64,000 nucleotides of DNA from an uncultured Bacteroidota bacterium (lineage in GTDB: Bacteria; Bacteroidota; Bacteroidia; Flavobacteriales; Flavobacteriaceae). Where the stretch lies: NCBI GenBank assembly GCA_902560045.1, contig CACEKJ010000002.1, positions 26,071 to 90,070 on the forward strand. Reading direction: 5' to 3'. Numbering within the stretch: the first letter of the stretch is position 1; each line of letters starts with the position of its first letter. The notes under the pieces were generated by a model. The model saw only the letters and a program-made list of their open reading frames with translations. It made no database searches and was not told where the DNA came from. A program made the translations under genes and the position numbers. Below, piece by piece: positions 1 to 64,000 of the stretch.

Positions 1-521
1 GTGATTTTACCATCTGTTTGGTCCCATATTTCTGGACCTGTAGACTCATAATGAGCTCTTGGATTACTAGGATTATCGTATTGATTGACGTACCATGAAT
101 TTTTAATTTCATTTCCTAATCTTTTTGCAACAGAGTAATACGATCTTTCGTCTTCTGGCTCAACATTGGTTGGACAAACAATAACTTCAGCTCCAAAAGC
201 TTTCAAAACATTAATTTTTTCATCTGATTGCTTATCAGTAGTAACAAAAATACATTTGTAGCCTTTTGAAATTGCTGCAATAGCTAATCCCATTCCGGTA
301 TTTCCTGATGTTCCTTCAATAATAGTCCCACCAGGCTTAAGAAGACCTTTTTTTTCTGCATCAATAACCATTTTGAGACCAATTCTATCTTTTACAGAAT
401 TTCCTGGATTAAATGTTTCATATTTTGCATATACTTTACAAGGAAGATCTTTTGCTAATTTATTTATAGCAATCATTGGAGTATTTCCAATAGTTTCAAT
501 TATATTTTTATAGTACATCAT
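1..521 (-). CDS. Cysteine synthase / cystathionine beta-synthase family PLP enzyme (partial, runs off window start)
   Basis: Reverse translation reads MMYYKNIIETIGNTPMIAINKLAKDLPCKVYAKYETFNPGNSVKDRIG...EGTSGNTGMGLA; open to base 1; not in ORF track because truncated. Confidence 0.88.
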   Translation of the reverse strand, partial: MMYYKNIIETIGNTPMIAINKLAKDLPCKVYAKYETFNPGNSVKDRIGLKMVIDAEKKGLLKPGGTIIEGTSGNTGMGLAIAAISKGYKCIFVTTDKQSDEKINVLKAFGAEVIVCPTNVEPEDERSYYSVAKRLGNEIKNSWYVNQYDNPSNPRAHYESTGPEIWDQTDGKI

Positions 522-564
522 TTATGAATTGCAAATATAATCCAATGAATCAGAATTAAATCAA

Positions 565-1797
565 TTAATTAAATTTAATTGTATCCTTTGGATTAATTTT
601 TGAAACCAAGAAACTGGGTAATATTATTGCGCAAAAACAAACAAAAAGAATCAAAAGGTTCAAATATAAAAAATGAGAAAATTTAAAAAATATTGGAACT
701 GTATCTACATAATAAATTTTAGAGTCTAATGAAATTATTTTAAACTTTTGCTGAATAAAAATTAAAAACCCTCCAATAAAATTTCCAATAAGAATACCTC
801 TAAAAATTAAATACATTGAGGTATAAATAAAATATTTTCTAATAGATGAATTTTTTGCACCTAAGGCTTTTAAAATCCCAATCATATTTATTCTTTCAAG
901 TATCAGAACCAAGAGAACTGATATTATATTAATTGATGCTACTAAAGTCATAATGAAAAGTATAGCAACAATATTTTTATCAAATAATTTTATCCATTCA
1001 AAAATTGAATAATATTTTTCCTTCGAACTTACAACATCATAATCAGAGGGCGAATTTAAATACACCATGTCTGAAACCAAGTCCAAATCAGAATGATTTT
1101 TTAAATGAATTTCAATTGAACTTATTTCGTTTTTATCCCATTTATTAATTCTTTGAATATGTCTATAATCCCCAAATATGTACTTCGAATCTAATTCTTC
1201 AAAACCAGAATTATAAATACCTGAAATTTTAAATCCAGTGACTGAGGGCATATCATCTTGATTTTTTGATGATAACATTTGGAAATTATCCCCAACATTT
1301 AATCTTAACTTATCTGATAAAATTTGTGAAACAACTACATTATTTGTGACTTCATCGGCTTTTAAAATTAATTCTCCATCAGTGATAAATCTTGCTATTT
1401 CAGAGAAATTATATTCAGCTGAGATTCCTTTAAAATATCCTCCTTCAAATTCATTTGGAGTTCTAAAAATCCCAAATTTTGTAATAATTTTTTCAACTCT
1501 AGAAATTTCAGGAATATTGTCAAGCCAATTTAAAAATTCCTGATCTGGAACGATTGGATTAATTGAATTCTCATTTGATATATTCCTGAAACTACTAATA
1601 TTTATATGCCCTTCGATTGAAGAAATTTTATCTTTAATTACTTTTTGCATTCCAAGAGCAACGGCAACCGAAACCATCATAACTAGAACACTTATTGAAA
1701 TTGCAAGCACTCCAATTTTTATTATTGGTGCTGAAATACTATTTTTATATGGTTTAGCATCAATAATTTTTTTTGTCAAAAAATGTTCAAAATTCAA
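565..1797 (-). CDS. FtsX/LolC-LolE-like ABC transporter permease (lipoprotein release type)
   Basis: 410 aa, N-terminal TM plus MacB-like periplasmic region and C-terminal TM helices; TTG start. Confidence 0.8.
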   Translation of the reverse strand: MNFEHFLTKKIIDAKPYKNSISAPIIKIGVLAISISVLVMMVSVAVALGMQKVIKDKISSIEGHINISSFRNISNENSINPIVPDQEFLNWLDNIPEISRVEKIITKFGIFRTPNEFEGGYFKGISAEYNFSEIARFITDGELILKADEVTNNVVVSQILSDKLRLNVGDNFQMLSSKNQDDMPSVTGFKISGIYNSGFEELDSKYIFGDYRHIQRINKWDKNEISSIEIHLKNHSDLDLVSDMVYLNSPSDYDVVSSKEKYYSIFEWIKLFDKNIVAILFIMTLVASINIISVLLVLILERINMIGILKALGAKNSSIRKYFIYTSMYLIFRGILIGNFIGGFLIFIQQKFKIISLDSKIYYVDTVPIFFKFSHFLYLNLLILFVCFCAIILPSFLVSKINPKDTIKFN

Positions 1798-3003
1798 AAC
1801 TTAATTCTTTTATTATTAATCGTTATTGGATCCGTATATTATGTTATTGCTGATAACAAAATTAACGAACTTAAATCTAATGTTATTGTTGGGGCCAGCC
1901 AAATATCTGATTATGAAAATCTTATTAAAAATAAAAGAATTGGGGTTATTGCAAACCACACATCTGTAATTTTTAAAGAGAATGATTCATACACCCACTT
2001 AATAGACTCTTTGTTAAGCTTAGATTTTAATATAAAGAAAATATTTGCGCCAGAACATGGGTTCAGAGGGACTAAACCCAATGGAGCAAATGTAGACGAT
2101 GAGATAGACTTAAGGACAGGTTTAAAGATTATATCTCTTCATGGAAAAAATAGGAATTATGGGGAAATAGATGACAATGATGTTAGAGATATTGATGTTT
2201 TAATATTTGATATCCAGGATGTTGGAGTTAGGTTTTATACACATATTTCTGTATTACATTATGTTATGGAAACTTCTGCTAGAAATAATATTCCATTAAT
2301 TGTTCTTGACAGACCTAATCCTAACGGGCATTATGTTGATGGACCTGTTTTAAATTTAGATAATAAGAGTTTCGTTGGAATGCATGAAGTTCCCATAGTC
2401 TATGGCTTAACTATCGGAGAATACGCAAATATGATAAATCAAGAAGAGTGGTTGACCAATGGTATTAAATCTCAACTTTATGTGGTTAAACTAAAAAACT
2501 ATGACAGAAATAAGGTTTATGAACTCCCAATTAAACCATCCCCAAACTTACCTAATAAATCATCGGTAAACCTGTATCCATCTCTTTGTTTGTTTGAGGG
2601 AACAAATATTAGTGCGGGAAGAGGAACTAATATGCAATTTCAAATTTATGGGAGTCCATTTTTAAATAAAAAATTTAATGAATTTAAGTTTACCCCCAAA
2701 AAAAATTTAGGTTCAAAATATCCAAAGCATGAAAATATCTTATGTTATGGTAAAAATTTAGCCGAAACCAAAAAGCTTGAAAAGATAAATTTAAAATATG
2801 TCATTGATGCTTTTAATGAAAGTACTAAAAAGGGTGAATTTTTTAATTCTTATTTTGTCAAACTTGCTGGGGTAAAGGAGTTAAAAAAGCAAATTATTAA
2901 TGGCATTCCAGAGAATGAAATCAGAAAAAGTTGGAAAAAAGATTTAGATAAATTTAAATTAATGAGAAAGAAGTATTTAATTTATCATAACAAAAATGAC
3001 TAA
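1783..3003 (+). CDS. DUF1343 / NamZ-type exo-beta-N-acetylmuramidase
   Basis: Motifs IGVIANHTSV, FAPEHGFRG, DVLIFDIQDVGVRFYTHI, LDRPNPNG. Confidence 0.85.
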   Translation: MFKIQNLILLLLIVIGSVYYVIADNKINELKSNVIVGASQISDYENLIKNKRIGVIANHTSVIFKENDSYTHLIDSLLSLDFNIKKIFAPEHGFRGTKPNGANVDDEIDLRTGLKIISLHGKNRNYGEIDDNDVRDIDVLIFDIQDVGVRFYTHISVLHYVMETSARNNIPLIVLDRPNPNGHYVDGPVLNLDNKSFVGMHEVPIVYGLTIGEYANMINQEEWLTNGIKSQLYVVKLKNYDRNKVYELPIKPSPNLPNKSSVNLYPSLCLFEGTNISAGRGTNMQFQIYGSPFLNKKFNEFKFTPKKNLGSKYPKHENILCYGKNLAETKKLEKINLKYVIDAFNESTKKGEFFNSYFVKLAGVKELKKQIINGIPENEIRKSWKKDLDKFKLMRKKYLIYHNKND

Positions 3004-3707
3004 TGGATAATCTAATTGTAGAATATAAAAATGCAGAAATAAAATTAGAATCTGAATTGAAAATAAAGAATCTTAATTTAAAAATAAATAAAGGTGAATT
3101 TGTGTTTCTTATAGGCAAAACTGGGTCCGGCAAATCTAGCATATTAAAATCTATGTATTCTGAAAAAAAAATAATTAGCGGAGAAGCTGTTATTTCAAAA
3201 ACTAATCTTTCTTTGATCAAAAACAAAAATATTCCTGAACTAAGAAGAAAAATTGGTATTATCTTTCAAGACTTTCAATTATTAAAAGACAGAAATGTAT
3301 ACGATAATTTAGATTTTGTTTTAAAAGCAACTGGTTGGAAAAACAAGAATGAGAGAAAAGAAAAAATTGAATTATGTCTGAATAAAGTTCATATAATAGA
3401 TCATGCAAATAAATTTCCAAGCCAACTTTCAGGTGGAGAAAAACAAAAGGTTGCCATAGCAAGATCCCTTTTAAATGATCCAAAAATTGTTATAGCTGAT
3501 GAGCCTACAGGAAATTTAGACCCAAAGAGCAGTATAGAAATTATGGAGGTATTAAGGGAAATAAACGAGAATGGAAATACCATTTTAATGGCTACTCATG
3601 ATTTTAGTTTATTGAAAAAATACAATGGAAGAATTTTACGATGTAGAAATGGATTAGTAGATGAGATAGAAACAAAAGATCTTGAAATTGAAAAAATATA
3701 CTCATGA
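3003..3707 (+). CDS. ftsE: FtsE-like ABC transporter ATP-binding protein
   Basis: Walker A GKTGSGKSS, LSGGEKQKVAIARSL, Walker B IVIADEPTGNLD. Confidence 0.8.
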   Translation: MDNLIVEYKNAEIKLESELKIKNLNLKINKGEFVFLIGKTGSGKSSILKSMYSEKKIISGEAVISKTNLSLIKNKNIPELRRKIGIIFQDFQLLKDRNVYDNLDFVLKATGWKNKNERKEKIELCLNKVHIIDHANKFPSQLSGGEKQKVAIARSLLNDPKIVIADEPTGNLDPKSSIEIMEVLREINENGNTILMATHDFSLLKKYNGRILRCRNGLVDEIETKDLEIEKIYS

Positions 3708-4585
3708 TATCCATTTTAATTCCATGTTATGATTATGATGCCTATCCAATCGTAAGTAAAATTGAAAAACAGGCATTAATTTTAAATATTGATTTTGAAA
3801 TAATATGTATTGACGACGGATCATTCTCATCCAAAAACGAGCATAATCAAAAAATAAATTTACTCACTAATTGTAAATTCATTGAAACAAAGAAAAATAT
3901 CGGGAGGGTTAAGAATAGAGTTTTACTTGCTGAGAGTGCCCAATACGATTGGATAATTTTTATTGATGTTGACACTACTCCATCTGATTACTTTTTAAGG
4001 AGGTATATTGAATTAACAGACAAAAATTCGATTGTTTTTGGAGGATGTTTTTTCGATAAACCAAAGGGCAGTGAAAATAATTTTTTAAGATATGAATTTG
4101 GTAAAAACAGAGAAGCTAAAAAGTCTCTAATAAGAAATAAATCCCCATACAAATTTATGTCATCAAGAAATTTTATGGTTAAAAGAGAGCTAATTTTAAG
4201 TATTTTTTCAGAGATAACTAATTCCTCATATGGAAATGATTATATGCTTGGCTCGATATTGAAAGAGAAAAAAATAAATGTAGTTCACGTTGATAACGAA
4301 GTCTCTGTAAATGAAATTGAAGAAAATAAAATATTTATTGAAAAAACTAAAAAAGCGTTAGATAATCTCTACAAAAATTATAGAGAGAATAAAATTAAAA
4401 CTCACGATATTTCAATTTTAAGTGCATTTATTTTTCTGGAAAAATTTCTTTTAAAAAAATTATTTTTAAAGTTTTCAGCACTATTTAGAAATTCGATCAA
4501 TAATAGTTTAAATAGTCAAATACCAAGTTTATTTTTATTTGATATTTTCAGATTGGACTATTTGTGTAGCATTAAAGATTCTTAA
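3704..4585 (+). CDS. Glycosyltransferase family 2
   Basis: N-term ISILIPCYDYD, IDDGS, IFIDVDTTP (DxD-like). Confidence 0.8.
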   Translation: MISILIPCYDYDAYPIVSKIEKQALILNIDFEIICIDDGSFSSKNEHNQKINLLTNCKFIETKKNIGRVKNRVLLAESAQYDWIIFIDVDTTPSDYFLRRYIELTDKNSIVFGGCFFDKPKGSENNFLRYEFGKNREAKKSLIRNKSPYKFMSSRNFMVKRELILSIFSEITNSSYGNDYMLGSILKEKKINVVHVDNEVSVNEIEENKIFIEKTKKALDNLYKNYRENKIKTHDISILSAFIFLEKFLLKKLFLKFSALFRNSINNSLNSQIPSLFLFDIFRLDYLCSIKDS

Positions 4586-4985
4586 ATTTTTTGAATTCAT
4601 TATAATCTCTAAAATAATCTTCCTCGTCAAAATAGTCTGAGGCTAATACAGCACATACGGCTCCTGATGAAAAATTATCCATCTCCCTCCAAATACCTTT
4701 AGGGATCAATAGACCTTTGTGAGGTTTGTTGAGCATGATTTTGGTTTTGTTGGTTCCGTCATCAACCAAAACCTCGAAACTTCCACTCAATGGAATCATA
4801 AATTGAATTAGGTTTTTATGGGCATGACCTCCTCTATAGGCATCACTTGGAACATCATATAAATAATAAACTCTTTTGATATCAAAAGGAATTATATTTT
4901 TCTCAACAACTGAAAGCTTACCTCTTCCTTTGGGATCAATAATTTTAGGAATATCTATAATTTTTACATCTTTAATCGTATTCAT
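4572..4985 (-). CDS. FdtA/QdtA/WxcM-like cupin (sugar 3,4-ketoisomerase family)
   Basis: 137 aa; VYYLYDVPSDAYRGGHAHKNLIQFMIPLSGSFEV typical of FdtA-like cupins. Confidence 0.85.
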   Translation of the reverse strand: MNTIKDVKIIDIPKIIDPKGRGKLSVVEKNIIPFDIKRVYYLYDVPSDAYRGGHAHKNLIQFMIPLSGSFEVLVDDGTNKTKIMLNKPHKGLLIPKGIWREMDNFSSGAVCAVLASDYFDEEDYFRDYNEFKKFKNL

Positions 4986-5803
4986 TTTAATGATTTAAAT
5001 TTTTTAATTCCTTTGAGTCCAACCATAAACTTCGATATAATTTCATTAAAATATATCATGTTGTTTCTCTTTAACAAAAAGATATGATGTATAAGCTTTA
5101 CATAAGATACATAACCGTAAAACTTATAAAAAATTGCTGCCCTAGCAAAAATATTTTTATCAATACCAGCATCTTGGCCTGAGCTTTCTGTAGGATGAGT
5201 TAAAATAATTTTAGGACAAGATGTTATTCTTAGTTTCTTTTCAAGAATATTTCTTAAAAAAATGTATTCGTCAGCTGTTTGAAATATAGCGCCAAGTCCA
5301 AATAAAGGGTCAAATTTAATATTATTAGCAACAATCTTTTCCCTTTTAAATGCTATTAAAAATGAATTTATATAAGAAATGGATTTGTAATTATGGATAA
5401 TTAGTGAAGGATAGTCTTTGAAAAGAGAGCCATTGTCATTTTTTGCATAATAAGTAATAACATCTGAGTCATTTTGATCGAACGAATTAATAATGATTTC
5501 ATAGAAGTCTTTTTCATAAATAACATCATCGTCACATAATAAGCATATAGCACCGCTTGATTTTGAAATTGCAAAATTTCTACTGTTAGATAAGCCATTT
5601 GCCTGAATGTTGTAATATTTTATATCAAATTTTTCAGAAATAGTACTTAAATCTTTTTCAGATTCAGATTGATCAACAACTATAATGGAATAATCCATTG
5701 GGTTGCAGTTCTTAAACATTTTATCTAAAAATGACAAGTCCTTTTTCCCTTTTGTAGAAATTAAGATCTGTAAATTCTTTGATTTTTTTAATACTTGTGT
5801 CAT
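4982..5803 (-). CDS. Glycosyltransferase family 2
   Basis: IVVDQS, GLSNSRNFAISKSSGAICLLCDDDV. Confidence 0.8.
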   Translation of the reverse strand: MTQVLKKSKNLQILISTKGKKDLSFLDKMFKNCNPMDYSIIVVDQSESEKDLSTISEKFDIKYYNIQANGLSNSRNFAISKSSGAICLLCDDDVIYEKDFYEIIINSFDQNDSDVITYYAKNDNGSLFKDYPSLIIHNYKSISYINSFLIAFKREKIVANNIKFDPLFGLGAIFQTADEYIFLRNILEKKLRITSCPKIILTHPTESSGQDAGIDKNIFARAAIFYKFYGYVSYVKLIHHIFLLKRNNMIYFNEIISKFMVGLKGIKKFKSLK

Positions 5804-5839
5804 TAAAAAATTATATTTGACAGTACTGAGAACAATATA

Positions 5840-6979
5840 ATGAAAATCTTACTTATTGGAGAATATAGCAATCTTCATAATTCTTTAAAAAAAGGATTGT
5901 TAAATCTGGGTCACGAAGTTATTCTGCTTGGAAGTGGAGATGGTTTTAAAAAATATGATGTAGATATTTTAATAAAGTCAACGATTTTTGAAAACAAATA
6001 TTTAAAGATTATAGCTAAAATCATAGACAAGATTTTTAAGTTTAGTTTAAACGAATTAGAGATCTATTTTAAATCCAAAAAAATAATAATAAAATTAGCT
6101 GATTTTGATATTGTACAGCTCATAAACGAAAGGCCATTTAATACATCAGCAAATTTAGAAATTAGCCTTCTAAAACATGTTTTTAAAAATAATAAGAAGG
6201 TTTTCTTATTAGCCTGTGGTGTGGATCATAAAAGTATAAGTTATGCGAATGATAAAAAATTTAAATACTCCATACTAACCCCTTATTTTGAAAATAATTC
6301 TTTAAAAAAAGAATACCGACACATATTAAAATATCTGGATTCAGATCACAGCAAACTAAGTAATTATATTGAACAAAATATTCAAGGAATCATTTCTTCA
6401 GACTTAGATTATCATATTCCTTACGTCAATTCCAAAAAATATCTTGGAATGATACCTAATCCTATTGATATTGATACATTAAATGAAGATGGTAAATCTT
6501 TCAACCAAAAAATTGTGATACTACACGCAATTAACTCAAAGAATAAATTAAAGAAAGGGAATAAATTTTTTAAAAAGTCATTATCAATTATTGAAGGTAA
6601 GTATTCGAATAAAGTTGAAATAACAAGAACAACTGACCAGGCTTACTCAGAGCATATAAAAAATGTAAAAAATTGCGATATCCTTTTGGATCAAGTATAT
6701 GCATACGACCAGGGTTATAATGCACTAGAAGCAATGGCGATGGGTAAAGTAGTATTGACTGGTGCTGAAAAAGAATGGAGAGAACATTATAATATTGTAG
6801 AAGATTATGCCGTTATTAATGCAATGCCTGATGTTTCATATTTGGTTGAAAAATTATCTTGGTTAATTGAAAACCCAGAAAAGATAAAAATGATCTCTAA
6901 AAATGCAAGAGAATTTATTTTAAAGTATCACGACTATAATGTTATCACTAAAAAATATTTGAAGGCTTGGGAGAATTAA
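5840..6979 (+). CDS. Glycosyltransferase (GT4-like)
   Basis: Start MKILLIGEYSNLHNSLKKGL; C-terminal YDQGYNALEAMAMGKVVLTG. Confidence 0.7.
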   Translation: MKILLIGEYSNLHNSLKKGLLNLGHEVILLGSGDGFKKYDVDILIKSTIFENKYLKIIAKIIDKIFKFSLNELEIYFKSKKIIIKLADFDIVQLINERPFNTSANLEISLLKHVFKNNKKVFLLACGVDHKSISYANDKKFKYSILTPYFENNSLKKEYRHILKYLDSDHSKLSNYIEQNIQGIISSDLDYHIPYVNSKKYLGMIPNPIDIDTLNEDGKSFNQKIVILHAINSKNKLKKGNKFFKKSLSIIEGKYSNKVEITRTTDQAYSEHIKNVKNCDILLDQVYAYDQGYNALEAMAMGKVVLTGAEKEWREHYNIVEDYAVINAMPDVSYLVEKLSWLIENPEKIKMISKNAREFILKYHDYNVITKKYLKAWEN

Positions 6980-7881
6980 TTGAACATTTAAAGCCTAATT
7001 TTTTTATTCCAGGAGCGGCAAAATCTGGAACAACTACTCTGCATGATATGCTTAATACCCATCCTGAAATATCTATGTCATCTGTCAAGGAACCTGGTTA
7101 TTGGAAAAATAAAAATTTTAAGGAATTTGGAAACACTGAGATGCACAATTATCAAAATTTATTCGATAATACAAAAAAATTTAAAGGTGAATCTAGTACA
7201 GCGTACATGTACTATGATAGCTTTATAAATAATGTGAAAAATAATTACAAAGAACCTCCAAAGTTTATCTTTATTTTAAGAAATCCTATTGATAGATATT
7301 TTTCTCATGTAAACTGGTTGAAGGGTTTAGGTTTAGAAAAAAATAACCTTGATGAAATAATTAATAATGGGGCAGAATTTAATTTTGAAGAATACGACGA
7401 TTATCCGAAATATTATTATGAGTTTGGCCTATATAACAGATGGATAAATAGATTTTTAGATAATTTTGGAAAGGATAATATTAAAATAATAACCTTCGAA
7501 GAATTATTAAAAAATAAACTATCTACTTTGAACGAATGTTTTGATTTTATTGGAGTTAGTCAAATAAATGAAATTAAAGAAATTGCGTCTAATAAAACAA
7601 GAAAAATAGTTTTTCCAAGTGCATATCATTTTATCAGAAAATCTTCTTCCGGAAAAATGAAATATACCGAATATGTTAAATATTTATTGCCAAAAAAAAG
7701 CAGGTCAGATATAAAATATATTATGAAATTTATAATTGAAAAATGGTTCAAGAAAGAGTTAAAATTTAAAAAGCTAGATGACCATACTCGAGAATATTTA
7801 AGAAGTATCTATTATAAAGATGTCAACGATCTAAAATGTAGTTTAAATTATAACTTTTCTGAGTGGGAAGATTTTAATTAA
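6967..7881 (+). CDS. Sulfotransferase domain protein
   Basis: PAPS loop FFIPGAAKSGTTTLHDML, FIFILRNPIDRYFSH. Confidence 0.85.
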   Translation: MGELIEHLKPNFFIPGAAKSGTTTLHDMLNTHPEISMSSVKEPGYWKNKNFKEFGNTEMHNYQNLFDNTKKFKGESSTAYMYYDSFINNVKNNYKEPPKFIFILRNPIDRYFSHVNWLKGLGLEKNNLDEIINNGAEFNFEEYDDYPKYYYEFGLYNRWINRFLDNFGKDNIKIITFEELLKNKLSTLNECFDFIGVSQINEIKEIASNKTRKIVFPSAYHFIRKSSSGKMKYTEYVKYLLPKKSRSDIKYIMKFIIEKWFKKELKFKKLDDHTREYLRSIYYKDVNDLKCSLNYNFSEWEDFN

Positions 7882-7892
7882 TAATAAAAAAA

Positions 7893-9140
7893 ATGAATTT
7901 TATTAAAACATCGTTTTTATCAGGGTTAAGTACTGCAATAAGTCTTATTGCAAGGCTTATCTCAACGAAAATTGTAGCCGTTTATCTTGGTACAAATGGG
8001 ATGTTTCTTATGGGTCAATTAAAAGATTTTCTAAGGTTAGGTAATACAATAAGTTCATTTGGGATTGAAAATGGAATAATTAAATATACTTCAGAATTTG
8101 AAAAACAGGAAATTGAATTAAAGGGTATTGTTGGCACAAGTTTTAAAATTAACTTTTTTAGTGCTTTAATTGTTTCGGGACTAATTTTAGTTTTTAAAGA
8201 AAAAGTTTCGGATTTTCTTCAAATAAACTTCAATCAAAACTTTTATTTTTTAATCCTCATATGTTCAGTAATATCTGCGTCTATACATACATGTTTTCTG
8301 TCGATTTATAATGGATTAAAAAAAATTGAGCTTTATGTTCTAATAAATATATTTTCAAATATTTTATCAGCAATAGTGATAATTCTTCTTGTTTTAGAGA
8401 TGGAGATAATTGGTGCATTCTATGCCCTAGCATTAAATCAGATTTTATCTCTTTTAATTAATGTTATGTTTTACATCTACTATAGACCTTTTAAAATCAA
8501 GTGGATATTAGAATCTTTTATTACAGAAAATTTAAAAAAATTATCGAAATTTTCTGTTATGGCAATAGCAGGACCAACATGTTTAATTATATCTACTTTT
8601 ATTATTCGCGACCATATATATAATGAGTTTGGATCTGATTATGCCGGGTCGTGGGAAGCAATGTGGAGGATTTCGGCAATTTATTTACTCTTCTTAATAA
8701 CAACATTTAAATTTTATCTGATCCCAACTTTTTCAAAGGTTAACGATGAAAAACTTAAACAGGAAGTGTTTAAGATCTGGAAAGTTACGATTCCGATTAT
8801 AATTATAATAACAATAGGCGTATACTTAACTAAAAATATAATTATTGACATTTTACTTTCAAAAGAATTTGTTTTAATTAATGCAATAATATTTTTTCAC
8901 CTACTTGGGGATGTGATTAAAATTAATTGTTGGGTTCTAGGAAATATTATGATTTCAAAAGCAGACACAAAGAGCTTTGTTTTCTTTCAAATTGAATGGT
9001 CTGCTATATTTATAATATTAAGTTATCTGTTTATTGATATGTATGGCTTTGTTGGGGTTTCAATTTCCTATTTTATAACATACATAATTCACTTTACGCT
9101 CTTAAATCTATACTACAGAAAATTACTTTGGCTTAAATAA
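7893..9140 (+). CDS. O-antigen/polysaccharide flippase (Wzx-like)
   Basis: 415 aa polytopic membrane protein; FLSGLSTAISLIARLISTKIVAVYLGTNGMFLMGQ. Confidence 0.75.
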   Translation: MNFIKTSFLSGLSTAISLIARLISTKIVAVYLGTNGMFLMGQLKDFLRLGNTISSFGIENGIIKYTSEFEKQEIELKGIVGTSFKINFFSALIVSGLILVFKEKVSDFLQINFNQNFYFLILICSVISASIHTCFLSIYNGLKKIELYVLINIFSNILSAIVIILLVLEMEIIGAFYALALNQILSLLINVMFYIYYRPFKIKWILESFITENLKKLSKFSVMAIAGPTCLIISTFIIRDHIYNEFGSDYAGSWEAMWRISAIYLLFLITTFKFYLIPTFSKVNDEKLKQEVFKIWKVTIPIIIIITIGVYLTKNIIIDILLSKEFVLINAIIFFHLLGDVIKINCWVLGNIMISKADTKSFVFFQIEWSAIFIILSYLFIDMYGFVGVSISYFITYIIHFTLLNLYYRKLLWLK

Positions 9141-9141
9141 G

Positions 9142-10113
9142 CTAAATCATCAAATTATTTAATTTTTGAAAATCTGCAGTATTGATTTCATAAAAATTTT
9201 GACTTATTGACCTAGCGCCAAAACCCTCTTTCCAGTATAAGAGTCCACTATTTATCTTTCTTCCTTCTTTTTCATTAGATGTTCCAAAATCAAAAAATTT
9301 ATAATCAGAAAAAGTATCATTGATTAAATTATAAAATAAAAAATCTAATGAGCCCAATATATTTTTATCCTTATTAGATCCAATGTATTGGACATGAATA
9401 ACATTTTTTGTTTGAAAAATAGTTGTTCCCGCAACTAAATTATCCTTAAGATAAACATTAAATTGTCTAATGTTTTTTCCAAAATTGGATTTCAATTGTT
9501 CAATTTCATCTAATGAATGAACAGGTGAAACAGAATGTTTTTTTGATAAAGTGGGTTTTAAAATTTTATTCCAAAATTCTTTGAAATTATCTGTTTCAAC
9601 TATTTTTAAATTATTTTTCACCCCTCTTTTATAACCTTGAACTCTATCTTTTGAAATTTTGATTTTTTTATTCAATTCAATAACAGATATTATATCCTTA
9701 CGATAAATATTACTGTTGGTTATAAATGATAAATAGTCTAGTTCATTAGAAAAATTTGAATTATAAATTGAGGGTATTTCTTTAATAAATAATTTTTTAA
9801 AAGAGTTTTTATTGCAGAACTCTAATAAGCTTCTAAATATATCTAAGAAATCATTTAATTTAATGTTCTCTTTGACAACTAATCCTCCGTAAGTTAATCC
9901 TTTATGAGAATATAAGTTTTTAGCTTCTATATTAGCAGGAAACAATGCAACAAGCTCTAAATCTTTAAAAATTAAAAAGGAAGAATCTTCAAAACGAGAA
10001 GAATGATAATCCATAAAATCTCTTTTGAATAAAAAAGTAGCATTCTTGGACACATCAATAAAACTGTCCCATTGAGATTTATAATTAGATTCATAAGTTT
10101 CAATCGAAACCAT
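9142..10113 (-). CDS. FemAB/GNAT-like acyltransferase
   Basis: 323 aa; HVQYIGSNKDKN..LDFLFYNLIND..YKFFDFGTSNE. Confidence 0.65.
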   Translation of the reverse strand: MVSIETYESNYKSQWDSFIDVSKNATFLFKRDFMDYHSSRFEDSSFLIFKDLELVALFPANIEAKNLYSHKGLTYGGLVVKENIKLNDFLDIFRSLLEFCNKNSFKKLFIKEIPSIYNSNFSNELDYLSFITNSNIYRKDIISVIELNKKIKISKDRVQGYKRGVKNNLKIVETDNFKEFWNKILKPTLSKKHSVSPVHSLDEIEQLKSNFGKNIRQFNVYLKDNLVAGTTIFQTKNVIHVQYIGSNKDKNILGSLDFLFYNLINDTFSDYKFFDFGTSNEKEGRKINSGLLYWKEGFGARSISQNFYEINTADFQKLNNLMI

Positions 10114-10124
10114 TATAATAATTT

Positions 10125-10988
10125 TTATTTATCCTTAACAAAATCCTTCATGATAAAAACATGAGGTAATGTCAAACTTGAAATTATAATAAACACAAAT
10201 AAAATGAGGTTATCACTTGTGAGTAAATCATTATTGAAATGATATAATAAAAAACCAAAAACTAAAGATAATATTGTGAAAGGAAGGGTCTTAAAGTAAA
10301 ATTTGATAAAATTATCACTCTTAAATTCCTTAAACTCTAACATTAACATTGGAAGAGAATGGCAAAACCCAAAGTACAAAGCAAAAGAAGTTAGAAGATC
10401 TGTATGATAGAAAACCATGTATATTATGGTTATTTCAGCATATAAAGGAACTTTTCTTTTGATATTAAAGTTAGTTACGCTTAACATTAAAACAGCAACT
10501 GAGATCAAAAGAAAAAATACGCTCTCAAAATTTGACAAGTCAAGGTTTGAAAACTCTGGTAGGATGTATAGGATTTCTTGTAACTCAATAATGTTATTTA
10601 AAAAAAGAGAAAGTAAAATATTAGCTCCGATGACAAAATTAAGCAGCTTATTGTCTGTGGAATTATATCCTAAAACCTGGGTTTCTCCAAAATGATAACA
10701 TGAAATAAGTAAAAATATTAGTAATCCTAAAAAAGGAGAAATAATCCACAGTATAATATTTATAAGAATAAGAGATAGGTAGACAATATAAAAAATTAAC
10801 TTACTGTTAAATCTTCTTGCCTCGGGATTTATAAAAGCTATGATATGATCCACAGATCCATGAGGGATACCGATCGATAACATGATAATAAGAAAAAGTA
10901 AAATTGAGTAAGAACTCTCTAAGCCAAAAAAAATAATCGATAAGGCAAGAATTAGACCAATCAATTTTGATCTTACTATAATATCCAT
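10125..10988 (-). CDS. blh: Brp/Blh family beta-carotene 15,15'-dioxygenase
   Basis: SIGIPHGSVDHI, CYHFGETQ, YFGFCHSLPML, LPHV motifs; next to proteorhodopsin. Confidence 0.9.
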   Translation of the reverse strand: MDIIVRSKLIGLILALSIIFFGLESSYSILLFLIIMLSIGIPHGSVDHIIAFINPEARRFNSKLIFYIVYLSLILINIILWIISPFLGLLIFLLISCYHFGETQVLGYNSTDNKLLNFVIGANILLSLFLNNIIELQEILYILPEFSNLDLSNFESVFFLLISVAVLMLSVTNFNIKRKVPLYAEITIIYMVFYHTDLLTSFALYFGFCHSLPMLMLEFKEFKSDNFIKFYFKTLPFTILSLVFGFLLYHFNNDLLTSDNLILFVFIIISSLTLPHVFIMKDFVKDK

Positions 10989-11010
10989 GGTTAGTTATTT
11001 ATTCCAATAT

Positions 11011-11043
11011 AAAAAAAAAGGTGAGGAAAATCCTCACCTTTTT
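11011..11043 (-). terminator. Intrinsic terminator downstream of proteorhodopsin
   Basis: AAAAAGGTGAGGA/TCCTCACCTTTTT near-perfect hairpin with flanking A/T runs between PR stop and blh start. Confidence 0.88.
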
Positions 11044-11069
11044 CTTAAAAGTTATTTATTAATCAAAAA

Positions 11070-11798
11070 TTAACTTCTAGCTGCAGACCAAACTGCCATA
11101 CCGAAACCAATTTTGTTAATAGCATCACCAACATTGTATACAACGTTCATATCTAATGCAATATTAGACATTCCTTCATACCATTGTCCAGCGTCAGTTC
11201 CCATTAAATAACCTAATGGATAAATAGCCCATCCTACAAGAACAAACCATTGTAACATTCTACCAGCCGAAGGTATTTTACCAGATGCGCTGTTTAATGC
11301 AGTTCCTACAGCTCCTGTTGGTCCACCAAAAATGGTTAAACAACCAACTTCATAAGCCATGTAGAAGTATGCAAGTGCTGAGGCAGTACCCCACATAGTT
11401 GCAGTTCCACCCATTACTCCAGACTCACCGAAGTAACCAGTAACTAACATTATTACAGATGCCCAGAATAATTTTCTCATTCCAACACCTGTTAAAAGAG
11501 CAAATTCAACAACCATTAATGGTACAGTAAGAATCCAGTCTATGTACCTTAATTCAGTTGGAGATTCTCCAGTAAGAACCCACTGCTCTCTCATGTAGAA
11601 ATAATGCACGGCTGCAATACCAGTAATTAGTGCTGCAACAAGCATTGAATCTTTAAATTTCTTGTCAACTTGACCGTGTTGCATTAAAAACCACACAGTA
11701 GCAGCTAACATTGAAACTGAGCCGATAAAAAATGTAAACCCAGTGAAGTCACCAGGAGCTACAGAAGCGGCGTCAAAAATAAAATTTAACATTTCCAT
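11070..11798 (-). CDS. Proteorhodopsin (proton-pumping, predicted green-absorbing)
   Basis: RYIDWILTVPLMVVEF gives D97/T101/E108 and Met at the 105 tuning position; helix G Lys in DAINKIGFG. Confidence 0.97.
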   Translation of the reverse strand: MEMLNFIFDAASVAPGDFTGFTFFIGSVSMLAATVWFLMQHGQVDKKFKDSMLVAALITGIAAVHYFYMREQWVLTGESPTELRYIDWILTVPLMVVEFALLTGVGMRKLFWASVIMLVTGYFGESGVMGGTATMWGTASALAYFYMAYEVGCLTIFGGPTGAVGTALNSASGKIPSAGRMLQWFVLVGWAIYPLGYLMGTDAGQWYEGMSNIALDMNVVYNVGDAINKIGFGMAVWSAARS

Positions 11799-11828
11799 AA
11801 TTATATAGTGTTTAATTTGTTATACACT

Positions 11829-11836
11829 CAAAATTA
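11829..11836 (-). promoter_or_regulatory. Possible Bacteroidetes -7 box (TAATTTTG) upstream of proteorhodopsin
   Basis: Reverse complement matches TAnnTTTG ~31 bp upstream of start codon; a TTG lies upstream but spacing is shorter than typical. Confidence 0.35.
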
Positions 11837-12148
11837 CACAAAATATATGCCAAAATGTTAAAAATATCTTAAAATATTGAAAATATGGTAAGATAATATT
11901 TCTAAAAATCCTCTTCCAACAGATAGAAATTGAAAAATATCTGATTTATGGTACTTTAATAAATACGCAAAATTTGAGTCTTATTTTTAGTGAAATAGTA
12001 GATAAATCGGGCTTTTTGTTGAAAAATCATCATAATTTTAATTAATTATCAGTGTATAACTTAAGAATTTTAAGATTTTCACATTTTATTAACTAGTTAA
12101 GTGAGGAACATTTAATTTATTTAATGATAAATTTGTAAAAAAGATTAA

Positions 12149-12973
12149 ATGAATATTGATCAAATACCAAATATCAAAAATTTATCTTCTGATAATTTTT
12201 TCCTCATAGCAGGACCTTGTGCTATTGAGAGTGAAGAAATGGCTGTAGAAATAGCTAGTCAAATTATAAGAATTACGGATCGTTTAGAAATTCCCTTAAT
12301 CTTCAAGGGAAGTTTCAAAAAAGCAAATCGTAGTAGACTAGATAGTTTTACCGGGATTGGAGATGAAAAAGCACTCGATATTTTAAAAAAAATAGGTACT
12401 AATTTTAAGATTCCTGTCATTACCGATATTCATTCTGTTGACGATGCGAAGTTAGCCGCTAATTATGTAGATATTCTTCAAATTCCAGCTTTTTTAGTTC
12501 GGCAAACCGATATTCTTGTTGCCGCTGCCAAGACAGGAAAGGTGATAAATTTAAAAAAAGGACAATTTATGAGTCCTGAAAGCATGCAGTTTGCTGTTGG
12601 TAAAATAATTGAATCTGGTAATGAAAAAGTAATGATAACTGATAGAGGAACTATGTTTGGCTATCAAGATTTAATAGTTGATTTTAGAGGAATTCCGATT
12701 ATGAAATCCTATGCAACTACTGTTCTTGATGTGACACATTCATTACAAAAACCCAATCAAACAAGTGGAGTAACTGGTGGATTACCCGAAATGATTGAAA
12801 CAATAGCAAGGGGCGGGATTGTGAATGATATTGACGGTCTATTTATAGAAACACATTTTGATCCAACTCAGGCACTTAGCGACGGAAAAAATATGTTGCC
12901 ATTAAATGATCTTGAGGGCCTTCTGGAAAGATTAGTGAAAATAAGACAAGCAATTGTAAGTTTTAAGAAGTAA
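12149..12973 (+). CDS. kdsA: 3-deoxy-8-phosphooctulonate synthase
   Basis: FLIAGPCAIES, FKGSFKKANRSR, TDRGTMFGYQDLIVDFR, VTHSLQKP. Confidence 0.95.
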   Translation: MNIDQIPNIKNLSSDNFFLIAGPCAIESEEMAVEIASQIIRITDRLEIPLIFKGSFKKANRSRLDSFTGIGDEKALDILKKIGTNFKIPVITDIHSVDDAKLAANYVDILQIPAFLVRQTDILVAAAKTGKVINLKKGQFMSPESMQFAVGKIIESGNEKVMITDRGTMFGYQDLIVDFRGIPIMKSYATTVLDVTHSLQKPNQTSGVTGGLPEMIETIARGGIVNDIDGLFIETHFDPTQALSDGKNMLPLNDLEGLLERLVKIRQAIVSFKK

Positions 12974-12980
12974 CTTCCAT

Positions 12981-14360
12981 TTAAAGTTTGGGTTTTGAAA
13001 CTAGCCCGTATTTATCAATTAAATAGATCAAGGCAGTCATCGTTGCTGCACCTAGCTCAAGCTCTCTTTTATGAATTGTTTCAAAAGTATCATTTTCAGA
13101 GTGATGATGATCAAAATATCTTTGGGAATCTGGTTTGAGACCACTTAATACATTATCAGGGGTTTTCAATGGTCCGATGTCTGCGCCACTACCTCCTAAT
13201 TCAAAAAAGTGAATTAAATAAGGTTTAAATAATTTTTTCCAACTTTGTATTTGGGAAAAATTAGCTTCATCAGAGTCAAAATAAAAACCTCTTGGAGTAA
13301 ATGCACCTGCATCGCTTTCGAGAGCAAAAATGTGATTTTCACCTTTTCTGAAAGCTTCCTCTGCATATTTTTTACCTCCTCTAAGTCCATTTTCCTCATT
13401 CATGAACAAAACAACTCTTATACTTCTTTTAGGAGTTATTCCAGAAATTTTTAATAATCTTAAAACATCCATTGATTGTACACATCCAGCTCCATCATCA
13501 TGAGAGCCATCCCCAATATCCCAGGAATCTAAATGACCTCCTACCAAAACATATTCATCAGGAAATTCAGAGCCAGTGATTTCACCAATTACATTATGCG
13601 ATAATACATCATCCAATTGCTTACAATTTTGTTTGAAATAAAATTTGATATCATTATCCATTTTAAGCATTGAACTTAATAAATCTGCATCTTTTGTACT
13701 TATGGCTGCGGAGGGGATCCTATCCGTTACTGGAATTTCTCCATAGGTCATACTACCTGTGTGTGGCGAATTGTCAATAGCTAAATTCATTGATCTAACA
13801 ATGACAGCAGAAGCTCCGTATTCTATTGCATTAACAGCTCCTTCATATCTTTGATCCACGCAACCACCGTATGCCTTAAACGTATCAATCAGGGTCGCAT
13901 CCATCGGTCTGTTATAAAAAACAATTTTTCCTTGGATTTTATCCCTACCCAATTTTTCAAGCTCTTCAAAACTTTTTACCTCAACTACTTTTGCCTTGAG
14001 CCCTGCAGTAGGAGTTGAGATAGAACCGCCAAGAGCACATATGTTGACTTGAGTAGTTTTTCCAGGTGAAGTTTCTATGTAGGCAAATTCTGGAGCACCC
14101 CTAACCCATTTTGGAACCATTACGGGCTGAAGCCATACTTTATCAAGACCCATTAATTCCATTTCTGACTTAGTCCAGTTAACTGCTCTTTCAGCGTTCA
14201 AAGAGCCAGAGAGTCTACCCCCAATCTGATTGGATAAATAATCTAGCCATTCATAGCTTTTACCATTTGTAAGAGAATTTGTATAAATATCTCTTATCAC
14301 CTTTTCATCAGTTTGGGAATATGTACATATAGAAATTAATAAAATTATAATATACCTCAT
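12981..14360 (-). CDS. M28 family metallopeptidase (PA domain, secreted)
   Basis: GGHLDSWDIGDGSHDDGAGC, NEENGLRGG, signal peptide. Confidence 0.88.
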   Translation of the reverse strand: MRYIIILLISICTYSQTDEKVIRDIYTNSLTNGKSYEWLDYLSNQIGGRLSGSLNAERAVNWTKSEMELMGLDKVWLQPVMVPKWVRGAPEFAYIETSPGKTTQVNICALGGSISTPTAGLKAKVVEVKSFEELEKLGRDKIQGKIVFYNRPMDATLIDTFKAYGGCVDQRYEGAVNAIEYGASAVIVRSMNLAIDNSPHTGSMTYGEIPVTDRIPSAAISTKDADLLSSMLKMDNDIKFYFKQNCKQLDDVLSHNVIGEITGSEFPDEYVLVGGHLDSWDIGDGSHDDGAGCVQSMDVLRLLKISGITPKRSIRVVLFMNEENGLRGGKKYAEEAFRKGENHIFALESDAGAFTPRGFYFDSDEANFSQIQSWKKLFKPYLIHFFELGGSGADIGPLKTPDNVLSGLKPDSQRYFDHHHSENDTFETIHKRELELGAATMTALIYLIDKYGLVSKPKL

Positions 14361-14361
14361 C

Positions 14362-15525
14362 TTATATTTTGATAAAATCTTTTACATTTTTTTCAGAAAT
14401 TTCCTTATCTCCAAGAATAATAAGTCTCTCAATGACATTTCTTAATTCCCTAACATTACCAGACCAATCGTTTTTTTTCATTAAATCAATAGCCTTTTTT
14501 GAAAATTTTCTAACTTCTGAGCCTTGTGCATCAGCTATATTTTTTGAAAAATGATCAATTAATAAGGGAATATCATCTTTTCTAGAATTTAAAGAAGGAA
14601 CATCTATAATAATTACCGCTAAACGATGGTATAAGTCTTCTCTAAATTTTCCTTCCTTAATCTCTTTTTTTAAATCTTTATTTGTAGCTGCTATTACTCT
14701 TACATCAATTTTAATGTCTTTTGCACCTCCAACCTTTTGAATACAATTATCTTGTAACACCCTTAATACTTTAGCTTGAGCTGACAAGCTCATATCTCCG
14801 ATTTCGTCTAAAAATATTGTTCCATTATGAGCTGCCTCAAACTTTCCTATTTTGTCTTTAACCGCTCCAGTAAATGATCCTTTTACATGACCAAATAATT
14901 CGCTTTCTATTAATTCACTAGGAATAGCGGCACAATTAACTTCGATTAGCGGCTGATGCGCTCGCTTACTTAGATTATGAATTGATTTAGCAACTAATTC
15001 TTTTCCAGAACCATTGGGCCCATTAACTAAGATTTTAGCATCAGTTTCGGAAACTTTATCAACAAGATCTTTTATTTGATTTATAGCCTTACTTTTTCCT
15101 ATCATTTCAAAATTTTTGCTAATTTTTTTTCGAAGCAATTTATTTTCAACAACTAATTGTTTTCTGTCTAATGCATTTCTTACTGTAGTTAGTAGTCTGT
15201 TTAAATCTGGAGGTTTAGAAATATAGTCAAACGCACCTTTCTTCATGGAATCAACTGCAAGTTCTAAATCGCCATGACCTGAAATCATTATAATTGGTGT
15301 CTCTGGGGTGTTTTTTTTCGAGAAATCTAACACCTCTATACCGTCAACTTTAGGCATTTTTATATCTGAAATAATTAAATCATAAGACTCTTTTTTAATC
15401 TTATTAATTGCTTCTATTCCGTTTTCTGCCTCATCAATTTGGTGAGACTTATCCTCTTCAGCTAATATTTTGACCAGGACTCTTCTAATAGCTGGTTCAT
15501 CTTCGATAATTAATATTTTTGACAT
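14362..15525 (-). CDS. NtrC-family sigma-54-dependent response regulator
   Basis: Receiver domain + GPNGSGKELVA, GAFTGA (as GSFTGAVKDK), GNVRELRN. Confidence 0.92.
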   Translation of the reverse strand: MSKILIIEDEPAIRRVLVKILAEEDKSHQIDEAENGIEAINKIKKESYDLIISDIKMPKVDGIEVLDFSKKNTPETPIIMISGHGDLELAVDSMKKGAFDYISKPPDLNRLLTTVRNALDRKQLVVENKLLRKKISKNFEMIGKSKAINQIKDLVDKVSETDAKILVNGPNGSGKELVAKSIHNLSKRAHQPLIEVNCAAIPSELIESELFGHVKGSFTGAVKDKIGKFEAAHNGTIFLDEIGDMSLSAQAKVLRVLQDNCIQKVGGAKDIKIDVRVIAATNKDLKKEIKEGKFREDLYHRLAVIIIDVPSLNSRKDDIPLLIDHFSKNIADAQGSEVRKFSKKAIDLMKKNDWSGNVRELRNVIERLIILGDKEISEKNVKDFIKI

Positions 15526-15532
15526 AATTTAA

Positions 15533-16846
15533 TCAGTATTTAAGCCATTTTATTAATTCTTTGTATGATGGCTTTTTTCCATACATTAATATACCTATTC
15601 TATAAATCTTTGCTGCTATCCAAATTATTAAAATAACGGATAAAAATAAAATTGTAATTGAAATTATTTGTTCAAAAATTGGAACTCCATAAGGTATTCT
15701 CATCATCATTACAATGGGAGAAGTTAATGGAATAAAAGAAAAAATTTGAGCAACAATCCCGTTTGGATCTTCTGGAACAGTTAGAATCCCAGCATATAAT
15801 GCAACAATTAAAACAATTGTTATTGGCATAAGAAACTGTTGTGCATCGGTTTGATTATCAACTGCAGCGCCAATAGCAGCAAAAATAGATGAATAAAGAA
15901 AATAGCCACCTAAAAAATAAAACAAAAAGGCTATCAAAATATTGGTGAGAGGTAAGTTAATAAAGGCTGCAATCATTTCTAAAGAATCGGATGAAATCCC
16001 GCTATCTTGAGATGCGCTTAACATAATTGATGCATTACCTGCATTGCTTGGCATTGATGTTATGCCAAATATTGATGTAACTATTGTAGAAAAAACAAAA
16101 AATAAAAATCCCCAAACAATGAATTGAGTAAGTCCTGCAAGGGATGTTCCTATTATTTTCCCTGTCATTAGCTGAAAAGGCTTAACAGATGAAATTACTA
16201 TTTCAACGATTCTATTTGTCTTCTCTTCAATTACACTCATCATTATCATACTTCCATAAGCGAAAATAAATATATATAACAGCATTCCTAAAAACATACC
16301 AAAAATCAGCTTAAGAAAACCGTCAGTTTTTGTTGTTTTTTCACCCTCGAAAGTTTCTTGAAATAAGTTAACATAAACCTTAGAATTGTTTATTTGGTTG
16401 ATATCTAGTCCTTCAATTTTAAAATTTTTGCTTGTCAATATTCTTTCAAGCTGAGTTTCAATGTTATTAATCAAGGTGAATGAAGGAGAGTCTTCTGAAA
16501 TAAAAGAAATAGAGTCTGCTATTGCTTTTGGAGAATCAAGATTTGGTATATGTATAAGACCGTAATCAGATTTTGTTTCAGAAATAATTTTTGCTTCCTC
16601 AAATGAAAAATTTTCTAAAAGGTTATATCTCAAAAATTCTGATGAATTTAAATTTTCATAAACAAATCCAGTTTCATCAACTACAGAAATATTTTTGACT
16701 GTTTCATTATTTAAACTTGACAAATAACCTAGAAAAAAAATTAAACCTACAATAAAAAGAGGAGTCAAAAATGTAGATAAAATAAATGTCTTATTTGTTA
16801 TCTTATTTAAATATTCACGAGTTGTTATAAGAGTAAAATGACCCAT
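15533..16846 (-). CDS. ABC-2 type transporter permease (NatB-like)
   Basis: 437 aa; MVIEEKTNRIVEIVISSVKPFQLMTGKIIG typical of ABC-2 permeases. Confidence 0.85.
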   Translation of the reverse strand: MGHFTLITTREYLNKITNKTFILSTFLTPLFIVGLIFFLGYLSSLNNETVKNISVVDETGFVYENLNSSEFLRYNLLENFSFEEAKIISETKSDYGLIHIPNLDSPKAIADSISFISEDSPSFTLINNIETQLERILTSKNFKIEGLDINQINNSKVYVNLFQETFEGEKTTKTDGFLKLIFGMFLGMLLYIFIFAYGSMIMMSVIEEKTNRIVEIVISSVKPFQLMTGKIIGTSLAGLTQFIVWGFLFFVFSTIVTSIFGITSMPSNAGNASIMLSASQDSGISSDSLEMIAAFINLPLTNILIAFLFYFLGGYFLYSSIFAAIGAAVDNQTDAQQFLMPITIVLIVALYAGILTVPEDPNGIVAQIFSFIPLTSPIVMMMRIPYGVPIFEQIISITILFLSVILIIWIAAKIYRIGILMYGKKPSYKELIKWLKY

Positions 16847-16847
16847 A

Positions 16848-17775
16848 TTAATTATTTTTTACAGAGTTAATGAATATTTCACTTGCACTAGGGATTACTT
16901 CTTTAAAGTGAATAACCTCTCCATTGTCATTTAAAATTTTTAGTAATTCATTTGATTTCTGAGTAGGTTTGAGATTAATATTTAATCTTAAATTATCACC
17001 AAGGGTTTTAAAAGTTGGAGTACTAGTATTGTAAAGTGTGTTTAATTGGTTTTTTAAATGATCAACATTAGATGTATTAACTGCAATTTCAAATGTATTT
17101 GATTTAAATTTTGCCTTTATATTATCTAATTTTCCGTCTAAAATCTTATTTGATTTATTAATTAACGCTATATCTTCACATAATTCTTCAACGGACTCCA
17201 TTCTGTGGGTTGAAAAAATTACAGTGGCACCTTGTTTTCGTAATTCCAAAATTTCATCCTTTATAAGATTTGCATTGATTGGATCAAATCCAGAAAATGG
17301 TTCATCAAAGATCAATAACTTAGGTTTGTGTAAGACGGTAACAATGAACTGAACCTTTTGAGCCATTCCCTTAGAAAGTTCTGTTACTTTTTTATCCCAC
17401 CAATCCGAAATTTCAAATTTTTCAAACCATTTGTTTAATTCAGATTTAGCAACAGATCTGTCTAATCCTTTTAATTGAGCCAAATATATGGCCTGTTCAC
17501 CAATTTTCATTTTAGGATACAAACCCCTTTCTTCAGGTAAGTAGCCTATATTTTTAATATGACTTGGTTTTAATTCGGAGTTATTAAAAAAAAACCTTTC
17601 CAGAATCAGGTTGAGTAATTTGATTAATGATTCTAATTAATGTTGTTTTTCCAGCTCCGTTTGGGCCTAATAGTCCAAAAATTGATCCTTCTGGAATATT
17701 TATAGAAACATCATTTAGGGCTGTAAAATTTCCATAATGTTTGGAAACAGAGTCAATAGTTAGGATATTATTCAT
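16848..17775 (-). pseudogene. ABC transporter ATP-binding protein (NatA-like), reading frame interrupted at a 9-nt homopolymer
   Basis: Walker A half in ORF 17584-17775 and signature/Walker B half in ORF 16848-17522; removing one T of the T9 run (plus-strand A9, 17586-17594) restores ...[36 protein letters not shown]... Confidence 0.8.
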
Positions 17776-17859
17776 CTAAAATTGGTTTCTTTAAATATAG
17801 TATTATTCAACCTAGATTTAGGAGTATGAATAAATATTTAATAAAACTTTAAGAAACAA

Positions 17860-18969
17860 CTATGAAAACATGTCTTTTACCCTGTCAAAAAAAGACTTTT
17901 CTGAACTTTCTGGTTTAGGTTCAAAATGCTCGTTGTTGGTCATTGATTCAAAAAATTGCTTTTGCTTTTTGTCCAAAGTTTTAGGAGTCCAAACATTTAC
18001 ATGAACCAGTAAATCTCCACTACCATATCCATTTATACTTGGGATACCTTTACCTCTCAATCTTAAAATTTTACCAGACTGCATTCCTGATTCTATTTTA
18101 ATTCTGACTTTTCCAGAAACTGTCTCAATTTCTTTGTTAGCACCTAATATAGCATCTGGAATACTTACATATAATTCATAATGTAGATTGTCACCTTCCC
18201 TTTGTAAATTTTTATGAGGAACTTCGTTAATCACAACTAATAAGTCCCCACTAATTCCATTTCCTGGAGCTTCATTTCCCTTACCACTAACCTTTAACTG
18301 CATATCGTCTACGACTCCAGCCGGAATGGGTATTTTAACCGTTTCCTCTTTAGAAATCATTCCATTTTCATCTGCTCCGTTTGGTCTATTATCGATTACC
18401 TGACCTGAGCCAGAACAACTAGGACATGTTGAAGACGTTTGCATTCTTCCAAGAATAGTGTTCGTTACACGAGTAACCTGTCCCTTTCCATTACATTGGG
18501 GACATGTCTTAAAAGTTGCACCGGAAGCTAATACTTTCCTTTTTACTTTTATTTTTTTCTCTACACCATTACAGATTTCATCTAAGGTTAAATTTACACG
18601 AACTCTTAAATTACTTCCCTTTACTACCCGTCTACCTTGTCCCCCTCCAAAGCCTCCAAAGCCTCCAAAAGCACCTCCAAAAATATCTCCAAATTGGCTG
18701 AATATATCATCCATATTCATTCCGCCTCCGAATCCTGCTCCACCACCTTGAAAAGCCTGATGACCAAACTGATCATATCTTGATTTTTTTTCAGGATTGC
18801 TTAGTACGTCATAAGCTTCAGCGGCCTCTTTAAATTTTTCCTCTGCAGCACTATCACCAGGATTTTTATCTGGATGATACTTTATGGCCATTTTTCTGTA
18901 AGCTTTTTTTATTTCTGAAGCAGAAGCACCTTTACTTACACCTAGTATTTTGTAATAATCTTCTTTCAT
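17860..18969 (-). CDS. dnaJ: Chaperone DnaJ
   Basis: J-domain [10 protein letters not shown] region, CPQCNGKG zinc centres. Confidence 0.97.
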
Positions 18970-18970
18970 T

Positions 18971-19486
18971 TTATTTACCTATTACAACTTTTGGATACCT
19001 AATTACTTTTTCACCCAACTTGTAACCCTTTTCAATTATATCGATTATTTTACCTTTCATATTTTTATCAGGTGAATCAATCTGAGTAACTGCCTCATGA
19101 TGATCAGCGTTAAATTCGTCACCTTTATTTATTTCAATTAGGCTTAGCCCCTTAGATTTTAATGAATCATAAAGTTTATTTTTAATTAAAACAATTCCTT
19201 TTAAAATTTCATTGTCTTTATCTTTTTCAATCTCAATTGAAGCTCTGTCGAAGTCGTCTAAAACCGGAAGCAAAGAAATCATTACTTCTTCACTTGCTGT
19301 AGAAAATAATTCAATCCTCTCTTTAGCAGTCCTTCTCTTGTAATTCTCAAACTCAGCAAAAAGCCTTAGAAACTTATCTTTCTCTAGTTTAATCTGATCT
19401 TCAAGATTAATTTCATCTGTCTGTTTTTCGACAGGATCGATTTTTTCCTCCTTATCAAGTTTTTTATTAGATTTCTTTTTAGACAT
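18971..19486 (-). CDS. grpE: Nucleotide exchange factor GrpE
   Basis: [23 protein letters not shown], position upstream of dnaJ. Confidence 0.95.
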
Positions 19487-19545
19487 TGTTATTTTTTTAA
19501 AGTTTAGTACAAAATTGAAGCCACATTAAAATTAATGCCAAAATG

Positions 19546-20451
19546 TCACTTTAAAATATTTATCAGTGCGCTTTCAATATCAGTAAAATGAAACTTGTAA
19601 CTGGTTGATGCAATTTTTTCACTAGATATCTTTTGACTTTTAAAAAGGATAGTATGCATTTTTCCAAAAATAATTTTGAAAAATAGTTTTGGAACAGGCA
19701 TTAAAAAATAAACATTACCTCTAATTTTTGAAATGGTTTTGGTAAATGTAAAATTTGAAATGGGATTTGGAGCAACACCATTGTAAATACCATTTAATTT
19801 CATAGAAGCAGCATGCAAAAATATTCCAGAAATATCATTTATATGAATCCACGATTGCCATTGCTTACCAGACCCAAAATAAACACCAAAACCAAATGAC
19901 ATGGGCTGAATCGTTTGTTTTAATACACCTCCTTTATTTGACAAAACCAATCCAATCCTAATTATAGAAACATTTTTAATAATATCATTAAAGGAATTTG
20001 TAGCTTGTTCCCACTCCTTTATCACATCTGCTAAAAAATATTTGCTTCTTTCAGTCTCATTTTCATCAAATTCTTTGTCATAAGAAGTTGGGTAAGCTCC
20101 AATTCCACTTGCTGAAACAATGGAATCAATCTTTATTTTATTTTTTATTAATGTATTCTTTAAAAATCTCAAGCTATTTACCCTACTGCTAAGTATAATT
20201 CTTTTATTTGTTTTGGTCCAAAGTCTAAAAATAGATGCACCAGACAGGTTAATTATGACACTAACACCTTCAAAACACGAAAGGTCAATAATATTTTTTT
20301 CAGGGTTCCAATAAAAACCTTTACAATTTAACAGACTATTAATTTTCCTCTTACTAGTTGTTAAAAAATTTATCTTAATATTTCTTTTAAGACAATCTTC
20401 CACAATTTGAGATCCAATCAGTCCAGTTGCGCCAGTGATTAATATTTTCAT
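19546..20451 (-). CDS. TIGR01777-family epimerase-like protein
   Basis: MKILITGATGLIGSQIV; VSASGIGAYP; WQSWIHINDISGIF. Confidence 0.85.
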   Translation of the reverse strand: MKILITGATGLIGSQIVEDCLKRNIKINFLTTSKRKINSLLNCKGFYWNPEKNIIDLSCFEGVSVIINLSGASIFRLWTKTNKRIILSSRVNSLRFLKNTLIKNKIKIDSIVSASGIGAYPTSYDKEFDENETERSKYFLADVIKEWEQATNSFNDIIKNVSIIRIGLVLSNKGGVLKQTIQPMSFGFGVYFGSGKQWQSWIHINDISGIFLHAASMKLNGIYNGVAPNPISNFTFTKTISKIRGNVYFLMPVPKLFFKIIFGKMHTILFKSQKISSEKIASTSYKFHFTDIESALINILK

Positions 20452-20497
20452 TTATTTATAAAGTTGAAGTAAATATAATTTAAATGATTAATTTTGC

Positions 20498-21574
20498 ATG
20501 AATTTTATTCCTTTTAATATGGACCACAATTTGAAAATTTTAAAAACTGAAAAAAGTAAAATACAGGATGTAGATTTTAATAACTTTTCGTTTGGATCTG
20601 TATTCACAGATCACATGTTTGAATGTGATTTTATTGACGGTAAATGGATAAATCCAATAATTAAACCCTACCAAACTATTTCGGTTGAACCCTCGGCAAG
20701 TGTATTTCATTATGGTCAAGCTATTTTTGAGGGAATGAAGGCATACAAAGACAAAAACGATGAGGTTTGGTTATTCAGACCTGATCAAAATTTTGAAAGA
20801 ATCAATAGGTCTGCAGTAAGGATGGCCATTCCAGAATTTCCAAAGGATTTATTTTTTGAGGCACTTACAAAACTCGTTGACCTTGATAGGGATTGGGTTA
20901 AAAAAGGAGAAGGGAGATCACTTTATATAAGGCCTTTTGTTATCGGAAATGAATATGCTATTCAAGCCGTTCCTTCAAAAAGCTATAAGTTTATGATCAT
21001 TTGCGCACCAGCAACCCTATATTACACCAAAAAATTGAAGGTTAAAGTAGCTGACAAGTTTAGTAGAGCTGCTTCTGGCGGTGTAGGATATGCTAAAGCA
21101 GCGGGTAACTATGCTGGTCAGTTCTATCCAACAAATCTTGCTAAAAAGGAAGGTTTTGACCAAATAATATGGACAGATTCAAACGAACACAACTATTTGG
21201 AAGAAGCAGGTACTATGAACGTATTTTTTAGAATCAATGATACACTAATAACCGCTCCAACTACTGATACAATTCTAGATGGAGTAACTAGGAAAAGTAT
21301 CATTCAAATAGCAAAAGATAATGGAATTTCTGTTGAGATTAAAAAACTAAAAATTGAGGAATTAAAAACGGCAGCAAAAAACGGCAGCCTAAAAGAGATT
21401 TTTGGAGCTGGAACAGCAGCTGTGGTTAGTGAAATAAAGGCTTTTCAACATAAAGGGGAACTTTATGAATTAGAGACACAAAATGATTCTTATGCTCAAA
21501 GATTAAAAGGAAATTTAGTTGGAATACAAACCAATGAACTTGACGATCCGCACAATTGGAGATTCAAGATTTAA
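20498..21574 (+). CDS. ilvE: Branched-chain amino acid aminotransferase
   Basis: FHYGQAIFEGMKAY, GYAKAAGNYAGQ, EEAGTMNVFF, LDGVTR. Confidence 0.95.
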   Translation: MNFIPFNMDHNLKILKTEKSKIQDVDFNNFSFGSVFTDHMFECDFIDGKWINPIIKPYQTISVEPSASVFHYGQAIFEGMKAYKDKNDEVWLFRPDQNFERINRSAVRMAIPEFPKDLFFEALTKLVDLDRDWVKKGEGRSLYIRPFVIGNEYAIQAVPSKSYKFMIICAPATLYYTKKLKVKVADKFSRAASGGVGYAKAAGNYAGQFYPTNLAKKEGFDQIIWTDSNEHNYLEEAGTMNVFFRINDTLITAPTTDTILDGVTRKSIIQIAKDNGISVEIKKLKIEELKTAAKNGSLKEIFGAGTAAVVSEIKAFQHKGELYELETQNDSYAQRLKGNLVGIQTNELDDPHNWRFKI

Positions 21575-21957
21575 TTGTCTAGAATTCCCTTGATGTCGGG
21601 TTTAAAATAATTGGGCCCTTTTAAAACTTTACCATCCTCTCTATATATCGGATTTCCATCATCACCTAATTTACTCATATTACTATTTTGTATCTCACTA
21701 AATACCTCGTCGATTTTATGTTGCATTCCGTGCTCTATAATAGTACCGCAAAGAATATAAAGCATGTCTCCAAGAGCATCAGCAACTTCAACCATATCAT
21801 TATTATTAGCTGCCTCTAAGTACTCTTCATTTTCTTCTTTCATTAAATTGAAACGCAAATTGTTTTTATTAGTACCCAAATCTGCTTTTGGTTGATCTAA
21901 ATAATCTAACTTAAATGCTTTATGAAATTCTTTCACAGCTAATATTTTGTCTTTCAT
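21571..21957 (-). CDS. MazG-like/phosphoribosyl-ATP pyrophosphohydrolase-like NTP pyrophosphatase
   Basis: LMKEENEEYLEAANNNDMVEVADALGDMLYILCGT. Confidence 0.8.
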   Translation of the reverse strand: MKDKILAVKEFHKAFKLDYLDQPKADLGTNKNNLRFNLMKEENEEYLEAANNNDMVEVADALGDMLYILCGTIIEHGMQHKIDEVFSEIQNSNMSKLGDDGNPIYREDGKVLKGPNYFKPDIKGILDN

Positions 21958-21999
21958 GATATTAATTTATTTTAATATTTATTAGTTTCGCAAAAAAAA

Positions 22000-22185
22000 A
22001 TGTTTTCACAAGGTCAATTAATTTTTGCATTATTATTTACTATATGCTTCTCTATAATTTTATTTATAGCTTATAAAAAAGATGCTAAACTTCACAAAAA
22101 ATATTATAAAGGAAGTGCCTGGGTTTTACTAGCATTTATTGGATTTATTGGCTTGATAGCAGCTATAAAATTTATTTTTGTTTAA
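22000..22185 (+). CDS. Small two-TM membrane protein, unknown function
   Basis: 61 aa, two hydrophobic helices. Confidence 0.5.
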   Translation: MFSQGQLIFALLFTICFSIILFIAYKKDAKLHKKYYKGSAWVLLAFIGFIGLIAAIKFIFV

Positions 22186-22264
22186 GCTAACTTAACTAAA
22201 AAAAAGATTTCTTTTTTAAGAATTATAATCAAAGTATTAACAGTAAATTAGATAGTATAAATTT

Positions 22265-22636
22265 ATGAAAGGTTTTCTATTAGTTTTTTTGGGTGGTGGT
22301 CTTGGAAGTGGGCTAAGATATTTGATTTCTAATGTTATGAGTCAATATTCAAAAGTCTTACCCTATGGAACTTTCACTGTGAACATTATAGGGTGTTTAT
22401 TAATGGGGATTATACTTGGATATGCTCAAAAAGAAAATGCCCTAAATAGTAGCCAGACACTTTTATTAGTTACAGGGTTTTGTGGGGGATTCACAACATT
22501 TTCAGCTTTTGCTAATGAGAACTTAGAATTAATAAAAAACGGTGAAATATTTAACTTTTCTATTTATACAATCGGATCTTTTCTAATCGGGGTTTTAGCT
22601 GTTTTTATCGGATTATACCTAACAAAGAATATTTAA
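22265..22636 (+). CDS. crcB: Fluoride efflux protein CrcB/FEX
   Basis: GGGLGSGLRYLIS, PYGTFTVNIIGCLLMG, GFCGGFTTFSAFANE. Confidence 0.92.
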   Translation: MKGFLLVFLGGGLGSGLRYLISNVMSQYSKVLPYGTFTVNIIGCLLMGIILGYAQKENALNSSQTLLLVTGFCGGFTTFSAFANENLELIKNGEIFNFSIYTIGSFLIGVLAVFIGLYLTKNI

Positions 22637-22638
22637 AA

Positions 22639-23241
22639 TTAATTCCTAATAAAATTTTTAACTCCCGCTTCGATTCTGGTATTTAGGAAATTTTTTCTCG
22701 GAACAATTGGACAGGAGAAATTCTCATCATAAACGCACTTAGGATTATATGCTTTATTAAAATCAATAATTATTGAGTCAGTTCCGTTAAGGAACAAATC
22801 TAAATATCTTCCCCCTCCGTATGTTTCATTTTCGTTAGTCTCATCTAAAAAAGGAAGAAATAAATAATTTTCATATCCCTCTACTCCTTCATATTCAAGA
22901 TTTTCATAAACCGATAATTCAAATTCTTTATCTGTTATTTGAAAAAATAAATCAGCATATTTTCTTACATCAGCAGGAATATCAGTGGTTGTTTTCATTT
23001 TAAAAGGAAGACTTTCTTTTGTTTCTTCAATTTTAGCTTTTACAACATATATGGAATCAAACTCAAAAAAATCTAATCCTTGAAAATTTTTTAAATCCTT
23101 TGGTTTTAAGGGTGATACTGATGCGTCTTTAAAATAATTATTTACCTGCCTTTGATATTCAGTTAAATTAACATCTTGGTATCTTTTCTCCTCTCTACAA
23201 GAAAAAGAAAAAATAATGACTAGTAATAACAAAATTCTCAT
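22639..23241 (-). CDS. DUF1684 lipoprotein
   Basis: C-terminal GGGRYLDLF...DFNKAYNPKCVYDENFSCPIVPRKNFL; lipobox-like FSFSC. Confidence 0.85.
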   Translation of the reverse strand: MRILLLLVIIFSFSCREEKRYQDVNLTEYQRQVNNYFKDASVSPLKPKDLKNFQGLDFFEFDSIYVVKAKIEETKESLPFKMKTTTDIPADVRKYADLFFQITDKEFELSVYENLEYEGVEGYENYLFLPFLDETNENETYGGGRYLDLFLNGTDSIIIDFNKAYNPKCVYDENFSCPIVPRKNFLNTRIEAGVKNFIRN

Positions 23242-23324
23242 AGTTTGTAAAATTAAAAATATACTTCAAAATCGAATCAATAAATTTTAATTATTAAATT
23301 TATCATTCCCCAAAATTCAAAATT

Positions 23325-25847
23325 ATGAGATTAATACTTAGTTTAACTACATTAATATTATGTTTAAATAATCTAATTGCTCAGGACTATTTTCTGGAGA
23401 ATAATGGTCCATACAATGAAAATATACAAAGTCCAGAGGAATTTCTAGGATATGAAATTGGCTTTGAACATACACGCCATGATTTAATTGTTTCTTATTT
23501 AAATTATTTATCTAACTCCTCAAAAAAAGCCGAAATAATTAAATATGGTGAATCTCATGAAGGTAGGGATCTTATTATGCTTACAGTATCCTCAATGAAT
23601 AACTTGAGTAATCTTGACAAAATAAAGCAAGAGCATCTTAAGTACACCGTACCCAAATCCAATCTTGAAGTCAATAAAAATTTACCAGTGATTATCAATC
23701 TCGGTTACGGGGTACACGGCAATGAGCCATCTAGTGCCGAAGCTGCAATGTTAGCTGCATATACCTTAGTGGCATCAGAAAATATTAAAATCAAAAGATT
23801 AATTGAAAACTCAGTAGTTTTTATTGACCCAACTATTAACCCAGACGGAAGAGACAGGCATTCACAATGGGCAAATCAATACAAATCAATAAATCTTGTT
23901 GCTGATAGTAATGATGCTGAACATAATGAAATGTGGCCAAAAGGAAGAACAAATCACTATTGGTTTGATTTAAATAGAGATTGGTTATTAGCAATTAACC
24001 CCGAAAGCAGAGGAAAACTTAAATGGTATCATAGTTGGTACCCAAATGTGGTTACTGATTTTCATGAAATGGGAACAAATAGTAATTACTTTTTTGAACC
24101 AATGAAAAGAAATGCATCTTTGAAACCATTAATTCCTGATGAAAACTATAGCGTTTTAAGTCCAATTTTTGCAGAATACTATGTGAAAGCCTTAGATAGT
24201 ATTGGATCATTTTATTATACAAAAGAGTCTTTTGATGAAACCTACCCTGGTTACGGATCTTCATATCCTGATGTTCAGGGAGCTGTAGCTATTTTGTTTG
24301 AACAAGCAAGTTCTAGAGGACATCTTCAAGAAACAAATTACGGCACAATGTCTTTTGGGTTTACGATAAGAAATCAATATTTATCAAGTATAGCTACTGT
24401 TGAAGCAGCAGTTGACAATAAAGATTTATTAAGGGATTACCAAAGAAGATTTTTTAATTCTTCGGTAAACGAATTTAAAGACGAAAAAATTAAAGCATAT
24501 GAGTTTGGAGACATGTATGATCAAAACAGAAATAAAGCCTTCATCGACAAACTTCTAATGCATAAAATTAAGGTATATAATAGCAAAGGAAAATTTGTAG
24601 TTCCTGTAAATCAAGGACAGTCTAGGATGGTTAAAAACTTCTTTGAAACACATAGTAAATATGTAGATAGCGTATATTATGATGCATCTGCATGGAGTGT
24701 TTCTAACATATACAATATGAAGTCCAAGAAATTAAAAAGTTTTTTTGGAGAATCCGAAATAAAAAGCACCGAAAATTTTATAAAAAATATCAAGGTAAAT
24801 AAGTCAAACTATGCATATATTTTAGATTGGGATGACTACAATGCTGCTGCTGCGCTTAACCTTTTACAAAAAAATGAAATTATTACCTATTCGGCTTTCA
24901 AACCTTTCAGCGTAAAGGTTAACGGAACAAAATCGATTAAGAAATTCAATTACGGTTCAGTGCTAATTCCTGTTAGCAAACAAAATATATCCTCTGAAAA
25001 ACTATTTTCAATCGTGAAAGAAATGCAGGAAAAATATGATGTACCAGTTTATAATTCTGAGTCAGGATATAGTATAAACGGTATTGATCTTGGTAGCAAC
25101 AACTTTAGAATAAATAAGCCAGTAAAGGTTGCGATGCTTATTGGTGAAGGAGTAAATTCTTATGAAGCCGGTGAGGTGTGGCATCTGTTAGATACACGTA
25201 TTGGAATGCCTCTTACTAAAATTAGACTTGATCAATTTTCAAGAATTTCTTTAGATAAGTATACAACTTTAGTTATGGTTTCAGGGTCATATGATCAATT
25301 GGATAATAAACAAATTGATAAAATTAAAAATTGGGTTGAAGACGGAAATACACTTATTACGATTGCTAAAGGATCAAGTTGGGCTATTGATAGTGATTTA
25401 ATCAATGAAACTCTTGTTAAATCTAAAAATGATACCACATATTCAAGAAAAAGATATGTAGATGCCAGTGAACATATTGGAAGAGAAAGAATTGGAGGTG
25501 TAATTCTTAATGCTGATTTAGACTTGACACATCCCCTTGCCTTTGGATACCATGATAAATCAATACCTGTTTATAAAAATAATAATGTTTTTATAAATAA
25601 AACCAAGGATGATTATTCATCAGTAGCGATTTATTCTGAAGACTTTCACATTGATGGTTACATTTCTGAATTAAATAGAAAAGAATATATTCCTGGTGCA
25701 GCTTCTTTAATTGTTTCTAATGTTGGATCAGGTAGAGTAATAGTTTTTGCCGATAATCCAAACTTTAGAGGAACTTGGTACGGAACAAACAAATTATTTC
25801 TAAATGCTATATTTTTGGGTGATAATATTTCTGTTCCGTCAAAATAA
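23325..25847 (+). CDS. M14 family zinc carboxypeptidase, secreted
   Basis: GESHEGRDL, GYGVHGNEPSSAEA, DPTINPDGRDR, FDLNRDW. Confidence 0.88.
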   Translation: MRLILSLTTLILCLNNLIAQDYFLENNGPYNENIQSPEEFLGYEIGFEHTRHDLIVSYLNYLSNSSKKAEIIKYGESHEGRDLIMLTVSSMNNLSNLDKIKQEHLKYTVPKSNLEVNKNLPVIINLGYGVHGNEPSSAEAAMLAAYTLVASENIKIKRLIENSVVFIDPTINPDGRDRHSQWANQYKSINLVADSNDAEHNEMWPKGRTNHYWFDLNRDWLLAINPESRGKLKWYHSWYPNVVTDFHEMGTNSNYFFEPMKRNASLKPLIPDENYSVLSPIFAEYYVKALDSIGSFYYTKESFDETYPGYGSSYPDVQGAVAILFEQASSRGHLQETNYGTMSFGFTIRNQYLSSIATVEAAVDNKDLLRDYQRRFFNSSVNEFKDEKIKAYEFGDMYDQNRNKAFIDKLLMHKIKVYNSKGKFVVPVNQGQSRMVKNFFETHSKYVDSVYYDASAWSVSNIYNMKSKKLKSFFGESEIKSTENFIKNIKVNKSNYAYILDWDDYNAAAALNLLQKNEIITYSAFKPFSVKVNGTKSIKKFNYGSVLIPVSKQNISSEKLFSIVKEMQEKYDVPVYNSESGYSINGIDLGSNNFRINKPVKVAMLIGEGVNSYEAGEVWHLLDTRIGMPLTKIRLDQFSRISLDKYTTLVMVSGSYDQLDNKQIDKIKNWVEDGNTLITIAKGSSWAIDSDLINETLVKSKNDTTYSRKRYVDASEHIGRERIGGVILNADLDLTHPLAFGYHDKSIPVYKNNNVFINKTKDDYSSVAIYSEDFHIDGYISELNRKEYIPGAASLIVSNVGSGRVIVFADNPNFRGTWYGTNKLFLNAIFLGDNISVPSK

Positions 25848-25858
25848 ATTCAGAAAAT

Positions 25859-27439
25859 ATGAAAAAGTTTATAACCTTATTTGTTATTATAATCTCAACC
25901 AGTATTTATTCTCAGGAAAAATATTTAGGTGATGGACCATTTGATCAACTCATAATAAGAGGAGTGACTCTGATTAACGGAGATGGATCACCGCCGAGAG
26001 GGCCTGTTGATATTGTAGTTGAAAACAATATCATTAAGAATATTAAAAGTGTTGGTTATCCTGGCGTTGAAATTAAAGATTCACGTAGGCCCGTATTAAA
26101 AAAGGAAGGATATGAATTAGATGCAAACGGAATGTATCTTCTTCCTGGATTTATTGATATGCATGGTCATATTGGTGGAACTGGTCAGGGTGCAGATTAT
26201 GATTATGTATTTAGATTATGGATGGCCCATGGAATTACTACAGTTAGAGAACCTGGTGGAAGAGGAATAGATTGGGCATTGAATCTTAAAAAACTAAGCG
26301 CAGAGAATAAGATTGTTGCTCCTCGGATTTTTGCTTATACAAGTTTTGGTCAAACCGGGAAAAATTTTAATCCTTTAAATGGTGCACCTATTAGTAATCC
26401 TGAAATGGCGAGAAGTTGGGTAAGAGCAAATGCGAAAAAGGGTGCAGACGGAATTAAGTTTTTTGGAGCAGAACCCGAAATAATGAGTGCAGCACTCGAC
26501 GAAAATAAAAAATTAGGATTAGGATCTGCAGCTCATCATGCACAACTTAGTGTAGCAAGATGGAACGTCTTGAACTCGGCAAGAGCAGGTTTAACTTCAA
26601 TGGAGCACTGGTATGGGTTACCTGAAGCTTTATTTAATGATCGAGTTGTACAAGATTATCCATTTGATTATAATTATCAGAATGAACAACATAGGTTCGA
26701 AGAGGCTGGAAAATTGTGGAAACAAGCAGCTGAACCTTACTCTGATCACTGGAATAATGTCATGAATGAGTTGATTTCATTAAATTTTACAATCGTTCCA
26801 ACTTTTAATATATATGAAGCCAATAGAGATTTACATCGAGCACGAAGAGCAGAATGGCATGAGGACTATACTTTACCTTCATTGTGGAAGTTTTATGAAC
26901 CAAGTAGAATATCTCATGGATCTTATTGGCACTACTGGGGTACGGAACAAGAAGTTGAATGGAGAGATAATTACAGACTATGGATGAAATTCATTAATGA
27001 ATTTAAAAACAGAGGAGGTAGAGTATCTACGGGTTCTGATTCTGGTTTCATATATCAACTTTACGGATTTGCTTATGTAAGGGAATTAGAATTATTAAGA
27101 GAAGCTGGATTTCATCCCTTAGAAGTAATTAAGTCAGCTACTCTAAACGGAGCTGAAGCTTTGGGAATGGATGATAAAATTGGAAGTGTTCAAATCGGTA
27201 AACTAGCTGATTTTGTAATTACTGAAGAAAATCCTTTGGAAAACTTTAAATCTCTATATGGAACTGGTGCAATTAAATTAAACGAAAATAATGAAGTAAC
27301 AAGAGTTGGGGGTGTAAAATACACTGTAAAAGACGGAATTATTTTTGATGCAAAGCGTCTCTTAGCTGAGGTCAAAGAAATGGTTAATGAAAAAAAGTCT
27401 GAGGAAAACTGGAAATTAAAACAACCTGGAATTAAATAG
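25859..27439 (+). CDS. Amidohydrolase (imidazolonepropionase/prolidase-like), secreted
   Basis: LLPGFIDMHGHIGG, STGSDSGF, IGSVQIGKLADFVI. Confidence 0.85.
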   Translation: MKKFITLFVIIISTSIYSQEKYLGDGPFDQLIIRGVTLINGDGSPPRGPVDIVVENNIIKNIKSVGYPGVEIKDSRRPVLKKEGYELDANGMYLLPGFIDMHGHIGGTGQGADYDYVFRLWMAHGITTVREPGGRGIDWALNLKKLSAENKIVAPRIFAYTSFGQTGKNFNPLNGAPISNPEMARSWVRANAKKGADGIKFFGAEPEIMSAALDENKKLGLGSAAHHAQLSVARWNVLNSARAGLTSMEHWYGLPEALFNDRVVQDYPFDYNYQNEQHRFEEAGKLWKQAAEPYSDHWNNVMNELISLNFTIVPTFNIYEANRDLHRARRAEWHEDYTLPSLWKFYEPSRISHGSYWHYWGTEQEVEWRDNYRLWMKFINEFKNRGGRVSTGSDSGFIYQLYGFAYVRELELLREAGFHPLEVIKSATLNGAEALGMDDKIGSVQIGKLADFVITEENPLENFKSLYGTGAIKLNENNEVTRVGGVKYTVKDGIIFDAKRLLAEVKEMVNEKKSEENWKLKQPGIK

Positions 27440-27441
27440 TT

Positions 27442-27861
27442 TTAATGGCAGCCGTGTCCCCATTTTTTTAACCTGTAATAATTATAAGGTAGAGGAGTTA
27501 TAAACCCTACAAATAACATAATTGGTATAACCCACCAGGTTAATTTTGCCCCTCCTGTAAGAATAACATCTATAATATTCATTGATGCTTCCATAGCTAT
27601 CATACTTATAAAACTCATGCCAATTGCAACCTTGAAAGCCTCCCTTAAGTTCATTTGTCTAAAAAGAATAAATGTTTCAAGTAAAATACTAGTCAATAGC
27701 CCATTTGTTATGGCTAAACCCATAATTTGCCAGGTCAATAATGAATGTTCAACTGTTTGAAAATAAAATATTGTACCAAAATCACCTATGCTACAACCTA
27801 GCAAACACCAAAGAGTATTAATAGAAGCTTTTTTCCAAGTATGTTGACAATTCCAATTCAT
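27442..27861 (-). CDS. DUF4396-like membrane protein
   Basis: 139 aa; four TM; WNCQHTWKKASINTLWCLLGCSIGDFGT. Confidence 0.7.
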   Translation of the reverse strand: MNWNCQHTWKKASINTLWCLLGCSIGDFGTIFYFQTVEHSLLTWQIMGLAITNGLLTSILLETFILFRQMNLREAFKVAIGMSFISMIAMEASMNIIDVILTGGAKLTWWVIPIMLFVGFITPLPYNYYRLKKWGHGCH

Positions 27862-27870
27862 ATTTTTAAA

Positions 27871-28791
27871 TTAATCAAGAAATAATTTTAAACCCCTTTG
27901 TGCAATATTAAATCCAAAATTTTCAATATTGCTTTTGATATTATTTTTATTTGTCAATATAGGGTTAGTATGATTAATATGAATGAAATAAATTTTATTT
28001 CTTTCCTTCAAAGGCTCGTTTAAAAATAAACCGATTGTTTCTTCAATCGATGGATGTGGGATTTCACTCATATCACGATTAAGTTCACTACCATTATAAA
28101 AAGTACCATCAATAAGTGCATAGTCAACATTTTTCACTTCCTGAATAATATCTCTTTCCCATTCACTCCATTTGTCAATGTCTGGAATAAATAATACTTT
28201 TTTTGTTTTGCCTGCTATTTTATAGCCAACTGTTTCAGAATATTCATCTCTATGAGGAACTTTTATCGGAATAACTTTTAAATCTTTGGAAAGATTTACT
28301 GGTTGTAAATTTTCTAAACTATTTAATGAAATATTTTTTAAGTAAACCAATTGATCCCATGGGCCATTATTTTGTAAAAAATTAGACATTCTTTCAAGTG
28401 CAAAAACATTTATCTCATTGCCTCCTAATCCCTCACGACCTAAGTACATTAAGCCTGTGTAATGACCAATATGAGCATGTGTTAAAAAAATTCCGTCAAC
28501 TATATTGTCACTTGTAGGGAAATTCTCTAAAATCCTTAGCTGATTATGTAAATCTGGTGTAGCATCAAACAAATATCTTTTTTTATTTTTTTTATCAACT
28601 AGCCCTATACAGCTGACAAAATATTCTCCAGGTGAAACTCCCAAGCAGCAATCTTTTTCACATCCAATATGAGGAAATCCAGCATCTTGAACAATACCCA
28701 AAACCTGTATGTAATTTTGATCATTTGTATTCTGAGAAAATGAAATGAGAGTTAAATAAAAAAAAGCTACTGAAATAATGAATGATTTCAT
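27871..28791 (-). CDS. PqqB-like MBL-fold hydrolase, secreted
   Basis: VLGIVQDAGFPHIGCEKDCC, FLTHAHIGHYTGL. Confidence 0.8.
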   Translation of the reverse strand: MKSFIISVAFFYLTLISFSQNTNDQNYIQVLGIVQDAGFPHIGCEKDCCLGVSPGEYFVSCIGLVDKKNKKRYLFDATPDLHNQLRILENFPTSDNIVDGIFLTHAHIGHYTGLMYLGREGLGGNEINVFALERMSNFLQNNGPWDQLVYLKNISLNSLENLQPVNLSKDLKVIPIKVPHRDEYSETVGYKIAGKTKKVLFIPDIDKWSEWERDIIQEVKNVDYALIDGTFYNGSELNRDMSEIPHPSIEETIGLFLNEPLKERNKIYFIHINHTNPILTNKNNIKSNIENFGFNIAQRGLKLFLD

Positions 28792-28797
28792 GAAAAA

Positions 28798-29619
28798 CTA
28801 TTTTTCTTGAGAAAGAATTATTTTCATTTTTCCTTGAAGCTTAATTGCTTCACTTGCGGCTTTATCAGCAAAGTTTTTTTCTTGAGATGCATAAATTATA
28901 GATCTTGAAGAATTAACCAATACTCCGATATTATCATTTATAGCGTATTTACATATTTCATTTAAATCTCCTCCCTGCGCGCCAACTCCTGGCATTAACA
29001 AAAAATGATTAGGAATTAATCCCCTTATTTTTTCTATATACTGCGGTTTTGTTGCACCTACTACATACATCATATTCTCTTCATTGCCCCAGTTCATAGA
29101 GGACTTAATCATCTCGATGAAAACATAATCTTGATTTGTTTTTTTCAGCTGAATATCTAAAGCACCTGAGTTTGAAGTTAAGCCTAACAAAATAGAAGTC
29201 TTATTCTCAAATTCTAAAAAAGGCTTTACAGAATCAGATCCCATATATGGATTAATTGTAACACTATCAAAATTCATATTTGCAAAAAAAGTCTGAGCAT
29301 ACATCTTGCTGGTATTACCAATATCCCCTCTTTTTGCGTCTGCTATGGTAAATATTTTGGGAAAGTTTTTATTAATGTAATCAATTGTTCTTTTCATTGA
29401 GACCCAACCTGAGGTTCCTAATGATTCATAAAACGCAGTATTGAGCTTGTAGGAAACACAATAAGGATTTGTTTTATCAATAATAGATTTATTAAACGAA
29501 AAAATTGGATCCTCTTCATTTAGAAGAAATTTTGGAATCTTATTAATATCAGTATCTAAGCCAATACACAAAAAAGAATCTTTATTTTTTATTTCAAGTA
29601 TTAGATCACTAATTTTCAT
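28798..29619 (-). CDS. pyrF: Orotidine 5'-phosphate decarboxylase
   Basis: FLCIGLDTD, FTIADAKRGDIGNT, LMPGVGAQGGD. Confidence 0.93.
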   Translation of the reverse strand: MKISDLILEIKNKDSFLCIGLDTDINKIPKFLLNEEDPIFSFNKSIIDKTNPYCVSYKLNTAFYESLGTSGWVSMKRTIDYINKNFPKIFTIADAKRGDIGNTSKMYAQTFFANMNFDSVTINPYMGSDSVKPFLEFENKTSILLGLTSNSGALDIQLKKTNQDYVFIEMIKSSMNWGNEENMMYVVGATKPQYIEKIRGLIPNHFLLMPGVGAQGGDLNEICKYAINDNIGVLVNSSRSIIYASQEKNFADKAASEAIKLQGKMKIILSQEK

Positions 29620-29621
29620 TT

Positions 29622-30689
29622 TTAATTATTTGCTTTTAAAATCTCCGAGTTTTCAGCCAACATCAACTCGTCAATAATTTTCTGTATATCTCCATTAATG
29701 ATTTTTGTTAAATCATACAAAGTTAAACCTATTCTGTGTTCGGTAACTCTTCCTTGAGGATAATTATATGTTCTAATTTTTGCACTTCTATCTCCTGATG
29801 AAACCATACTTTTTCTCTTAAGAGAATCAGCTTGCCTTCTTTTTTCAACCTCTAATTCATACAGTCTAGTTCTCAATACCTTTAGGGCTTTATCAAGGTT
29901 TTTATGTTGAGATTTTTGATCTTGACAACTTACAGTTATTCCTGTGGGTTCATGGTGCAATCTGATTGCTGAATAGGTAGTATTAACTGATTGACCACCA
30001 GGACCTGTAGAGGTAGTTCTTTCTATTCTTACGTCCTGCATATCCAGTTCAACATCAAACTCTTCTGCCTCCGGTAAAACAATGACAGTAGCCGCACTTG
30101 TGTGTACTCTACCTTGTGTTTCTGTCTGTGGGACCCTTTGAACACGATGAACTCCAGCTTCAAATTTTAAATGGCCATAAACATCTTCCCCGTTTACTTC
30201 AAAAATTACCTCTTTGTATCCGCCAGAAGTTCCTTCACTAACATCTACCAAATTAACAGACCACTTTTTGGTCTCTGAAAATTTAGTATACATTCTGTAA
30301 AGATCACCAGCAAAAATACTTGCCTCGTCTCCCCCAGTCCCAGCTCTAATCTCAACAACAACATTTTTTGAATCGTCAGGATCTTTAGGAATAAGTAATA
30401 ATTTCAAATCTTCTTCAATTTTAGGAATAGCATTTTCAGCTTCTTCTAATTGCATTTCTGCCATTTCAATCATCTCCTTATCATCTTCATTAGAGATAAT
30501 ATCTTGCGCTTCTGATTTATTGGCTAAAATATTTTTGTATTCGTTACCCTTTTCTATAATCTTTTTAATCTCTTTATATTCTTTGGAGATTTGAATATAT
30601 TTTTTTTGGTCTGAAATTATATCAGGCTGAATGATTAACTCATTTATTTCCGTAAATCTATTTTCTACTAATTTTAATTTCTCTAACAC
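29622..30689 (-). CDS. prfA: Peptide chain release factor 1
   Basis: [30 protein letters not shown] (GGQ motif). Confidence 0.95.
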
Positions 30690-30722
30690 CTAAATATTTT
30701 TTAATTCAGCAGTGGATGTAAT

Positions 30723-31901
30723 TTAATAATTAAACTCACCAAATTCAGATTTAATTGACAATTTTTTTGATTTTGATTTTTCTACTCTTCCTATAATTTT
30801 TGCTTCAATATCGAATGAATGGGAGATACTAATAATTTTATCAGCAAATTTTGGATCTACATAAAGCTCCATTCTATGACCACAGTTAAAAACCTTATAC
30901 ATTTCTTTCCAGTCTGTGTTTGATTCACTTTGAATTAACCTAAATAAAAAGGGAGGTTCGAATAAGCTATCCTTTATCACATGTAAATCATTTGAAATGA
31001 AATGTAAAATCTTAGTCTGTGCACCCCCACTGCAATGGACTATTCCATTAATATTTTTATTACCTATTTGTTTTAAAATCTTTTTAATCACAGGTGCATA
31101 GGTTCTTGTTGGGGATAAAACCATTTTTCCAGCATCTAGCTCTACTTCATCAAATTTATCAGTTAGTCCTTTGGTGCCAGAATAAACCAGTTCCTCAGGC
31201 AAACTTGGATCAAAACTTTCAGGGTATTTTTCAGCTAAAAGATTTGAAAAAACATCATGTCTTGCAGATGTTAAACCATTGCTACCCATACCGCTATTAT
31301 AAACTTTCTCATAACTAGATTTACCGTAGGAAGCTAACCCAATAATAACATTACCATCTTTGATGTTTGAATTATCAATCACATCGTTTTTATTCATTCT
31401 TGCTACTACAGTGCTATCAACAATAATAGTTCTTACAATATCTCCAACATCAGCAGTTTCTCCGCCTGTCATGTGTATATTAATATCATTTTGATTTAAT
31501 TCGTCAACAATTTCTTTAGTACCATTTATTATTGAAGAAATTACATCTCCACTTATTAAATTTTTATTTCTACCTATGGTAGAAGAAAGTAAAATATTGT
31601 CTGTTGCACCAACACATATCAAATCATCAATATTCATTATTAGTGCATCTTGAGCAATCCCTTTCCATACTGATAGGTCCCCGGTTTCTTTCCAATACAT
31701 ATAGGCTAACGAACTTTTAGTTCCGGCTCCATCTGCATGCATGACAATACAGTGATCTTTGCTTTGGGTTAAAAAGTCTGGAACAATTTTACAAAAAGCT
31801 TTGGGAAATAATCCTTTGTCAATATTTTTAATAGCATTGTGTACATCTTCCTTTGAAGCAGAAACCCCACGAAGCATATATTTTTGAGATGAATTATTCA
31901 T
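30723..31901 (-). CDS. purM: Phosphoribosylformylglycinamidine cyclo-ligase
   Basis: HADGAGTKSSLAY, MNIDDLICVGA, MTGGETADVGD. Confidence 0.85.
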   Translation of the reverse strand: MNNSSQKYMLRGVSASKEDVHNAIKNIDKGLFPKAFCKIVPDFLTQSKDHCIVMHADGAGTKSSLAYMYWKETGDLSVWKGIAQDALIMNIDDLICVGATDNILLSSTIGRNKNLISGDVISSIINGTKEIVDELNQNDINIHMTGGETADVGDIVRTIIVDSTVVARMNKNDVIDNSNIKDGNVIIGLASYGKSSYEKVYNSGMGSNGLTSARHDVFSNLLAEKYPESFDPSLPEELVYSGTKGLTDKFDEVELDAGKMVLSPTRTYAPVIKKILKQIGNKNINGIVHCSGGAQTKILHFISNDLHVIKDSLFEPPFLFRLIQSESNTDWKEMYKVFNCGHRMELYVDPKFADKIISISHSFDIEAKIIGRVEKSKSKKLSIKSEFGEFNY

Positions 31902-32180
31902 TAAAATAAAGATAATTAGAACACAAAAGTATTAAAGAAAACATTAAAAATTAACTTATAAAGACGATAAGATTTTTAAAATAAAAAAAAAGAAAAATAT
32001 GTTATTAACAATAAGGTATATTTCGAATCTTTTTTTGCATTATTTATATGGAATGAAGACAGTTATTGAAATGTTTATAAATATGACTTAAAATCAAAAA
32101 ATAATTCTTAATGATTTTTAAATTTATTAATATATTATGCAATCATTTAAAATCAATAATTAACTAAAGCAAATTTAAAA

Positions 32181-33185
32181 ATGAGCACAGCAAAATTAGA
32201 ATATATTTGGCTAGATGGATATGTTCCAACGCAAAACATGCGTAGTAAAACAAAAATGTTAAAAGATTTTGACGGAAAACTTGAAAGTTGTCCAGTTTGG
32301 GCATTTGACGGCAGTTCAACTCAACAGGCAGAAGGAGGCTCTTCTGACTGTTTATTAAAACCTGTTGCAATATTTCCTGATCCAACAAGAGAAAATGGGT
32401 TTCTTGTAATGACAGAAGTTATGAATCCTGACGGTACACCACATGCTTCCAATGGTAGAGCTACAATAGACGATGATGATGATGATTTCTGGTTTGGATT
32501 TGAGCAAGAGTATTTTATCATGGATACTGATACTGACCTTCCACTTGGTTTTCCTCCTGGAGGTTATCCTGGCCCGCAAGGACTCTACTATTGTTCAGTT
32601 GGCGGTAAGAATACCCATGGGAGGCAGCTTGTAGAAGATCATGCTGATATCTGCTTGGCAGCTGGGATCAATATTGAGGGAATTAATCAAGAGGTTGCAT
32701 GTGGGCAATGGGAATTCCAGGTATTTGGAAAAGGTGCTAAAAAAGCAGGTGATCAACTTTGGGTTGCTAGATATATATTAGACAGATTAACAGAAGACTA
32801 CGGATATTATATTGAATATCATCCCAAACCAATACAAGGAGATTGGAATGGGTCTGGTATGCATGCTAATTTTTCAAATGAAACTCTAAGAACATGTGGT
32901 TCCAAAGAAACATATGAAAAAATATGTGAAGCGTTTAGACCTGTAGTTGACGAGCATATTGCTGTTTACGGAGCATACAATGATATGAGACTAACAGGAT
33001 TGCATGAAACACAATCTATTGATCAATTTAGTTATGGAGTATCCGATAGGGGTGCATCAATTAGAATACCTATTATCACTGTTGAAAAGGGTTACAAAGG
33101 ATGGCTTGAAGATAGACGACCTGCTTCAAATGCGGATCCATATAAAATTGCAGCACGAATAATAAAAACTGTAAAATCAGCCTAA
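32181..33185 (+). CDS. Glutamine synthetase, type II (eukaryote-like GSII)
   Basis: EYIWLDGY, WAFDGSSTQQAEGGSSDCLLKP, GFEQEYF, DWNGSGMHANFS, GASIRIP; 334 aa. Confidence 0.92.
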   Translation: MSTAKLEYIWLDGYVPTQNMRSKTKMLKDFDGKLESCPVWAFDGSSTQQAEGGSSDCLLKPVAIFPDPTRENGFLVMTEVMNPDGTPHASNGRATIDDDDDDFWFGFEQEYFIMDTDTDLPLGFPPGGYPGPQGLYYCSVGGKNTHGRQLVEDHADICLAAGINIEGINQEVACGQWEFQVFGKGAKKAGDQLWVARYILDRLTEDYGYYIEYHPKPIQGDWNGSGMHANFSNETLRTCGSKETYEKICEAFRPVVDEHIAVYGAYNDMRLTGLHETQSIDQFSYGVSDRGASIRIPIITVEKGYKGWLEDRRPASNADPYKIAARIIKTVKSA

Positions 33186-33202
33186 AAAATCTGTGCTTAA
33201 TT

Positions 33203-33237
33203 AAAAAAGGAATTGTGAAAACGGTTCCTTTTTTTTT
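33203..33237. terminator. Bidirectional intrinsic terminator between GSII and antiporter
   Basis: AAAAAAGGAA...TTCCTTTTTT hairpin between convergent genes. Confidence 0.75.
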
Positions 33238-34171
33238 AAATAAATGCCAGTGTTATAAAAACGAAGTATAAGAGGAGCATAAAGAAGCCCTTTAATTTTC
33301 CGAGATCGTTCCTTCTGGGTAATATCACCATAAATAACAATAGAAGTGCAAAAAACAACATCCAAATTATATCTCTTTCTATAATCTCCTGTGCTATTTG
33401 AATTGGTTTAATAATTGCCGTAATTCCTAAAACCGAACCAATATTAAAAATATTTGAACCAATTAAATTACCAACAGAAATTCCTTTTTCTTTTTTTGCT
33501 ATTGCAATAAGGGATGCTGCAAGCTCAGGAATACTGGTACCTATTGCTACTATGGAAACCGAAATAACCGCTTCACTTATATTTATCTGCTTGGCAAAAT
33601 TTACTGCTCCATTTACAAGGAATTCAGCACCAAAGTAGAGAGATACAGAAGATATTAGTAGCCATATGATTATTTTAGTATTTGAGGTAGACACTAATTT
33701 ATCGTCTATATCATCAATATTTAATTTATTATCTGATTTTTTTAAAGAGAAATAAATAAAAAATAAAAGTGAGACAACCAAAATAGCTCCTTCAACTTGG
33801 TTTAAAACCATATCAGTTATGCAAAACACTGTCAATAAAATTGAAAAACCAAACATGATTGGCCAATCCTGCCGGTAAAAATTTTTATCGACTTTTATAA
33901 AACTTAGAATAGAAATAATAGATAAAACAAGAGCAATGTTTGCAATATTTGATCCTATAACATTATTAATTGCAATAGCAGGAGAATTACTTAAAGCTGC
34001 ATTTATACTAACTATTAATTCTGGAAGTGAAGTTGCAAAAGCTACAACTGTCATTCCTATTACCAGCTTGGAAATATTAAACTTTAGAGATAAAGCAACG
34101 GATGATCTTACAATAAATTCACCACCGATTACCAACAATAAAAATCCAAAAAATATAAAAAATAGATTCAT
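33236..34171 (-). CDS. Calcium/sodium antiporter (CaCA/YrbG family)
   Basis: Two alpha repeats: VIGMTVVAFATSLPELIVS and VSIVAIGTSIPELAAS with GSNIANI/GSNIFNI. Confidence 0.92.
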   Translation of the reverse strand: MNLFFIFFGFLLLVIGGEFIVRSSVALSLKFNISKLVIGMTVVAFATSLPELIVSINAALSNSPAIAINNVIGSNIANIALVLSIISILSFIKVDKNFYRQDWPIMFGFSILLTVFCITDMVLNQVEGAILVVSLLFFIYFSLKKSDNKLNIDDIDDKLVSTSNTKIIIWLLISSVSLYFGAEFLVNGAVNFAKQINISEAVISVSIVAIGTSIPELAASLIAIAKKEKGISVGNLIGSNIFNIGSVLGITAIIKPIQIAQEIIERDIIWMLFFALLLLFMVILPRRNDLGKLKGFFMLLLYFVFITLAFI

Positions 34172-34172
34172 A

Positions 34173-35327
34173 CTAATTGATGATTAATTTAGAATTATAA
34201 ATACCCGATTTTGTATTACTTCTAAGAAAATAAATACCTGAGGGTAAATCTAATTCAACGCTATTGGAGCTGTCAATTATTTTATTAAGAATATTTTGAC
34301 CGTTTAAATTAAAAATTTCAATAATTTCATCTTCCATATCAGAACTGAAATTTATAATTCCTGAAGACGGGTTTGGATAGATAATTGTTTTTACAATTTC
34401 ATTTTCTGGAACGGTTAAATTTTCATTCCACACAAGACCAACATTATCACCCCACAAATAATTGACTAGATTGGGATGATCAATAAATGGATTCCTGTTT
34501 TGCTGAAAACCAAATATTATTTCATTTCTGTTGATTTCAAAATCATCAACTGGATCACTTAAATGCCAATCTAAAAGTGAGGATAATTTACCTAAAATAG
34601 GTTCGGTATTGTTAGGAGTTGTATAATCTACAAGTTCTAAATCAAATGTGTTATTTTCATGATCAACACCTGGATCATACCTGACTACCATATAGAATAA
34701 AATTCTTGCAATATCACCTTTAACATAATCTGGTGGCTCCCAACTATCACTATCCGTTAAACAATCTGACGCTTCCGAATGTTGATTTCCGCCAAAATCA
34801 AAGTCTTTAGTACCTCTAGAGGAATTAACAGATCTGTCACAAGGTTTTAAATTGTGAACATCTGTGTATGCATTGTCATCTTCATCGGGAAAGCCATGTG
34901 ACTTAGGCCAAATATGTTCTCTATTCCATGAATTACTCTGAGTTCCATTTCCATTTTCGTATTGTGAATAATTTCCGCTACCATCTCTATAACCTTTTTC
35001 CTGAGATCTACCGGTATAAACTAATATCATGTTATTATTTTCATTTGGGTCCTGATCAGATTCCTGAAGTATATCCCATGTATCTGTTGAATTAGAAGTA
35101 TATGGAAATATGACATGATTTGATATAATTTGATGCAATGCCTCTTTTAACTCATCACTTGATAAATTATTTGCCTGATCATAGTAACCTTGTGGGATAT
35201 TAGTCTGTACTACACCATAGGTTGGATTAGACGGAGGCCCAAAATTAGATTGAGAAAAAAAACAGAGAGGGAACAAAAATATAAATACAAATATTCTTTT
35301 CATTGAAGCAAATATAGTGCAATTCAC
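34173..35327 (-). CDS. Secreted endonuclease I family protein with T9SS C-terminal sorting domain
   Basis: NSWNREHIWPKSHGF, DVHNLKPCDRSVNSSRGTKDF; C-term IIYPNPSSGIINFSS...GIYFLRS. Confidence 0.92.
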   Translation of the reverse strand: MNCTIFASMKRIFVFIFLFPLCFFSQSNFGPPSNPTYGVVQTNIPQGYYDQANNLSSDELKEALHQIISNHVIFPYTSNSTDTWDILQESDQDPNENNNMILVYTGRSQEKGYRDGSGNYSQYENGNGTQSNSWNREHIWPKSHGFPDEDDNAYTDVHNLKPCDRSVNSSRGTKDFDFGGNQHSEASDCLTDSDSWEPPDYVKGDIARILFYMVVRYDPGVDHENNTFDLELVDYTTPNNTEPILGKLSSLLDWHLSDPVDDFEINRNEIIFGFQQNRNPFIDHPNLVNYLWGDNVGLVWNENLTVPENEIVKTIIYPNPSSGIINFSSDMEDEIIEIFNLNGQNILNKIIDSSNSVELDLPSGIYFLRSNTKSGIYNSKLIIN

Positions 35328-35375
35328 ACTATTTGTCTAATAAAACCTTGGCATAAGGTTTGCAATTATTTTAAT

Positions 35376-35750
35376 ATGAAAATTAGATTACTTTTAATCG
35401 CTTTAACTATAGTTTTTTCTTGTGGAACTAAGAATTCTGGCATATCAAAATCTTCGTCAAAGATTACCATTTCACCAGCTGCAACTACCCTTTTAGAGGT
35501 CATAACAGGTAAATTTCCTGGTGTTACAGTTGTTGGTGATAAAGTATTGATTAGAGGCGGTAGCCTTTCGATTAATAACCAAGCTTATGCAATTTATGAT
35601 GTTGACGGTAATATTTACACTGACTATCCTTCTTTTATTGATCCACAGATGGTTAAAAGCATTACTATATTAAAATCACTAGCTGCAACAAATAAGTATG
35701 GTGGAATAGCAAGAGGTGGAGCAATACTAATCCGCTTAAAAACAAACTAA
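35376..35750 (+). CDS. Stand-alone TonB-plug-like lipoprotein
   Basis: 124 aa; lipobox IVFSCG; ITGKFPGVTVVGDKVLIRGG...YDVDGNIY...DPQMVKSITILKSLAATNKYGGIARGGAILIRLK. Confidence 0.75.
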   Translation: MKIRLLLIALTIVFSCGTKNSGISKSSSKITISPAATTLLEVITGKFPGVTVVGDKVLIRGGSLSINNQAYAIYDVDGNIYTDYPSFIDPQMVKSITILKSLAATNKYGGIARGGAILIRLKTN

Positions 35751-35754
35751 TAAT

Positions 35755-36303
35755 ATGAAATTCTTTATAACTTTAATTTTAACTACGACCGCAATGATTT
35801 CTAATTATGAAACTCAGAAGTATGACGTCATCTTGTCAGATAATAATTTTGAAATTCGTTTCTATGATTCATCTTTAAAAGCTAGAGTAGTTTCGGATAG
35901 AAGCGCAAACGGAAACTTTTACAAACTTTTTCAATTTATCAGTGGAAATAATTCAAAAGGAGAGAAAATTGCAATGACCACTCCAGTGTATATGAAAAAT
36001 GACGAAAATCAAAATACCATGGAATTCGTTATGCCTTCAAATTATAATTTAGAAACAATTTCTCAGCCTAAAGACAAAGATGTTGTAATCTTTGAATCAG
36101 AAGCAAAATATTATGCATGTATTAAATATGGAGGATACTCAAATTCTAAAAAATTTAACTCTCACTCTAAAGAACTACTTAAAAAACTTAATGAGTTAAA
36201 TATCAATATCAAAGGAGATATTTTTTACGTATCATACAATAGCCCTTACAAAGTTTTTAACAGAAGAAACGAGGCAATGGTAGAAATTATTTATGAAAAT
36301 TAA
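35755..36303 (+). CDS. SOUL-family heme-binding protein
   Basis: KIAMTTPVYMK, MEFVMPSNYNLETISQP. Confidence 0.85.
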   Translation: MKFFITLILTTTAMISNYETQKYDVILSDNNFEIRFYDSSLKARVVSDRSANGNFYKLFQFISGNNSKGEKIAMTTPVYMKNDENQNTMEFVMPSNYNLETISQPKDKDVVIFESEAKYYACIKYGGYSNSKKFNSHSKELLKKLNELNINIKGDIFYVSYNSPYKVFNRRNEAMVEIIYEN

Positions 36304-36743
36304 TTTTCCCGTATAGCTACTCCATTCGCTATCATATTAATTTTAAACTCAGGACTAACTATTTGAGCAATTTCTTCCTCAGACCGCTTTGCATCCTCAG
36401 CATAATGCTTTAACCTTTCAATAGAAATAGTATCGCGAAATATTTTACCCGACATTAGAATTTGTTTTCCTTCTATTCCTGATTTTGGAACAAAAAAACC
36501 ATAATCCTTAAATTTTACGAAAACAGTATCCGTATCAACTAGTACATTCATCCAGCATCCTTTCTTAGGACAAACATCAATTATTTGTCCAGCTATATTT
36601 GTTATTTCAAAATCATTTTCAATACTTTCAAAATAACTTATTTGACTATTAATATCCTCCCCATAATTTATATAAGTGGTTTTTTCATTACATGAATAAC
36701 TTGTTAATAAAGTCAAAAAAACGAGTAAAAAATTAAACTTCAT
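36300..36743 (-). CDS. DUF4920 lipoprotein
   Basis: ITNIAGQIIDVCPKKGCWMNVLVD; lipobox TSYSC. Confidence 0.8.
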   Translation of the reverse strand: MKFNFLLVFLTLLTSYSCNEKTTYINYGEDINSQISYFESIENDFEITNIAGQIIDVCPKKGCWMNVLVDTDTVFVKFKDYGFFVPKSGIEGKQILMSGKIFRDTISIERLKHYAEDAKRSEEEIAQIVSPEFKINMIANGVAIREN

Positions 36744-36777
36744 TTTAATTAATTTTGCATACCAAATTTATGATATT

Positions 36778-37293
36778 TTGTCGAGAGATTTACATAAAAT
36801 TAAAAAGAAGTGGAAAGTGGAATATGAAGAAAAAATAAACTCTTCATTAGAATCTCTTTGGGAATTAATTTCATCCCCTTCAAATCTTGAATTATTTCAT
36901 CCATTTTGTAGTTCAAATAAAACTATTAAATGGCCTGGGGAAAATTCTATTGACGAACTAATTTATCTCAATGGACTGACATACATTAGAAAATTTACTA
37001 ATTGGGAAGAGAAAAAGGGATATAGTTTATTTATAGGCGAAAAAAATAAGGGTCAATCATACGTAATTTGGGATATTTACAAAAGAGGAGAGTCCGTTTA
37101 CTTAAAAATTTCTGTTTATCCGTATTTTCTAAGAAATTTTCCAAAGATTGCTTCTTACATACCATACAAATTGATTGTTACTCCAGCCTTACAATCTTAT
37201 TTAAAAAGTGTAATTGGTGGAATAAACTATTATTTAGAATCCAAGTCAATCACTCCAAAAAATTATTTTGGAGAACACAAGTGGTTTTCTTGA
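36778..37293 (+). CDS. SRPBCC/START-like protein
   Basis: EEKINSSLESLWELISSPSNLELFHPFC; 171 aa; TTG start. Confidence 0.7.
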   Translation: MSRDLHKIKKKWKVEYEEKINSSLESLWELISSPSNLELFHPFCSSNKTIKWPGENSIDELIYLNGLTYIRKFTNWEEKKGYSLFIGEKNKGQSYVIWDIYKRGESVYLKISVYPYFLRNFPKIASYIPYKLIVTPALQSYLKSVIGGINYYLESKSITPKNYFGEHKWFS

Positions 37294-37348
37294 AGTTTTA
37301 GAGATGTTTGGTATAAATTTTGGTACATAAGATATATTTAAAATTATA

Positions 37349-38056
37349 ATGAGAAAAGTAAATTTATTTGAAGAGTTATTAAGTGAAAGAAATAAAGAAA
37401 TAAGTTCTGATGAGCTAAAGTCTATTGTAAAAAAAATATGGAGTAATCATGATTCTAAAAAAGATAAAATAAGGATATCATTGAATAAAAAAAATGATTA
37501 TAAAAATAATCAGCTAAAATTTGATAAAATGGAATCTAAAAATATATTCCATAAAGACACGATTAAGAAAATATGTGTTAGATACAGGCTTAGATTTCTT
37601 GATTCTAATTTATTTAAAGGAGAATATCCAAAAAATATTACTAGAATAATTACAGATTTAGAGTCTAAACACGATACAAGCCTTAGTAATTTTAAGATAA
37701 TGGCTCCATCAAAACTTTTTAAAATAAAAAGTCCGGATGACCCAATTCTATTTGTACCAATAGGAAATGACTATTTTTATCTTGTACATAAATGGGGAAA
37801 AGAATTTAATAAATTAAGAAAACTTATGGTTCTTCCATTTAAAAATATTGATAACCTAACTATATTTTCAATTTTGGTTAGCATTTTTTTTGCATTAGTA
37901 GGTAAATTGGTAATGCCAAGTTTAACATCCTCTGAAGTATTTATTCTATTCTTGTTTCTTGTTAAAGGATTTATTTTTATTTTCTTCTACATGTTCTTTT
38001 TAACCAGAAGGAATTTCAGCGAAAGTAATTGGAATAGTAAATTCGATTCATTTTAA
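37349..38056 (+). CDS. Conserved hypothetical, C-terminal TM helices
   Basis: 235 aa intact ORF, two TM segments. Confidence 0.6.
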   Translation: MRKVNLFEELLSERNKEISSDELKSIVKKIWSNHDSKKDKIRISLNKKNDYKNNQLKFDKMESKNIFHKDTIKKICVRYRLRFLDSNLFKGEYPKNITRIITDLESKHDTSLSNFKIMAPSKLFKIKSPDDPILFVPIGNDYFYLVHKWGKEFNKLRKLMVLPFKNIDNLTIFSILVSIFFALVGKLVMPSLTSSEVFILFLFLVKGFIFIFFYMFFLTRRNFSESNWNSKFDSF

Positions 38057-38077
38057 TACTTACTTGATTTTATATAA

Positions 38078-38109
38078 TAAAAAAAGACCCACTAATTAAA
38101 GTGAGCCTT
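38078..38109 (-). terminator. Displaced original tRNA-Arg terminator
   Basis: Minus strand AAGGCTCACT-TTAATT-AGTGGGTCTTTTT hairpin (10 bp with G.U) next to the tRNA 3' fragment. Confidence 0.7.
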
Positions 38110-38115
38110 AACAGA

Positions 38116-38160
38116 TGTGACCTCGGAGGGATTCAAACCCCCAACCTTCTGAGCCGTAAT
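38116..38160 (-). repeat. tRNA-Arg 3'-half fragment (outer attachment site of element 1)
   Basis: 47 bp (38114-38160) identical to 41262-41308; diverges exactly after anticodon-loop core GCCGTAAT. Confidence 0.92.
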
Positions 38161-38290
38161 TAGAAAATCTTCCCTGTAAGTAAAATTTTGAATAAATTAT
38201 CAGATTAAATATTAATCTATTAGTTTGTTTTTTTACAGGTTAAAATAGTTAGAAGGACAAAAAAATTATTCATAAACTTTCTTAAAAAAG

Positions 38291-38312
38291 TGTGTCACCA
38301 TATGTGTCACCA
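38291..38312 (+). repeat. Element 1 left arm repeats (2x TGTGTCACCA, 12-bp period)
   Basis: 38291-38300 and 38303-38312. Confidence 0.85.
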
Positions 38313-38363
38313 AAAAATAATTTTTAATTTATCAAGATATAATTAGATTTATTATATTTAATT

Positions 38364-40655
38364 ATGACTAGAGAAGATTTTTTAGAAAAAATTACAACCA
38401 CTGATAATTTAAGATCTGTCTCAAGAATAAAAAATCAAAAATACAACTTTAAGTCTGTAAGCAACTCTGAAAAAGATGAGTTAATAAATCAAGGATGGGA
38501 AATCGACAGAGAAAATGTTAACTCCGTCAGACTAAAAAAACCCAAATTACATTCGGTAATATTTGAAAATAAAGTTTGGTCAGTATTTCAAAAAATGGGA
38601 TACAGCAGATTAAATATTGACAATACATTTAAAATTCCATATTCAAATAACCAAGATATACCTCCGAGACAAATCGATGTTTTTTGTTTTGATGATGATA
38701 CAGCCATAGTAATTGAATGTAAAAGTTCCGAATCCAGAAGACCCAGACCACTTCAAACAATCATAAATGACTTTGCAAATATTCGAGATGGAATAATAAG
38801 GTATTTAAATAGCATTTTTGAAACCAGAAAAAAAGTTAAATTAATTTTAGCTACTAATAATATAGTTGTTTCTGAAAATGATGTAAATAGAATTAAAGAA
38901 AATAACATCCTGTTATTTACACAAGATGATATCAATTATTACGATCAACTGTCTTCTCATTTAGGAGAGGCTTCAAAATATCAATTATTTGGAAGAATAT
39001 TTTCAGGTCAATCTATACCTTCTTTAAAAAATAAAGTTCCTGCAATAAGAGGTAAAATGGGTGGTCATACTTATTATTCATTTTCAATTCAGCCAGAAAA
39101 ATTACTTAAACTTTCTTACATATTACATAATAATACAACCAGTGAAGAAGTAGTTGGAACTTATCAGAGAATGGTAAATAAAAAAAGAATTTCAGACATT
39201 GGTGCCTTTTTAGATTCAAATGATGGAGGTTCTGGATTTTTTCCTAATTCGATTATTGTGAATTTTGACACCAGTGGAAGAAATTTAGTTTTTGATAAAA
39301 TATCATCCGATCACGACGTTGAAGATTGTTCAGTTGGTGTTCTAAAACTTCCAGATAAATTTAGATCTGCATTTATTATTGACGGACAACATAGACTTTA
39401 TGGGTATTCAAAAAGTGAATGGAAATCAAAACATACAATTCCTGTAGTGGCATTTGAAAATCTTCCTGTTGAAAATCAAGTTGATATGTTTGTAAATATC
39501 AATCACAAACAGAAATCTGTTTCACAAAATTTATTGACAACTATTAAAGCTGAACTACATTGGAACTCGCCAATTTATAATAATGCAATTTTTGCAGTAA
39601 TGGCTAGATTATTAATGGAGTTATCTAAAGATAATTCTAGTCCGCTATATGGACGAATAAAGCTTGGGGAAAACAAAAAATCAGATTTGGTTAATATTAC
39701 GTTAGACTATATTATAAGTTACGGATTCAAAAAAACTAATTTTTTTGCTAAGATTTCCAGAAATAGATTGGTGTCTACTGGTCATTTATGGGTTGATGAT
39801 TATTCAAGAATGCTTATTAAAGCAAAAAAGTTTTTTATTCTTATTTTCAAATATATAAAAGAAAAAAGCGAACAAAACTGGGATTTGGGTAGTTCTGGAG
39901 GAGGTTTTATTTCGATGAATATCGGAATTGCTTCAGTTATTCGATTAGTTGATTCTGTAATTAAATTAGATTCTTTATCAAATAACTCACAAATACAAAC
40001 CAAATCTGCAGAGGACATATTTGATATTTGTAAACCGAAGCTAGAACATCTTTCAAATTATATTAACGGCCTAAGTATTTCAGAGATACAAAATTTCAGA
40101 AGTGCCGGTACAGGTGGTCAAGGAAGGGATAATGTTTATAGAGAATTTCAAAACTATATATATCAAAATGATCCAAATTTTAATCCTGATGGCCTACAAG
40201 AATGGATAAGAAATAATTCAGGTGAATTTAATGATTCTGGTACAGAAATGGTAAGAGACTTAGAGCTGAAAATTTTTGATACAGTAAAATCTAAAATCAT
40301 TGAAAAATATAATTTTGGGGCAGAATGGTTACGTCCTGAGGCTATACCTAGAGGTGTTTTAAGTAAAACCTATGAGATGTATAATGAACAAGGACAAAGA
40401 GAGCCACAAGAAAATTTCTTAGACCTAAGCAGCTATAAATCTATTATAGAAAAAGGTGATAACTGGGCAAGTTGTTTTAAAGAGATTTTTACAGACCCAA
40501 GGATTGTCGGAAGCGCAAATAAGGAAAGATCACTTGAATGGATGCTTAAACTAAATGAAATTAGAAGAAAAACTGCTCATCCCACCAGAGCACCAATAAC
40601 TCCTGATGAAAACGATTTCTTAATTTTCTTAAAAAGCTGGTTAATTGATGAGTGA
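38364..40655 (+). CDS. Multidomain PD-(D/E)xK + DGQHR (DndB/DpdB-like) + HEPN-like protein
   Basis: N-term RQIDVF-x-ECK (D105...E118xK120); FIIDGQHRLYGYSK at 39381; C-term LNEIRRKTAHP (Rx4H) at ~40563-40580. Confidence 0.85.
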   Translation: MTREDFLEKITTTDNLRSVSRIKNQKYNFKSVSNSEKDELINQGWEIDRENVNSVRLKKPKLHSVIFENKVWSVFQKMGYSRLNIDNTFKIPYSNNQDIPPRQIDVFCFDDDTAIVIECKSSESRRPRPLQTIINDFANIRDGIIRYLNSIFETRKKVKLILATNNIVVSENDVNRIKENNILLFTQDDINYYDQLSSHLGEASKYQLFGRIFSGQSIPSLKNKVPAIRGKMGGHTYYSFSIQPEKLLKLSYILHNNTTSEEVVGTYQRMVNKKRISDIGAFLDSNDGGSGFFPNSIIVNFDTSGRNLVFDKISSDHDVEDCSVGVLKLPDKFRSAFIIDGQHRLYGYSKSEWKSKHTIPVVAFENLPVENQVDMFVNINHKQKSVSQNLLTTIKAELHWNSPIYNNAIFAVMARLLMELSKDNSSPLYGRIKLGENKKSDLVNITLDYIISYGFKKTNFFAKISRNRLVSTGHLWVDDYSRMLIKAKKFFILIFKYIKEKSEQNWDLGSSGGGFISMNIGIASVIRLVDSVIKLDSLSNNSQIQTKSAEDIFDICKPKLEHLSNYINGLSISEIQNFRSAGTGGQGRDNVYREFQNYIYQNDPNFNPDGLQEWIRNNSGEFNDSGTEMVRDLELKIFDTVKSKIIEKYNFGAEWLRPEAIPRGVLSKTYEMYNEQGQREPQENFLDLSSYKSIIEKGDNWASCFKEIFTDPRIVGSANKERSLEWMLKLNEIRRKTAHPTRAPITPDENDFLIFLKSWLIDE

Positions 40656-41103
40656 CATTATAATATTTGATCTTGATGGAACAATTGCATTAATTGATAA
40701 AAGAAGAGAACTAAGTACTAAGAAAGATTATAAAATTGATTGGGATATTTTTTTTGATCCAAAAAATATTAAACTTGACAAACCTAATTACCCTGTAATT
40801 GAATTATTAAAGCTATTAAAATCAAAAGGATTTAAAATTTTTATTCTTAGTGGTAGATTAAATACAACAAAAGAAGCAACCTTAGAATGGTTGCACAAAA
40901 ATGATATTGAATTTGACCAAATAAAAATGAGAAAAAATACTATTAAAGGTAAATATATTTCTGATGTTGAACTAAAGGAAAAATGGATGACGGAAATTGG
41001 AAAAGAAAATATTTTTTGTGTATTTGACGATAGAAATGCTCTAGTTGAAATGTGGAGAAGAAATGGACTTACCTGCTTTCAAGTAGCAGATGGAAATTTT
41101 TAG
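40648..41103 (+). CDS. HAD-superfamily phosphatase resembling polynucleotide kinase 3'-phosphatase domain
   Basis: IIFDLDGTIALIDKR, FILSGRLNTTKEATLEWL, FCVFDDRNALVEMWRRNGLTCFQVADG; ATG overlaps upstream stop by 8 bp. Confidence 0.8.
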   Translation: MSDIIIFDLDGTIALIDKRRELSTKKDYKIDWDIFFDPKNIKLDKPNYPVIELLKLLKSKGFKIFILSGRLNTTKEATLEWLHKNDIEFDQIKMRKNTIKGKYISDVELKEKWMTEIGKENIFCVFDDRNALVEMWRRNGLTCFQVADGNF

Positions 41104-41144
41104 AAGTTAGCTTATTTAATTATTCTTCTAAATACTTCAAGCTG

Positions 41145-41224
41145 TGTGTCACCAAATGTGTCACCAATTAGGAAAATAAATTTGAAAATTAAAAAAACAA
41201 AAAATAGACTAATTTGTGTCACCA
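41145..41224 (+). repeat. Element 1 right arm repeats (3x TGTGTCACCA)
   Basis: 41145-41154, 41157-41166 (12-bp period), 41215-41224. Confidence 0.85.
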
Positions 41225-41230
41225 AAAAAG

Positions 41231-41259
41231 AAAGACCCACTACAAAAAGCGAGTCTTTA
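41231..41259 (-). terminator. Element-supplied tRNA-Arg terminator copy
   Basis: AAAGACCCACT...AGCGAGTCTTT imperfect hairpin, diverged copy of 38078-38109. Confidence 0.6.
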
Positions 41260-41265
41260 CTGATG

Positions 41266-41339
41266 TGACCTCGGAGGGATTCAAACCCCCAACCTTCTGA
41301 GCCGTAATCAGATGCACTATTCAGTTATGCTACGAGGCC
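41266..41339 (-). tRNA. tRNA-Arg(ACG), intact
   Basis: GGCCTCG acceptor paired with CGAGGTC; anticodon arm TCTGA-TTACGGC-TCAGA (ACG); T-arm GGGGG-TTTGAAT-CCCTC. Confidence 0.95.
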
Positions 41340-41384
41340 GTTATATTCTTAAAATTGCTACTTTGTAAATCTCTTAAAAAATAC

Positions 41385-41408
41385 GTGGGTACAACGTGGG
41401 GTACAACG
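41385..41408 (+). repeat. Element 2 left arm repeats (GTGGGTACAACGTGGGGTACAACG)
   Basis: GGGTACAACG at 41387 and 41399. Confidence 0.85.
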
Positions 41409-41525
41409 ACTATATTTCTTAGGCTCTTTTACAGAGTGCAACGTGTCTGCAAATATATCTTTATTTTTTTTAAACTTAAAAGAGAATATCCCTATGAGTT
41501 AAAAAAAATTCATAGGTTTATTGTA

Positions 41526-42251
41526 ATGAAATTTGCATTACATAATGGTGAGAGAAAAGAAGCTGAAATTAACTTAAAAGGTGCTGTATGCCAAGTATGT
41601 AAGGCAGAAGTAATTGCGAAATGTGGTGATGTGAAAATTCATCATTGGGCTCACAAAAGTAAAAGAAAATGTGACCATTGGTGGGAAAATGAAACTAAAT
41701 GGCATAGAGACTGGAAAAATCAGTTTTCAAAAGATTGGCAAGAAGTTGTACATTCTTCAGAAACCGGAGAGCGACATATTGCAGATATAAAAACACCAAA
41801 GGGTTTAGTAGTAGAATTTCAGCACTCCCCTATTAAACCAGAAGAAATACTTGCAAGAAATACTTTTTATAAAAACATAATATGGATAGTCGATGGTAAA
41901 AGGAGAAAATATGATGAAAAAAAGTTTAAAGAAGTAATAGACCCTACATCAGGAGCGTGGGAGTTTTGGTATTATTCACCATTATTAAGGGATTGGTCTC
42001 GTATTCAAAAACCTGTATTTTTTGATTTTGGAGGGCCAAAATTATACGTGGTGTTTGAGGGTGAGATTAAAGATTTTGATAAAGTGGATTTTATTGAAGC
42101 TGTAAAAATGGGTGGTAATGGTAAAACATTGTTACATCTATTAAAAGAGAAAACTAAAATAGCTAAGATTAAAGATGAATACGTTAGGAATTCCATCAAA
42201 GAAAAGAAAGAAAAAAGAACATTTGCTAGTGTAAGAAAAAGAGGATATTGA
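41526..42251 (+). CDS. CoiA-like nuclease (competence protein CoiA-like family)
   Basis: MKFALHNGERKEAE start; VCQVCKAEV..HHWAHKS Zn-binding-like motif; HIADIKTPKGLVVEFQHS (D...ExQ). Start trimmed from ORF-track 41355. Confidence 0.8.
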   Translation: MKFALHNGERKEAEINLKGAVCQVCKAEVIAKCGDVKIHHWAHKSKRKCDHWWENETKWHRDWKNQFSKDWQEVVHSSETGERHIADIKTPKGLVVEFQHSPIKPEEILARNTFYKNIIWIVDGKRRKYDEKKFKEVIDPTSGAWEFWYYSPLLRDWSRIQKPVFFDFGGPKLYVVFEGEIKDFDKVDFIEAVKMGGNGKTLLHLLKEKTKIAKIKDEYVRNSIKEKKEKRTFASVRKRGY

Positions 42252-42280
42252 TGTTAAGGATTTAAATGAAGAAGATATGC

Positions 42281-43444
42281 TTATGATTTAGACGGGTTAA
42301 AGTCGAAAGGATGTTCTTTGTATTCATTAGTTCTTTTTCCGTCTTTGTATTTGACTATTTTTTTAGGTTTGCCATCGTCAAAAGTTTCAATAATCTCATA
42401 ACCATTAAAAATCTTCTTTTCTTCACCAATATATGTCAGCTCATCAATAATTGTTAGGGCTTCTTTTGGAAAAGCATATTGTTCATTATTATTTTTAACA
42501 TTGCTAAGAGTTTTTTCTATAGATTTTTTTGTTTCCCAAAATTTCTCAAATTCTTTTTCAGATTTCCCTGTAGATGCTATATACTGTTCTTTAAAATTCT
42601 CTTTTATCAATCCGTCTATTAATACTGTGTCATCTAATTTTCCTGAAAAAAGCCTTAGAGTTGATGCATATTTTTCAAACATAAATCTATTAATACAAAT
42701 CAAATTTGGCCTATAGTTACTTTCATTTTTATTTGCGGGAAGCGTTACAAACTCAATTCTTTCCCCCCTTTTTATCTTTTCCAATCTTTCCTCATTTTTT
42801 ATCTTCGCCAATCTATCCTCAATAAGTTTCTTTTTAGTGTAATATTTAATTATTTGCTCAACGTTTAAAGAAACACCTTGTTCTGAAAACCATTTTTGAT
42901 TAAATATATCATAGTTTTTATTTGACCTACCATTTATTGATTCAATTGTACCCACCTTAATTGTATTACTACCATTAATAGAGAGATAATGGTCTTTCGT
43001 TAAATACCCCGACAAACTAAAATCATCTTCATAGGCGGCGCTTATTATAATTCCGGTTGAAGATTCTTTAACAATTCTCGAAACACCATCGTCACAATCT
43101 ACTACTTTTTCTTTGTGTAATTTTGCATACTTAGGGTCAACTTTAAGACGCTCTATATGTTTTTGATGTTTTAGTTTTTCTTCTTTTTTTATTGCTTTTA
43201 TTTTTTCTCTTTTTTTATTTTCTTTTTTTTCTACCTCTCCTTCATAATAAACAAGAAATGCAATAAGAAGCAATATTGAACCTATGATATAAAATCCATT
43301 GTACATTAAGTAAGCAGTTAGAATTATAAAACCTGAAAAAATAATCAACCAATATACCAATCTCTTTTTCCTTGTTCTATATTCTTCTATTTTTTTCTTT
43401 TCTTCTTTGGTCTTCTCCCATTTCTCAATGTCCTTGTTTTTCAT
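42281..43444 (-). CDS. Uncharacterised protein with two N-terminal TM helices
   Basis: 387 aa intact ORF, charged coiled N-terminus, two TM segments, no recognised domain. Confidence 0.6.
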   Translation of the reverse strand: MKNKDIEKWEKTKEEKKKIEEYRTRKKRLVYWLIIFSGFIILTAYLMYNGFYIIGSILLLIAFLVYYEGEVEKKENKKREKIKAIKKEEKLKHQKHIERLKVDPKYAKLHKEKVVDCDDGVSRIVKESSTGIIISAAYEDDFSLSGYLTKDHYLSINGSNTIKVGTIESINGRSNKNYDIFNQKWFSEQGVSLNVEQIIKYYTKKKLIEDRLAKIKNEERLEKIKRGERIEFVTLPANKNESNYRPNLICINRFMFEKYASTLRLFSGKLDDTVLIDGLIKENFKEQYIASTGKSEKEFEKFWETKKSIEKTLSNVKNNNEQYAFPKEALTIIDELTYIGEEKKIFNGYEIIETFDDGKPKKIVKYKDGKRTNEYKEHPFDFNPSKS

Positions 43445-43472
43445 ACCTACAATTTACAATTATTTTAAATGT

Positions 43473-43494
43473 GGGTACAACCAAGGGTACAACG
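43473..43494 (+). repeat. Element 2 right arm repeats (2x GGGTACAAC, 12-bp period)
   Basis: GGGTACAACC 43473-43482, GGGTACAACG 43485-43494. Confidence 0.85.
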
Positions 43495-43565
43495 AAAATC
43501 AGTTTATCTGATAAATACTCTGTAAAGTTGATATTGTAAAAAAACCACTAATCTGTAGGTTGGGT

Positions 43566-43604
43566 GCCGTAATCAGATGCACTATTCAGTTATGCTACGA
43601 GGCC
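43566..43604 (-). repeat. tRNA-Arg 5'-half fragment (outer attachment site of element 2)
   Basis: 39-bp identity to 41301-41339; continues into non-tRNA sequence at the anticodon loop. Confidence 0.92.
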
Positions 43605-43615
43605 AATTTTGAACG

Positions 43616-43623
43616 CAAAAATA
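43616..43623 (-). promoter_or_regulatory. Putative original tRNA-Arg -7 box (TATTTTTG)
   Basis: Matches TAnnTTTG, 11 nt upstream of the stranded tRNA 5' end. Confidence 0.5.
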
Positions 43624-43636
43624 AAAAAGAAAAGTA

Positions 43637-46600
43637 TTATCGCACTATCACCTTGAAACTAATTTCGTTTGATTTTAATATATATATCCCTTGACTTAAA
43701 TGACTTGTCGGAATAAAAATATTATTATTATCATATCTCATTTCAAATGAAATTTTCTGGCCGTTTAAATTATATAAAATGAAGTTTTCATTTCCGGTTA
43801 CATTGACTAATACAATTTCATCTCCTATTCTTATAGGGTTTTTAAGTAGTCTAATATCATTAAATAAGTTATTAGAAATAGACAAATTATCTTCAAAATA
43901 TTCTGCTCCAAAATCAAAGCTCTCATTACCAATGATTTCACCAATCATTCTACCAGGAATATCGTCAATATACGGATGAATACCGCCCCAAATTCTTGAT
44001 AAACTACACTGATCTGCAGCATCTTTATATGAAACCCATTGTAATTCAACATCTTGACTTGGACCATCTTCAAAAACCAGAAATTCGTTTTGTTTTGCTT
44101 TAAAAATTTCTAGCCCCCCTGGGAAATAAGGACTTCCCGTAAAATTCTTTAGCATTTCTGCGGCAGCTCTTGAGTATGTCGAGTGACCAGAAACATATCC
44201 GGCAAAATTGGGTGTGACAAATGTAGGTCTTTGATAAGGCCACCAATTTTCTGCTAGAATCCAACCTACACCTGCAAAATCGTTCTCGGTATTTTCAACA
44301 TAAACATGTCCTTTCCAAGTGTATAATTTGATTTTTCCTATATTTTCATTGTCATCCCCTGCTAATACATCTCCCTCTTCAACAACTTCAATAAGACCAT
44401 CAATTAAGGTAAATCCATTTTCATTGTAATTATCCAAGTCAGGATCTGAACGTTGACCCATTTCAGAAAAATATCTAATTGCCGATATAGGTCTAACATA
44501 ATCATACCAACCTTTTATTCCCCATACAGAAACTGCCACATCATGCATTATTCCACCCAAAATGAAGTATGATTTTACATCCCATTCTAAATCTGATAAT
44601 TCATCACCTTGTCCTTGAAATTTCTTTTCTAAATCAGGATTATCACTAACAGAATTAAGTAATACAAACCAATGTCCCGGTGGTGTTTCAGAATCTGGTC
44701 CATCAGCCCAATATTCTGCCAAAACTCTAGTGTAATCTCCCCTAGGTACATTTTGAACATCATAAGACTCATTAGTAATGGGGTTAATTGAATAACCTTG
44801 ACCAGTGTCATTACCTTCAAAATAATCATAAAAAGAAGTATAGTTAGAAAAATCTGATGGATATGTGTTGTCGTCAACATTTCCATTAGAATTAGGGGAT
44901 ATATCCCAAATCGTGTTGTCTAGAGGAGATAAGTGTGATCCCCATATTGAAACCATTGAAAAGGCTTCAATAAATAATTCATTTGTTTGCTCATCATCAT
45001 CAATCATAGGAGGCGGACCAGGATCATGATAAACCTTATAAATATTTCCTTCACGTTCAAATTCCGTCAAAACATCATTTGATAAACCAAAAGGCCAAAC
45101 ATTTCCCCATTCAGCTCCTAAAAATTCAGGTGTTGATTCGGAGAGAACATTTCCACTTTGATCTACAAATACGTCTAATGAAAGGGGTTGCCACCTGTTT
45201 GGATTTGTTAATTCAGTATTTCCAGAAAATATCGGTGTTAGAGGATCATTTTCAGGTAAATAATATTGATTAACATAGTCCATGTCTTCATTAGAACCGT
45301 CTAACATTCCGTATTCTATATACTTTTCAGCTATATAGTTTCCTAGTGATGAAGCATTAGTATTATTTTCAGAAGAATCTAAATAATCAATATCTAAATC
45401 TAATAAACTCATAAGGGCTTCGCATTTTTGTTTTATTTTTTCAAAGCCAGGTGACTGATCAAATCTGTGTTTTATTAATCTATATGCTGCATAACTAATT
45501 GTATTTTTATTATTTAAATTTTCACTATTAGAATTTGAAAATTCTACAATTTGCGAATCAAATCCGTTCACATAATTTCCGATTAAATAAGGTGATCCTT
45601 TTTCGTTAATAATTGCCCATGCGTCATACATCGCAGCACTAATGTGAAATAAGTTCCTTGCATGAACTGTGGGTCTAGCAAAGTCGTTTCTGATAGAATA
45701 TAACAATACCTCATTCCATAGTCTAGCAACCGAAAAATTAAATTCATCAGATGAAAAAGGTAAATAAAACTCAACATCTAAATTAATAGGGTTCGTTGAA
45801 CAATTTTCATCTGTGGCAATTAATGAGATTTTACCCATTTCAGCAATGTCCCACTCAACACTTATTTCTTGCGTTCCATTTCCTGAAATTATATTGCCAT
45901 TTTCAACGCTCCATTCAAATTCTAAAATCGAATCATCATCATAACTGTAATTATAAGTCAATAGCGGTTCAACAAAAGTTTCGCCTAAAATTTCTTGAGA
46001 ATTTATAAAAATACAAGATCCATCGTCAATTGTTGCGTCTGAATCATAATTACAAGAATTTGGATTAGTACACCCATATATATATGTAGATGAATTATTG
46101 TCAATTGATTCAATTCCTTGACCTTCTATTATATGATATGTTGAATTCATTTCAATATCAAAGTATGTTTCTTCACCAGTACTAGGCCAATCGACAGTTA
46201 AACTTGTGATAAGGTTGTTTTCTCCACCTCCAAAATGAATTGACTGAATTGATTGGTGTTGGTAGCCAGATCCATTGTAATGTCTAATTTGTTTTGATCC
46301 ATCTTCAAATTCAACCTCTATTATTGATCCTAGTGCATCTTTATTAGATGTTGATCCTTCCAAATTAAACTTCACCCAATTTCCCATTACCTCTTCGGTA
46401 AATTCACTATCTATTGATCTGTTTTCCCAAATATTTAAATCATTATCAAATACAGAGAAGATCAGATCTAAGTCTCCATCATTGTCATAATCAAAAGAAT
46501 TGACGGATCTACTTTTAGTATGTTGAAGAGACATTGTATTTTCAGAAAAATTACCTGGTTGAAAAGAATTTACATTTCCATTCAAAATATTTTCGAAATA

Positions 46601-47662
46601 AAGATTCTGATCATAGTTAAAAAATCCATTTGCCACATATAAGTCTTCTAAACCATCGTGATTATAGTCTGAAAAAATAGCGCCCCATGCCCAACCTGTA
46701 TCGTATACATTTACTTGCTCAGAATAATTTGTATAGGTAAATTCGGCGTCAAATATATCTTTTGCATACAAACTATTTTCTTTAATATTTGTGACATAAA
46801 AATCTAATTTTAAGTCATTGTTAAAATCACATGTCGCAAGACCCATTCCATCATAAGGATCTTCAACTCCAAAATCAACAGCCATATCTATAAAACCCTC
46901 ACCATTCTGATTTATCAATAATTGATTATTTACGTCAAAATCGTTTGCTATATAAATATCAGGATACATATCATCATTTGCATATATAGGGAGTGCAGAA
47001 AAACTATTTGCATTTTCAGACGAAGAGCTGATATCAATTAGCTCAAAAGTTTCGTTTCCTAAATTTCTGTAAAGTTTATTTGGAGAAAGAGAATTATAAT
47101 CTGATAAAAAAATATCCAAATATCCGTCTAAATCATAATCTAACCACAAAGCACCTGTTATGTAACATTTTTCACAATAAACTTCAAATCCTGCTGAATC
47201 TGTCACGTTTGTAAATGTACCGTCCCCATTATTTTTATAGAGTTCACTTTGAATAGCATTACCTAAAAAAAGATCAGGAAAACCGTCATTGTTAAAATCT
47301 CCCCAAGAAGCAGAAAGTCTGTCTCCGTGTTCTAAAACATCTAGAATTTGATTTCCATTTTCATCATAATTTATCAAATCTATCTCGTGATCTAAAGATT
47401 GACTTATACCTGAATTTTCAGTAACATCAATAAAATTTCCATTATTTGTGTTTTCAAGTAATCTACTCCATGAATCCTCATCGTCATTAGAATATACTGA
47501 TACAATAAAAAGATCTAAATCGCCATCGCGATCATAATCAGCTACAGCAACTCCGTTGTTATTGTTATATACCCCCAAATCAGATGTATTATTAATATTT
47601 CTGAATTGTTGGGAATGTAAAACTTGCGATAAAAGAAAAATGAAAAAAAATCTATATTTCAA
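43637..47662 (-). CDS. Secreted fusion: FG-GAP/ASPIC-UnbV (CRTAC1-like) + vanadium-dependent haloperoxidase-like (PAP2) + T9SS sorting domain
   Basis: Repeated DYDRDGDLDLF/DFNNDGFPDLF; ALGSIIEVEFEDGSKQIR..GSGYQHQS..HFGGG; PTHARNLFHISAAMYDAW, SGHSTYSRAAAEML, SRIWGGIHPYIDD; C-term GIYILKSNEISFKVIVR. Confidence 0.85.
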   Translation of the reverse strand: MKYRFFFIFLLSQVLHSQQFRNINNTSDLGVYNNNNGVAVADYDRDGDLDLFIVSVYSNDDEDSWSRLLENTNNGNFIDVTENSGISQSLDHEIDLINYDENGNQILDVLEHGDRLSASWGDFNNDGFPDLFLGNAIQSELYKNNGDGTFTNVTDSAGFEVYCEKCYITGALWLDYDLDGYLDIFLSDYNSLSPNKLYRNLGNETFELIDISSSSENANSFSALPIYANDDMYPDIYIANDFDVNNQLLINQNGEGFIDMAVDFGVEDPYDGMGLATCDFNNDLKLDFYVTNIKENSLYAKDIFDAEFTYTNYSEQVNVYDTGWAWGAIFSDYNHDGLEDLYVANGFFNYDQNLYFENILNGNVNSFQPGNFSENTMSLQHTKSRSVNSFDYDNDGDLDLIFSVFDNDLNIWENRSIDSEFTEEVMGNWVKFNLEGSTSNKDALGSIIEVEFEDGSKQIRHYNGSGYQHQSIQSIHFGGGENNLITSLTVDWPSTGEETYFDIEMNSTYHIIEGQGIESIDNNSSTYIYGCTNPNSCNYDSDATIDDGSCIFINSQEILGETFVEPLLTYNYSYDDDSILEFEWSVENGNIISGNGTQEISVEWDIAEMGKISLIATDENCSTNPINLDVEFYLPFSSDEFNFSVARLWNEVLLYSIRNDFARPTVHARNLFHISAAMYDAWAIINEKGSPYLIGNYVNGFDSQIVEFSNSNSENLNNKNTISYAAYRLIKHRFDQSPGFEKIKQKCEALMSLLDLDIDYLDSSENNTNASSLGNYIAEKYIEYGMLDGSNEDMDYVNQYYLPENDPLTPIFSGNTELTNPNRWQPLSLDVFVDQSGNVLSESTPEFLGAEWGNVWPFGLSNDVLTEFEREGNIYKVYHDPGPPPMIDDDEQTNELFIEAFSMVSIWGSHLSPLDNTIWDISPNSNGNVDDNTYPSDFSNYTSFYDYFEGNDTGQGYSINPITNESYDVQNVPRGDYTRVLAEYWADGPDSETPPGHWFVLLNSVSDNPDLEKKFQGQGDELSDLEWDVKSYFILGGIMHDVAVSVWGIKGWYDYVRPISAIRYFSEMGQRSDPDLDNYNENGFTLIDGLIEVVEEGDVLAGDDNENIGKIKLYTWKGHVYVENTENDFAGVGWILAENWWPYQRPTFVTPNFAGYVSGHSTYSRAAAEMLKNFTGSPYFPGGLEIFKAKQNEFLVFEDGPSQDVELQWVSYKDAADQCSLSRIWGGIHPYIDDIPGRMIGEIIGNESFDFGAEYFEDNLSISNNLFNDIRLLKNPIRIGDEIVLVNVTGNENFILYNLNGQKISFEMRYDNNNIFIPTSHLSQGIYILKSNEISFKVIVR

Positions 47663-47670
47663 AATAAAAA

Positions 47671-47778
47671 TTAATTTTTACGTTTATTAAACTTTTCTTT
47701 ATCATACTGATTAACTCTATTAACAATTAACCATATCAATAAAATTATTATTATAATGTAAAAGATTGCAGAAATCAT
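47671..47778 (-). CDS. 35-aa single-TM microprotein (not in ORF track)
   Basis: MISAIFYIIIIILLIWLIVNRVNQYDKEKFNKRKN. Confidence 0.4.
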   Translation of the reverse strand: MISAIFYIIIIILLIWLIVNRVNQYDKEKFNKRKN

Positions 47779-47790
47779 AAATTAGAGCTT

Positions 47791-48105
47791 TTATTTTAAG
47801 GATACTGCTGTTCCATATGCTAAAATTTCTGATGCACCTTGAGTGATAACTGATGTTGTAAATCGAATATTTAAAATGGCATCTGCATTTAGTTTGTTAG
47901 CATCAATTATCATTCTTTCCAATGCTTGTTCTCTGGCATAAGCTTGAAGTTTTGTGTACTCCTCAATTTCTCCTCCTATTATATTTTTAATTTGAGCTAC
48001 AATATCTCTAGCTACATTTCTAGTTCTAACGGTGGACCCTCTAGCGATACCTAGAACTTCGTTAATTTCTCTATTTGGAATAGATTCAGTGGTAGATAAA
48101 ATCAT
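47791..48105 (-). CDS. YbjQ family (DUF74) protein
   Basis: VLGIARGSTVRTRNVARDI, ANKLNADAILNIRFTTS. Confidence 0.88.
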   Translation of the reverse strand: MILSTTESIPNREINEVLGIARGSTVRTRNVARDIVAQIKNIIGGEIEEYTKLQAYAREQALERMIIDANKLNADAILNIRFTTSVITQGASEILAYGTAVSLK

Positions 48106-48119
48106 TTTTTAAAGTTTAA

Positions 48120-48569
48120 TTACAAAATATCTGCTGTTTCAATTTTAAACATTGAAGATAATAATATTATAGGTTGCCATTGTTTGCTTTTATAACAATA
48201 TATCGCATGTTCGGTACTTTTTGGCTCCATCAATTCTTTGCTAAGACCCACGTTAACTATGTAATCTTTATCAATTGGGTTTAGTTTTCCAGTTCTTATG
48301 GATTTATGTGAATAATCAATAAGTGTAACTGGCACTTTTTTAAATCCTAACTCTTTTAAAGCAAAAAACCTATGATGTCCATCAATTATTAACATGCTTT
48401 TGTGACAACAAACAATAGATGATATTATATAATAGTTTTCGTAGGACTTGATAAACTTAGCTAGGGAACTCTTCTTTTTTTCAATAACTTTTTCATGAGG
48501 ATTCAATAGGTTAATTTCAACCAATTTTACATCCTTAATTAAATTTTTATCAAAAGCAATTGAATACAT
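48120..48569 (-). CDS. Small stand-alone ParB/Srx-fold-like protein
   Basis: MLIIDGHHRFFALKELGFKKVPVTLIDYS. Confidence 0.65.
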   Translation of the reverse strand: MYSIAFDKNLIKDVKLVEINLLNPHEKVIEKKKSSLAKFIKSYENYYIISSIVCCHKSMLIIDGHHRFFALKELGFKKVPVTLIDYSHKSIRTGKLNPIDKDYIVNVGLSKELMEPKSTEHAIYCYKSKQWQPIILLSSMFKIETADIL

Positions 48570-48629
48570 AAAATAATTTTAGTTAAAGATATTAAATCTT
48601 TCATTAGTAAAGATTTGTAAATTTATAAC

Positions 48630-48809
48630 ATGAAAATTATTTCTATTTATATATTGATAGCAGGTAGTTTATATCTTTTAACAAAACCCTATAAGCACAA
48701 AATTGATCAAATGTTAAAAAACCTTAATTTATCAACTTTTGATGCTTTATGGTTATCATATGTTGAAGGAATGGCAATTGGTGGAATAATTATGCTAATT
48801 ATTTCATAA
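48630..48809 (+). CDS. 59-aa small membrane protein (not in ORF track)
   Basis: MKIISIYILIAGSLYLLTKPYKHKIDQMLKNLNLSTFDALWLSYVEGMAIGGIIMLIIS. Confidence 0.5.
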   Translation: MKIISIYILIAGSLYLLTKPYKHKIDQMLKNLNLSTFDALWLSYVEGMAIGGIIMLIIS

Positions 48810-48821
48810 TTTTGCTTTAAG

Positions 48822-50243
48822 ATGAAAATTGAACAAATTTACACTGCATGTTTATCTCAAGGCTCGTATTATATCAGCTCAGAAAATGAAGCTATCATTA
48901 TTGATCCGTTAAGAGAAACTCAACAATATATTGACAAAGCAAATAAAGACAAAGCGAAAATAAAATATGTTTTTGAAACTCATTTTCATGCTGATTTTGT
49001 TTCTGGTCATATAGATCTTGCAAGAAAAACTGGAGCTAAAATTGTTTATGGTCCAAATGCTCATACAGATTACCCTGTATATAATGCTAAAGATTCTGAA
49101 ATCTTTTCTGTAGGTAAAATTTCAATAAAAGTGCTACATACACCTGGTCACACACCTGAATCAACTTGTTATCTTCTGACAGATGAGAACGGAAAAAACA
49201 ATGCTATATTCACAGGAGATACATTATTCATTGGAGATGTGGGAAGGCCAGATTTGGCAACCAGTTCAAATATAACGAGTGAAGATCTAGCGGGAATTCT
49301 TTTTGATTCATTAAGAAATAAAATAATGCCGTTAGACGATGAGATTATTGTTTATCCTGCTCACGGAGCTGGATCATCCTGTGGAAAAAATTTAAGTAAA
49401 GAAACATTTAGCACTTTAGGTATTCAAAAAAAAACAAATTATGCATTAAAAGAAGATATGACCAAAAAAGAGTTTGTAAAAGAACTGTTAGATGGTATGC
49501 CTCTTCCACCAAAATATTTTAAGGATAATGCGATGATGAATAAATTGGGATATAATTCTTTTGAAGATGTCATTGAACAAGGGAATAAATCTCTTGAGAT
49601 TGACGAGTTTAAAAATTTTCTGTTAAATCCTGAAATCATATTACTAGATGTTAGACATCAAAAAGATTTTATGAATAAACATATTCCAAATTCGATATTT
49701 ATCGGATTAAACGGGAGTTTTGCCCCATGGGTTGGATCAATCGTAGAAGATACAAACAAGAAAATTTTACTTATCACCCCCGAAGGAAAGGAAGTGGAAA
49801 CTTTAACTAGACTTTCCAGAGTTGGGTTTGATAACTGCTTAGGTTTTCTAAACGGAGGTATTAATGAGTGGGAAAATCAAGGAAATCCTATCTCATCAAT
49901 TGAAACAATTAAATCTAAAGACTTTGTTGATATTCTTAAATTAAACAAAATCAACATCTTAGATGTAAGATCAAAATCAGAATTTGATAATAAGCATATT
50001 GAAGGAGCAATTAACTTTCCGCTAAATTCATTACAAGAGATGTATAAAGAAATCAAATATGAAGACAAATTATATGTTCATTGTGCTGGAGGATATAGAT
50101 CAGTGATTGCAATATCTATTCTTAAGAAACTAGGTTTTAAAGCAATGACCAACATTACAGAAGGGTTCAATGAAATACTAAAATGTAATTTGAATGAAAA
50201 CTGTTATAATTCAATTAACAGTTTAAATTGTAACAATACTTAG
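48822..50243 (+). CDS. MBL-fold persulfide dioxygenase-like protein with two rhodanese domains
   Basis: THFHADFVSGH, FTGDTLFIGDVGRPDL; DVRSKSEFDNKHIEGAINFPL, VHCAGGYRS. Confidence 0.88.
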   Translation: MKIEQIYTACLSQGSYYISSENEAIIIDPLRETQQYIDKANKDKAKIKYVFETHFHADFVSGHIDLARKTGAKIVYGPNAHTDYPVYNAKDSEIFSVGKISIKVLHTPGHTPESTCYLLTDENGKNNAIFTGDTLFIGDVGRPDLATSSNITSEDLAGILFDSLRNKIMPLDDEIIVYPAHGAGSSCGKNLSKETFSTLGIQKKTNYALKEDMTKKEFVKELLDGMPLPPKYFKDNAMMNKLGYNSFEDVIEQGNKSLEIDEFKNFLLNPEIILLDVRHQKDFMNKHIPNSIFIGLNGSFAPWVGSIVEDTNKKILLITPEGKEVETLTRLSRVGFDNCLGFLNGGINEWENQGNPISSIETIKSKDFVDILKLNKINILDVRSKSEFDNKHIEGAINFPLNSLQEMYKEIKYEDKLYVHCAGGYRSVIAISILKKLGFKAMTNITEGFNEILKCNLNENCYNSINSLNCNNT

Positions 50244-51060
50244 AACTTACCCAATTATTTTTTTCTTTATAGCCCATAAAATCAAAATTGTATTTTTTCA
50301 ATTCTCTGTTAACTTTTTTAAGGTCGTCTTTATAAAATCCACTTATTATTAATTCTGTATTATTAGATGACATTTTTTTAAAATTATTAAAATTATCAAT
50401 CAAATGATTAAGGGTAATATTACACAAAATTAAATCATATTTATTGTATATAAGTGTGTCGGAAGTAGCATGTTGAACATGTATTTTTGAACATTGATTT
50501 CTTGTAAAATTTTCAATCGAATTTTTATAACATTTCAAATCAACATCAACAGCATCAACTTTTTTTGCACCTTTTTTTTCACTAAGAATAGATAAAATCC
50601 CTGTACCCGAGCCTACATCGCACACATTTAAATCTGTTAAATTAGAATCTAAGATATATTTAATCATCAATTGAGTTGATTCATGATGGCCAGTGCCAAA
50701 ACTCATTTCTGGCATAATTATAATTTCATAATCTTTTTTTGAAGCTTTATGGAAAGGCGCCCTGATAACACAATTGTCTCCGATTTTTACCTTTTTAAAA
50801 TTTTTCTCCCACTCTTTATTCCAGTTCTTATTTTCAATAGCATGGATTGAATAACTAATTTTAAATTCCGAAGATTTTAATAGCCTGATATTAGATAGAG
50901 TCTTTTTATTAAAATTGCTTGATTGGATATAAGCAATTACGCCTGTATTAATTTCTTCAAACATTTCATACTCTAATTGGCTTAATTCAGCAATCAAAAT
51001 TTCAACTCCGGGATAAATAGGAGAAATTTTAAATTTTACAGAAACATAATTATAATTCAT
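50215..51060 (-). CDS. prmA: Ribosomal protein L11 methyltransferase
   Basis: MPEMSFGTGHHESTQLM, VCDVGSGTGILSI. Confidence 0.92.
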   Translation of the reverse strand: MNYNYVSVKFKISPIYPGVEILIAELSQLEYEMFEEINTGVIAYIQSSNFNKKTLSNIRLLKSSEFKISYSIHAIENKNWNKEWEKNFKKVKIGDNCVIRAPFHKASKKDYEIIIMPEMSFGTGHHESTQLMIKYILDSNLTDLNVCDVGSGTGILSILSEKKGAKKVDAVDVDLKCYKNSIENFTRNQCSKIHVQHATSDTLIYNKYDLILCNITLNHLIDNFNNFKKMSSNNTELIISGFYKDDLKKVNRELKKYNFDFMGYKEKNNWVSSKYCYNLNC

Positions 51061-51808
51061 TAGCAGCTTTCACAATTTCACTAAAGTCTGATGCATTCAA
51101 AGAAGCTCCTCCTATTAAGCCACCGTCAACATCCTCTAATGAAAAGATTTCTTTGGCATTATTAGGCTTTACACTACCACCGTATAAAATTCTTACACTT
51201 TCAGAGGTTTCAATTCCATAATTTGACTTTATTAGATTTCTAATAAATTCATGCATTTCTTGAATTTGATCGGAACTAGCTGTCATCCCTGTACCAATAG
51301 CCCAAACTGGCTCATAAGCAATTATAATATTTTGAAAGTTAGAAACTTCAAGATGAAAGATACCATTTAAAAGCTGAGATTTGATTATTTCAAAATGATT
51401 GTTATTGTTTCTTTCTGAGAGTTCTTCTCCGATACAAAAAATAACATTCATAGAATTTTGAATAGCTGAATTAACCTTTTTTGATAATATAATATCTGAC
51501 TCGTTAAAATATTTTCTTCTCTCGCTATGACCAACAATGGATGTTTTAACTCCTATACTTAATAACATATCAGCCGAAATCTCTCCGGTATAAGCTCCGC
51601 TTTGCTCGTGATGGAGATCCTGGGAAATCACATCAATTTTAGATGATTCTAGTAATGAATTAGTAAGATATAGATTTGTAAAACTTGGTGCTATTTTAAT
51701 ATCAACATTTGCTGCTGAAATTTCTTTTAGTTGAGAAACAAGATTTTTTGATTCATCAATATTCATATTCATTTTCCAATTTCCTGCTACAATTTTTTTT
51801 CTTTTCAT
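51050..51808 (-). CDS. tpiA: Triosephosphate isomerase
   Basis: VAGNWKMN, VGHSERR, YEPVWAIGTG, LYGGSVKPNN. Confidence 0.96.
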   Translation of the reverse strand: MKRKKIVAGNWKMNMNIDESKNLVSQLKEISAANVDIKIAPSFTNLYLTNSLLESSKIDVISQDLHHEQSGAYTGEISADMLLSIGVKTSIVGHSERRKYFNESDIILSKKVNSAIQNSMNVIFCIGEELSERNNNNHFEIIKSQLLNGIFHLEVSNFQNIIIAYEPVWAIGTGMTASSDQIQEMHEFIRNLIKSNYGIETSESVRILYGGSVKPNNAKEIFSLEDVDGGLIGGASLNASDFSEIVKAANEL

Positions 51809-51809
51809 T

Positions 51810-52886
51810 TTAATTTAATTTTACTCTTGGGTCTAACTTTATGTAAATAATATCTACAAATATATTTATCAATATAAACATAAATGCTATAACAATCACT
51901 GAGCCCATAATCACTGGCAAATCAAGTAGATTTAAAGCATTTACAATCTCCTTACCTATTCCGTTCCAACCAAATATAAATTCAACAAATACAGCACCTG
52001 CCAATAAAGATGCAAACCAACCTGAAATTGCAGTCACAACGGGATTTAAAGAGTTTTTTATTGCATGATTTTTAATAACGTAAAATTTGGATAGGCCCTT
52101 TGCTTTTGCCGTTCTTATATAGTCTTGATTTAATATATTTAAAAGTTCATTTCTCATGAGCTGGCTAATTACAGCCAGAGGACGAATTCCTAATACCACC
52201 GAGGGGAGTAATAAATTTTTTAATTTTAAATGAAAAGACTCTCCGTAATCATCTAATTCATAAAGACTACCAGACATTTCCAAGCCAGTAAAATCTTTAA
52301 GTAGAAAACCAAAAATCCATGCAAAAATAATTGCACTAAAAAAAGAAGGAACACTCATTCCTACAGTACTAAAAAACTGAATTGCAATATCTAGAAATGT
52401 GTTTTTATATAAGGCAGATAAAATTCCCAAGAAAATTCCTAAAATAATAGCAATTGAAATAGCTGAAATTGCAAGAATTATTGTATTTGGTAATGTTTCC
52501 ACAATAATATCTGAAACTTTTTTTCCTTGATTAACAAAAGATGTTCTTAAATAAGGATATTTTATATTAACAGAGTAATTATGAGTTTTTAAAAGTTCTA
52601 ACCCTGTATAATTTTCCCTGTCAAAAAAAGAATAGTCATCTTTGTTTAACGAGTGTAGTGAAAAGGGAGATAAATCATTTAAATAATAAAGATATTGAGT
52701 GCTTAAGGGCTTGTCAAAACCATATTTTTTTTTAACAATATTTAACTGCTCTGAATTTTCATTTTGCCCAAGCATCATTTGTGCTGGGTCTCCAGGCAAT
52801 ACATTAAATAGAAAAAAAATCACTGTTACAACCCCAAATAAAGTTAAAAGAGAATAAAAGAATTTATCAAGAATATATTTAATCAA
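51810..52886 (-). CDS. ABC transporter permease (DppB/OppB family)
   Basis: FNVLPGDPAQMMLG, LRNELLNILNQDYIRTAKAKGLS. Confidence 0.9.
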   Translation of the reverse strand: MIKYILDKFFYSLLTLFGVVTVIFFLFNVLPGDPAQMMLGQNENSEQLNIVKKKYGFDKPLSTQYLYYLNDLSPFSLHSLNKDDYSFFDRENYTGLELLKTHNYSVNIKYPYLRTSFVNQGKKVSDIIVETLPNTIILAISAISIAIILGIFLGILSALYKNTFLDIAIQFFSTVGMSVPSFFSAIIFAWIFGFLLKDFTGLEMSGSLYELDDYGESFHLKLKNLLLPSVVLGIRPLAVISQLMRNELLNILNQDYIRTAKAKGLSKFYVIKNHAIKNSLNPVVTAISGWFASLLAGAVFVEFIFGWNGIGKEIVNALNLLDLPVIMGSVIVIAFMFILINIFVDIIYIKLDPRVKLN

Positions 52887-53984
52887 TTATTTAAAATTTA
52901 AGTCTAAAAAATCGATATGATGTTTCTTATCTATTACCATTCCTTTATTTAAAACAATAGCCCCGGGATTAGAACGGACAATTGTTTTTAAAGCTGTTTC
53001 GTCACAAGTATAAAAATCAAAAAATAGATTGTTAGTTTTCAAAAAAAGATTTCTTTCTTCGACCGATGAAGCAGTGAGGCCTATTACCTTATAACCCAAC
53101 TCCCTTGCTTTTTCAGATGAATCAATCATTTTTTGAATTGAACTTTTTGAGAATTTTTCAAGGTTATAAGAAATATATATTACCAATTTCTCTTCGTTTA
53201 ATATCTCAAATGTTAAATCATTGTTATTAACCTCAATTGTGAAATCATAAATCAAAGGCTCATAGCCTTTTTCGATTAATTTGGTCTCAACTTTAACAAA
53301 ATCCCATGAAACATCGGGATACTCCCCATTTGTAATAATTGTCTTTTTTTCATTACCATCCATAAATTCCCAATTGTATTCATAAATATCTTTTGGAGCG
53401 TCATCAGGAACTAACATGTTTTCTATTATATTATCTCCAATTTTATATGCTCTAAAATCTAAAATTGGTAAATGATTTAAGACACGATAAGTAATAAGAA
53501 TACATGAAATTAACGAGAATACAATAACATAGTTTTCAATTGGAGGCTTTAATAAAGGTTTGATTAAATTTTTCTTAAAATATAGGAATGAGATCATTAT
53601 CAATAGAACCACGTCCTTTGTAAATGATTCCCAAGGGGTAAGTTTGATTGCATCTCCGAAGCATCCGCAATCGGTAACTTTATTAAAGTACGCTGAATAC
53701 CAGGTAAGGAATGTAAAAAAAATAATCATCAATAATAAACTCCATATTGTAATATTTTTCTTATAACCAATGATTAAAAAGACTCCAAGTACAACCTCAA
53801 CAATAACAATAAATATTGCCATTGGAAGAACAGTTGGGATTAAAAAATCGATATCAAAAACAGTGGGTCCAAAATATTCTTCTAATTTAAACGAGAAACC
53901 TACGGGATCATTTAATTTAATCAAACCAGAAAAAATAAAGAGCGAACCAACAAAATATCTAAAAAATGTAGTTAATAATTTCAT
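52887..53984 (-). CDS. DoxX-like / BT_3928-family membrane protein
   Basis: FRYFVGSLFIFSGLIKLNDPVGFSFKLEEYF, TDCGCFGDAIKLTPW. Confidence 0.85.
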   Translation of the reverse strand: MKLLTTFFRYFVGSLFIFSGLIKLNDPVGFSFKLEEYFGPTVFDIDFLIPTVLPMAIFIVIVEVVLGVFLIIGYKKNITIWSLLLMIIFFTFLTWYSAYFNKVTDCGCFGDAIKLTPWESFTKDVVLLIMISFLYFKKNLIKPLLKPPIENYVIVFSLISCILITYRVLNHLPILDFRAYKIGDNIIENMLVPDDAPKDIYEYNWEFMDGNEKKTIITNGEYPDVSWDFVKVETKLIEKGYEPLIYDFTIEVNNNDLTFEILNEEKLVIYISYNLEKFSKSSIQKMIDSSEKARELGYKVIGLTASSVEERNLFLKTNNLFFDFYTCDETALKTIVRSNPGAIVLNKGMVIDKKHHIDFLDLNFK

Positions 53985-54520
53985 TATAGCTTTAAATGGA
54001 TTAGGGCAAAAACTGCATAGTTAATTATATCTGTGTAATTTGCGTCAATTCCTTCGCTAACTAGGGTACTACCCTGATTGTCTTCGATTTGTTTGACTCT
54101 TAGTAATTTTTGTAAAATTAAATCTGTTAACGAGCTAACTCTCATTTCTCTCCATGCTTCACCATAATCGTGATTTTTATTCATCATCAAATCTCTTGTT
54201 TTATTCATCATCAAATCATAAAACTCAATAGATTCACTTGGTGACAAATCAGGCGCCTCAGCAATTCCTTTTTCAATTTGAATAAGAGCCATAATAGAAT
54301 AATTTATTATTCCTATAAACTCATCTGTTTGCCCTTCATCGATCATTTGAACAGAATTTTGTTGAAGACCTCTAATTCTTTGAGCTTTAATAAAAATCTG
54401 ATCAGTTAAAGATGATAGTCTTAGTATTCTCCAAGCACTTCCATAATCATGTAATTTCTTTTCAAAAAGTGATTTACATTTGGATGTCACATTATCGTAT
54501 TGCCTTAGTGTTTTTTGCAC
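53984..54520 (-). CDS. DUF1599 protein with internal domain duplication
   Basis: Two copies of HDYG(S/E)AWR..R(L/V)SSLTD. Confidence 0.85.
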   Translation of the reverse strand: MQKTLRQYDNVTSKCKSLFEKKLHDYGSAWRILRLSSLTDQIFIKAQRIRGLQQNSVQMIDEGQTDEFIGIINYSIMALIQIEKGIAEAPDLSPSESIEFYDLMMNKTRDLMMNKNHDYGEAWREMRVSSLTDLILQKLLRVKQIEDNQGSTLVSEGIDANYTDIINYAVFALIHLKL

Positions 54521-54602
54521 GAATAGTAGTAATTTTACGTAAATTTCGATTAAATATCTTTAATCGTCAAACAAACATCTTTAAATTTTTAAACATACCA
54601 AA

Positions 54603-55427
54603 ATGACAATAAAATTAAAAGAAAGACTCTTAGATTTATCAAGTCCAATGATTATGGGAATTTTAAATGTCACCCCTGACTCTTTTTATGATGGTGGATT
54701 CTATGACAATCAAAAAAAAGTGATTGATCAAGTTGAAAAAATGATTAATGATGGGGCAAGTATTATAGATATTGGCGGTTATAGCTCAAGACCGGGCGCA
54801 GATAATATTAGCCCTGAAGTTGAGTTAGCTCGTGTTTTACCTATTGTAAAATTGATTAAAGAAAGGTTTTCAAAGATTTTAATTTCGATTGATACGTTTA
54901 GAAGTGAAGTAGCAAAACAATGTGTTGAAAATGGTGCTGATATTATAAATGATATTTCGGGCGGAAGTTTAGATTCAAAAATGTTTGAAACCGTAGCAAA
55001 GTTGAATGTTCCTTACATTATAATGCACATGAGAGGAAATCCTTCTAATATGATGGATAAAACCGACTATGAAAATATTATCGAAGAAATGGAGAACTAT
55101 TTTTCTAAAAAAATTGAATTAGCTAAAAGTTTTGGTGTAAATGACATTATTATTGATCCAGGATTTGGTTTTGCAAAGACAACTAATCAAAATTTTGATA
55201 TTTTAAAAAACTTAACTTATTTGAAAAAACTTGATAAACCATTGCTTGTTGGTGTATCAAGAAAATCAATGATTTATAAAACTCTTAATTTATCTCCCAT
55301 CGATTCATTGAATGGCTCCACGGTATTACATACAATTTCATTGTTGAAGGGAGCTAATATTATAAGAGTACACGATGTGAAAGAGGCAAACGAATGCATC
55401 AGGTTGGTAAATGAATTGAAGTCTTAA
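54603..55427 (+). CDS. folP: Dihydropteroate synthase
   Basis: GILNVTPDSFYDGG, DIGGYSSRPGA, DPGFGFAKT. Confidence 0.95.
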   Translation: MTIKLKERLLDLSSPMIMGILNVTPDSFYDGGFYDNQKKVIDQVEKMINDGASIIDIGGYSSRPGADNISPEVELARVLPIVKLIKERFSKILISIDTFRSEVAKQCVENGADIINDISGGSLDSKMFETVAKLNVPYIIMHMRGNPSNMMDKTDYENIIEEMENYFSKKIELAKSFGVNDIIIDPGFGFAKTTNQNFDILKNLTYLKKLDKPLLVGVSRKSMIYKTLNLSPIDSLNGSTVLHTISLLKGANIIRVHDVKEANECIRLVNELKS

Positions 55428-55456
55428 AATTAATTAATCCTATATTTGTAATAATT

Positions 55457-56248
55457 ATGGACTTTGTAAGTGAAATTCTAAACTTTTCTATAATTGATGT
55501 ACTAGACATCATTCTTGTTGCTAGTCTTTTATATTACGCATACAAACTTTTAAAAGGAACCGTAGCAATTAATATTTTTATTGGAATTATTCTGATTTAT
55601 CTTGTTTGGAGAATTACCGTATTATTAGATATGGAATTGTTATCAAGCATTATAGGAGGTTTTATGAGTGTAGGTATTATAGCATTAATTGTTGTATTTC
55701 AACCTGAAATACGAAAATTTTTACTAATGGTTGGTTCTACAAATCTTTCTAAAAAAGGATCTTTTTTAGAAAAAATAAAATTTTTCAAAAACCAAAGACT
55801 AGAACGAGATACTACCGATATTGAATCCGTTATGTTAGCATGCAATAACATGAGTCAATCAAAAACAGGTGCTTTAATTGTAATTGAAAGAAGTAATAAT
55901 TTGAATTTCTTAGAAGACTCAGGAGATGAGATGAATATAATGGTAACTCAGCCTATTTTAGAAAGTATTTTTTTTAAAAATAGTCCTCTTCATGATGGTG
56001 CTATTATTATTTCAAATAATTTTATCAAGGCTACAAGGGTGGTACTTCCAATTAATAATCAATCTAAAATATCTGTTAAATATGGCCTAAGGCATAGAGC
56101 TGCGGTTAGCATTACTGAAAAAACAGATGCAGTTGCAATCGTAGTTTCTGAAGAAAATGGAAAGATTTCTTACATTAAAAACGGAAAGTTTATTGAATTT
56201 GTTTCGGTTGAAAATCTTACAAAATTAATCGAAAAAGACCTTTCTTAA
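55457..56248 (+). CDS. cdaA: Diadenylate cyclase CdaA
   Basis: SPLHDGAIIIS and LRHRAAVSITEKTDA. Confidence 0.92.
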   Translation: MDFVSEILNFSIIDVLDIILVASLLYYAYKLLKGTVAINIFIGIILIYLVWRITVLLDMELLSSIIGGFMSVGIIALIVVFQPEIRKFLLMVGSTNLSKKGSFLEKIKFFKNQRLERDTTDIESVMLACNNMSQSKTGALIVIERSNNLNFLEDSGDEMNIMVTQPILESIFFKNSPLHDGAIIISNNFIKATRVVLPINNQSKISVKYGLRHRAAVSITEKTDAVAIVVSEENGKISYIKNGKFIEFVSVENLTKLIEKDLS

Positions 56249-58017
56249 GTTGTGATCAAACTACCCTCTTTTTTTAGCTGGGCATCATAAAGTTTTTTAT
56301 AAAAACCGTCTTTATTAACAATAAGACTACTGTGGGTTCCCTGTTCTACAATTTTTCCTTTATCCATAACTATTATATTATCAGCTTTCATTATTGTACT
56401 TAATCTGTGGGCGATGATAATTGACGTTCTGTTCTTTGTTATTTTTTCTATTGCATTTTGAATTAATAATTCAGAATCTGTATCAATTGAAGAAGTTGCT
56501 TCATCTAGAATAAGAATCTGTGGATCTTTAATATAAGCCCTTAGGAATGAAATTAATTGTCTTTGTCCTGTTGAAATACCAGCGCCTCTCTCTCTAACAT
56601 TGTAATTATATCCTTCAGGAAGTCCGCTGATAAATCCATCTATTTGGATTTCCTTAGCTGCATTTTTTACCCTCAAAAAAGGAATATCCATATTCTTAAG
56701 GGTGATGTTATTTAAAATCGTATCAGAAAAAAGATGTACATCTTGGGAAACAAAACCAATATTTTTTCTTAGAGATGATATTTTATATTCCTCAATATTA
56801 ATATCATCAATATAAATATTCCCTTTATCCAAATTATAGAATCTGTTTAGCAACTTTATAATTGTAGATTTTCCAGAGCCTGTAGCTCCAACAATTGCAT
56901 TTGTAGTTCCAGCCTGAATTTCCAAGTTAAAATTTTCAATAACCTTTTCGGACTTATTATACGAGAAATAGACGTTTTTATATCTGATTTCCCCTTTAAT
57001 ATTATCAGCTATTTTTACCCCAATATCATTAATTGAAGATTCTGTATCTAAAATTTTAAAAACCCTTTCAGCCGCTACCATGCCCATTAGTAAAGTATTA
57101 AATTTATTAGCAATTTGATATAGGGGTCTAAATAGCATTGGGATCATCATAATAAATGCTGTAAGTTCACCTAGGGATGCCGTGTTTTCTAAGACAGTAT
57201 TCATTCCACCATACCAAACAACTAAACCTAAAGTCAGTGATGAAAATATTTCAGCCACTGGAAAAAATATGGAATTATACCAAACAGTTTTTAGCCAAGC
57301 TTTTTTATGTCTCTCATTAATTTTTTTAAATTTCTCATACTCAACCTTTTCTCTTGCAAAAAGTTGTAAAACATTAATTCCAGTGACCCTCTCTTGTACA
57401 AAAGAATTTAAATTTGCAACCTCATTTCTTACTTCATCAAAAGCTGACTTCATATATTTTTGAAAAATTTTTGTTGCCATTAAAATAAACGGAAGGGATA
57501 TAAAAACAATTAAGCTAAGTTCCCAGTTCATATTTATCATTACAATAGAAACAATCAGCATTTTTAAAATATCACTTAAGATCATGAAAAGACCTTGCCC
57601 AAAAATATCAGCAATTCTTTCCATATCCGTTACAGTTCTAGTAATTAATATACCAACTGACGACTTATCATAATATTTCATTTTAAAATTCTGTATATGA
57701 TTAAATAATTTTACTCGAATATCTTTAACAACCGATTGACCTAATAATCCGGCATTATAAATAAAAGAATAGTTGCAAAGTACCTCAAGGATTAATAATA
57801 GAACCATTATTAAAATGTATTGAAGAAAGAAATCATAATTATATTGAGTTAAGTTCTCGTCAACAATTTTTTCTAATACAACAGGTCTAAGCGCACCAAA
57901 AACTGACAATCCAAATACAGAGAAAATTGAGATAATAAAGATTTTGTTATAAAACCTAACATAGGTCAACAGTCTTTTAAATAACTCTATATTATATACA
58001 TTAGTTTTATTACTCAT
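56245..58017 (-). CDS. ABC exporter, MsbA-like
   Basis: TM domain + GATGSGKSTIIKLLNRFY, STGQRQLISFLRA, ILDEATSSIDTDSE. Confidence 0.9.
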   Translation of the reverse strand: MSNKTNVYNIELFKRLLTYVRFYNKIFIISIFSVFGLSVFGALRPVVLEKIVDENLTQYNYDFFLQYILIMVLLLILEVLCNYSFIYNAGLLGQSVVKDIRVKLFNHIQNFKMKYYDKSSVGILITRTVTDMERIADIFGQGLFMILSDILKMLIVSIVMINMNWELSLIVFISLPFILMATKIFQKYMKSAFDEVRNEVANLNSFVQERVTGINVLQLFAREKVEYEKFKKINERHKKAWLKTVWYNSIFFPVAEIFSSLTLGLVVWYGGMNTVLENTASLGELTAFIMMIPMLFRPLYQIANKFNTLLMGMVAAERVFKILDTESSINDIGVKIADNIKGEIRYKNVYFSYNKSEKVIENFNLEIQAGTTNAIVGATGSGKSTIIKLLNRFYNLDKGNIYIDDINIEEYKISSLRKNIGFVSQDVHLFSDTILNNITLKNMDIPFLRVKNAAKEIQIDGFISGLPEGYNYNVRERGAGISTGQRQLISFLRAYIKDPQILILDEATSSIDTDSELLIQNAIEKITKNRTSIIIAHRLSTIMKADNIIVMDKGKIVEQGTHSSLIVNKDGFYKKLYDAQLKKEGSLITT

Positions 58018-58783
58018 CTAAGAAAACATTTTTTGGATATTCAACATTTGATAAAAACAAAGCGTGTGCAGGAACTGAAGGTCCAGCGTATATTCTATTT
58101 GATTTTTCTATTATCTCTGTTAAATTTTTTATTGATATTTTCTTTAGTGAAACATCTAAAATTGTTCCAATTAAAGATCGAACCATATTTCTTAAAAATC
58201 TATTTGCACGAATTCTAAAAATAATTTCTGATTCTTTTATTTCATAATTAAAATCAAAAATTTCACAATTATAGTTTGTAACATCTGATTTTGTTCTACA
58301 AAAAGATTTGAAATTTTTTGTATTCTTTAAAATATCTATGGCCTTATCGATTTTATCAAAATCTAATTTTTTTGAAAAAAAATATTTTTTGTCGTGATTG
58401 TAAACGTCTTTAATTTGTGTAATATAATACTCATATTCTCTTGAAATAGCATCAAATCTTGCATGTGAATCGTGTCTTACCTTATGGATATTTGCAATCC
58501 CTATATCTTTATTAAGAAAAGCATTTAATTTATAAATTAAATGCTCTAAATCAATCGGTTCTTCAAAATCAAAATGGGCATACATTTGCTTTGCATGAAC
58601 CCCAGTATCTGTTCTGCCAGCACCTAGAATTTTAATTTTTTGTTTTAATAAGATTTCTAATGACTTTTCAATGGTCTGCTGAACGCTCATCGCATTCGGT
58701 TGGTATTGCCAACCGTGAAAATTTTTTCCGTTGTATGAAAGTTCAATGAAATATCTCAATCTATTCGTAAGTTTGTAAAACAA
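58010..58783 (-). CDS. truA: tRNA pseudouridine synthase A
   Basis: YNGKNFHGWQYQPN, GAGRTDTGVHA, RFLRNMVRSLIGT. Confidence 0.95.
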   Translation of the reverse strand: MFYKLTNRLRYFIELSYNGKNFHGWQYQPNAMSVQQTIEKSLEILLKQKIKILGAGRTDTGVHAKQMYAHFDFEEPIDLEHLIYKLNAFLNKDIGIANIHKVRHDSHARFDAISREYEYYITQIKDVYNHDKKYFFSKKLDFDKIDKAIDILKNTKNFKSFCRTKSDVTNYNCEIFDFNYEIKESEIIFRIRANRFLRNMVRSLIGTILDVSLKKISIKNLTEIIEKSNRIYAGPSVPAHALFLSNVEYPKNVFLDE

Positions 58784-58814
58784 ATATATACTTAATAATC
58801 ATACAGAAAATAAT

Positions 58815-59306
58815 TTGAGAAAAATTCTTCTTTTATCAGACACACACGGTTTTTTAGATGAAAAAATTATTAAATATGCAAACACTGTTGATGAAATATG
58901 GCATGCTGGTGATGTTGGCGACGTTACAATAATAGATCAACTTAAGCAGATAAAACCGTTAAAGGGAGTTTACGGAAATATTGACAATCATGAAGTCAGA
59001 AAAGAATTACCGCTTGATTGTAAATTTTACTGTGAAAATATTTATGTCTGGATAACTCACATTGGAGGTTATCCAAACAGATATAAGCAAAGAATTAAAG
59101 ATGGATTTAAGTCAAATAAGGTAAATCTCTTTATTTGTGGTCACTCACATATTTTAAAAATTATTTTTGATAAAAAATATAATCTTCTACATATAAATCC
59201 TGGAGCCATAGGAAAGCATGGATTTCATAAAAAAAGGACCATGGTAAGATTTGATGTAGATGAGGACAAAATTGAAAATTTAGAAGTCATAGAATTCAAC
59301 AGATAA
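58815..59306 (+). CDS. YfcE/MJ0936-family metallophosphoesterase
   Basis: LLLSDTHG, IWHAGDVGD, VYGNIDNHEVR, CGHSHI. Confidence 0.9.
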   Translation: MRKILLLSDTHGFLDEKIIKYANTVDEIWHAGDVGDVTIIDQLKQIKPLKGVYGNIDNHEVRKELPLDCKFYCENIYVWITHIGGYPNRYKQRIKDGFKSNKVNLFICGHSHILKIIFDKKYNLLHINPGAIGKHGFHKKRTMVRFDVDEDKIENLEVIEFNR

Positions 59307-59768
59307 TTATCTGATTCTATTTAATGAACTAACTAGATCATCGTCTTTTTTTATTGACTTTTTTGCTAAATGTATGAGATAGCTACAAATAAAAGGATTT
59401 AAGATTGCAGCATACATAAGAAATTCAAGTGTTTTCGAAGGCATTAGATCAATTAAACCTTGCAAAACATTATAAAAATAAAATATTGTGAAAAAACACA
59501 TAAATAAACTCAATCTATAGGCATGTGTAGAAAGACTAAACTGAAGGGCACGATTTCTAAACAATAACATGCTTATTATGCAAAGGACAACAATAAGTAA
59601 AGGAATAAATGAAATTATGATAAAAATAAAGTCTGGAATGGTTATTTCAGCAAGAACATCTTGAAGAATTAAAAAACCCTTATTGAACCATTCCATTCCA
59701 AAAAACCAATAATTAAAATAAAACAAACTAGATAAAAGCAAATATATAGACTGAATTCTCTGAATCAT
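59307..59768 (-). CDS. DUF4293 membrane protein
   Basis: MIQRIQSIYLLLSSLFYFNYWF, four TM. Confidence 0.8.
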   Translation of the reverse strand: MIQRIQSIYLLLSSLFYFNYWFFGMEWFNKGFLILQDVLAEITIPDFIFIIISFIPLLIVVLCIISMLLFRNRALQFSLSTHAYRLSLFMCFFTIFYFYNVLQGLIDLMPSKTLEFLMYAAILNPFICSYLIHLAKKSIKKDDDLVSSLNRIR

Positions 59769-59953
59769 GATAATTTAATTTTAAATCAAATTTACTAGAA
59801 TTAAAAAAAAAATTAGGTTGAATTTAAAATAATGTTGTATAATTGTACAGAATTCTTCTATCAGAGAAAAATTTAATTAACTTCAAATCACATACCCTTA
59901 TAACTATTATTCATTTTAGGGTATAATTCTCAAAAATAATTTAACAATACACA

Positions 59954-61456
59954 ATGTTTGAAATATCAAAATTAAAAGAAAAAAAACTATCTGAGTTACA
60001 AGAAATTGCAGAAAACCTAAAAATCTCAAAGTTTAAAACTTTAAAAAAATTAGATTTAGTATATAAGATATTAGATCACCAAGCTTCTAATCCTGAAGAA
60101 AAAGACAACGTTCAAGAGGATAAACCAAATAAACCTAATCCTAAATTCAAAACACGAAAGAAGCCTCACAGATCAGAAGATGGTAAAGAAAGTGAAGAAA
60201 AAAATTCTTCAGATGAAAAAAATAATAGACCTGAGAAAAAACACCATACTTCTAAAAAAGATGGAAATCAAAGAAAACCAAAGGCAGAGCCAAACGGAAA
60301 CAGAGACAAAAGAAACAGATACAAAGAGCCAGATTTTGAATTTGATGCGATTATCGAAAGTGAAGGTGTTCTTGATGTAATGCAAGATGGTTATGGGTTT
60401 TTAAGATCATCGGATTATAATTACCTTTCATCACCTGATGACATTTATGTTTCGCAGTCTCAAATCAGATTATTTGGACTAAAAAAAGGAGATACAGTTC
60501 TTGGGAATGTAAGACCTCCTAAAGAAGGAGAAAAGTATTTTCCTTTAATTCAGGTTAATAAAATAAATGGACTTGATCCAAAAATTGTTAGAGATAGGGT
60601 GTCTTTTGAACACCTAACACCTTTATTTCCTGAGGAAAAATTTAACTTGGCAGATAAAAATAATACAATATCTACAAGAGTTATGGATCTATTTTCACCT
60701 ATTGGTAAGGGTCAAAGAGGGATGATCGTTTCGCAACCTAAAACAGGTAAAACAATGCTTCTTAAAGACATTGCAAATGCGATTGCTGCAAATCACCCAG
60801 AGGTTTATCAATTAATATTACTTATTGATGAAAGACCAGAAGAAGTTACCGATATGCAAAGGAATGTGAAAGGTGAAGTAATTGCCTCTACTTTTGATAA
60901 GGAAGCTAATGAACACGTAAGAATTGCTAATATAGTCTTAGAAAAAGCAAAAAGGCTTGTGGAGTGTGGTTACGATGTAGTTATTTTACTTGATTCTATA
61001 ACAAGGTTAGCCAGAGCTTATAACACTGTACAACCTGCGTCTGGTAAAATCTTAAGTGGTGGAGTTGATGCAAATGCTCTACACAAACCTAAGAGATTTT
61101 TCGGAGCTGCTAGGAACATAGAAAATGGAGGTTCCCTTTCTATAATTGCAACTGCACTTACCGAAACTGGATCAAAAATGGATGAAGTTATTTTTGAAGA
61201 ATTCAAGGGTACAGGTAATATGGAACTTCAACTGGATAGAAATATTTCTAACAGAAGAATTTTCCCTGCAATTGATCTTACATCTTCAAGTACAAGAAGA
61301 GATGACTTATTACTTGATGAAAAAACCGTTCAAAGAATGTGGGTCATGAGAAAATATTTAGCTGATATGAACCCAGTTGAAGCAATGGAATTTGTTAATG
61401 AGAGATTCAAACAAACTCTTAACAATGAAGAGTTTCTGATTTCCATGAATGGCTAA
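59954..61456 (+). CDS. rho: Transcription termination factor Rho with long charged N-terminal insertion
   Basis: [50 protein letters not shown]. Confidence 0.97.
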
Positions 61457-61480
61457 AAATCATCGATTAAATTTTTATTT

Positions 61481-62443
61481 GTGCGATTTTTCATTATTCT
61501 CATATACATTATTTCTTTTCATATTAATGCGCAAAACTCTGAGATCATATCATTTAACAGTGCAAACCCCTTTTCTTTAAGTGATATCATTAAAGATTTA
61601 GAAAACCAGCAACAACAAGAAGTATTTGGGAAATTAACATTACCTATTGACTCTTTAAATTCTAAAAAAAAATTTCCTTTAATTATGGGAGTTGCAGGAA
61701 GTTTAGGCTGGAGATCTCATCACCACGAATATATGGAAATGTATCAAGAAAATGGTTTTGCAACATTTGAACTAAATAGTTTTAAAAGTAGAGATATAAA
61801 ATCAACTGTTGGATCACAAGTTGAAGTTACAACTGCTGCAATTATTTTAGATGCATACAGAGCCTTTGAGGTATTATCAAATCATCCAAATATTGATAAA
61901 GATAAGGTTTCAATTACTGGATGGAGCTTGGGGGGTGCAGTTGCATTATTTTCTGGCTGGTTACCAATTAAGGAAGCTATTACAAGTGATTTAAAATTTG
62001 CTTCACATTTAGCTTTTTATCCTCCCTGTTTTTTTGATCCAGAAAATACAGATTTTACCGACTCACCGATACATATTTTAATAGGTGAAATTGACGATTG
62101 GACACCTGCAGAATCATGTAATTATTTTGTAGATAAAATTTCAAAAACAGCAAATATTGATCTAACTATTTACCCTAACTCTCATCATTCTTTCGACAGC
62201 AAAGAGGCCGTAAGCTATAATGAAAACGGTTATAGTTTTAAAGATTGCTTATTTAAACTAAACAAGGAAGGTGATGTTTTAATGAACTATTTATCTCTAC
62301 CTATGTCGTCACCTATTATGCAAAAAATAGGATTTTTGTTTTGTGTAGAAAGAGGGGTTAATTTAGGAGGAAATCCAGAATCGAGAGAACTCTCATTTAG
62401 CTTTGCTAAAAAATTTATGTTAGATACTCTAAAGAACAATTAA
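61481..62443 (+). CDS. Dienelactone hydrolase-family alpha/beta hydrolase, secreted
   Basis: SITGWSLGGAVALF; SHHSFD. Confidence 0.8.
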   Translation: MRFFIILIYIISFHINAQNSEIISFNSANPFSLSDIIKDLENQQQQEVFGKLTLPIDSLNSKKKFPLIMGVAGSLGWRSHHHEYMEMYQENGFATFELNSFKSRDIKSTVGSQVEVTTAAIILDAYRAFEVLSNHPNIDKDKVSITGWSLGGAVALFSGWLPIKEAITSDLKFASHLAFYPPCFFDPENTDFTDSPIHILIGEIDDWTPAESCNYFVDKISKTANIDLTIYPNSHHSFDSKEAVSYNENGYSFKDCLFKLNKEGDVLMNYLSLPMSSPIMQKIGFLFCVERGVNLGGNPESRELSFSFAKKFMLDTLKNN

Positions 62444-62452
62444 ACAGTTAAA

Positions 62453-62710
62453 TTATTTTTTTAGACCACTCGCATGCTTAGCAACATTTGCCTTAAGATT
62501 TGAAGCCTTGTTGTCATGTATAATGTTGTTTTTAGCAAGCTTATCAATCATAGAATTTAGCACCGGTAATTCTTTTTCAGCATCTTTCTTTTTTGTAATA
62601 TCAAAAAACTTCTTCATAGCAGTTCTTGCAGTCTTGTGCTGATATTTATTCCTTTGCTTTTTAGTCTCGCTACTTCTAATTCTTTTAATAGCTGATTTAT
62701 GATTTGCCAT
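62453..62710 (-). CDS. rpsT: 30S ribosomal protein S20
   Basis: MANHKSAIKRIRSSETKKQRNKYQ. Confidence 0.96.
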   Translation of the reverse strand: MANHKSAIKRIRSSETKKQRNKYQHKTARTAMKKFFDITKKKDAEKELPVLNSMIDKLAKNNIIHDNKASNLKANVAKHASGLKK

Positions 62711-62725
62711 AATATATATATTTTG

Positions 62726-62797
62726 TAGCCCGTAGGGGAATCGAACCCCTCTTACCAGGATGAAAACCTGGCGTCCTAGCCGATAGACGAACGGGCC
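62726..62797 (-). tRNA. tRNA-Glu(TTC)
   Basis: GGCCCGTTCGTCTATCGGCTAGGAC...CCAGG-TTTTCAT-CCTGG...GGGGTTCGATTCCCCTACGGGCTA. Confidence 0.95.
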
Positions 62798-62884
62798 ATT
62801 TATTGTTTAACAATAGTTGCGCGTGCAAAAATACAACTATTTTTAAATGTCGCAACATCTGTAATAAAAAAATCTACTGATTAG

Positions 62885-64000
62885 TTAGTAAGCTTTTGCA
62901 AATAATACCCTTTGACTAGATGGATTACCAGAAAAGACACAATTACCTGATTCATTATTAGTAGATTCCGGAATGCAACGAATAGTTGCTTTGGTTAATT
63001 CTTTAATTTTATTTTCGGTTTCAGAGCTTCCGTCCCAATGAGCTGAAATAAAGCCTCCCTTATTTTCTAATACCTCCTTAAATTCATCAAAACTATCAAC
63101 CTTAGTGATATTTTCATCTCTAAATTTAAGAGCCCTCTGGAATAAATTATTTTGAATTTCATCCAAAAGATGAATAACATGATCTGTTGCGATATCAAGT
63201 TTTACATAATCCTTAGTTAAATTGTCTCTTCTGGCTATTTCAACTGTTTTGTTTTGTAAATCTTTAGGTCCAATTGCAATCCTAATTGGTACTCCTTGAA
63301 TTTCATGTTGTGCAAATTTTTGGCCAGGTCTAATTGTATCTCTTGCATCAAATTTCACTGAAACATTATTTTTTATTAATTCAGATTTTAAAGTTTCAGC
63401 AACAGAAGATATTTCATTTAATTCATCTTCATTTTTGTAAATCGGTACAATAACTACCTGAAATGGAGCTAATTTTGGAGGAAGAACTAATCCATGATCA
63501 TCACTGTGAGTCATAATTAAGGCTCCCATTAGTCTAGAAGAAACACCCCATGAAGTAGCCCAAACATGCTGCAACTTGCCTTCCCTATCAGCAAACTTTA
63601 CATCAAAAGCTTTAGCAAAATTTTGACCCAAAAAATGTGAAGTACCAGCCTGTAAAGCTTTTCCGTCTTGCATTAATGCTTCAATACAATAAGTTGTCTC
63701 TGCACCAGCAAAGGTTTCGTTTTTGGACTTTATACCTTTTAAAACTGGCATTGACATGAAGTTTTCAGCAAATTCTGCATAAAGGTCGTTAATCATTTTT
63801 GTTTCTTCAATTGCTTCATTTTGGGTTTCATGTGCTGTGTGGCCTTCTTGCCATAAAAACTCCGCAGTTCTTAAGAAAAGTCTAGTTCTCATTTCCCATC
63901 TTACTACATTAGCCCATTGATTGATTAAAATAGGTAAATCTCTGTATGATTGAATCCAATTTTTATAGGTATTCCAAATGATTGCTTCACTGGTAGGTCT
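62885..64000 (-). CDS. proS: Prolyl-tRNA synthetase (partial, runs off window end)
   Basis: Frame stays open to 64000 ([57 protein letters not shown]); the ORF-track Met is internal. Confidence 0.95.

Follow-up and report, generated by a model that had tools for sequence, protein, structure and literature searches.

How do two short stretches of DNA, carrying two genes apiece and no recombinase, come to lie within one tRNA-Arg(ACG) gene, and what might move them? The question arose from a first-pass annotation of a 64-kb stretch of marine flavobacterial DNA (64,000 nucleotides, hereafter the window), in which they were proposed to be cargo or satellite elements mobilised in trans by an integrase encoded elsewhere. 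The window was compared with the genomes of its genus, all of them drafts and 21 in number with its own included. Its own genome is 64% complete and in 45 contigs, and among the named congener records are uncultured marine Bacteroidetes assemblies (AG- and AH- isolates) as well as MAGs.

Two insertions at the anticodon loop

The sole complete tRNA-Arg(ACG) called by ARAGORN occupies 41265-41339 on the minus strand. It lies between two displaced pieces of the original gene on the same strand, a 3' half at 38114-38160 that forms the outer boundary of element A and a 5' half at 43566-43604 that forms the outer boundary of element B. Exact extension of the repeats yields a 3' duplication of 47 bp (38114-38160 = 41262-41308), which includes bases downstream of the tRNA, and a 5' duplication of 39 bp (41301-41339 = 43566-43604). 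The only stretch found in all three tRNA copies is the crossover core GCCGTAAT at 41301-41308 (minus strand), which includes the 7-nt anticodon loop. Measured from core to core, element A spans 3148 bp and element B 2265 bp, with the limits of the elements set at 38161-41300 for A and 41309-43565 for B. The first-pass annotation had placed the three pieces correctly to within a few bases, and the two exact duplications, the overlap at the anticodon loop and the element lengths that it gave were all reproduced.

An empty tRNA-Arg(ACG) site, which the annotation had suggested looking for in relatives, is present there. In congener G055 the outer flanks of the two elements join at one intact tRNA, and 43604-43566 followed by 38160-38114 (minus strand) aligns across the entire junction, downstream terminator included, such that the two displaced halves abut. 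In G397, G404 and G411 both flanking genes lie 34-69 bp from the tRNA, which provides further tight, empty sites. The region is therefore an insertion and, given that the empty site exists in congeners, A and B are two genuine insertions; that they are discrete, site-specific and placed at the anticodon loop is well supported.

The insertions have opposite polarity: A displaces the 3' half and supplies a terminator, and B displaces the 5' half and supplies a promoter-like box. Because A gave the gene a new 3' half and B a new 5' half, a polarity taken from the empty site, the working tRNA-Arg is, to judge from these alignments, a chimera of the two elements. The terminator hairpin brought by element A (41228-41258, minus strand) has a fold of -14.4 kcal/mol (z -5.1), compared with -12.5 kcal/mol for the host's own, and is kept in alignments with G408 and G398. 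Element B now lies between the working tRNA and the original host box TATTTTTGC (43615-43623, minus strand, located by sequence), and itself carries the box TATATTTGC (41449-41457, minus strand, located by alignment). TAnnTTTG is the Bacteroidota promoter pattern, and both boxes are taken here to be promoter-like instances of it; TATATTTGC is likely a promoter brought by element B, and of the six B-type left ends five keep its AAATATA block, which is altered in G398. The two polarities represent mirror-image solutions for keeping a tRNA gene alive despite insertion.

Arm-like repeats

Near both of its ends, each element also has a private pair of octamers with 12-bp spacing, all in the same orientation, which were overlooked in the first-pass annotation. 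The pair in element A, GTGTCACC-N4-GTGTCACC, is found on the plus strand at 38292-38311 (outer pair, copies at 38292 and 38304, 132 bp from the core) and at 41146-41165 (inner pair, copies at 41146 and 41158); a third, single GTGTCACC at 41216-41223 (plus strand) adjoins the terminator, and alignment places a lone GTGTCACG copy at the equivalent position in G408. The pair in element B, GGGTACAAC-N3-GGGTACAAC, is found on the plus strand at 41387-41407 (inner pair, octamer GGTACAAC at 41388 and 41400) and at 43473-43493 (outer pair, octamer GGTACAAC at 43474 and 43486, 73-93 bp from the core).

In the 64-kb window GTGTCACC has five exact matches (0.27 expected), every one inside element A, and GGTACAAC has four (0.46 expected), every one inside element B, and a 12-bp-spaced octamer pair that recurs at a second place was seen in 0 of 200 simulated windows. 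Across 397 genomes of the family GTGTCACC-N4-GTGTCACC is limited to the two ends of element A, and GGTACAAC-N4-GGTACAAC is likewise limited to the two ends of element B in its own genome. These repeats look like arm-type sites of tyrosine integrases, and the arrangement of a GCCGTAAT core with putative arm pairs flanking both sides of each element is the att layout of such enzymes. Given that the repeats of A and B differ, two different integrases are implied. The attP junctions predicted from this layout are TTTCTAATTACGGCTCAGAAG for element A and GCATCTGATTACGGCACCCAACC for element B.

Cargo of the window elements

The annotation's description of each element as a pair of genes without a recombinase held up against Pfam, NCBIfam, PHROGs and PADLOC, none of which returned a recombinase match. 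Element A encodes a 763-aa protein related to DGQHR/DndB-DpdB (38364-40655, plus strand; PF14072 2.7e-15, TIGR03187 5.9e-44, DpdB 4.5e-22), with a PD-(D/E)XK-like stretch at its N-terminus suggested by a weak CARF_PDDEXK match (0.008), and a PNKP-type HAD phosphatase (40648-41103, plus strand; PF25109 9.3e-28, phrog_415 6.6e-36) whose ORF overlaps the 3' end of the first. Full-length homologues of the 763-aa protein, at ~29% identity, occur on alphaproteobacterial plasmids, in one case near another DGQHR gene whose neighbours encode radical SAM and ATP-binding proteins. The protein was not found in viral contigs, its match to phages is confined to the DGQHR domain, and the DNA of element A has no match in plasmids. 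Judged by family, the cargo of element A likely serves in defence or DNA modification.

Element B encodes a CoiA-like nuclease of 241 aa (41526-42251, plus strand; PF25164 3.6e-08, PF06054 4.2e-05) and a membrane-anchored protein of 387 aa (42281-43444, minus strand) with no family above the cut-off. The CoiA-like cargo was not found in phages, nor was the DNA of element B found in phage records.

Related elements in the genus

The tRNA-Arg core sequence was found in 16 of the 21 genomes, the window's own included, and a search for other elements with the same termini, also proposed in the annotation, succeeded for both types. A complete A-type element in G408 (L347 7890-9889) has an exact 45-bp 3' half, arms GTGTCACG-AGAT-GTGTCACG and a single gene, which encodes a GmrSD-like nuclease (GmrSD_N 1.8e-35, GmrSD_C 2.3e-21, PADLOC HEC-06 7e-93). 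The B-type element of G409 (L348 9990-11942) has left arms GTGCCTAAC, a right-hand near copy of them and a trypsin-like protein as cargo, and that of G406 (L346 10018-11952) has left arms GTGTCCAAC, which are not like its right arms, and carries a secreted PQQ-repeat protein (PQQ_2 and a T9SS tail). No integrase lies inside any of these. Further B-type left ends, with GTTTACAAC arms, occur in G408, G413 and G398, the last of which additionally holds an A-type right end. A-type cargo is defence-like, and B-type cargo is mixed.

The ends align within the A-type and within the B-type elements, and the cargo between them is unrelated; cassettes of sister species that share ends and differ in cargo therefore look like a delivery system with a borrowed integrase, carrying defence-like genes among others. 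Inside every B-type left end both repeats are identical, and they co-vary between elements (GGGTACAAC, GTGCCTAAC, GTGTCCAAC, GTTTACAAC). When degenerate arm patterns were searched genus-wide, seven of eight B-type and four of six A-type matches were at this tRNA. The distribution of elements is patchy among species, and decayed copies are present in G398 (A and B ends), G413 and G400 (a degenerate 3' half), so some elements are evidently dead.

The tRNA halves themselves may record movement. The displaced 5' half of G406 carries GCTC...AAGC where the half in use carries GCAC...ATGC, and the two changes look like a compensatory pair within the D stem. The GCAC...ATGC version also adjoins the G409 element, and the simplest reading is that the G406 element imported its half-tRNA from elsewhere.

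Since the window comes from a draft genome of many contigs and MAGs are among the congener records, an assembly or amplification chimera, or repeats arising by chance, might be suspected. The same architecture in several independent genomes, the exact empty sites, the intact genes and repeats that are unique in the window and never equalled in simulations make such an origin extremely improbable, and in practice the congeners refute it.

Search for a cognate integrase

A PF00589 search of the 21 genomes returned XerC/XerD-like proteins and only two more integrases, one in G000 at tRNA-Asn and one in G407; none lies at tRNA-Arg. The window's own genome (64% complete) yielded no cognate integrase, only XerC/XerD-like proteins, a tRNA-Asn integrase and an orphan homologue that has no catalytic residues. 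As helpers, the XerC/XerD-like proteins were rejected for want of an arm domain, and the L003/L071 integrase because it is at tRNA-Asn and without these arms. A search of the genus for an integrase with A-type arms was also negative.

Viral contigs were likewise set aside as a source. Exact GTGTCACC arms occur there in 119 stretches and exact GGTACAAC arms in more than 120, mostly integrase-free, with an integrase at ≤1.5 kb in four and five stretches, respectively; the hosts of these integrase-adjacent stretches are apparently varied, and none has the tRNA-Arg of this genus. Those viral contigs that do have tRNA-Arg cores are prophages of other hosts, and their arms are different.

A search with the arm-domain family PF17293 led to G402, where an integrase-like ORF of 486 aa up to the contig end (Phage_int_SAM_5 1.7e-06, Arm-DNA-bind_5 1.4e-05) is followed, in order, by arms, a displaced tRNA-Arg 5' half and a gene homologous to the host gene located at 48120 in the window. 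The element in G402 is of the B-site kind and includes an integrase-like gene. The arms, GTGCCTAAC and GTGCCTGAC-N3-GTGCCTAAC, lie directly upstream of the likely GTG start, ~131 bp from the core as against 73-93 bp in the B-type element of G409. The 9-base repeat GTGCCTAAC is identical to that of this integrase-less G409 element, which belongs to another species. The catalytic part, in a gene cut by the contig end, has no match to PF00589, and arginine/arginine/tyrosine motifs can be picked out in it by eye (LRGFYPADI, NARKTF, SASYDD). The integrase-like gene is thus far a candidate helper; it was not found in viral contigs, phages or plasmids.

Arm pairs with the same spacing also lie directly upstream of two true integrase genes. 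L143 has GTGTCACC pairs 31 bp and ~200 bp upstream, and L458 (PF00589 5.7e-11), beside tRNA-Met, has the pair GGGTACTAT-ATG-GGGTACTA immediately upstream. As a separate observation, the N-terminus of SdhA matched mixed integrases weakly by profile comparison and had a clear direct match to one integrase.

Probable mobilisation in trans and its alternatives

There is good reason to think that A and B are non-autonomous site-specific integrative elements, probably moved in trans by cognate integrases, although the movement itself is something that we infer. The two elements would have entered the anticodon loop of tRNA-Arg(ACG) in succession. Another element would encode a tyrosine integrase whose N-terminus is of the Arm-DNA-bind_5/SAM_5 type, and this enzyme would bind the arm repeats and recombine at the 7-bp anticodon-loop core, excising or inserting the element in trans, with A and B served by different integrases. 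Throughout, the tRNA would be kept working by the spare 5' half and promoter that B brings and the spare 3' half and terminator that A brings. The initial proposal is thus partly supported and is refined in one respect: opposite polarity and different arms imply two integrases rather than one. Well supported are the integrase-free insertions, the empty sites and, in sister species, a like design around other cargo; movement in trans is the best inference.

The gene in G402 also bears on a different history, in which A and B began as autonomous elements (a prophage, IME or island), then lost their integrase and became fixed and immobile. The first-pass annotation had held that an intact integrase in full-length relatives would mark the elements as deletion remnants. 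What was found at this site, an element with an integrase-like gene and matching arms, fits a helper and is also compatible with an origin by deletion, and the decayed forms in G398 (both ends), G413 and G400 agree with loss. Set against these are the perfect arms and tRNA halves at both ends of the window elements, the lack of integrase fragments in all five complete small elements, the wholly different cargo between conserved ends in five cases, and a patchy occurrence among species in which empty sites are present; loss of an integrase from autonomous elements is accordingly judged unlikely, at a little under one chance in four.

Elements are stacked at one tRNA in the window, and in G408 one is stacked with a remnant, which raises the further possibility of cis-mobilisation by accretion, known for CIMEs (PMC5704250), in which elements move only jointly with an autonomous neighbour that shares their att site. 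A and B are each flanked on both sides by a full arm set of their own, which accretion would render superfluous, and the B elements of G409 and G406 are single and unstacked, which makes this account quite improbable. Mobilisation in trans is favoured because the arms in the window are intact, the ends are conserved, five complete elements are without integrase fragments and B elements occur singly and unstacked.

Relation to other mobile elements

The nearest known kind is the CIMEs (cis-mobilizable elements), described for example in Streptococcus, which are flanked by att sites, have no integration genes and are stacked at one RNA gene (PMC5704250); in Dehalococcoides, 15 ssrA islands without integration modules have been reported (PMC3146451). 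A and B share the flanking att sites, the absence of integration genes and the stacking at one RNA gene: attL and attR are retained as exact tRNA halves at the ends, with an exact empty site in congeners, and integration and transfer genes had no match in the four libraries. CIMEs are taken to arise through decay of an ICE or IME and to move in cis with a neighbour; no remnant of an ICE or IME was seen in any element, and the integrase-like gene of G402 is at the same site. Unlike CIMEs and ssrA islands, A and B are of 2-3 kb with one or two cargo genes, have conserved ends that recur with other cargo, have arm sites of their own at each end and displace opposite tRNA halves. New relative to CIMEs, then, are sub-4-kb, arm-coded, cargo-swapping cassettes that recur across a genus.

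Several other small elements invite comparison. CALINs and MITEs are non-autonomous and rely on a recombinase in trans (PMC11389934); A and B resemble them as non-autonomous units with conserved ends and, by inference, a need for a foreign recombinase, and differ in having no attC sites or terminal inverted repeats, in their tyrosine-integrase att layout within a tRNA gene and in carrying protein genes. Phage satellites (PICI, PICMI) and tycheposons are small, cargo-bearing and found at tRNA-type or other defined sites in marine and other bacteria (PMC10803314, PMC11389934). These have their own integrase, whereas A and B do not, and no phage-related, replication or packaging genes were found in A and B.

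It is possible, if rather less than an even prospect, that these observations reflect a genus-wide system of interchangeable integrase-less cassettes at one tRNA, with conserved ends (a spare half-tRNA accompanied by a terminator or promoter), an arm code of two mutable repeats that chooses the foreign integrase, and free exchange of cargo. If true, such a system would be a tRNA-based counterpart to integron cassettes. Should movement in trans hold, very small units of DNA could ride any integrase able to read their arm code, which would explain the arrival of defence-like and other genes in streamlined marine genomes that are nearly without integrases of their own. The co-change of both repeats between elements would offer a clean natural test of how arm-site specificity evolves.

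Integrases and arm-like repeats at tRNA genes and elsewhere

The tRNA-Arg(ACG) gene that holds elements A and B in the window is a hotspot in further genera of the family (L037, L038, L039, L040, L056 and L063). At these loci pairs of octamers with 12-bp spacing adjoin the tRNA-Arg, their sequences differing, and an integrase is present at the hotspot in L038 and L056, with none detected there in L037, L039, L040 or L063. Three viral contigs (L249, L269 and L199) carry GGTACAAC in long tandem arrays at the same 12-bp spacing, with up to 5–6 matched pairs adjacent to one another.

Among PF00589 matches in the genus, the only other non-Xer integrases are L071 (G000:C8, the window's own genome), which directly adjoins a tRNA-Asn, and L396 (G407:C6), ∼8 kb from a tRNA-Asn. 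The window's genome also encodes an orphan 461-aa homologue (G000:C10, L462 7749-9131, minus strand) of the integrase in congener G402 (22%, E 2e-24); its apparent catalytic residues are missing, its neighbourhood contains neither arms nor a tRNA, and it is possibly a domesticated or dead integrase.

An integrase-like domain on SdhA

The succinate dehydrogenase flavoprotein (SdhA, a 774-aa frame) bears an in-frame N-terminal domain (G000:C4:11973-12302, L448/L455; also L439, L441-L454 and L456 in congeners and G004), which is homologous to the integrase Arm-DNA-bind domain (36% to the integrase of L457/L458, E 4e-12). Some 60–80 bp upstream lies a putative arm pair, 12-bp-spaced and resembling GTGTTACAA-N3-GTGTTACAA, that is kept across the species compared while the bases around it diverge. 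The N-terminal domain looks like a domesticated integrase domain, and it may act as a regulator of sdh.

Follow-up and report, generated by a model that had tools for sequence, protein, structure and literature searches.

Two overlapping genes in the genome of a marine flavobacterium form the sole cargo of a 3.1-kb integrase-less element at tRNA-Arg. They were found in a 64-kb window, which is the whole stretch of DNA analysed and to whose positions all coordinates refer; the host genome is 64% complete. The first gene (38364–40655, + strand) codes for a 763-aa protein in which a ParB-like DGQHR domain would lie between a PD-(D/E)XK-type nuclease domain and a HEPN domain. The second (40648–41103, + strand) codes for a 151-aa HAD phosphatase of the PNKP 3′-phosphatase type. 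We lean, with somewhat more conviction than doubt, towards reading the pair as encoding a type IV-like restriction factor, with NTP-gated DNase and RNase activities, and a phage-derived phosphatase that would trim the ends made by the HEPN domain, the whole carried on a defence cassette that can be swapped.

In the mechanism that we favour, the 763-aa protein would be a restriction-type defence enzyme with a ParB/Srx-like DGQHR domain able to bind both DNA and an NTP. When foreign DNA is met, this domain would license the N-terminal PD-(D/E)XK DNase, with the C-terminal HEPN RNase acting as a second line. In most relatives the host DNA would be protected by a co-encoded adenine methyltransferase, as in a restriction-modification (R-M) system; the branch to which the window protein belongs has no such partner, so its targets are probably DNA that is modified or foreign in some other way, in a type IV-like manner. 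After cleavage by the HEPN domain, the overlapping phosphatase probably trims the resulting 3′-phosphate or 2′,3′-cyclic phosphate ends, which could result either in healing or in sabotage of repair. The pair would travel as cargo of the small element at tRNA-Arg.

Architecture of the gene pair

The two genes are co-directional and overlap by 8 bp, the second starting at the ATG at 40648, with an in-frame TTG at 40645. The preliminary description of this DNA had noted the 763-aa frame, the overlap and a PNKP-type phosphatase, and all three are where it had placed them; the nuclease and phosphatase genes are tightly coupled in the window. The motifs that it had picked out are likewise in place, with D105 at nt 38676, E118-C119-K120 at 38715–38723, DGQHR at residues 340–344 (39381–39395) and R734-x4-H739 at 40563–40580.

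The central ParB/Srx-like DGQHR domain, at residues ~225–542 (39036–39989, + strand), is recognised by the TIGR03187, DndB and DpdB models. The TIGR03187 (DGQHR) match covers residues 227–532 with an E-value of 5.9e-44 and 150.9 bits against a cut-off of 58.85. The E-values with the DndB and DpdB models are 2.7e-15 and 4.5e-22, and the DpdB equivalog score is 75 against a cut-off of 300. The N-terminal PD-(D/E)XK-like region is placed at residues ~60–200 (38541–38963, + strand; boundaries approximate) by conservation and by weak Hjc, Card1, NERD and HSDR_N_2 matches in many homologues, and the C-terminal Swt1-type HEPN region at residues ~638–763 (40275–40652, + strand). In the window protein itself both the nuclease and the HEPN domains fall below Pfam thresholds, and the support for them comes from homologues and from the alignment. 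Among 61 full-length homologues with 28–48% identity, HEPN_Swt1 is matched in 29 (best 1.9e-5), Hjc in 28, Card1 in 15 and NERD in 6, the last three of which we take to be PD-(D/E)XK families. In a sister protein from Pedobacter helvus (locus L013), both ends are recognised in one polypeptide, Hjc at residues 105–140 and HEPN_Swt1 at 638–751. Searched as a profile against the PDB, the 61-row alignment matched designed helical proteins only.

The same 61 homologues were used to score the conservation of the motifs. DGQHR, QR268-269 and F376xxxN380 are invariant. In the nuclease region C119 is kept in 61/61, D105 in 57, E118 in 51 and K120 in 48, and R734 and H739 of the HEPN region are each kept in 50/61. 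Chance occurrence of the motifs is ruled out by this conservation. All three PD-(D/E)XK residues are kept in 44 homologues, with the triad degraded in 17, and the HEPN R/H pair is intact in 50 and degraded in 11; therefore either activity may be dispensable. Both effector sites are lost in just 1 of the 61, and in the window protein the active-site motifs of both are intact. The homologues thus back the proposed reading of a PD-(D/E)XK-type N-terminus, a DGQHR core and a Swt1-type HEPN C-terminus, and the three domains are supported, with putative folds deduced from sequence.

The QR, DGQHR and FxxxN motifs are common to the window protein and the DndB/DpdB/DGQHR family (TIGR03187, PF14072). 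DndB and DpdB are ~350-aa single-domain proteins of phosphorothioate and deazaguanine systems, whereas the window protein has a nuclease and a HEPN domain fused to the shared core. As these are its best-characterised relatives, and DndB is described as a regulator (PMC4507180), the DGQHR protein could be a DndB-like regulator exerting NTP-dependent transcriptional control instead of a restriction enzyme. We regard this as very improbable in view of the two extra nuclease-type domains, the absence of dnd and dpd genes around it, the constant pairing with a methyltransferase in the family and the existence of solitary members. A component of a Dnd system is ruled out, since neither the DndC nor the DndD model found a match in the 64% of the host genome that was available, in keeping with the earlier remark that dnd genes are absent nearby.

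Another parallel to the proposed restriction factor is GmrSD. GmrS has a ParB/Srx fold and has the QR, DGQ[HQ]R and FxxxN motifs in common with DGQHR domains (PMC4619093). Like the window protein, GmrSD joins a ParB/Srx NTPase-type domain and a nuclease in one polypeptide and has no methyltransferase, and in a congener it too is cargo of the same type of element at the same tRNA. The two differ in that GmrSD has an HNH nuclease and DGQQR, and the window protein PD-(D/E)XK plus HEPN and DGQHR.

A family paired with an adenine methyltransferase

At least 390 relatives were detected by tblastn with the 763-aa query across 84,980 species, many of them perhaps alike only in the DGQHR domain. The best 80 of the 390 were kept, and all 80 align over most of the query. 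Full-length homologues occur in Bacteroidota, Bacillota, Actinomycetota, Chloroflexota, archaea and alphaproteobacterial plasmids. Phage matches and most plasmid matches span the DGQHR region only, and no relative of the 763-aa protein was found on viral contigs.

METHYLTRANSFERASE is the usual partner of the family. A DNA adenine methyltransferase is adjacent in 72–73 of 85 family loci. In 67/85 it belongs to the D12 class of N6-adenine DNA methyltransferases and is one of the nearest genes; in 61 loci it lies directly upstream (−1) on the same strand, mostly with gaps of −4 to +15 bp. Another methyltransferase, with a DPPY motif, is present in 5 further loci, and L057 has a D12 gene that was skipped by the gene-picking step. 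Among the 12 remaining loci three (L016, L017, L066) are truncated by the end of the contig, at L034 a D12-type gene lies 4 kb away, and eight are without a methyltransferase (the window, L010, L011, L013, L014, L008, L009 and L015).

The preliminary description had proposed the nuclease and the phosphatase as a conserved operon. This does not hold: the phosphatase is present in 3/85 loci, namely the window, L048 and L068, and in the latter two it stands in another arrangement, upstream of the methyltransferase. Its account of the domains, the phosphatase, the coupling and the missing dnd genes stood, and the operon claim gives way to a restriction reading at the level of the family. The methyltransferase escaped it because none is in the window. 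We infer that the full-length family is an R-M system, so far unnamed, with an unusual restriction subunit. The layout of most relatives is the two-gene one of type II R-M systems with a D12-class (Dam/DpnM-like) methyltransferase, the D12 gene being just upstream. The difference lies in the restriction subunit, which in this family is a ParB-core dual-effector protein, and in the window, which is without the methyltransferase. The analysis exposes a widespread two-gene system, an adenine methyltransferase with a nuclease of three domains built on a ParB core, for which no system-level description was found.

The combination had been put forward as unrecognised, and one half of it is not new. 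A ParB-like domain fused to a Swt1-like HEPN was tabulated in 2013 for Saro_3948 of Novosphingobium aromaticivorans (Anantharaman et al., PMC3710099 Table 1), where HEPN domains fused to restriction nucleases were proposed to be back-up suicide RNases (PMC3710099). The pNL1 homologue in our set (L008; 98% of the query covered, 29% identity) is probably Saro_3948, judging from the same strain. The Saro_3948 entry describes a ParB-HEPN protein like that of the window, but names no PD-(D/E)XK N-terminus, methyltransferase pairing, phosphatase or mobile element. The open-access literature, with subscription journals and preprints mostly outside it, held no account of the methyltransferase pairing, the methyltransferase-less branch, the phosphatase or the cassette. 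This absence is weak evidence of novelty.

Two other arrangements were seen among the loci. In nine loci from Bacillota (L040, L047, L052, L053, L056, L058, L059, L061, L086) the family nuclease and the D12 methyltransferase are part of five-gene operons together with a DEAD-type helicase (~1135 aa), a zinc-ribbon protein (~640 aa, possibly DrmB-like) and a NERD-helicase, in a layout that resembles DISARM. At L008 (10353–18259), L009 (4320–14708) and L015 (1716–6790), members without a methyltransferase have a radical SAM protein and GHKL-type ATPases nearby in its place, and L008 and L009 also carry a short DGQHR protein and a PIN-like protein. These three neighbourhoods are possibly a DNA-modification system of a new type on plasmids.

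A branch without the methyltransferase

In a maximum-likelihood tree the window protein branches with those of L010, L011, L013 and L014 (SH-aLRT 99); the tree was made by a quick method and the order within the five-member branch is not settled. None of the five loci has an adjacent methyltransferase, and in the window no cognate methyltransferase adjoins the 763-aa gene. No D12 methyltransferase was found in the whole genomes, both complete-sized, of Flavobacterium paronense (L010) and Cognataquiflexum (L011), nor in the 64% of the window's own host genome that was available. In L013 and L014 the genome does encode a D12 methyltransferase, away from the nuclease locus.

These observations bear on whether the window protein is just the restriction subunit of an ordinary R-M system. 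Its methyltransferase would then be encoded elsewhere or have been lost, with another host methylase protecting the DNA, and the phosphatase would be a passenger. The pairing of the family as a whole would suit this, as would the D12 genes elsewhere in the L013 and L014 genomes and the incomplete host genome of the window. Against it are five branch members with no adjacent methyltransferase, two of them in genomes without any D12 gene, and the intact active-site motifs of the window protein; we consider it unlikely. A restriction subunit that is active in a cell lacking the cognate methylase would seem to have another trigger, e.g. modified DNA, as for GmrSD. Together with the phage-type phosphatase, the missing methylase points to a stand-alone antiviral device, and the branch, having discarded its methyltransferase, should show what the ParB core senses when methylation plays no part.

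The neighbourhoods of two branch members were also noted. In Flavobacterium paronense (L010, 6091–13056) the nuclease gene lies, in the same direction, exactly between what we take to be the genes of both topoisomerase IV subunits, an odd placement for a solitary restriction gene. In Pedobacter helvus (L013, 7992–15015) the sister gene adjoins an Mrr_cat endonuclease, with putative dndC-, dndD- and dndE-like genes on the opposite strand; of these assignments, those tested are Mrr_cat and, for the dndC-like gene, a PAPS-reductase match.

The phosphatase

The second gene had been called a HAD phosphatase resembling the 3′-phosphatase domain of PNKP, and it passes the cut-off of the HAD_PNKP model (PF25109) with an E-value of 9.6e-28 and 97.5 bits against 27.6. 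It aligns to Pnkp1 (4xrp) and T4 Pnkp (1ltq), D8/D10 and D127/D128 falling on positions 165/167 and 277/278 of the T4 enzyme, which we take to be its catalytic aspartates. It is closest to phosphatases that stand alone on marine viral contigs (54–59% identity) and to one with 56% identity on a phage-like contig in a relative's genome. Kinase-fused versions of ~300 aa form a separate, higher-scoring group in the order. The phosphatase would thus be taken from a phage.

Its two other occurrences in family loci are both actinobacterial, in Cryobacterium (L048) and Brevibacterium (L068), with the operon order HAD – D12 methyltransferase – nuclease, and in each genome the adjacent gene is the sole HAD_PNKP gene. 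With a base rate of roughly one HAD_PNKP gene per actinobacterial genome, gauged on five genomes, we estimate that ~0.02 cases would be expected by chance among ~80 neighbouring genes, against the two observed. Therefore repeated recruitment of the phosphatase to family loci is probable. Among the genomes searched, no other species pairs the methyltransferase-less branch with the phosphatase.

PD-(D/E)XK DNase products normally end in 3′-OH. Most metal-independent ribotoxins leave 2′,3′-cyclic phosphates (PMC4411300), so that a 3′-phosphatase would suit the HEPN RNase better than the DNase. The phosphatase could on that ground be an antidote or RNA-repair partner that heals host RNA ends arising from a leaky HEPN domain, in a toxin-antitoxin-like manner, as T4 Pnkp does against PrrC. 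The translational coupling through the 8-bp overlap would fit. There is, however, no kinase or ligase in the element, therefore repair would need host enzymes, and the pairing is rare; we think this role improbable. PrrC/EcoprrI with Pnkp-type RNA repair is similar in having a HEPN RNase as a second line behind restriction and a PNKP-type 3′-phosphatase, but the HEPN domain of the window is fused to the restriction protein, and there is no ABC ATPase, kinase or ligase.

The phosphatase may alternatively be a captured phage gene that acts independently of the nuclease, its substrates being nucleotides or DNA ends of either phage or host and its adjacency being incidental to the assembly of the cassette. 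The identity to marine phage phosphatases and the occurrence of the pair in a single species among the genomes searched argue for this, and the 8-bp overlap and the independent co-location in the two actinobacterial operons against. We hold it doubtful, if somewhat less so than the repair role. The favoured reading, in which the phosphatase trims HEPN-made ends, can be carried further, to a new class of stand-alone defence enzyme with one ParB-type NTPase core gating both DNase and RNase, and a phage-derived 3′-phosphatase that processes or locks HEPN-cut RNA ends, on cassettes swapped at a single tRNA gene. The locking might consist in denying 2′,3′-cyclic-phosphate ends to RtcB-type repair. 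This extended form we put forward as a speculation that is probably wrong in at least some part.

Elements at tRNA-Arg

The preliminary description did not recognise that the two genes are the whole cargo of a mobile element. An intact tRNA-Arg (acg) is found by ARAGORN at 41265–41339 (− strand), at the junction of this element (element 1) with a second one. The left end of element 1 is an att duplicate, a copy of the 3′ part of the tRNA gene at 38117–38164 (− strand) that is 97.9% identical to tRNA positions 1–48 and part of an 89% repeat of 41224–41312; the similarity runs on to 38076. Inside the ends lie what would be arm-type sites. On the left these are paired direct repeats TGTGTCACC with 12-bp spacing (38291–38313, + strand; GTGTCACC at 38292 and 38304), and on the right paired TGTGTCACC repeats with one single copy (41145–41224, + strand; GTGTCACC at 41146, 41158 and 41216). 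No further copies of these repeats were found elsewhere in the 64 kb. A prophage remnant is ruled out, since the element consists of just two genes with defined ends.

Element 2 (41340–43604), which adjoins the opposite flank of the tRNA gene, is also integrase-less. It has GGTACAAC repeat pairs at 41388/41400 and 43474/43486, a CoiA-like competence or nuclease-type gene (41355–42251, + strand), a second, unassigned gene (42281–43444, − strand) and a copy of the 5′ part of tRNA-Arg (43566–43604).

The site is empty in two congeners, G005 and G006. In a third, G003 (L116, 6246–8363), an element of the same type at the same position, with TGTGTCACG repeats laid out as in element 1, carries a GmrSD type IV restriction gene. 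The tRNA duplicates, the empty sites in relatives and the presence of only two genes inside are those of an integrase-less att-flanked element. The minimal elements at the tRNA-Arg site form a family whose repeat words vary from one to another, and bare defence genes, such as the nuclease-phosphatase pair and GmrSD, are swapped there. An integrase gene is absent from all complete small elements at this site, and they would therefore be mobilised in trans. In anatomy, with att-flanked cargo at a tRNA and no integrase of their own, they presumably resemble CIME-type elements and tycheposons, from which we take them to differ in being only 2–3 kb long, with one or two genes and paired subterminal repeats. 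Other cargo at the same site includes, in G016 (L122, 7015–9080), a trypsin-domain gene flanked by GTGCCTAAC pairs and, in G019 (L121, 6643–8691), a PQQ-repeat protein; in G013 (L129, 1–1679) the tRNA copy is bordered by a fragment of a tyrosine recombinase.

Follow-up and report, generated by a model that had tools for sequence, protein, structure and literature searches.

An integrase-less element with paired arm-like repeats on the 5' side of tRNA-Arg(ACG) in a flavobacterial genome, and its counterparts in sister species

Genomic islands without an integrase gene are usually dismissed as decayed and are discarded by island-finding programs. A described class of this kind is that of the cis-mobilizable elements or CIMEs (Pavlovic 2004, reviewed in PMC5704250), in which the integration and transfer genes have been lost and attL and attR are kept (PMC5704250). 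In the Islander catalogue, candidates without an integrase were rejected, and a 5' fragment, which is the configuration of the element described here, was left by only 159 of 3919 islands (PMC4383910); integrase-less cassette arrays, in turn, have been named CALIN (PMC11389934). The element considered here (Element 2, E2), located in the window (the whole 64-kb stretch of DNA that was analysed), is a real, integrase-less and tRNA-anchored element.

E2 (41340..43565; 2226 bp between two copies of a tRNA 5' half, with a size of ~2.27 kb) is integrated 5' of the single-copy gene for tRNA-Arg(ACG), which is intact at 41265..41339 on the minus strand and is the only full-length copy found in the examined 1.16 Mb of its own genome. 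Its "core" is a perfect 39-bp duplicate of the tRNA 5' half (39/39 identical, both copies on the minus strand): the inner copy, on the att core side of E2, lies at 41301-41339, while the displaced original 5' half marks the outer end at 43566-43604, the place to which E2 would have pushed it. An intact tDNA and a displaced fragment are therefore found in the orientation and configuration expected of an island. A second integrase-less element (Element 1, E1; 38165..41264) occupies the 3' side of the same tRNA and carries at its outer end the displaced original 3' half (38115..38164, minus strand), so that the order along the tRNA strand is displaced 5' half (43604-43566), E2, tRNA (41339-41265), E1 and displaced 3' half (38164-38115). 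The homology of E1 spans the tRNA 3' half and that of E2 the 5' half; on comparison, the sole mismatch-free stretch common to all three tRNA copies is GCCGTAAT (41301..41308), the putative strand-exchange region, which includes the 7-nt anticodon loop. Both elements thus seem to recombine within the loop and to restore opposite halves of the tRNA, which bears out the anticodon-loop target assigned to both of them by a sequence-only reading of this DNA; 7 nt is also the size of the tyrosine-recombinase overlap (PMC8371274). By insertion logic, the working tRNA-Arg(ACG) would be a chimera, with its 5' half from E2 and its 3' half from E1. An intact tRNA-Arg(ACG) was also observed beside an integrase-family ORF in a 63.7-kb viral contig (L157, 7184-8531), and because of this pairing the gene is regarded as a prophage site too.

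The corresponding site is empty in relatives. In genomes G293 and G294 of the same genus, both sides are free and a single tRNA-Arg is immediately flanked by the same two genes, at 67 and 34 bp from them in G293; in the window these two genes are parted by E1 and E2, and lie 59 and 33 bp outside them. The 5' side carries no insertion in G292, G305 and G306. Elements marked by 5'-half fragments are present in G304, G307, G301 and G302, and 3'-half fragments were found in G291 and, weakly, in G298.

Within E2, the near repeat pair GGGTACAACGTG-GGGTACAACG occupies 41387..41408 and the far pair GGGTACAACCAA-GGGTACAACG occupies 43473..43494, both on the plus strand, the single arms being GGGTACAACG at 41387, 41399 and 43485 and GGGTACAACC at 43473. 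The 9-mer GGGTACAAC has four copies in the window against 0.12 expected, a number reached in none of 100 shuffles; its pairs (41387/41399 and 43473/43485) stand exactly where the sequence-only reading had placed them, with an exact 12-bp period, and its estimate of ~75 bp inside the core was right, since the distances measured inwards from the crossover in the anticodon loop (41301-41308 / 43566-43573) are 78 and 72 bp. The near pair starts 48 bp from the tRNA end. With at most two mismatches allowed, the GGGTACAAC pair was found only at the two places in E2 in 1.16 Mb of the own genome, and the reversed control pattern gave no match in the same 1.16 Mb. The arms agree with one another in 4/4 cases in E2 and in 3/4 in the element of G304. 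The GGGTACAAC repeats are most likely the arm-type sites of E2 for a tyrosine integrase.

As with arm sites of the lambda type, repeat pairs adjoin integrase genes in related loci. In 80 loci holding the exact GGGTACAAC pair, an integrase ORF was found within 300 bp in 25 (6.3 expected) and a tRNA or tmRNA within 300 bp in 14 (3.0 expected), both expected counts being derived from positions drawn at random within these loci. Reichenbachiella faecimaris has the pair in the interval that separates an integrase gene from tRNA-Arg(ACG) itself, although the element there is on the 3' side of the tRNA, unlike the 5'-side E2. The expectation that the motif would stand beside tyrosine-integrase genes elsewhere was thus confirmed, and the earlier reading, which was to be abandoned if the repeat had no association with tRNA-adjacent insertions in other genomes, is not refuted, given the association with both. 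The idea that GGGTACAAC marks a single integrase family was nevertheless rejected, because very different integrases use it: it occurs with Bacteroidota Arm-DNA-bind_5 integrases and with unrelated ones in Selenomonas and Sphingomonas loci. Nor was the proposed covariation between arm sequence and integrase N-terminal domain found (30 integrases, 411 pairs, partial r = -0.04, permutation p = 0.66), so that the repeat alone cannot name the integrase.

Integrase genes are carried by two 5'-side elements, those of G301 and G302, in both cases at the 5'-half end. The arms of the G301 element are GTGCCTAAC, the arm of the integrase-less element of G304; those of the G302 element are GTTTACAAC at both ends, matching G290 and G291. 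Both integrases have a SAM-like domain, accompanied by Arm-DNA-bind_5 in G301, and were missed by the Pfam catalytic model; in their alignment, the ARK[ST]F box, the LxG[RH] box and the C-terminal tyrosine are kept. The GTTTACAAC-armed 5'-side tRNA-Arg elements (L124 in G302, L122 in G291, L135 in G290) encode a small lipoprotein, a ~60-100-aa protein of unknown family, or both, and one of them may be a prophage or island with its integrase on contig L123. None of the integrases found in this genus has GGGTACAAC arms, the own genome being only about 64% complete; in the latter, the only candidates found are XerC/D-like genes, a tRNA-Asn integrase (contig C8) and a conserved divergent homologue (contig C10), none of them GGGTACAAC-armed. 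Among viral sequences, no relative was found of the integrases of G301, G302, R. faecimaris and C8. The divergent tyrosine-recombinase homologue (~460 aa; contig C10 of G000, 11991-13091, L140; loci L137-L150) is present in 14 of the 21 genomes of the genus, and its catalytic arginine box and tyrosine appear lost in L137 and L140.

Taken together, E2 is very probably a small non-autonomous element that was integrated from the 5' side by a lambda-type arm-binding tyrosine integrase, with GGGTACAAC as its arm sites. An integrase supplied in trans would use its N-terminal domain to bind the GGGTACAAC pairs and its catalytic part to cut at the 7-bp anticodon-loop core; E2 was presumably moved in this way, and may be mobile at present, although neither a circular form nor a joined attP was observed. 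Integration would supply a new tRNA 5' half and, because of this, presumably a new promoter.

The relatives of E2 in sister species add to this picture. In E2, G304 and G307 alike, exactly 48 bp separate the tRNA from the start of the arm pair, yet the sequence standing at this offset is GGGTACAAC in E2, GTGCCTAAC in G304 and GTGTCCAAC in G307. Positions 18-118 of E2 align with those of the G304 element at the same coordinates with 73% identity; the elements of G304 and G307 are 75% identical over their first 156 bp and 94% over their last 110 bp, while their interiors are unrelated, a trypsin-like protein being encoded in one and a PQQ-repeat secreted protein in the other. A degenerate arm-pair pattern of the 5' family has nine matches in 21 same-genus genomes, eight of which are at tRNA-Arg(ACG) elements, against one match for the reversed control in the same 21 genomes. 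Since the near and far arms of G307 differ from each other, not every element need be active. E2, G304 and G307 provide a natural series for studying how the arm specificity of an integrase may change at a constant core, spacing and target.

The cargo of E2 appears cassette-like, consisting of a CoiA-like gene and of a 387-aa gene that ends in a 30-bp repeat. The CoiA-like protein (41526..42251, plus strand; CoiA_N E=4e-8, CoiA nuclease domain E=4e-5) has no match in other genomes of the genus; the 387-aa protein (42281..43444, minus strand) has a hydrophobic segment and no confident family. The start of the latter gene and its promoter-like leader lie at 43437..43469 on the minus strand, and this 33-bp leader is 97% identical to three leaders in the cassette region of contig C8 of the own genome. 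The 30-bp repeat (..DVKDLNEEDMLMI followed by a stop; 42262..42291, plus strand) differs by two mismatches from the consensus and corresponds to the 3' end of an L003-type integrase, the reference 3' end being that of the C8 (tRNA-Asn) integrase family (..VEDLKEEDMPMI..). The stop codon of the 387-aa gene lies inside it, and that of the trypsin gene of G304 inside or at the edge of the repeat, which is degenerate in G304; G307 carries it at the matching place with no mismatch. At least two copies were found in 7 of the 14 loci fetched for the C8-type integrase family, whereas the reversed-sequence control gave no match in these 14 loci; copies are five in G478, all in the same orientation, and four in G474. 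The C8 integrase, to which the integrases of these arrays are related, matches PF00589. In 13 copies, those of E2 and G307 included, conservation did not extend past the 30 bp into the flanks, and the repeat was not found in viral contigs.

Besides the window (42262-42291), a ~30-bp integrase 3'-end tract resembling a cassette boundary was observed between small genes in L233, L234, L235, L236 and L237; islands with such a tract occur in several flavobacterial genera, and some opposite-strand genes terminate within it. Many small genes begin with a near-identical signal peptide, MKKLILLLFIP.. (L237 10400-16150, L236 13800-18500, L233 5700-8500), and this start is conserved in the DNA ahead of unrelated bodies. 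Over 1497 bp, the cargo gene of G307 shares 97% identity with a gene located ~2.5 kb from a C8-family integrase in G297. The leaders shared by E2 and C8 and the cargo shared by G307 and G297 suggest a cassette-like gene pool. As a tentative possibility, and a rather doubtful one, E2 could have branched off, with one cassette, from an integron-like system of marine flavobacteria that has not been described before. In such a system, the last ~30 bp of a tRNA-targeting integrase gene (..KEEDMPMI and stop) would be the putative cassette site, leader-bearing genes would be arrayed there with a copy of the site bounding each of them, and single cassettes would travel integrase-free between interchangeable att ends with swappable arms. 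An alternative for the repeated tracts would be tandem accretion with deletions; compare G297, where a tRNA-Asn 3' half lies between two copies of the repeat.

Among the other explanations of E2, the one that survives best, although it is unlikely, is that the element is what decay has left of a single larger island or prophage, now immobile, as in a classical CIME. Such a history would agree with the loss of genes described for CIMEs: the only piece of an integrase in E2 is the tail of 13-16 codons left at 42262-42291, although no remnant of a conjugation or phage gene was recognised in it. G307, where the near arms do not match the far ones and an adjacent reading frame is truncated, also fits decay. 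However, all four arms of E2 are intact, nearly all the DNA between its ends consists of intact genes, and the integrase-tail tract is a conserved 30-bp unit that is repeated elsewhere; moreover, three sister elements of ~2 kb share att ends and yet hold unrelated, intact cargo, which speaks against a single decay. The recurrence of E2-like elements with swapped arms and cargo exceeds what simple decay predicts. Rather, the occurrence at one site of elements with homologous ends, concertedly changed arms and unrelated cargo suggests a recurrent mobile unit that is cassette-like and has no integrase.

It is improbable that E1 and E2 belong to a single integrase system and differ by an arm swap, which was the substance of the earlier proposal of two related integrase specificities with the same design and a different repeat. 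The two elements do share the tRNA, the 7-8-bp crossover region and, as had been noted, the 12-bp arm period: the far pair of E1 (TGTGTCACC, 38291..38312, plus strand) and its near pair (TGTGTCACC, 41145..41167, plus strand, with one further single copy at about 41213) both have it. Pairs with a period of 11 or 12 are, however, found upstream in 5 and 6 of 30 Bacteroidota arm-domain integrase loci, against 0-2 of the same 30 for each of the other periods between 9 and 30; a period of 11-12 bp is a class feature of Bacteroidota arm-domain integrases, hence it says little about relatedness and is no proof of an integrase common to E1 and E2. The single arm-swapped system was rejected because ends and insertion side differ: the elements enter from opposite sides and carry opposite tRNA fragments (3' and 5', respectively), their ends are not homologous, and the ends of E1 align instead with the 3'-side element of G291 (74% and 77%). 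Neither element, furthermore, encodes an integrase. What stands of the proposal are the arm-like repeats, the shared target and the association with integrases and tRNAs; the true series of equal geometry and different repeat is E2/G304/G307. The cargo of E1 (a DndB/DpdB-like gene, 38364-40655, and a PNKP-phosphatase-like gene, 40645-41103) differs from that of the G291 element, which encodes a GmrSD-type protein (PADLOC HEC-06/Orf5-like), and in both it is of a defence type. A class-wide search detected the arms of E1 in no genome other than the own one; the TGTGTCACC pair occurs in 21 viral contigs, with a recognised integrase close by in only one.

An operator role of the GGGTACAAC pairs, in which they would serve a regulator of the neighbouring genes or of the tRNA, might be suggested by the far pair, located immediately upstream of where the 387-aa gene begins, and by the near pair, upstream of the tRNA. 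Such a role is most improbable, since the geometry of the pairs to the recombination core is fixed at both ends, the same pairs adjoin integrase genes in unrelated genomes, and analogous pairs are present in the integrase-bearing elements of this tRNA.

With respect to known systems, E2 as a non-autonomous element is of the CIME type because it lacks an integrase: like CIMEs, it keeps attL and attR at its ends, has neither integrase nor transfer genes and stands in tandem with another element at the same target gene; it differs in that several species have the ~2-kb form, its ends conserved and its cargo exchanged, in its entry from the tRNA 5' side and in its internal integrase-tail repeat. 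With the islands of the Islander catalogue (PMC4383910) it shares ends marked by tDNA and displaced fragment and a crossover in the anticodon loop, while the integrase gene expected inside an Islander-type island is absent from it. Paired direct repeats flanking the att core are common to E2 and to the arm-type sites of lambda-like integrases, although sequence and period are here of the Bacteroidota type and the element's own integrase is absent. Tycheposons, compared here through secondary accounts, are likewise tRNA-anchored cargo elements of streamlined aquatic bacteria, but they are described there as carrying a tyrosine recombinase and as being 4-200 kb long (as quoted in PMC10872708). 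The tail-repeat arrays, finally, resemble CALIN and integron cassettes in that single genes are bounded by a recurring short site, with the integrase absent or at one end; the site, however, is here the integrase gene's own 3' end (~30 bp), the genes have promoter-like leaders of their own, and, compared with the IntI, attI and structured attC of integrons and CALIN, the tail repeat is described here as a sequence tract. If it were a recombination site, it would represent a second tyrosine-recombinase route to gene arrays besides integrons.
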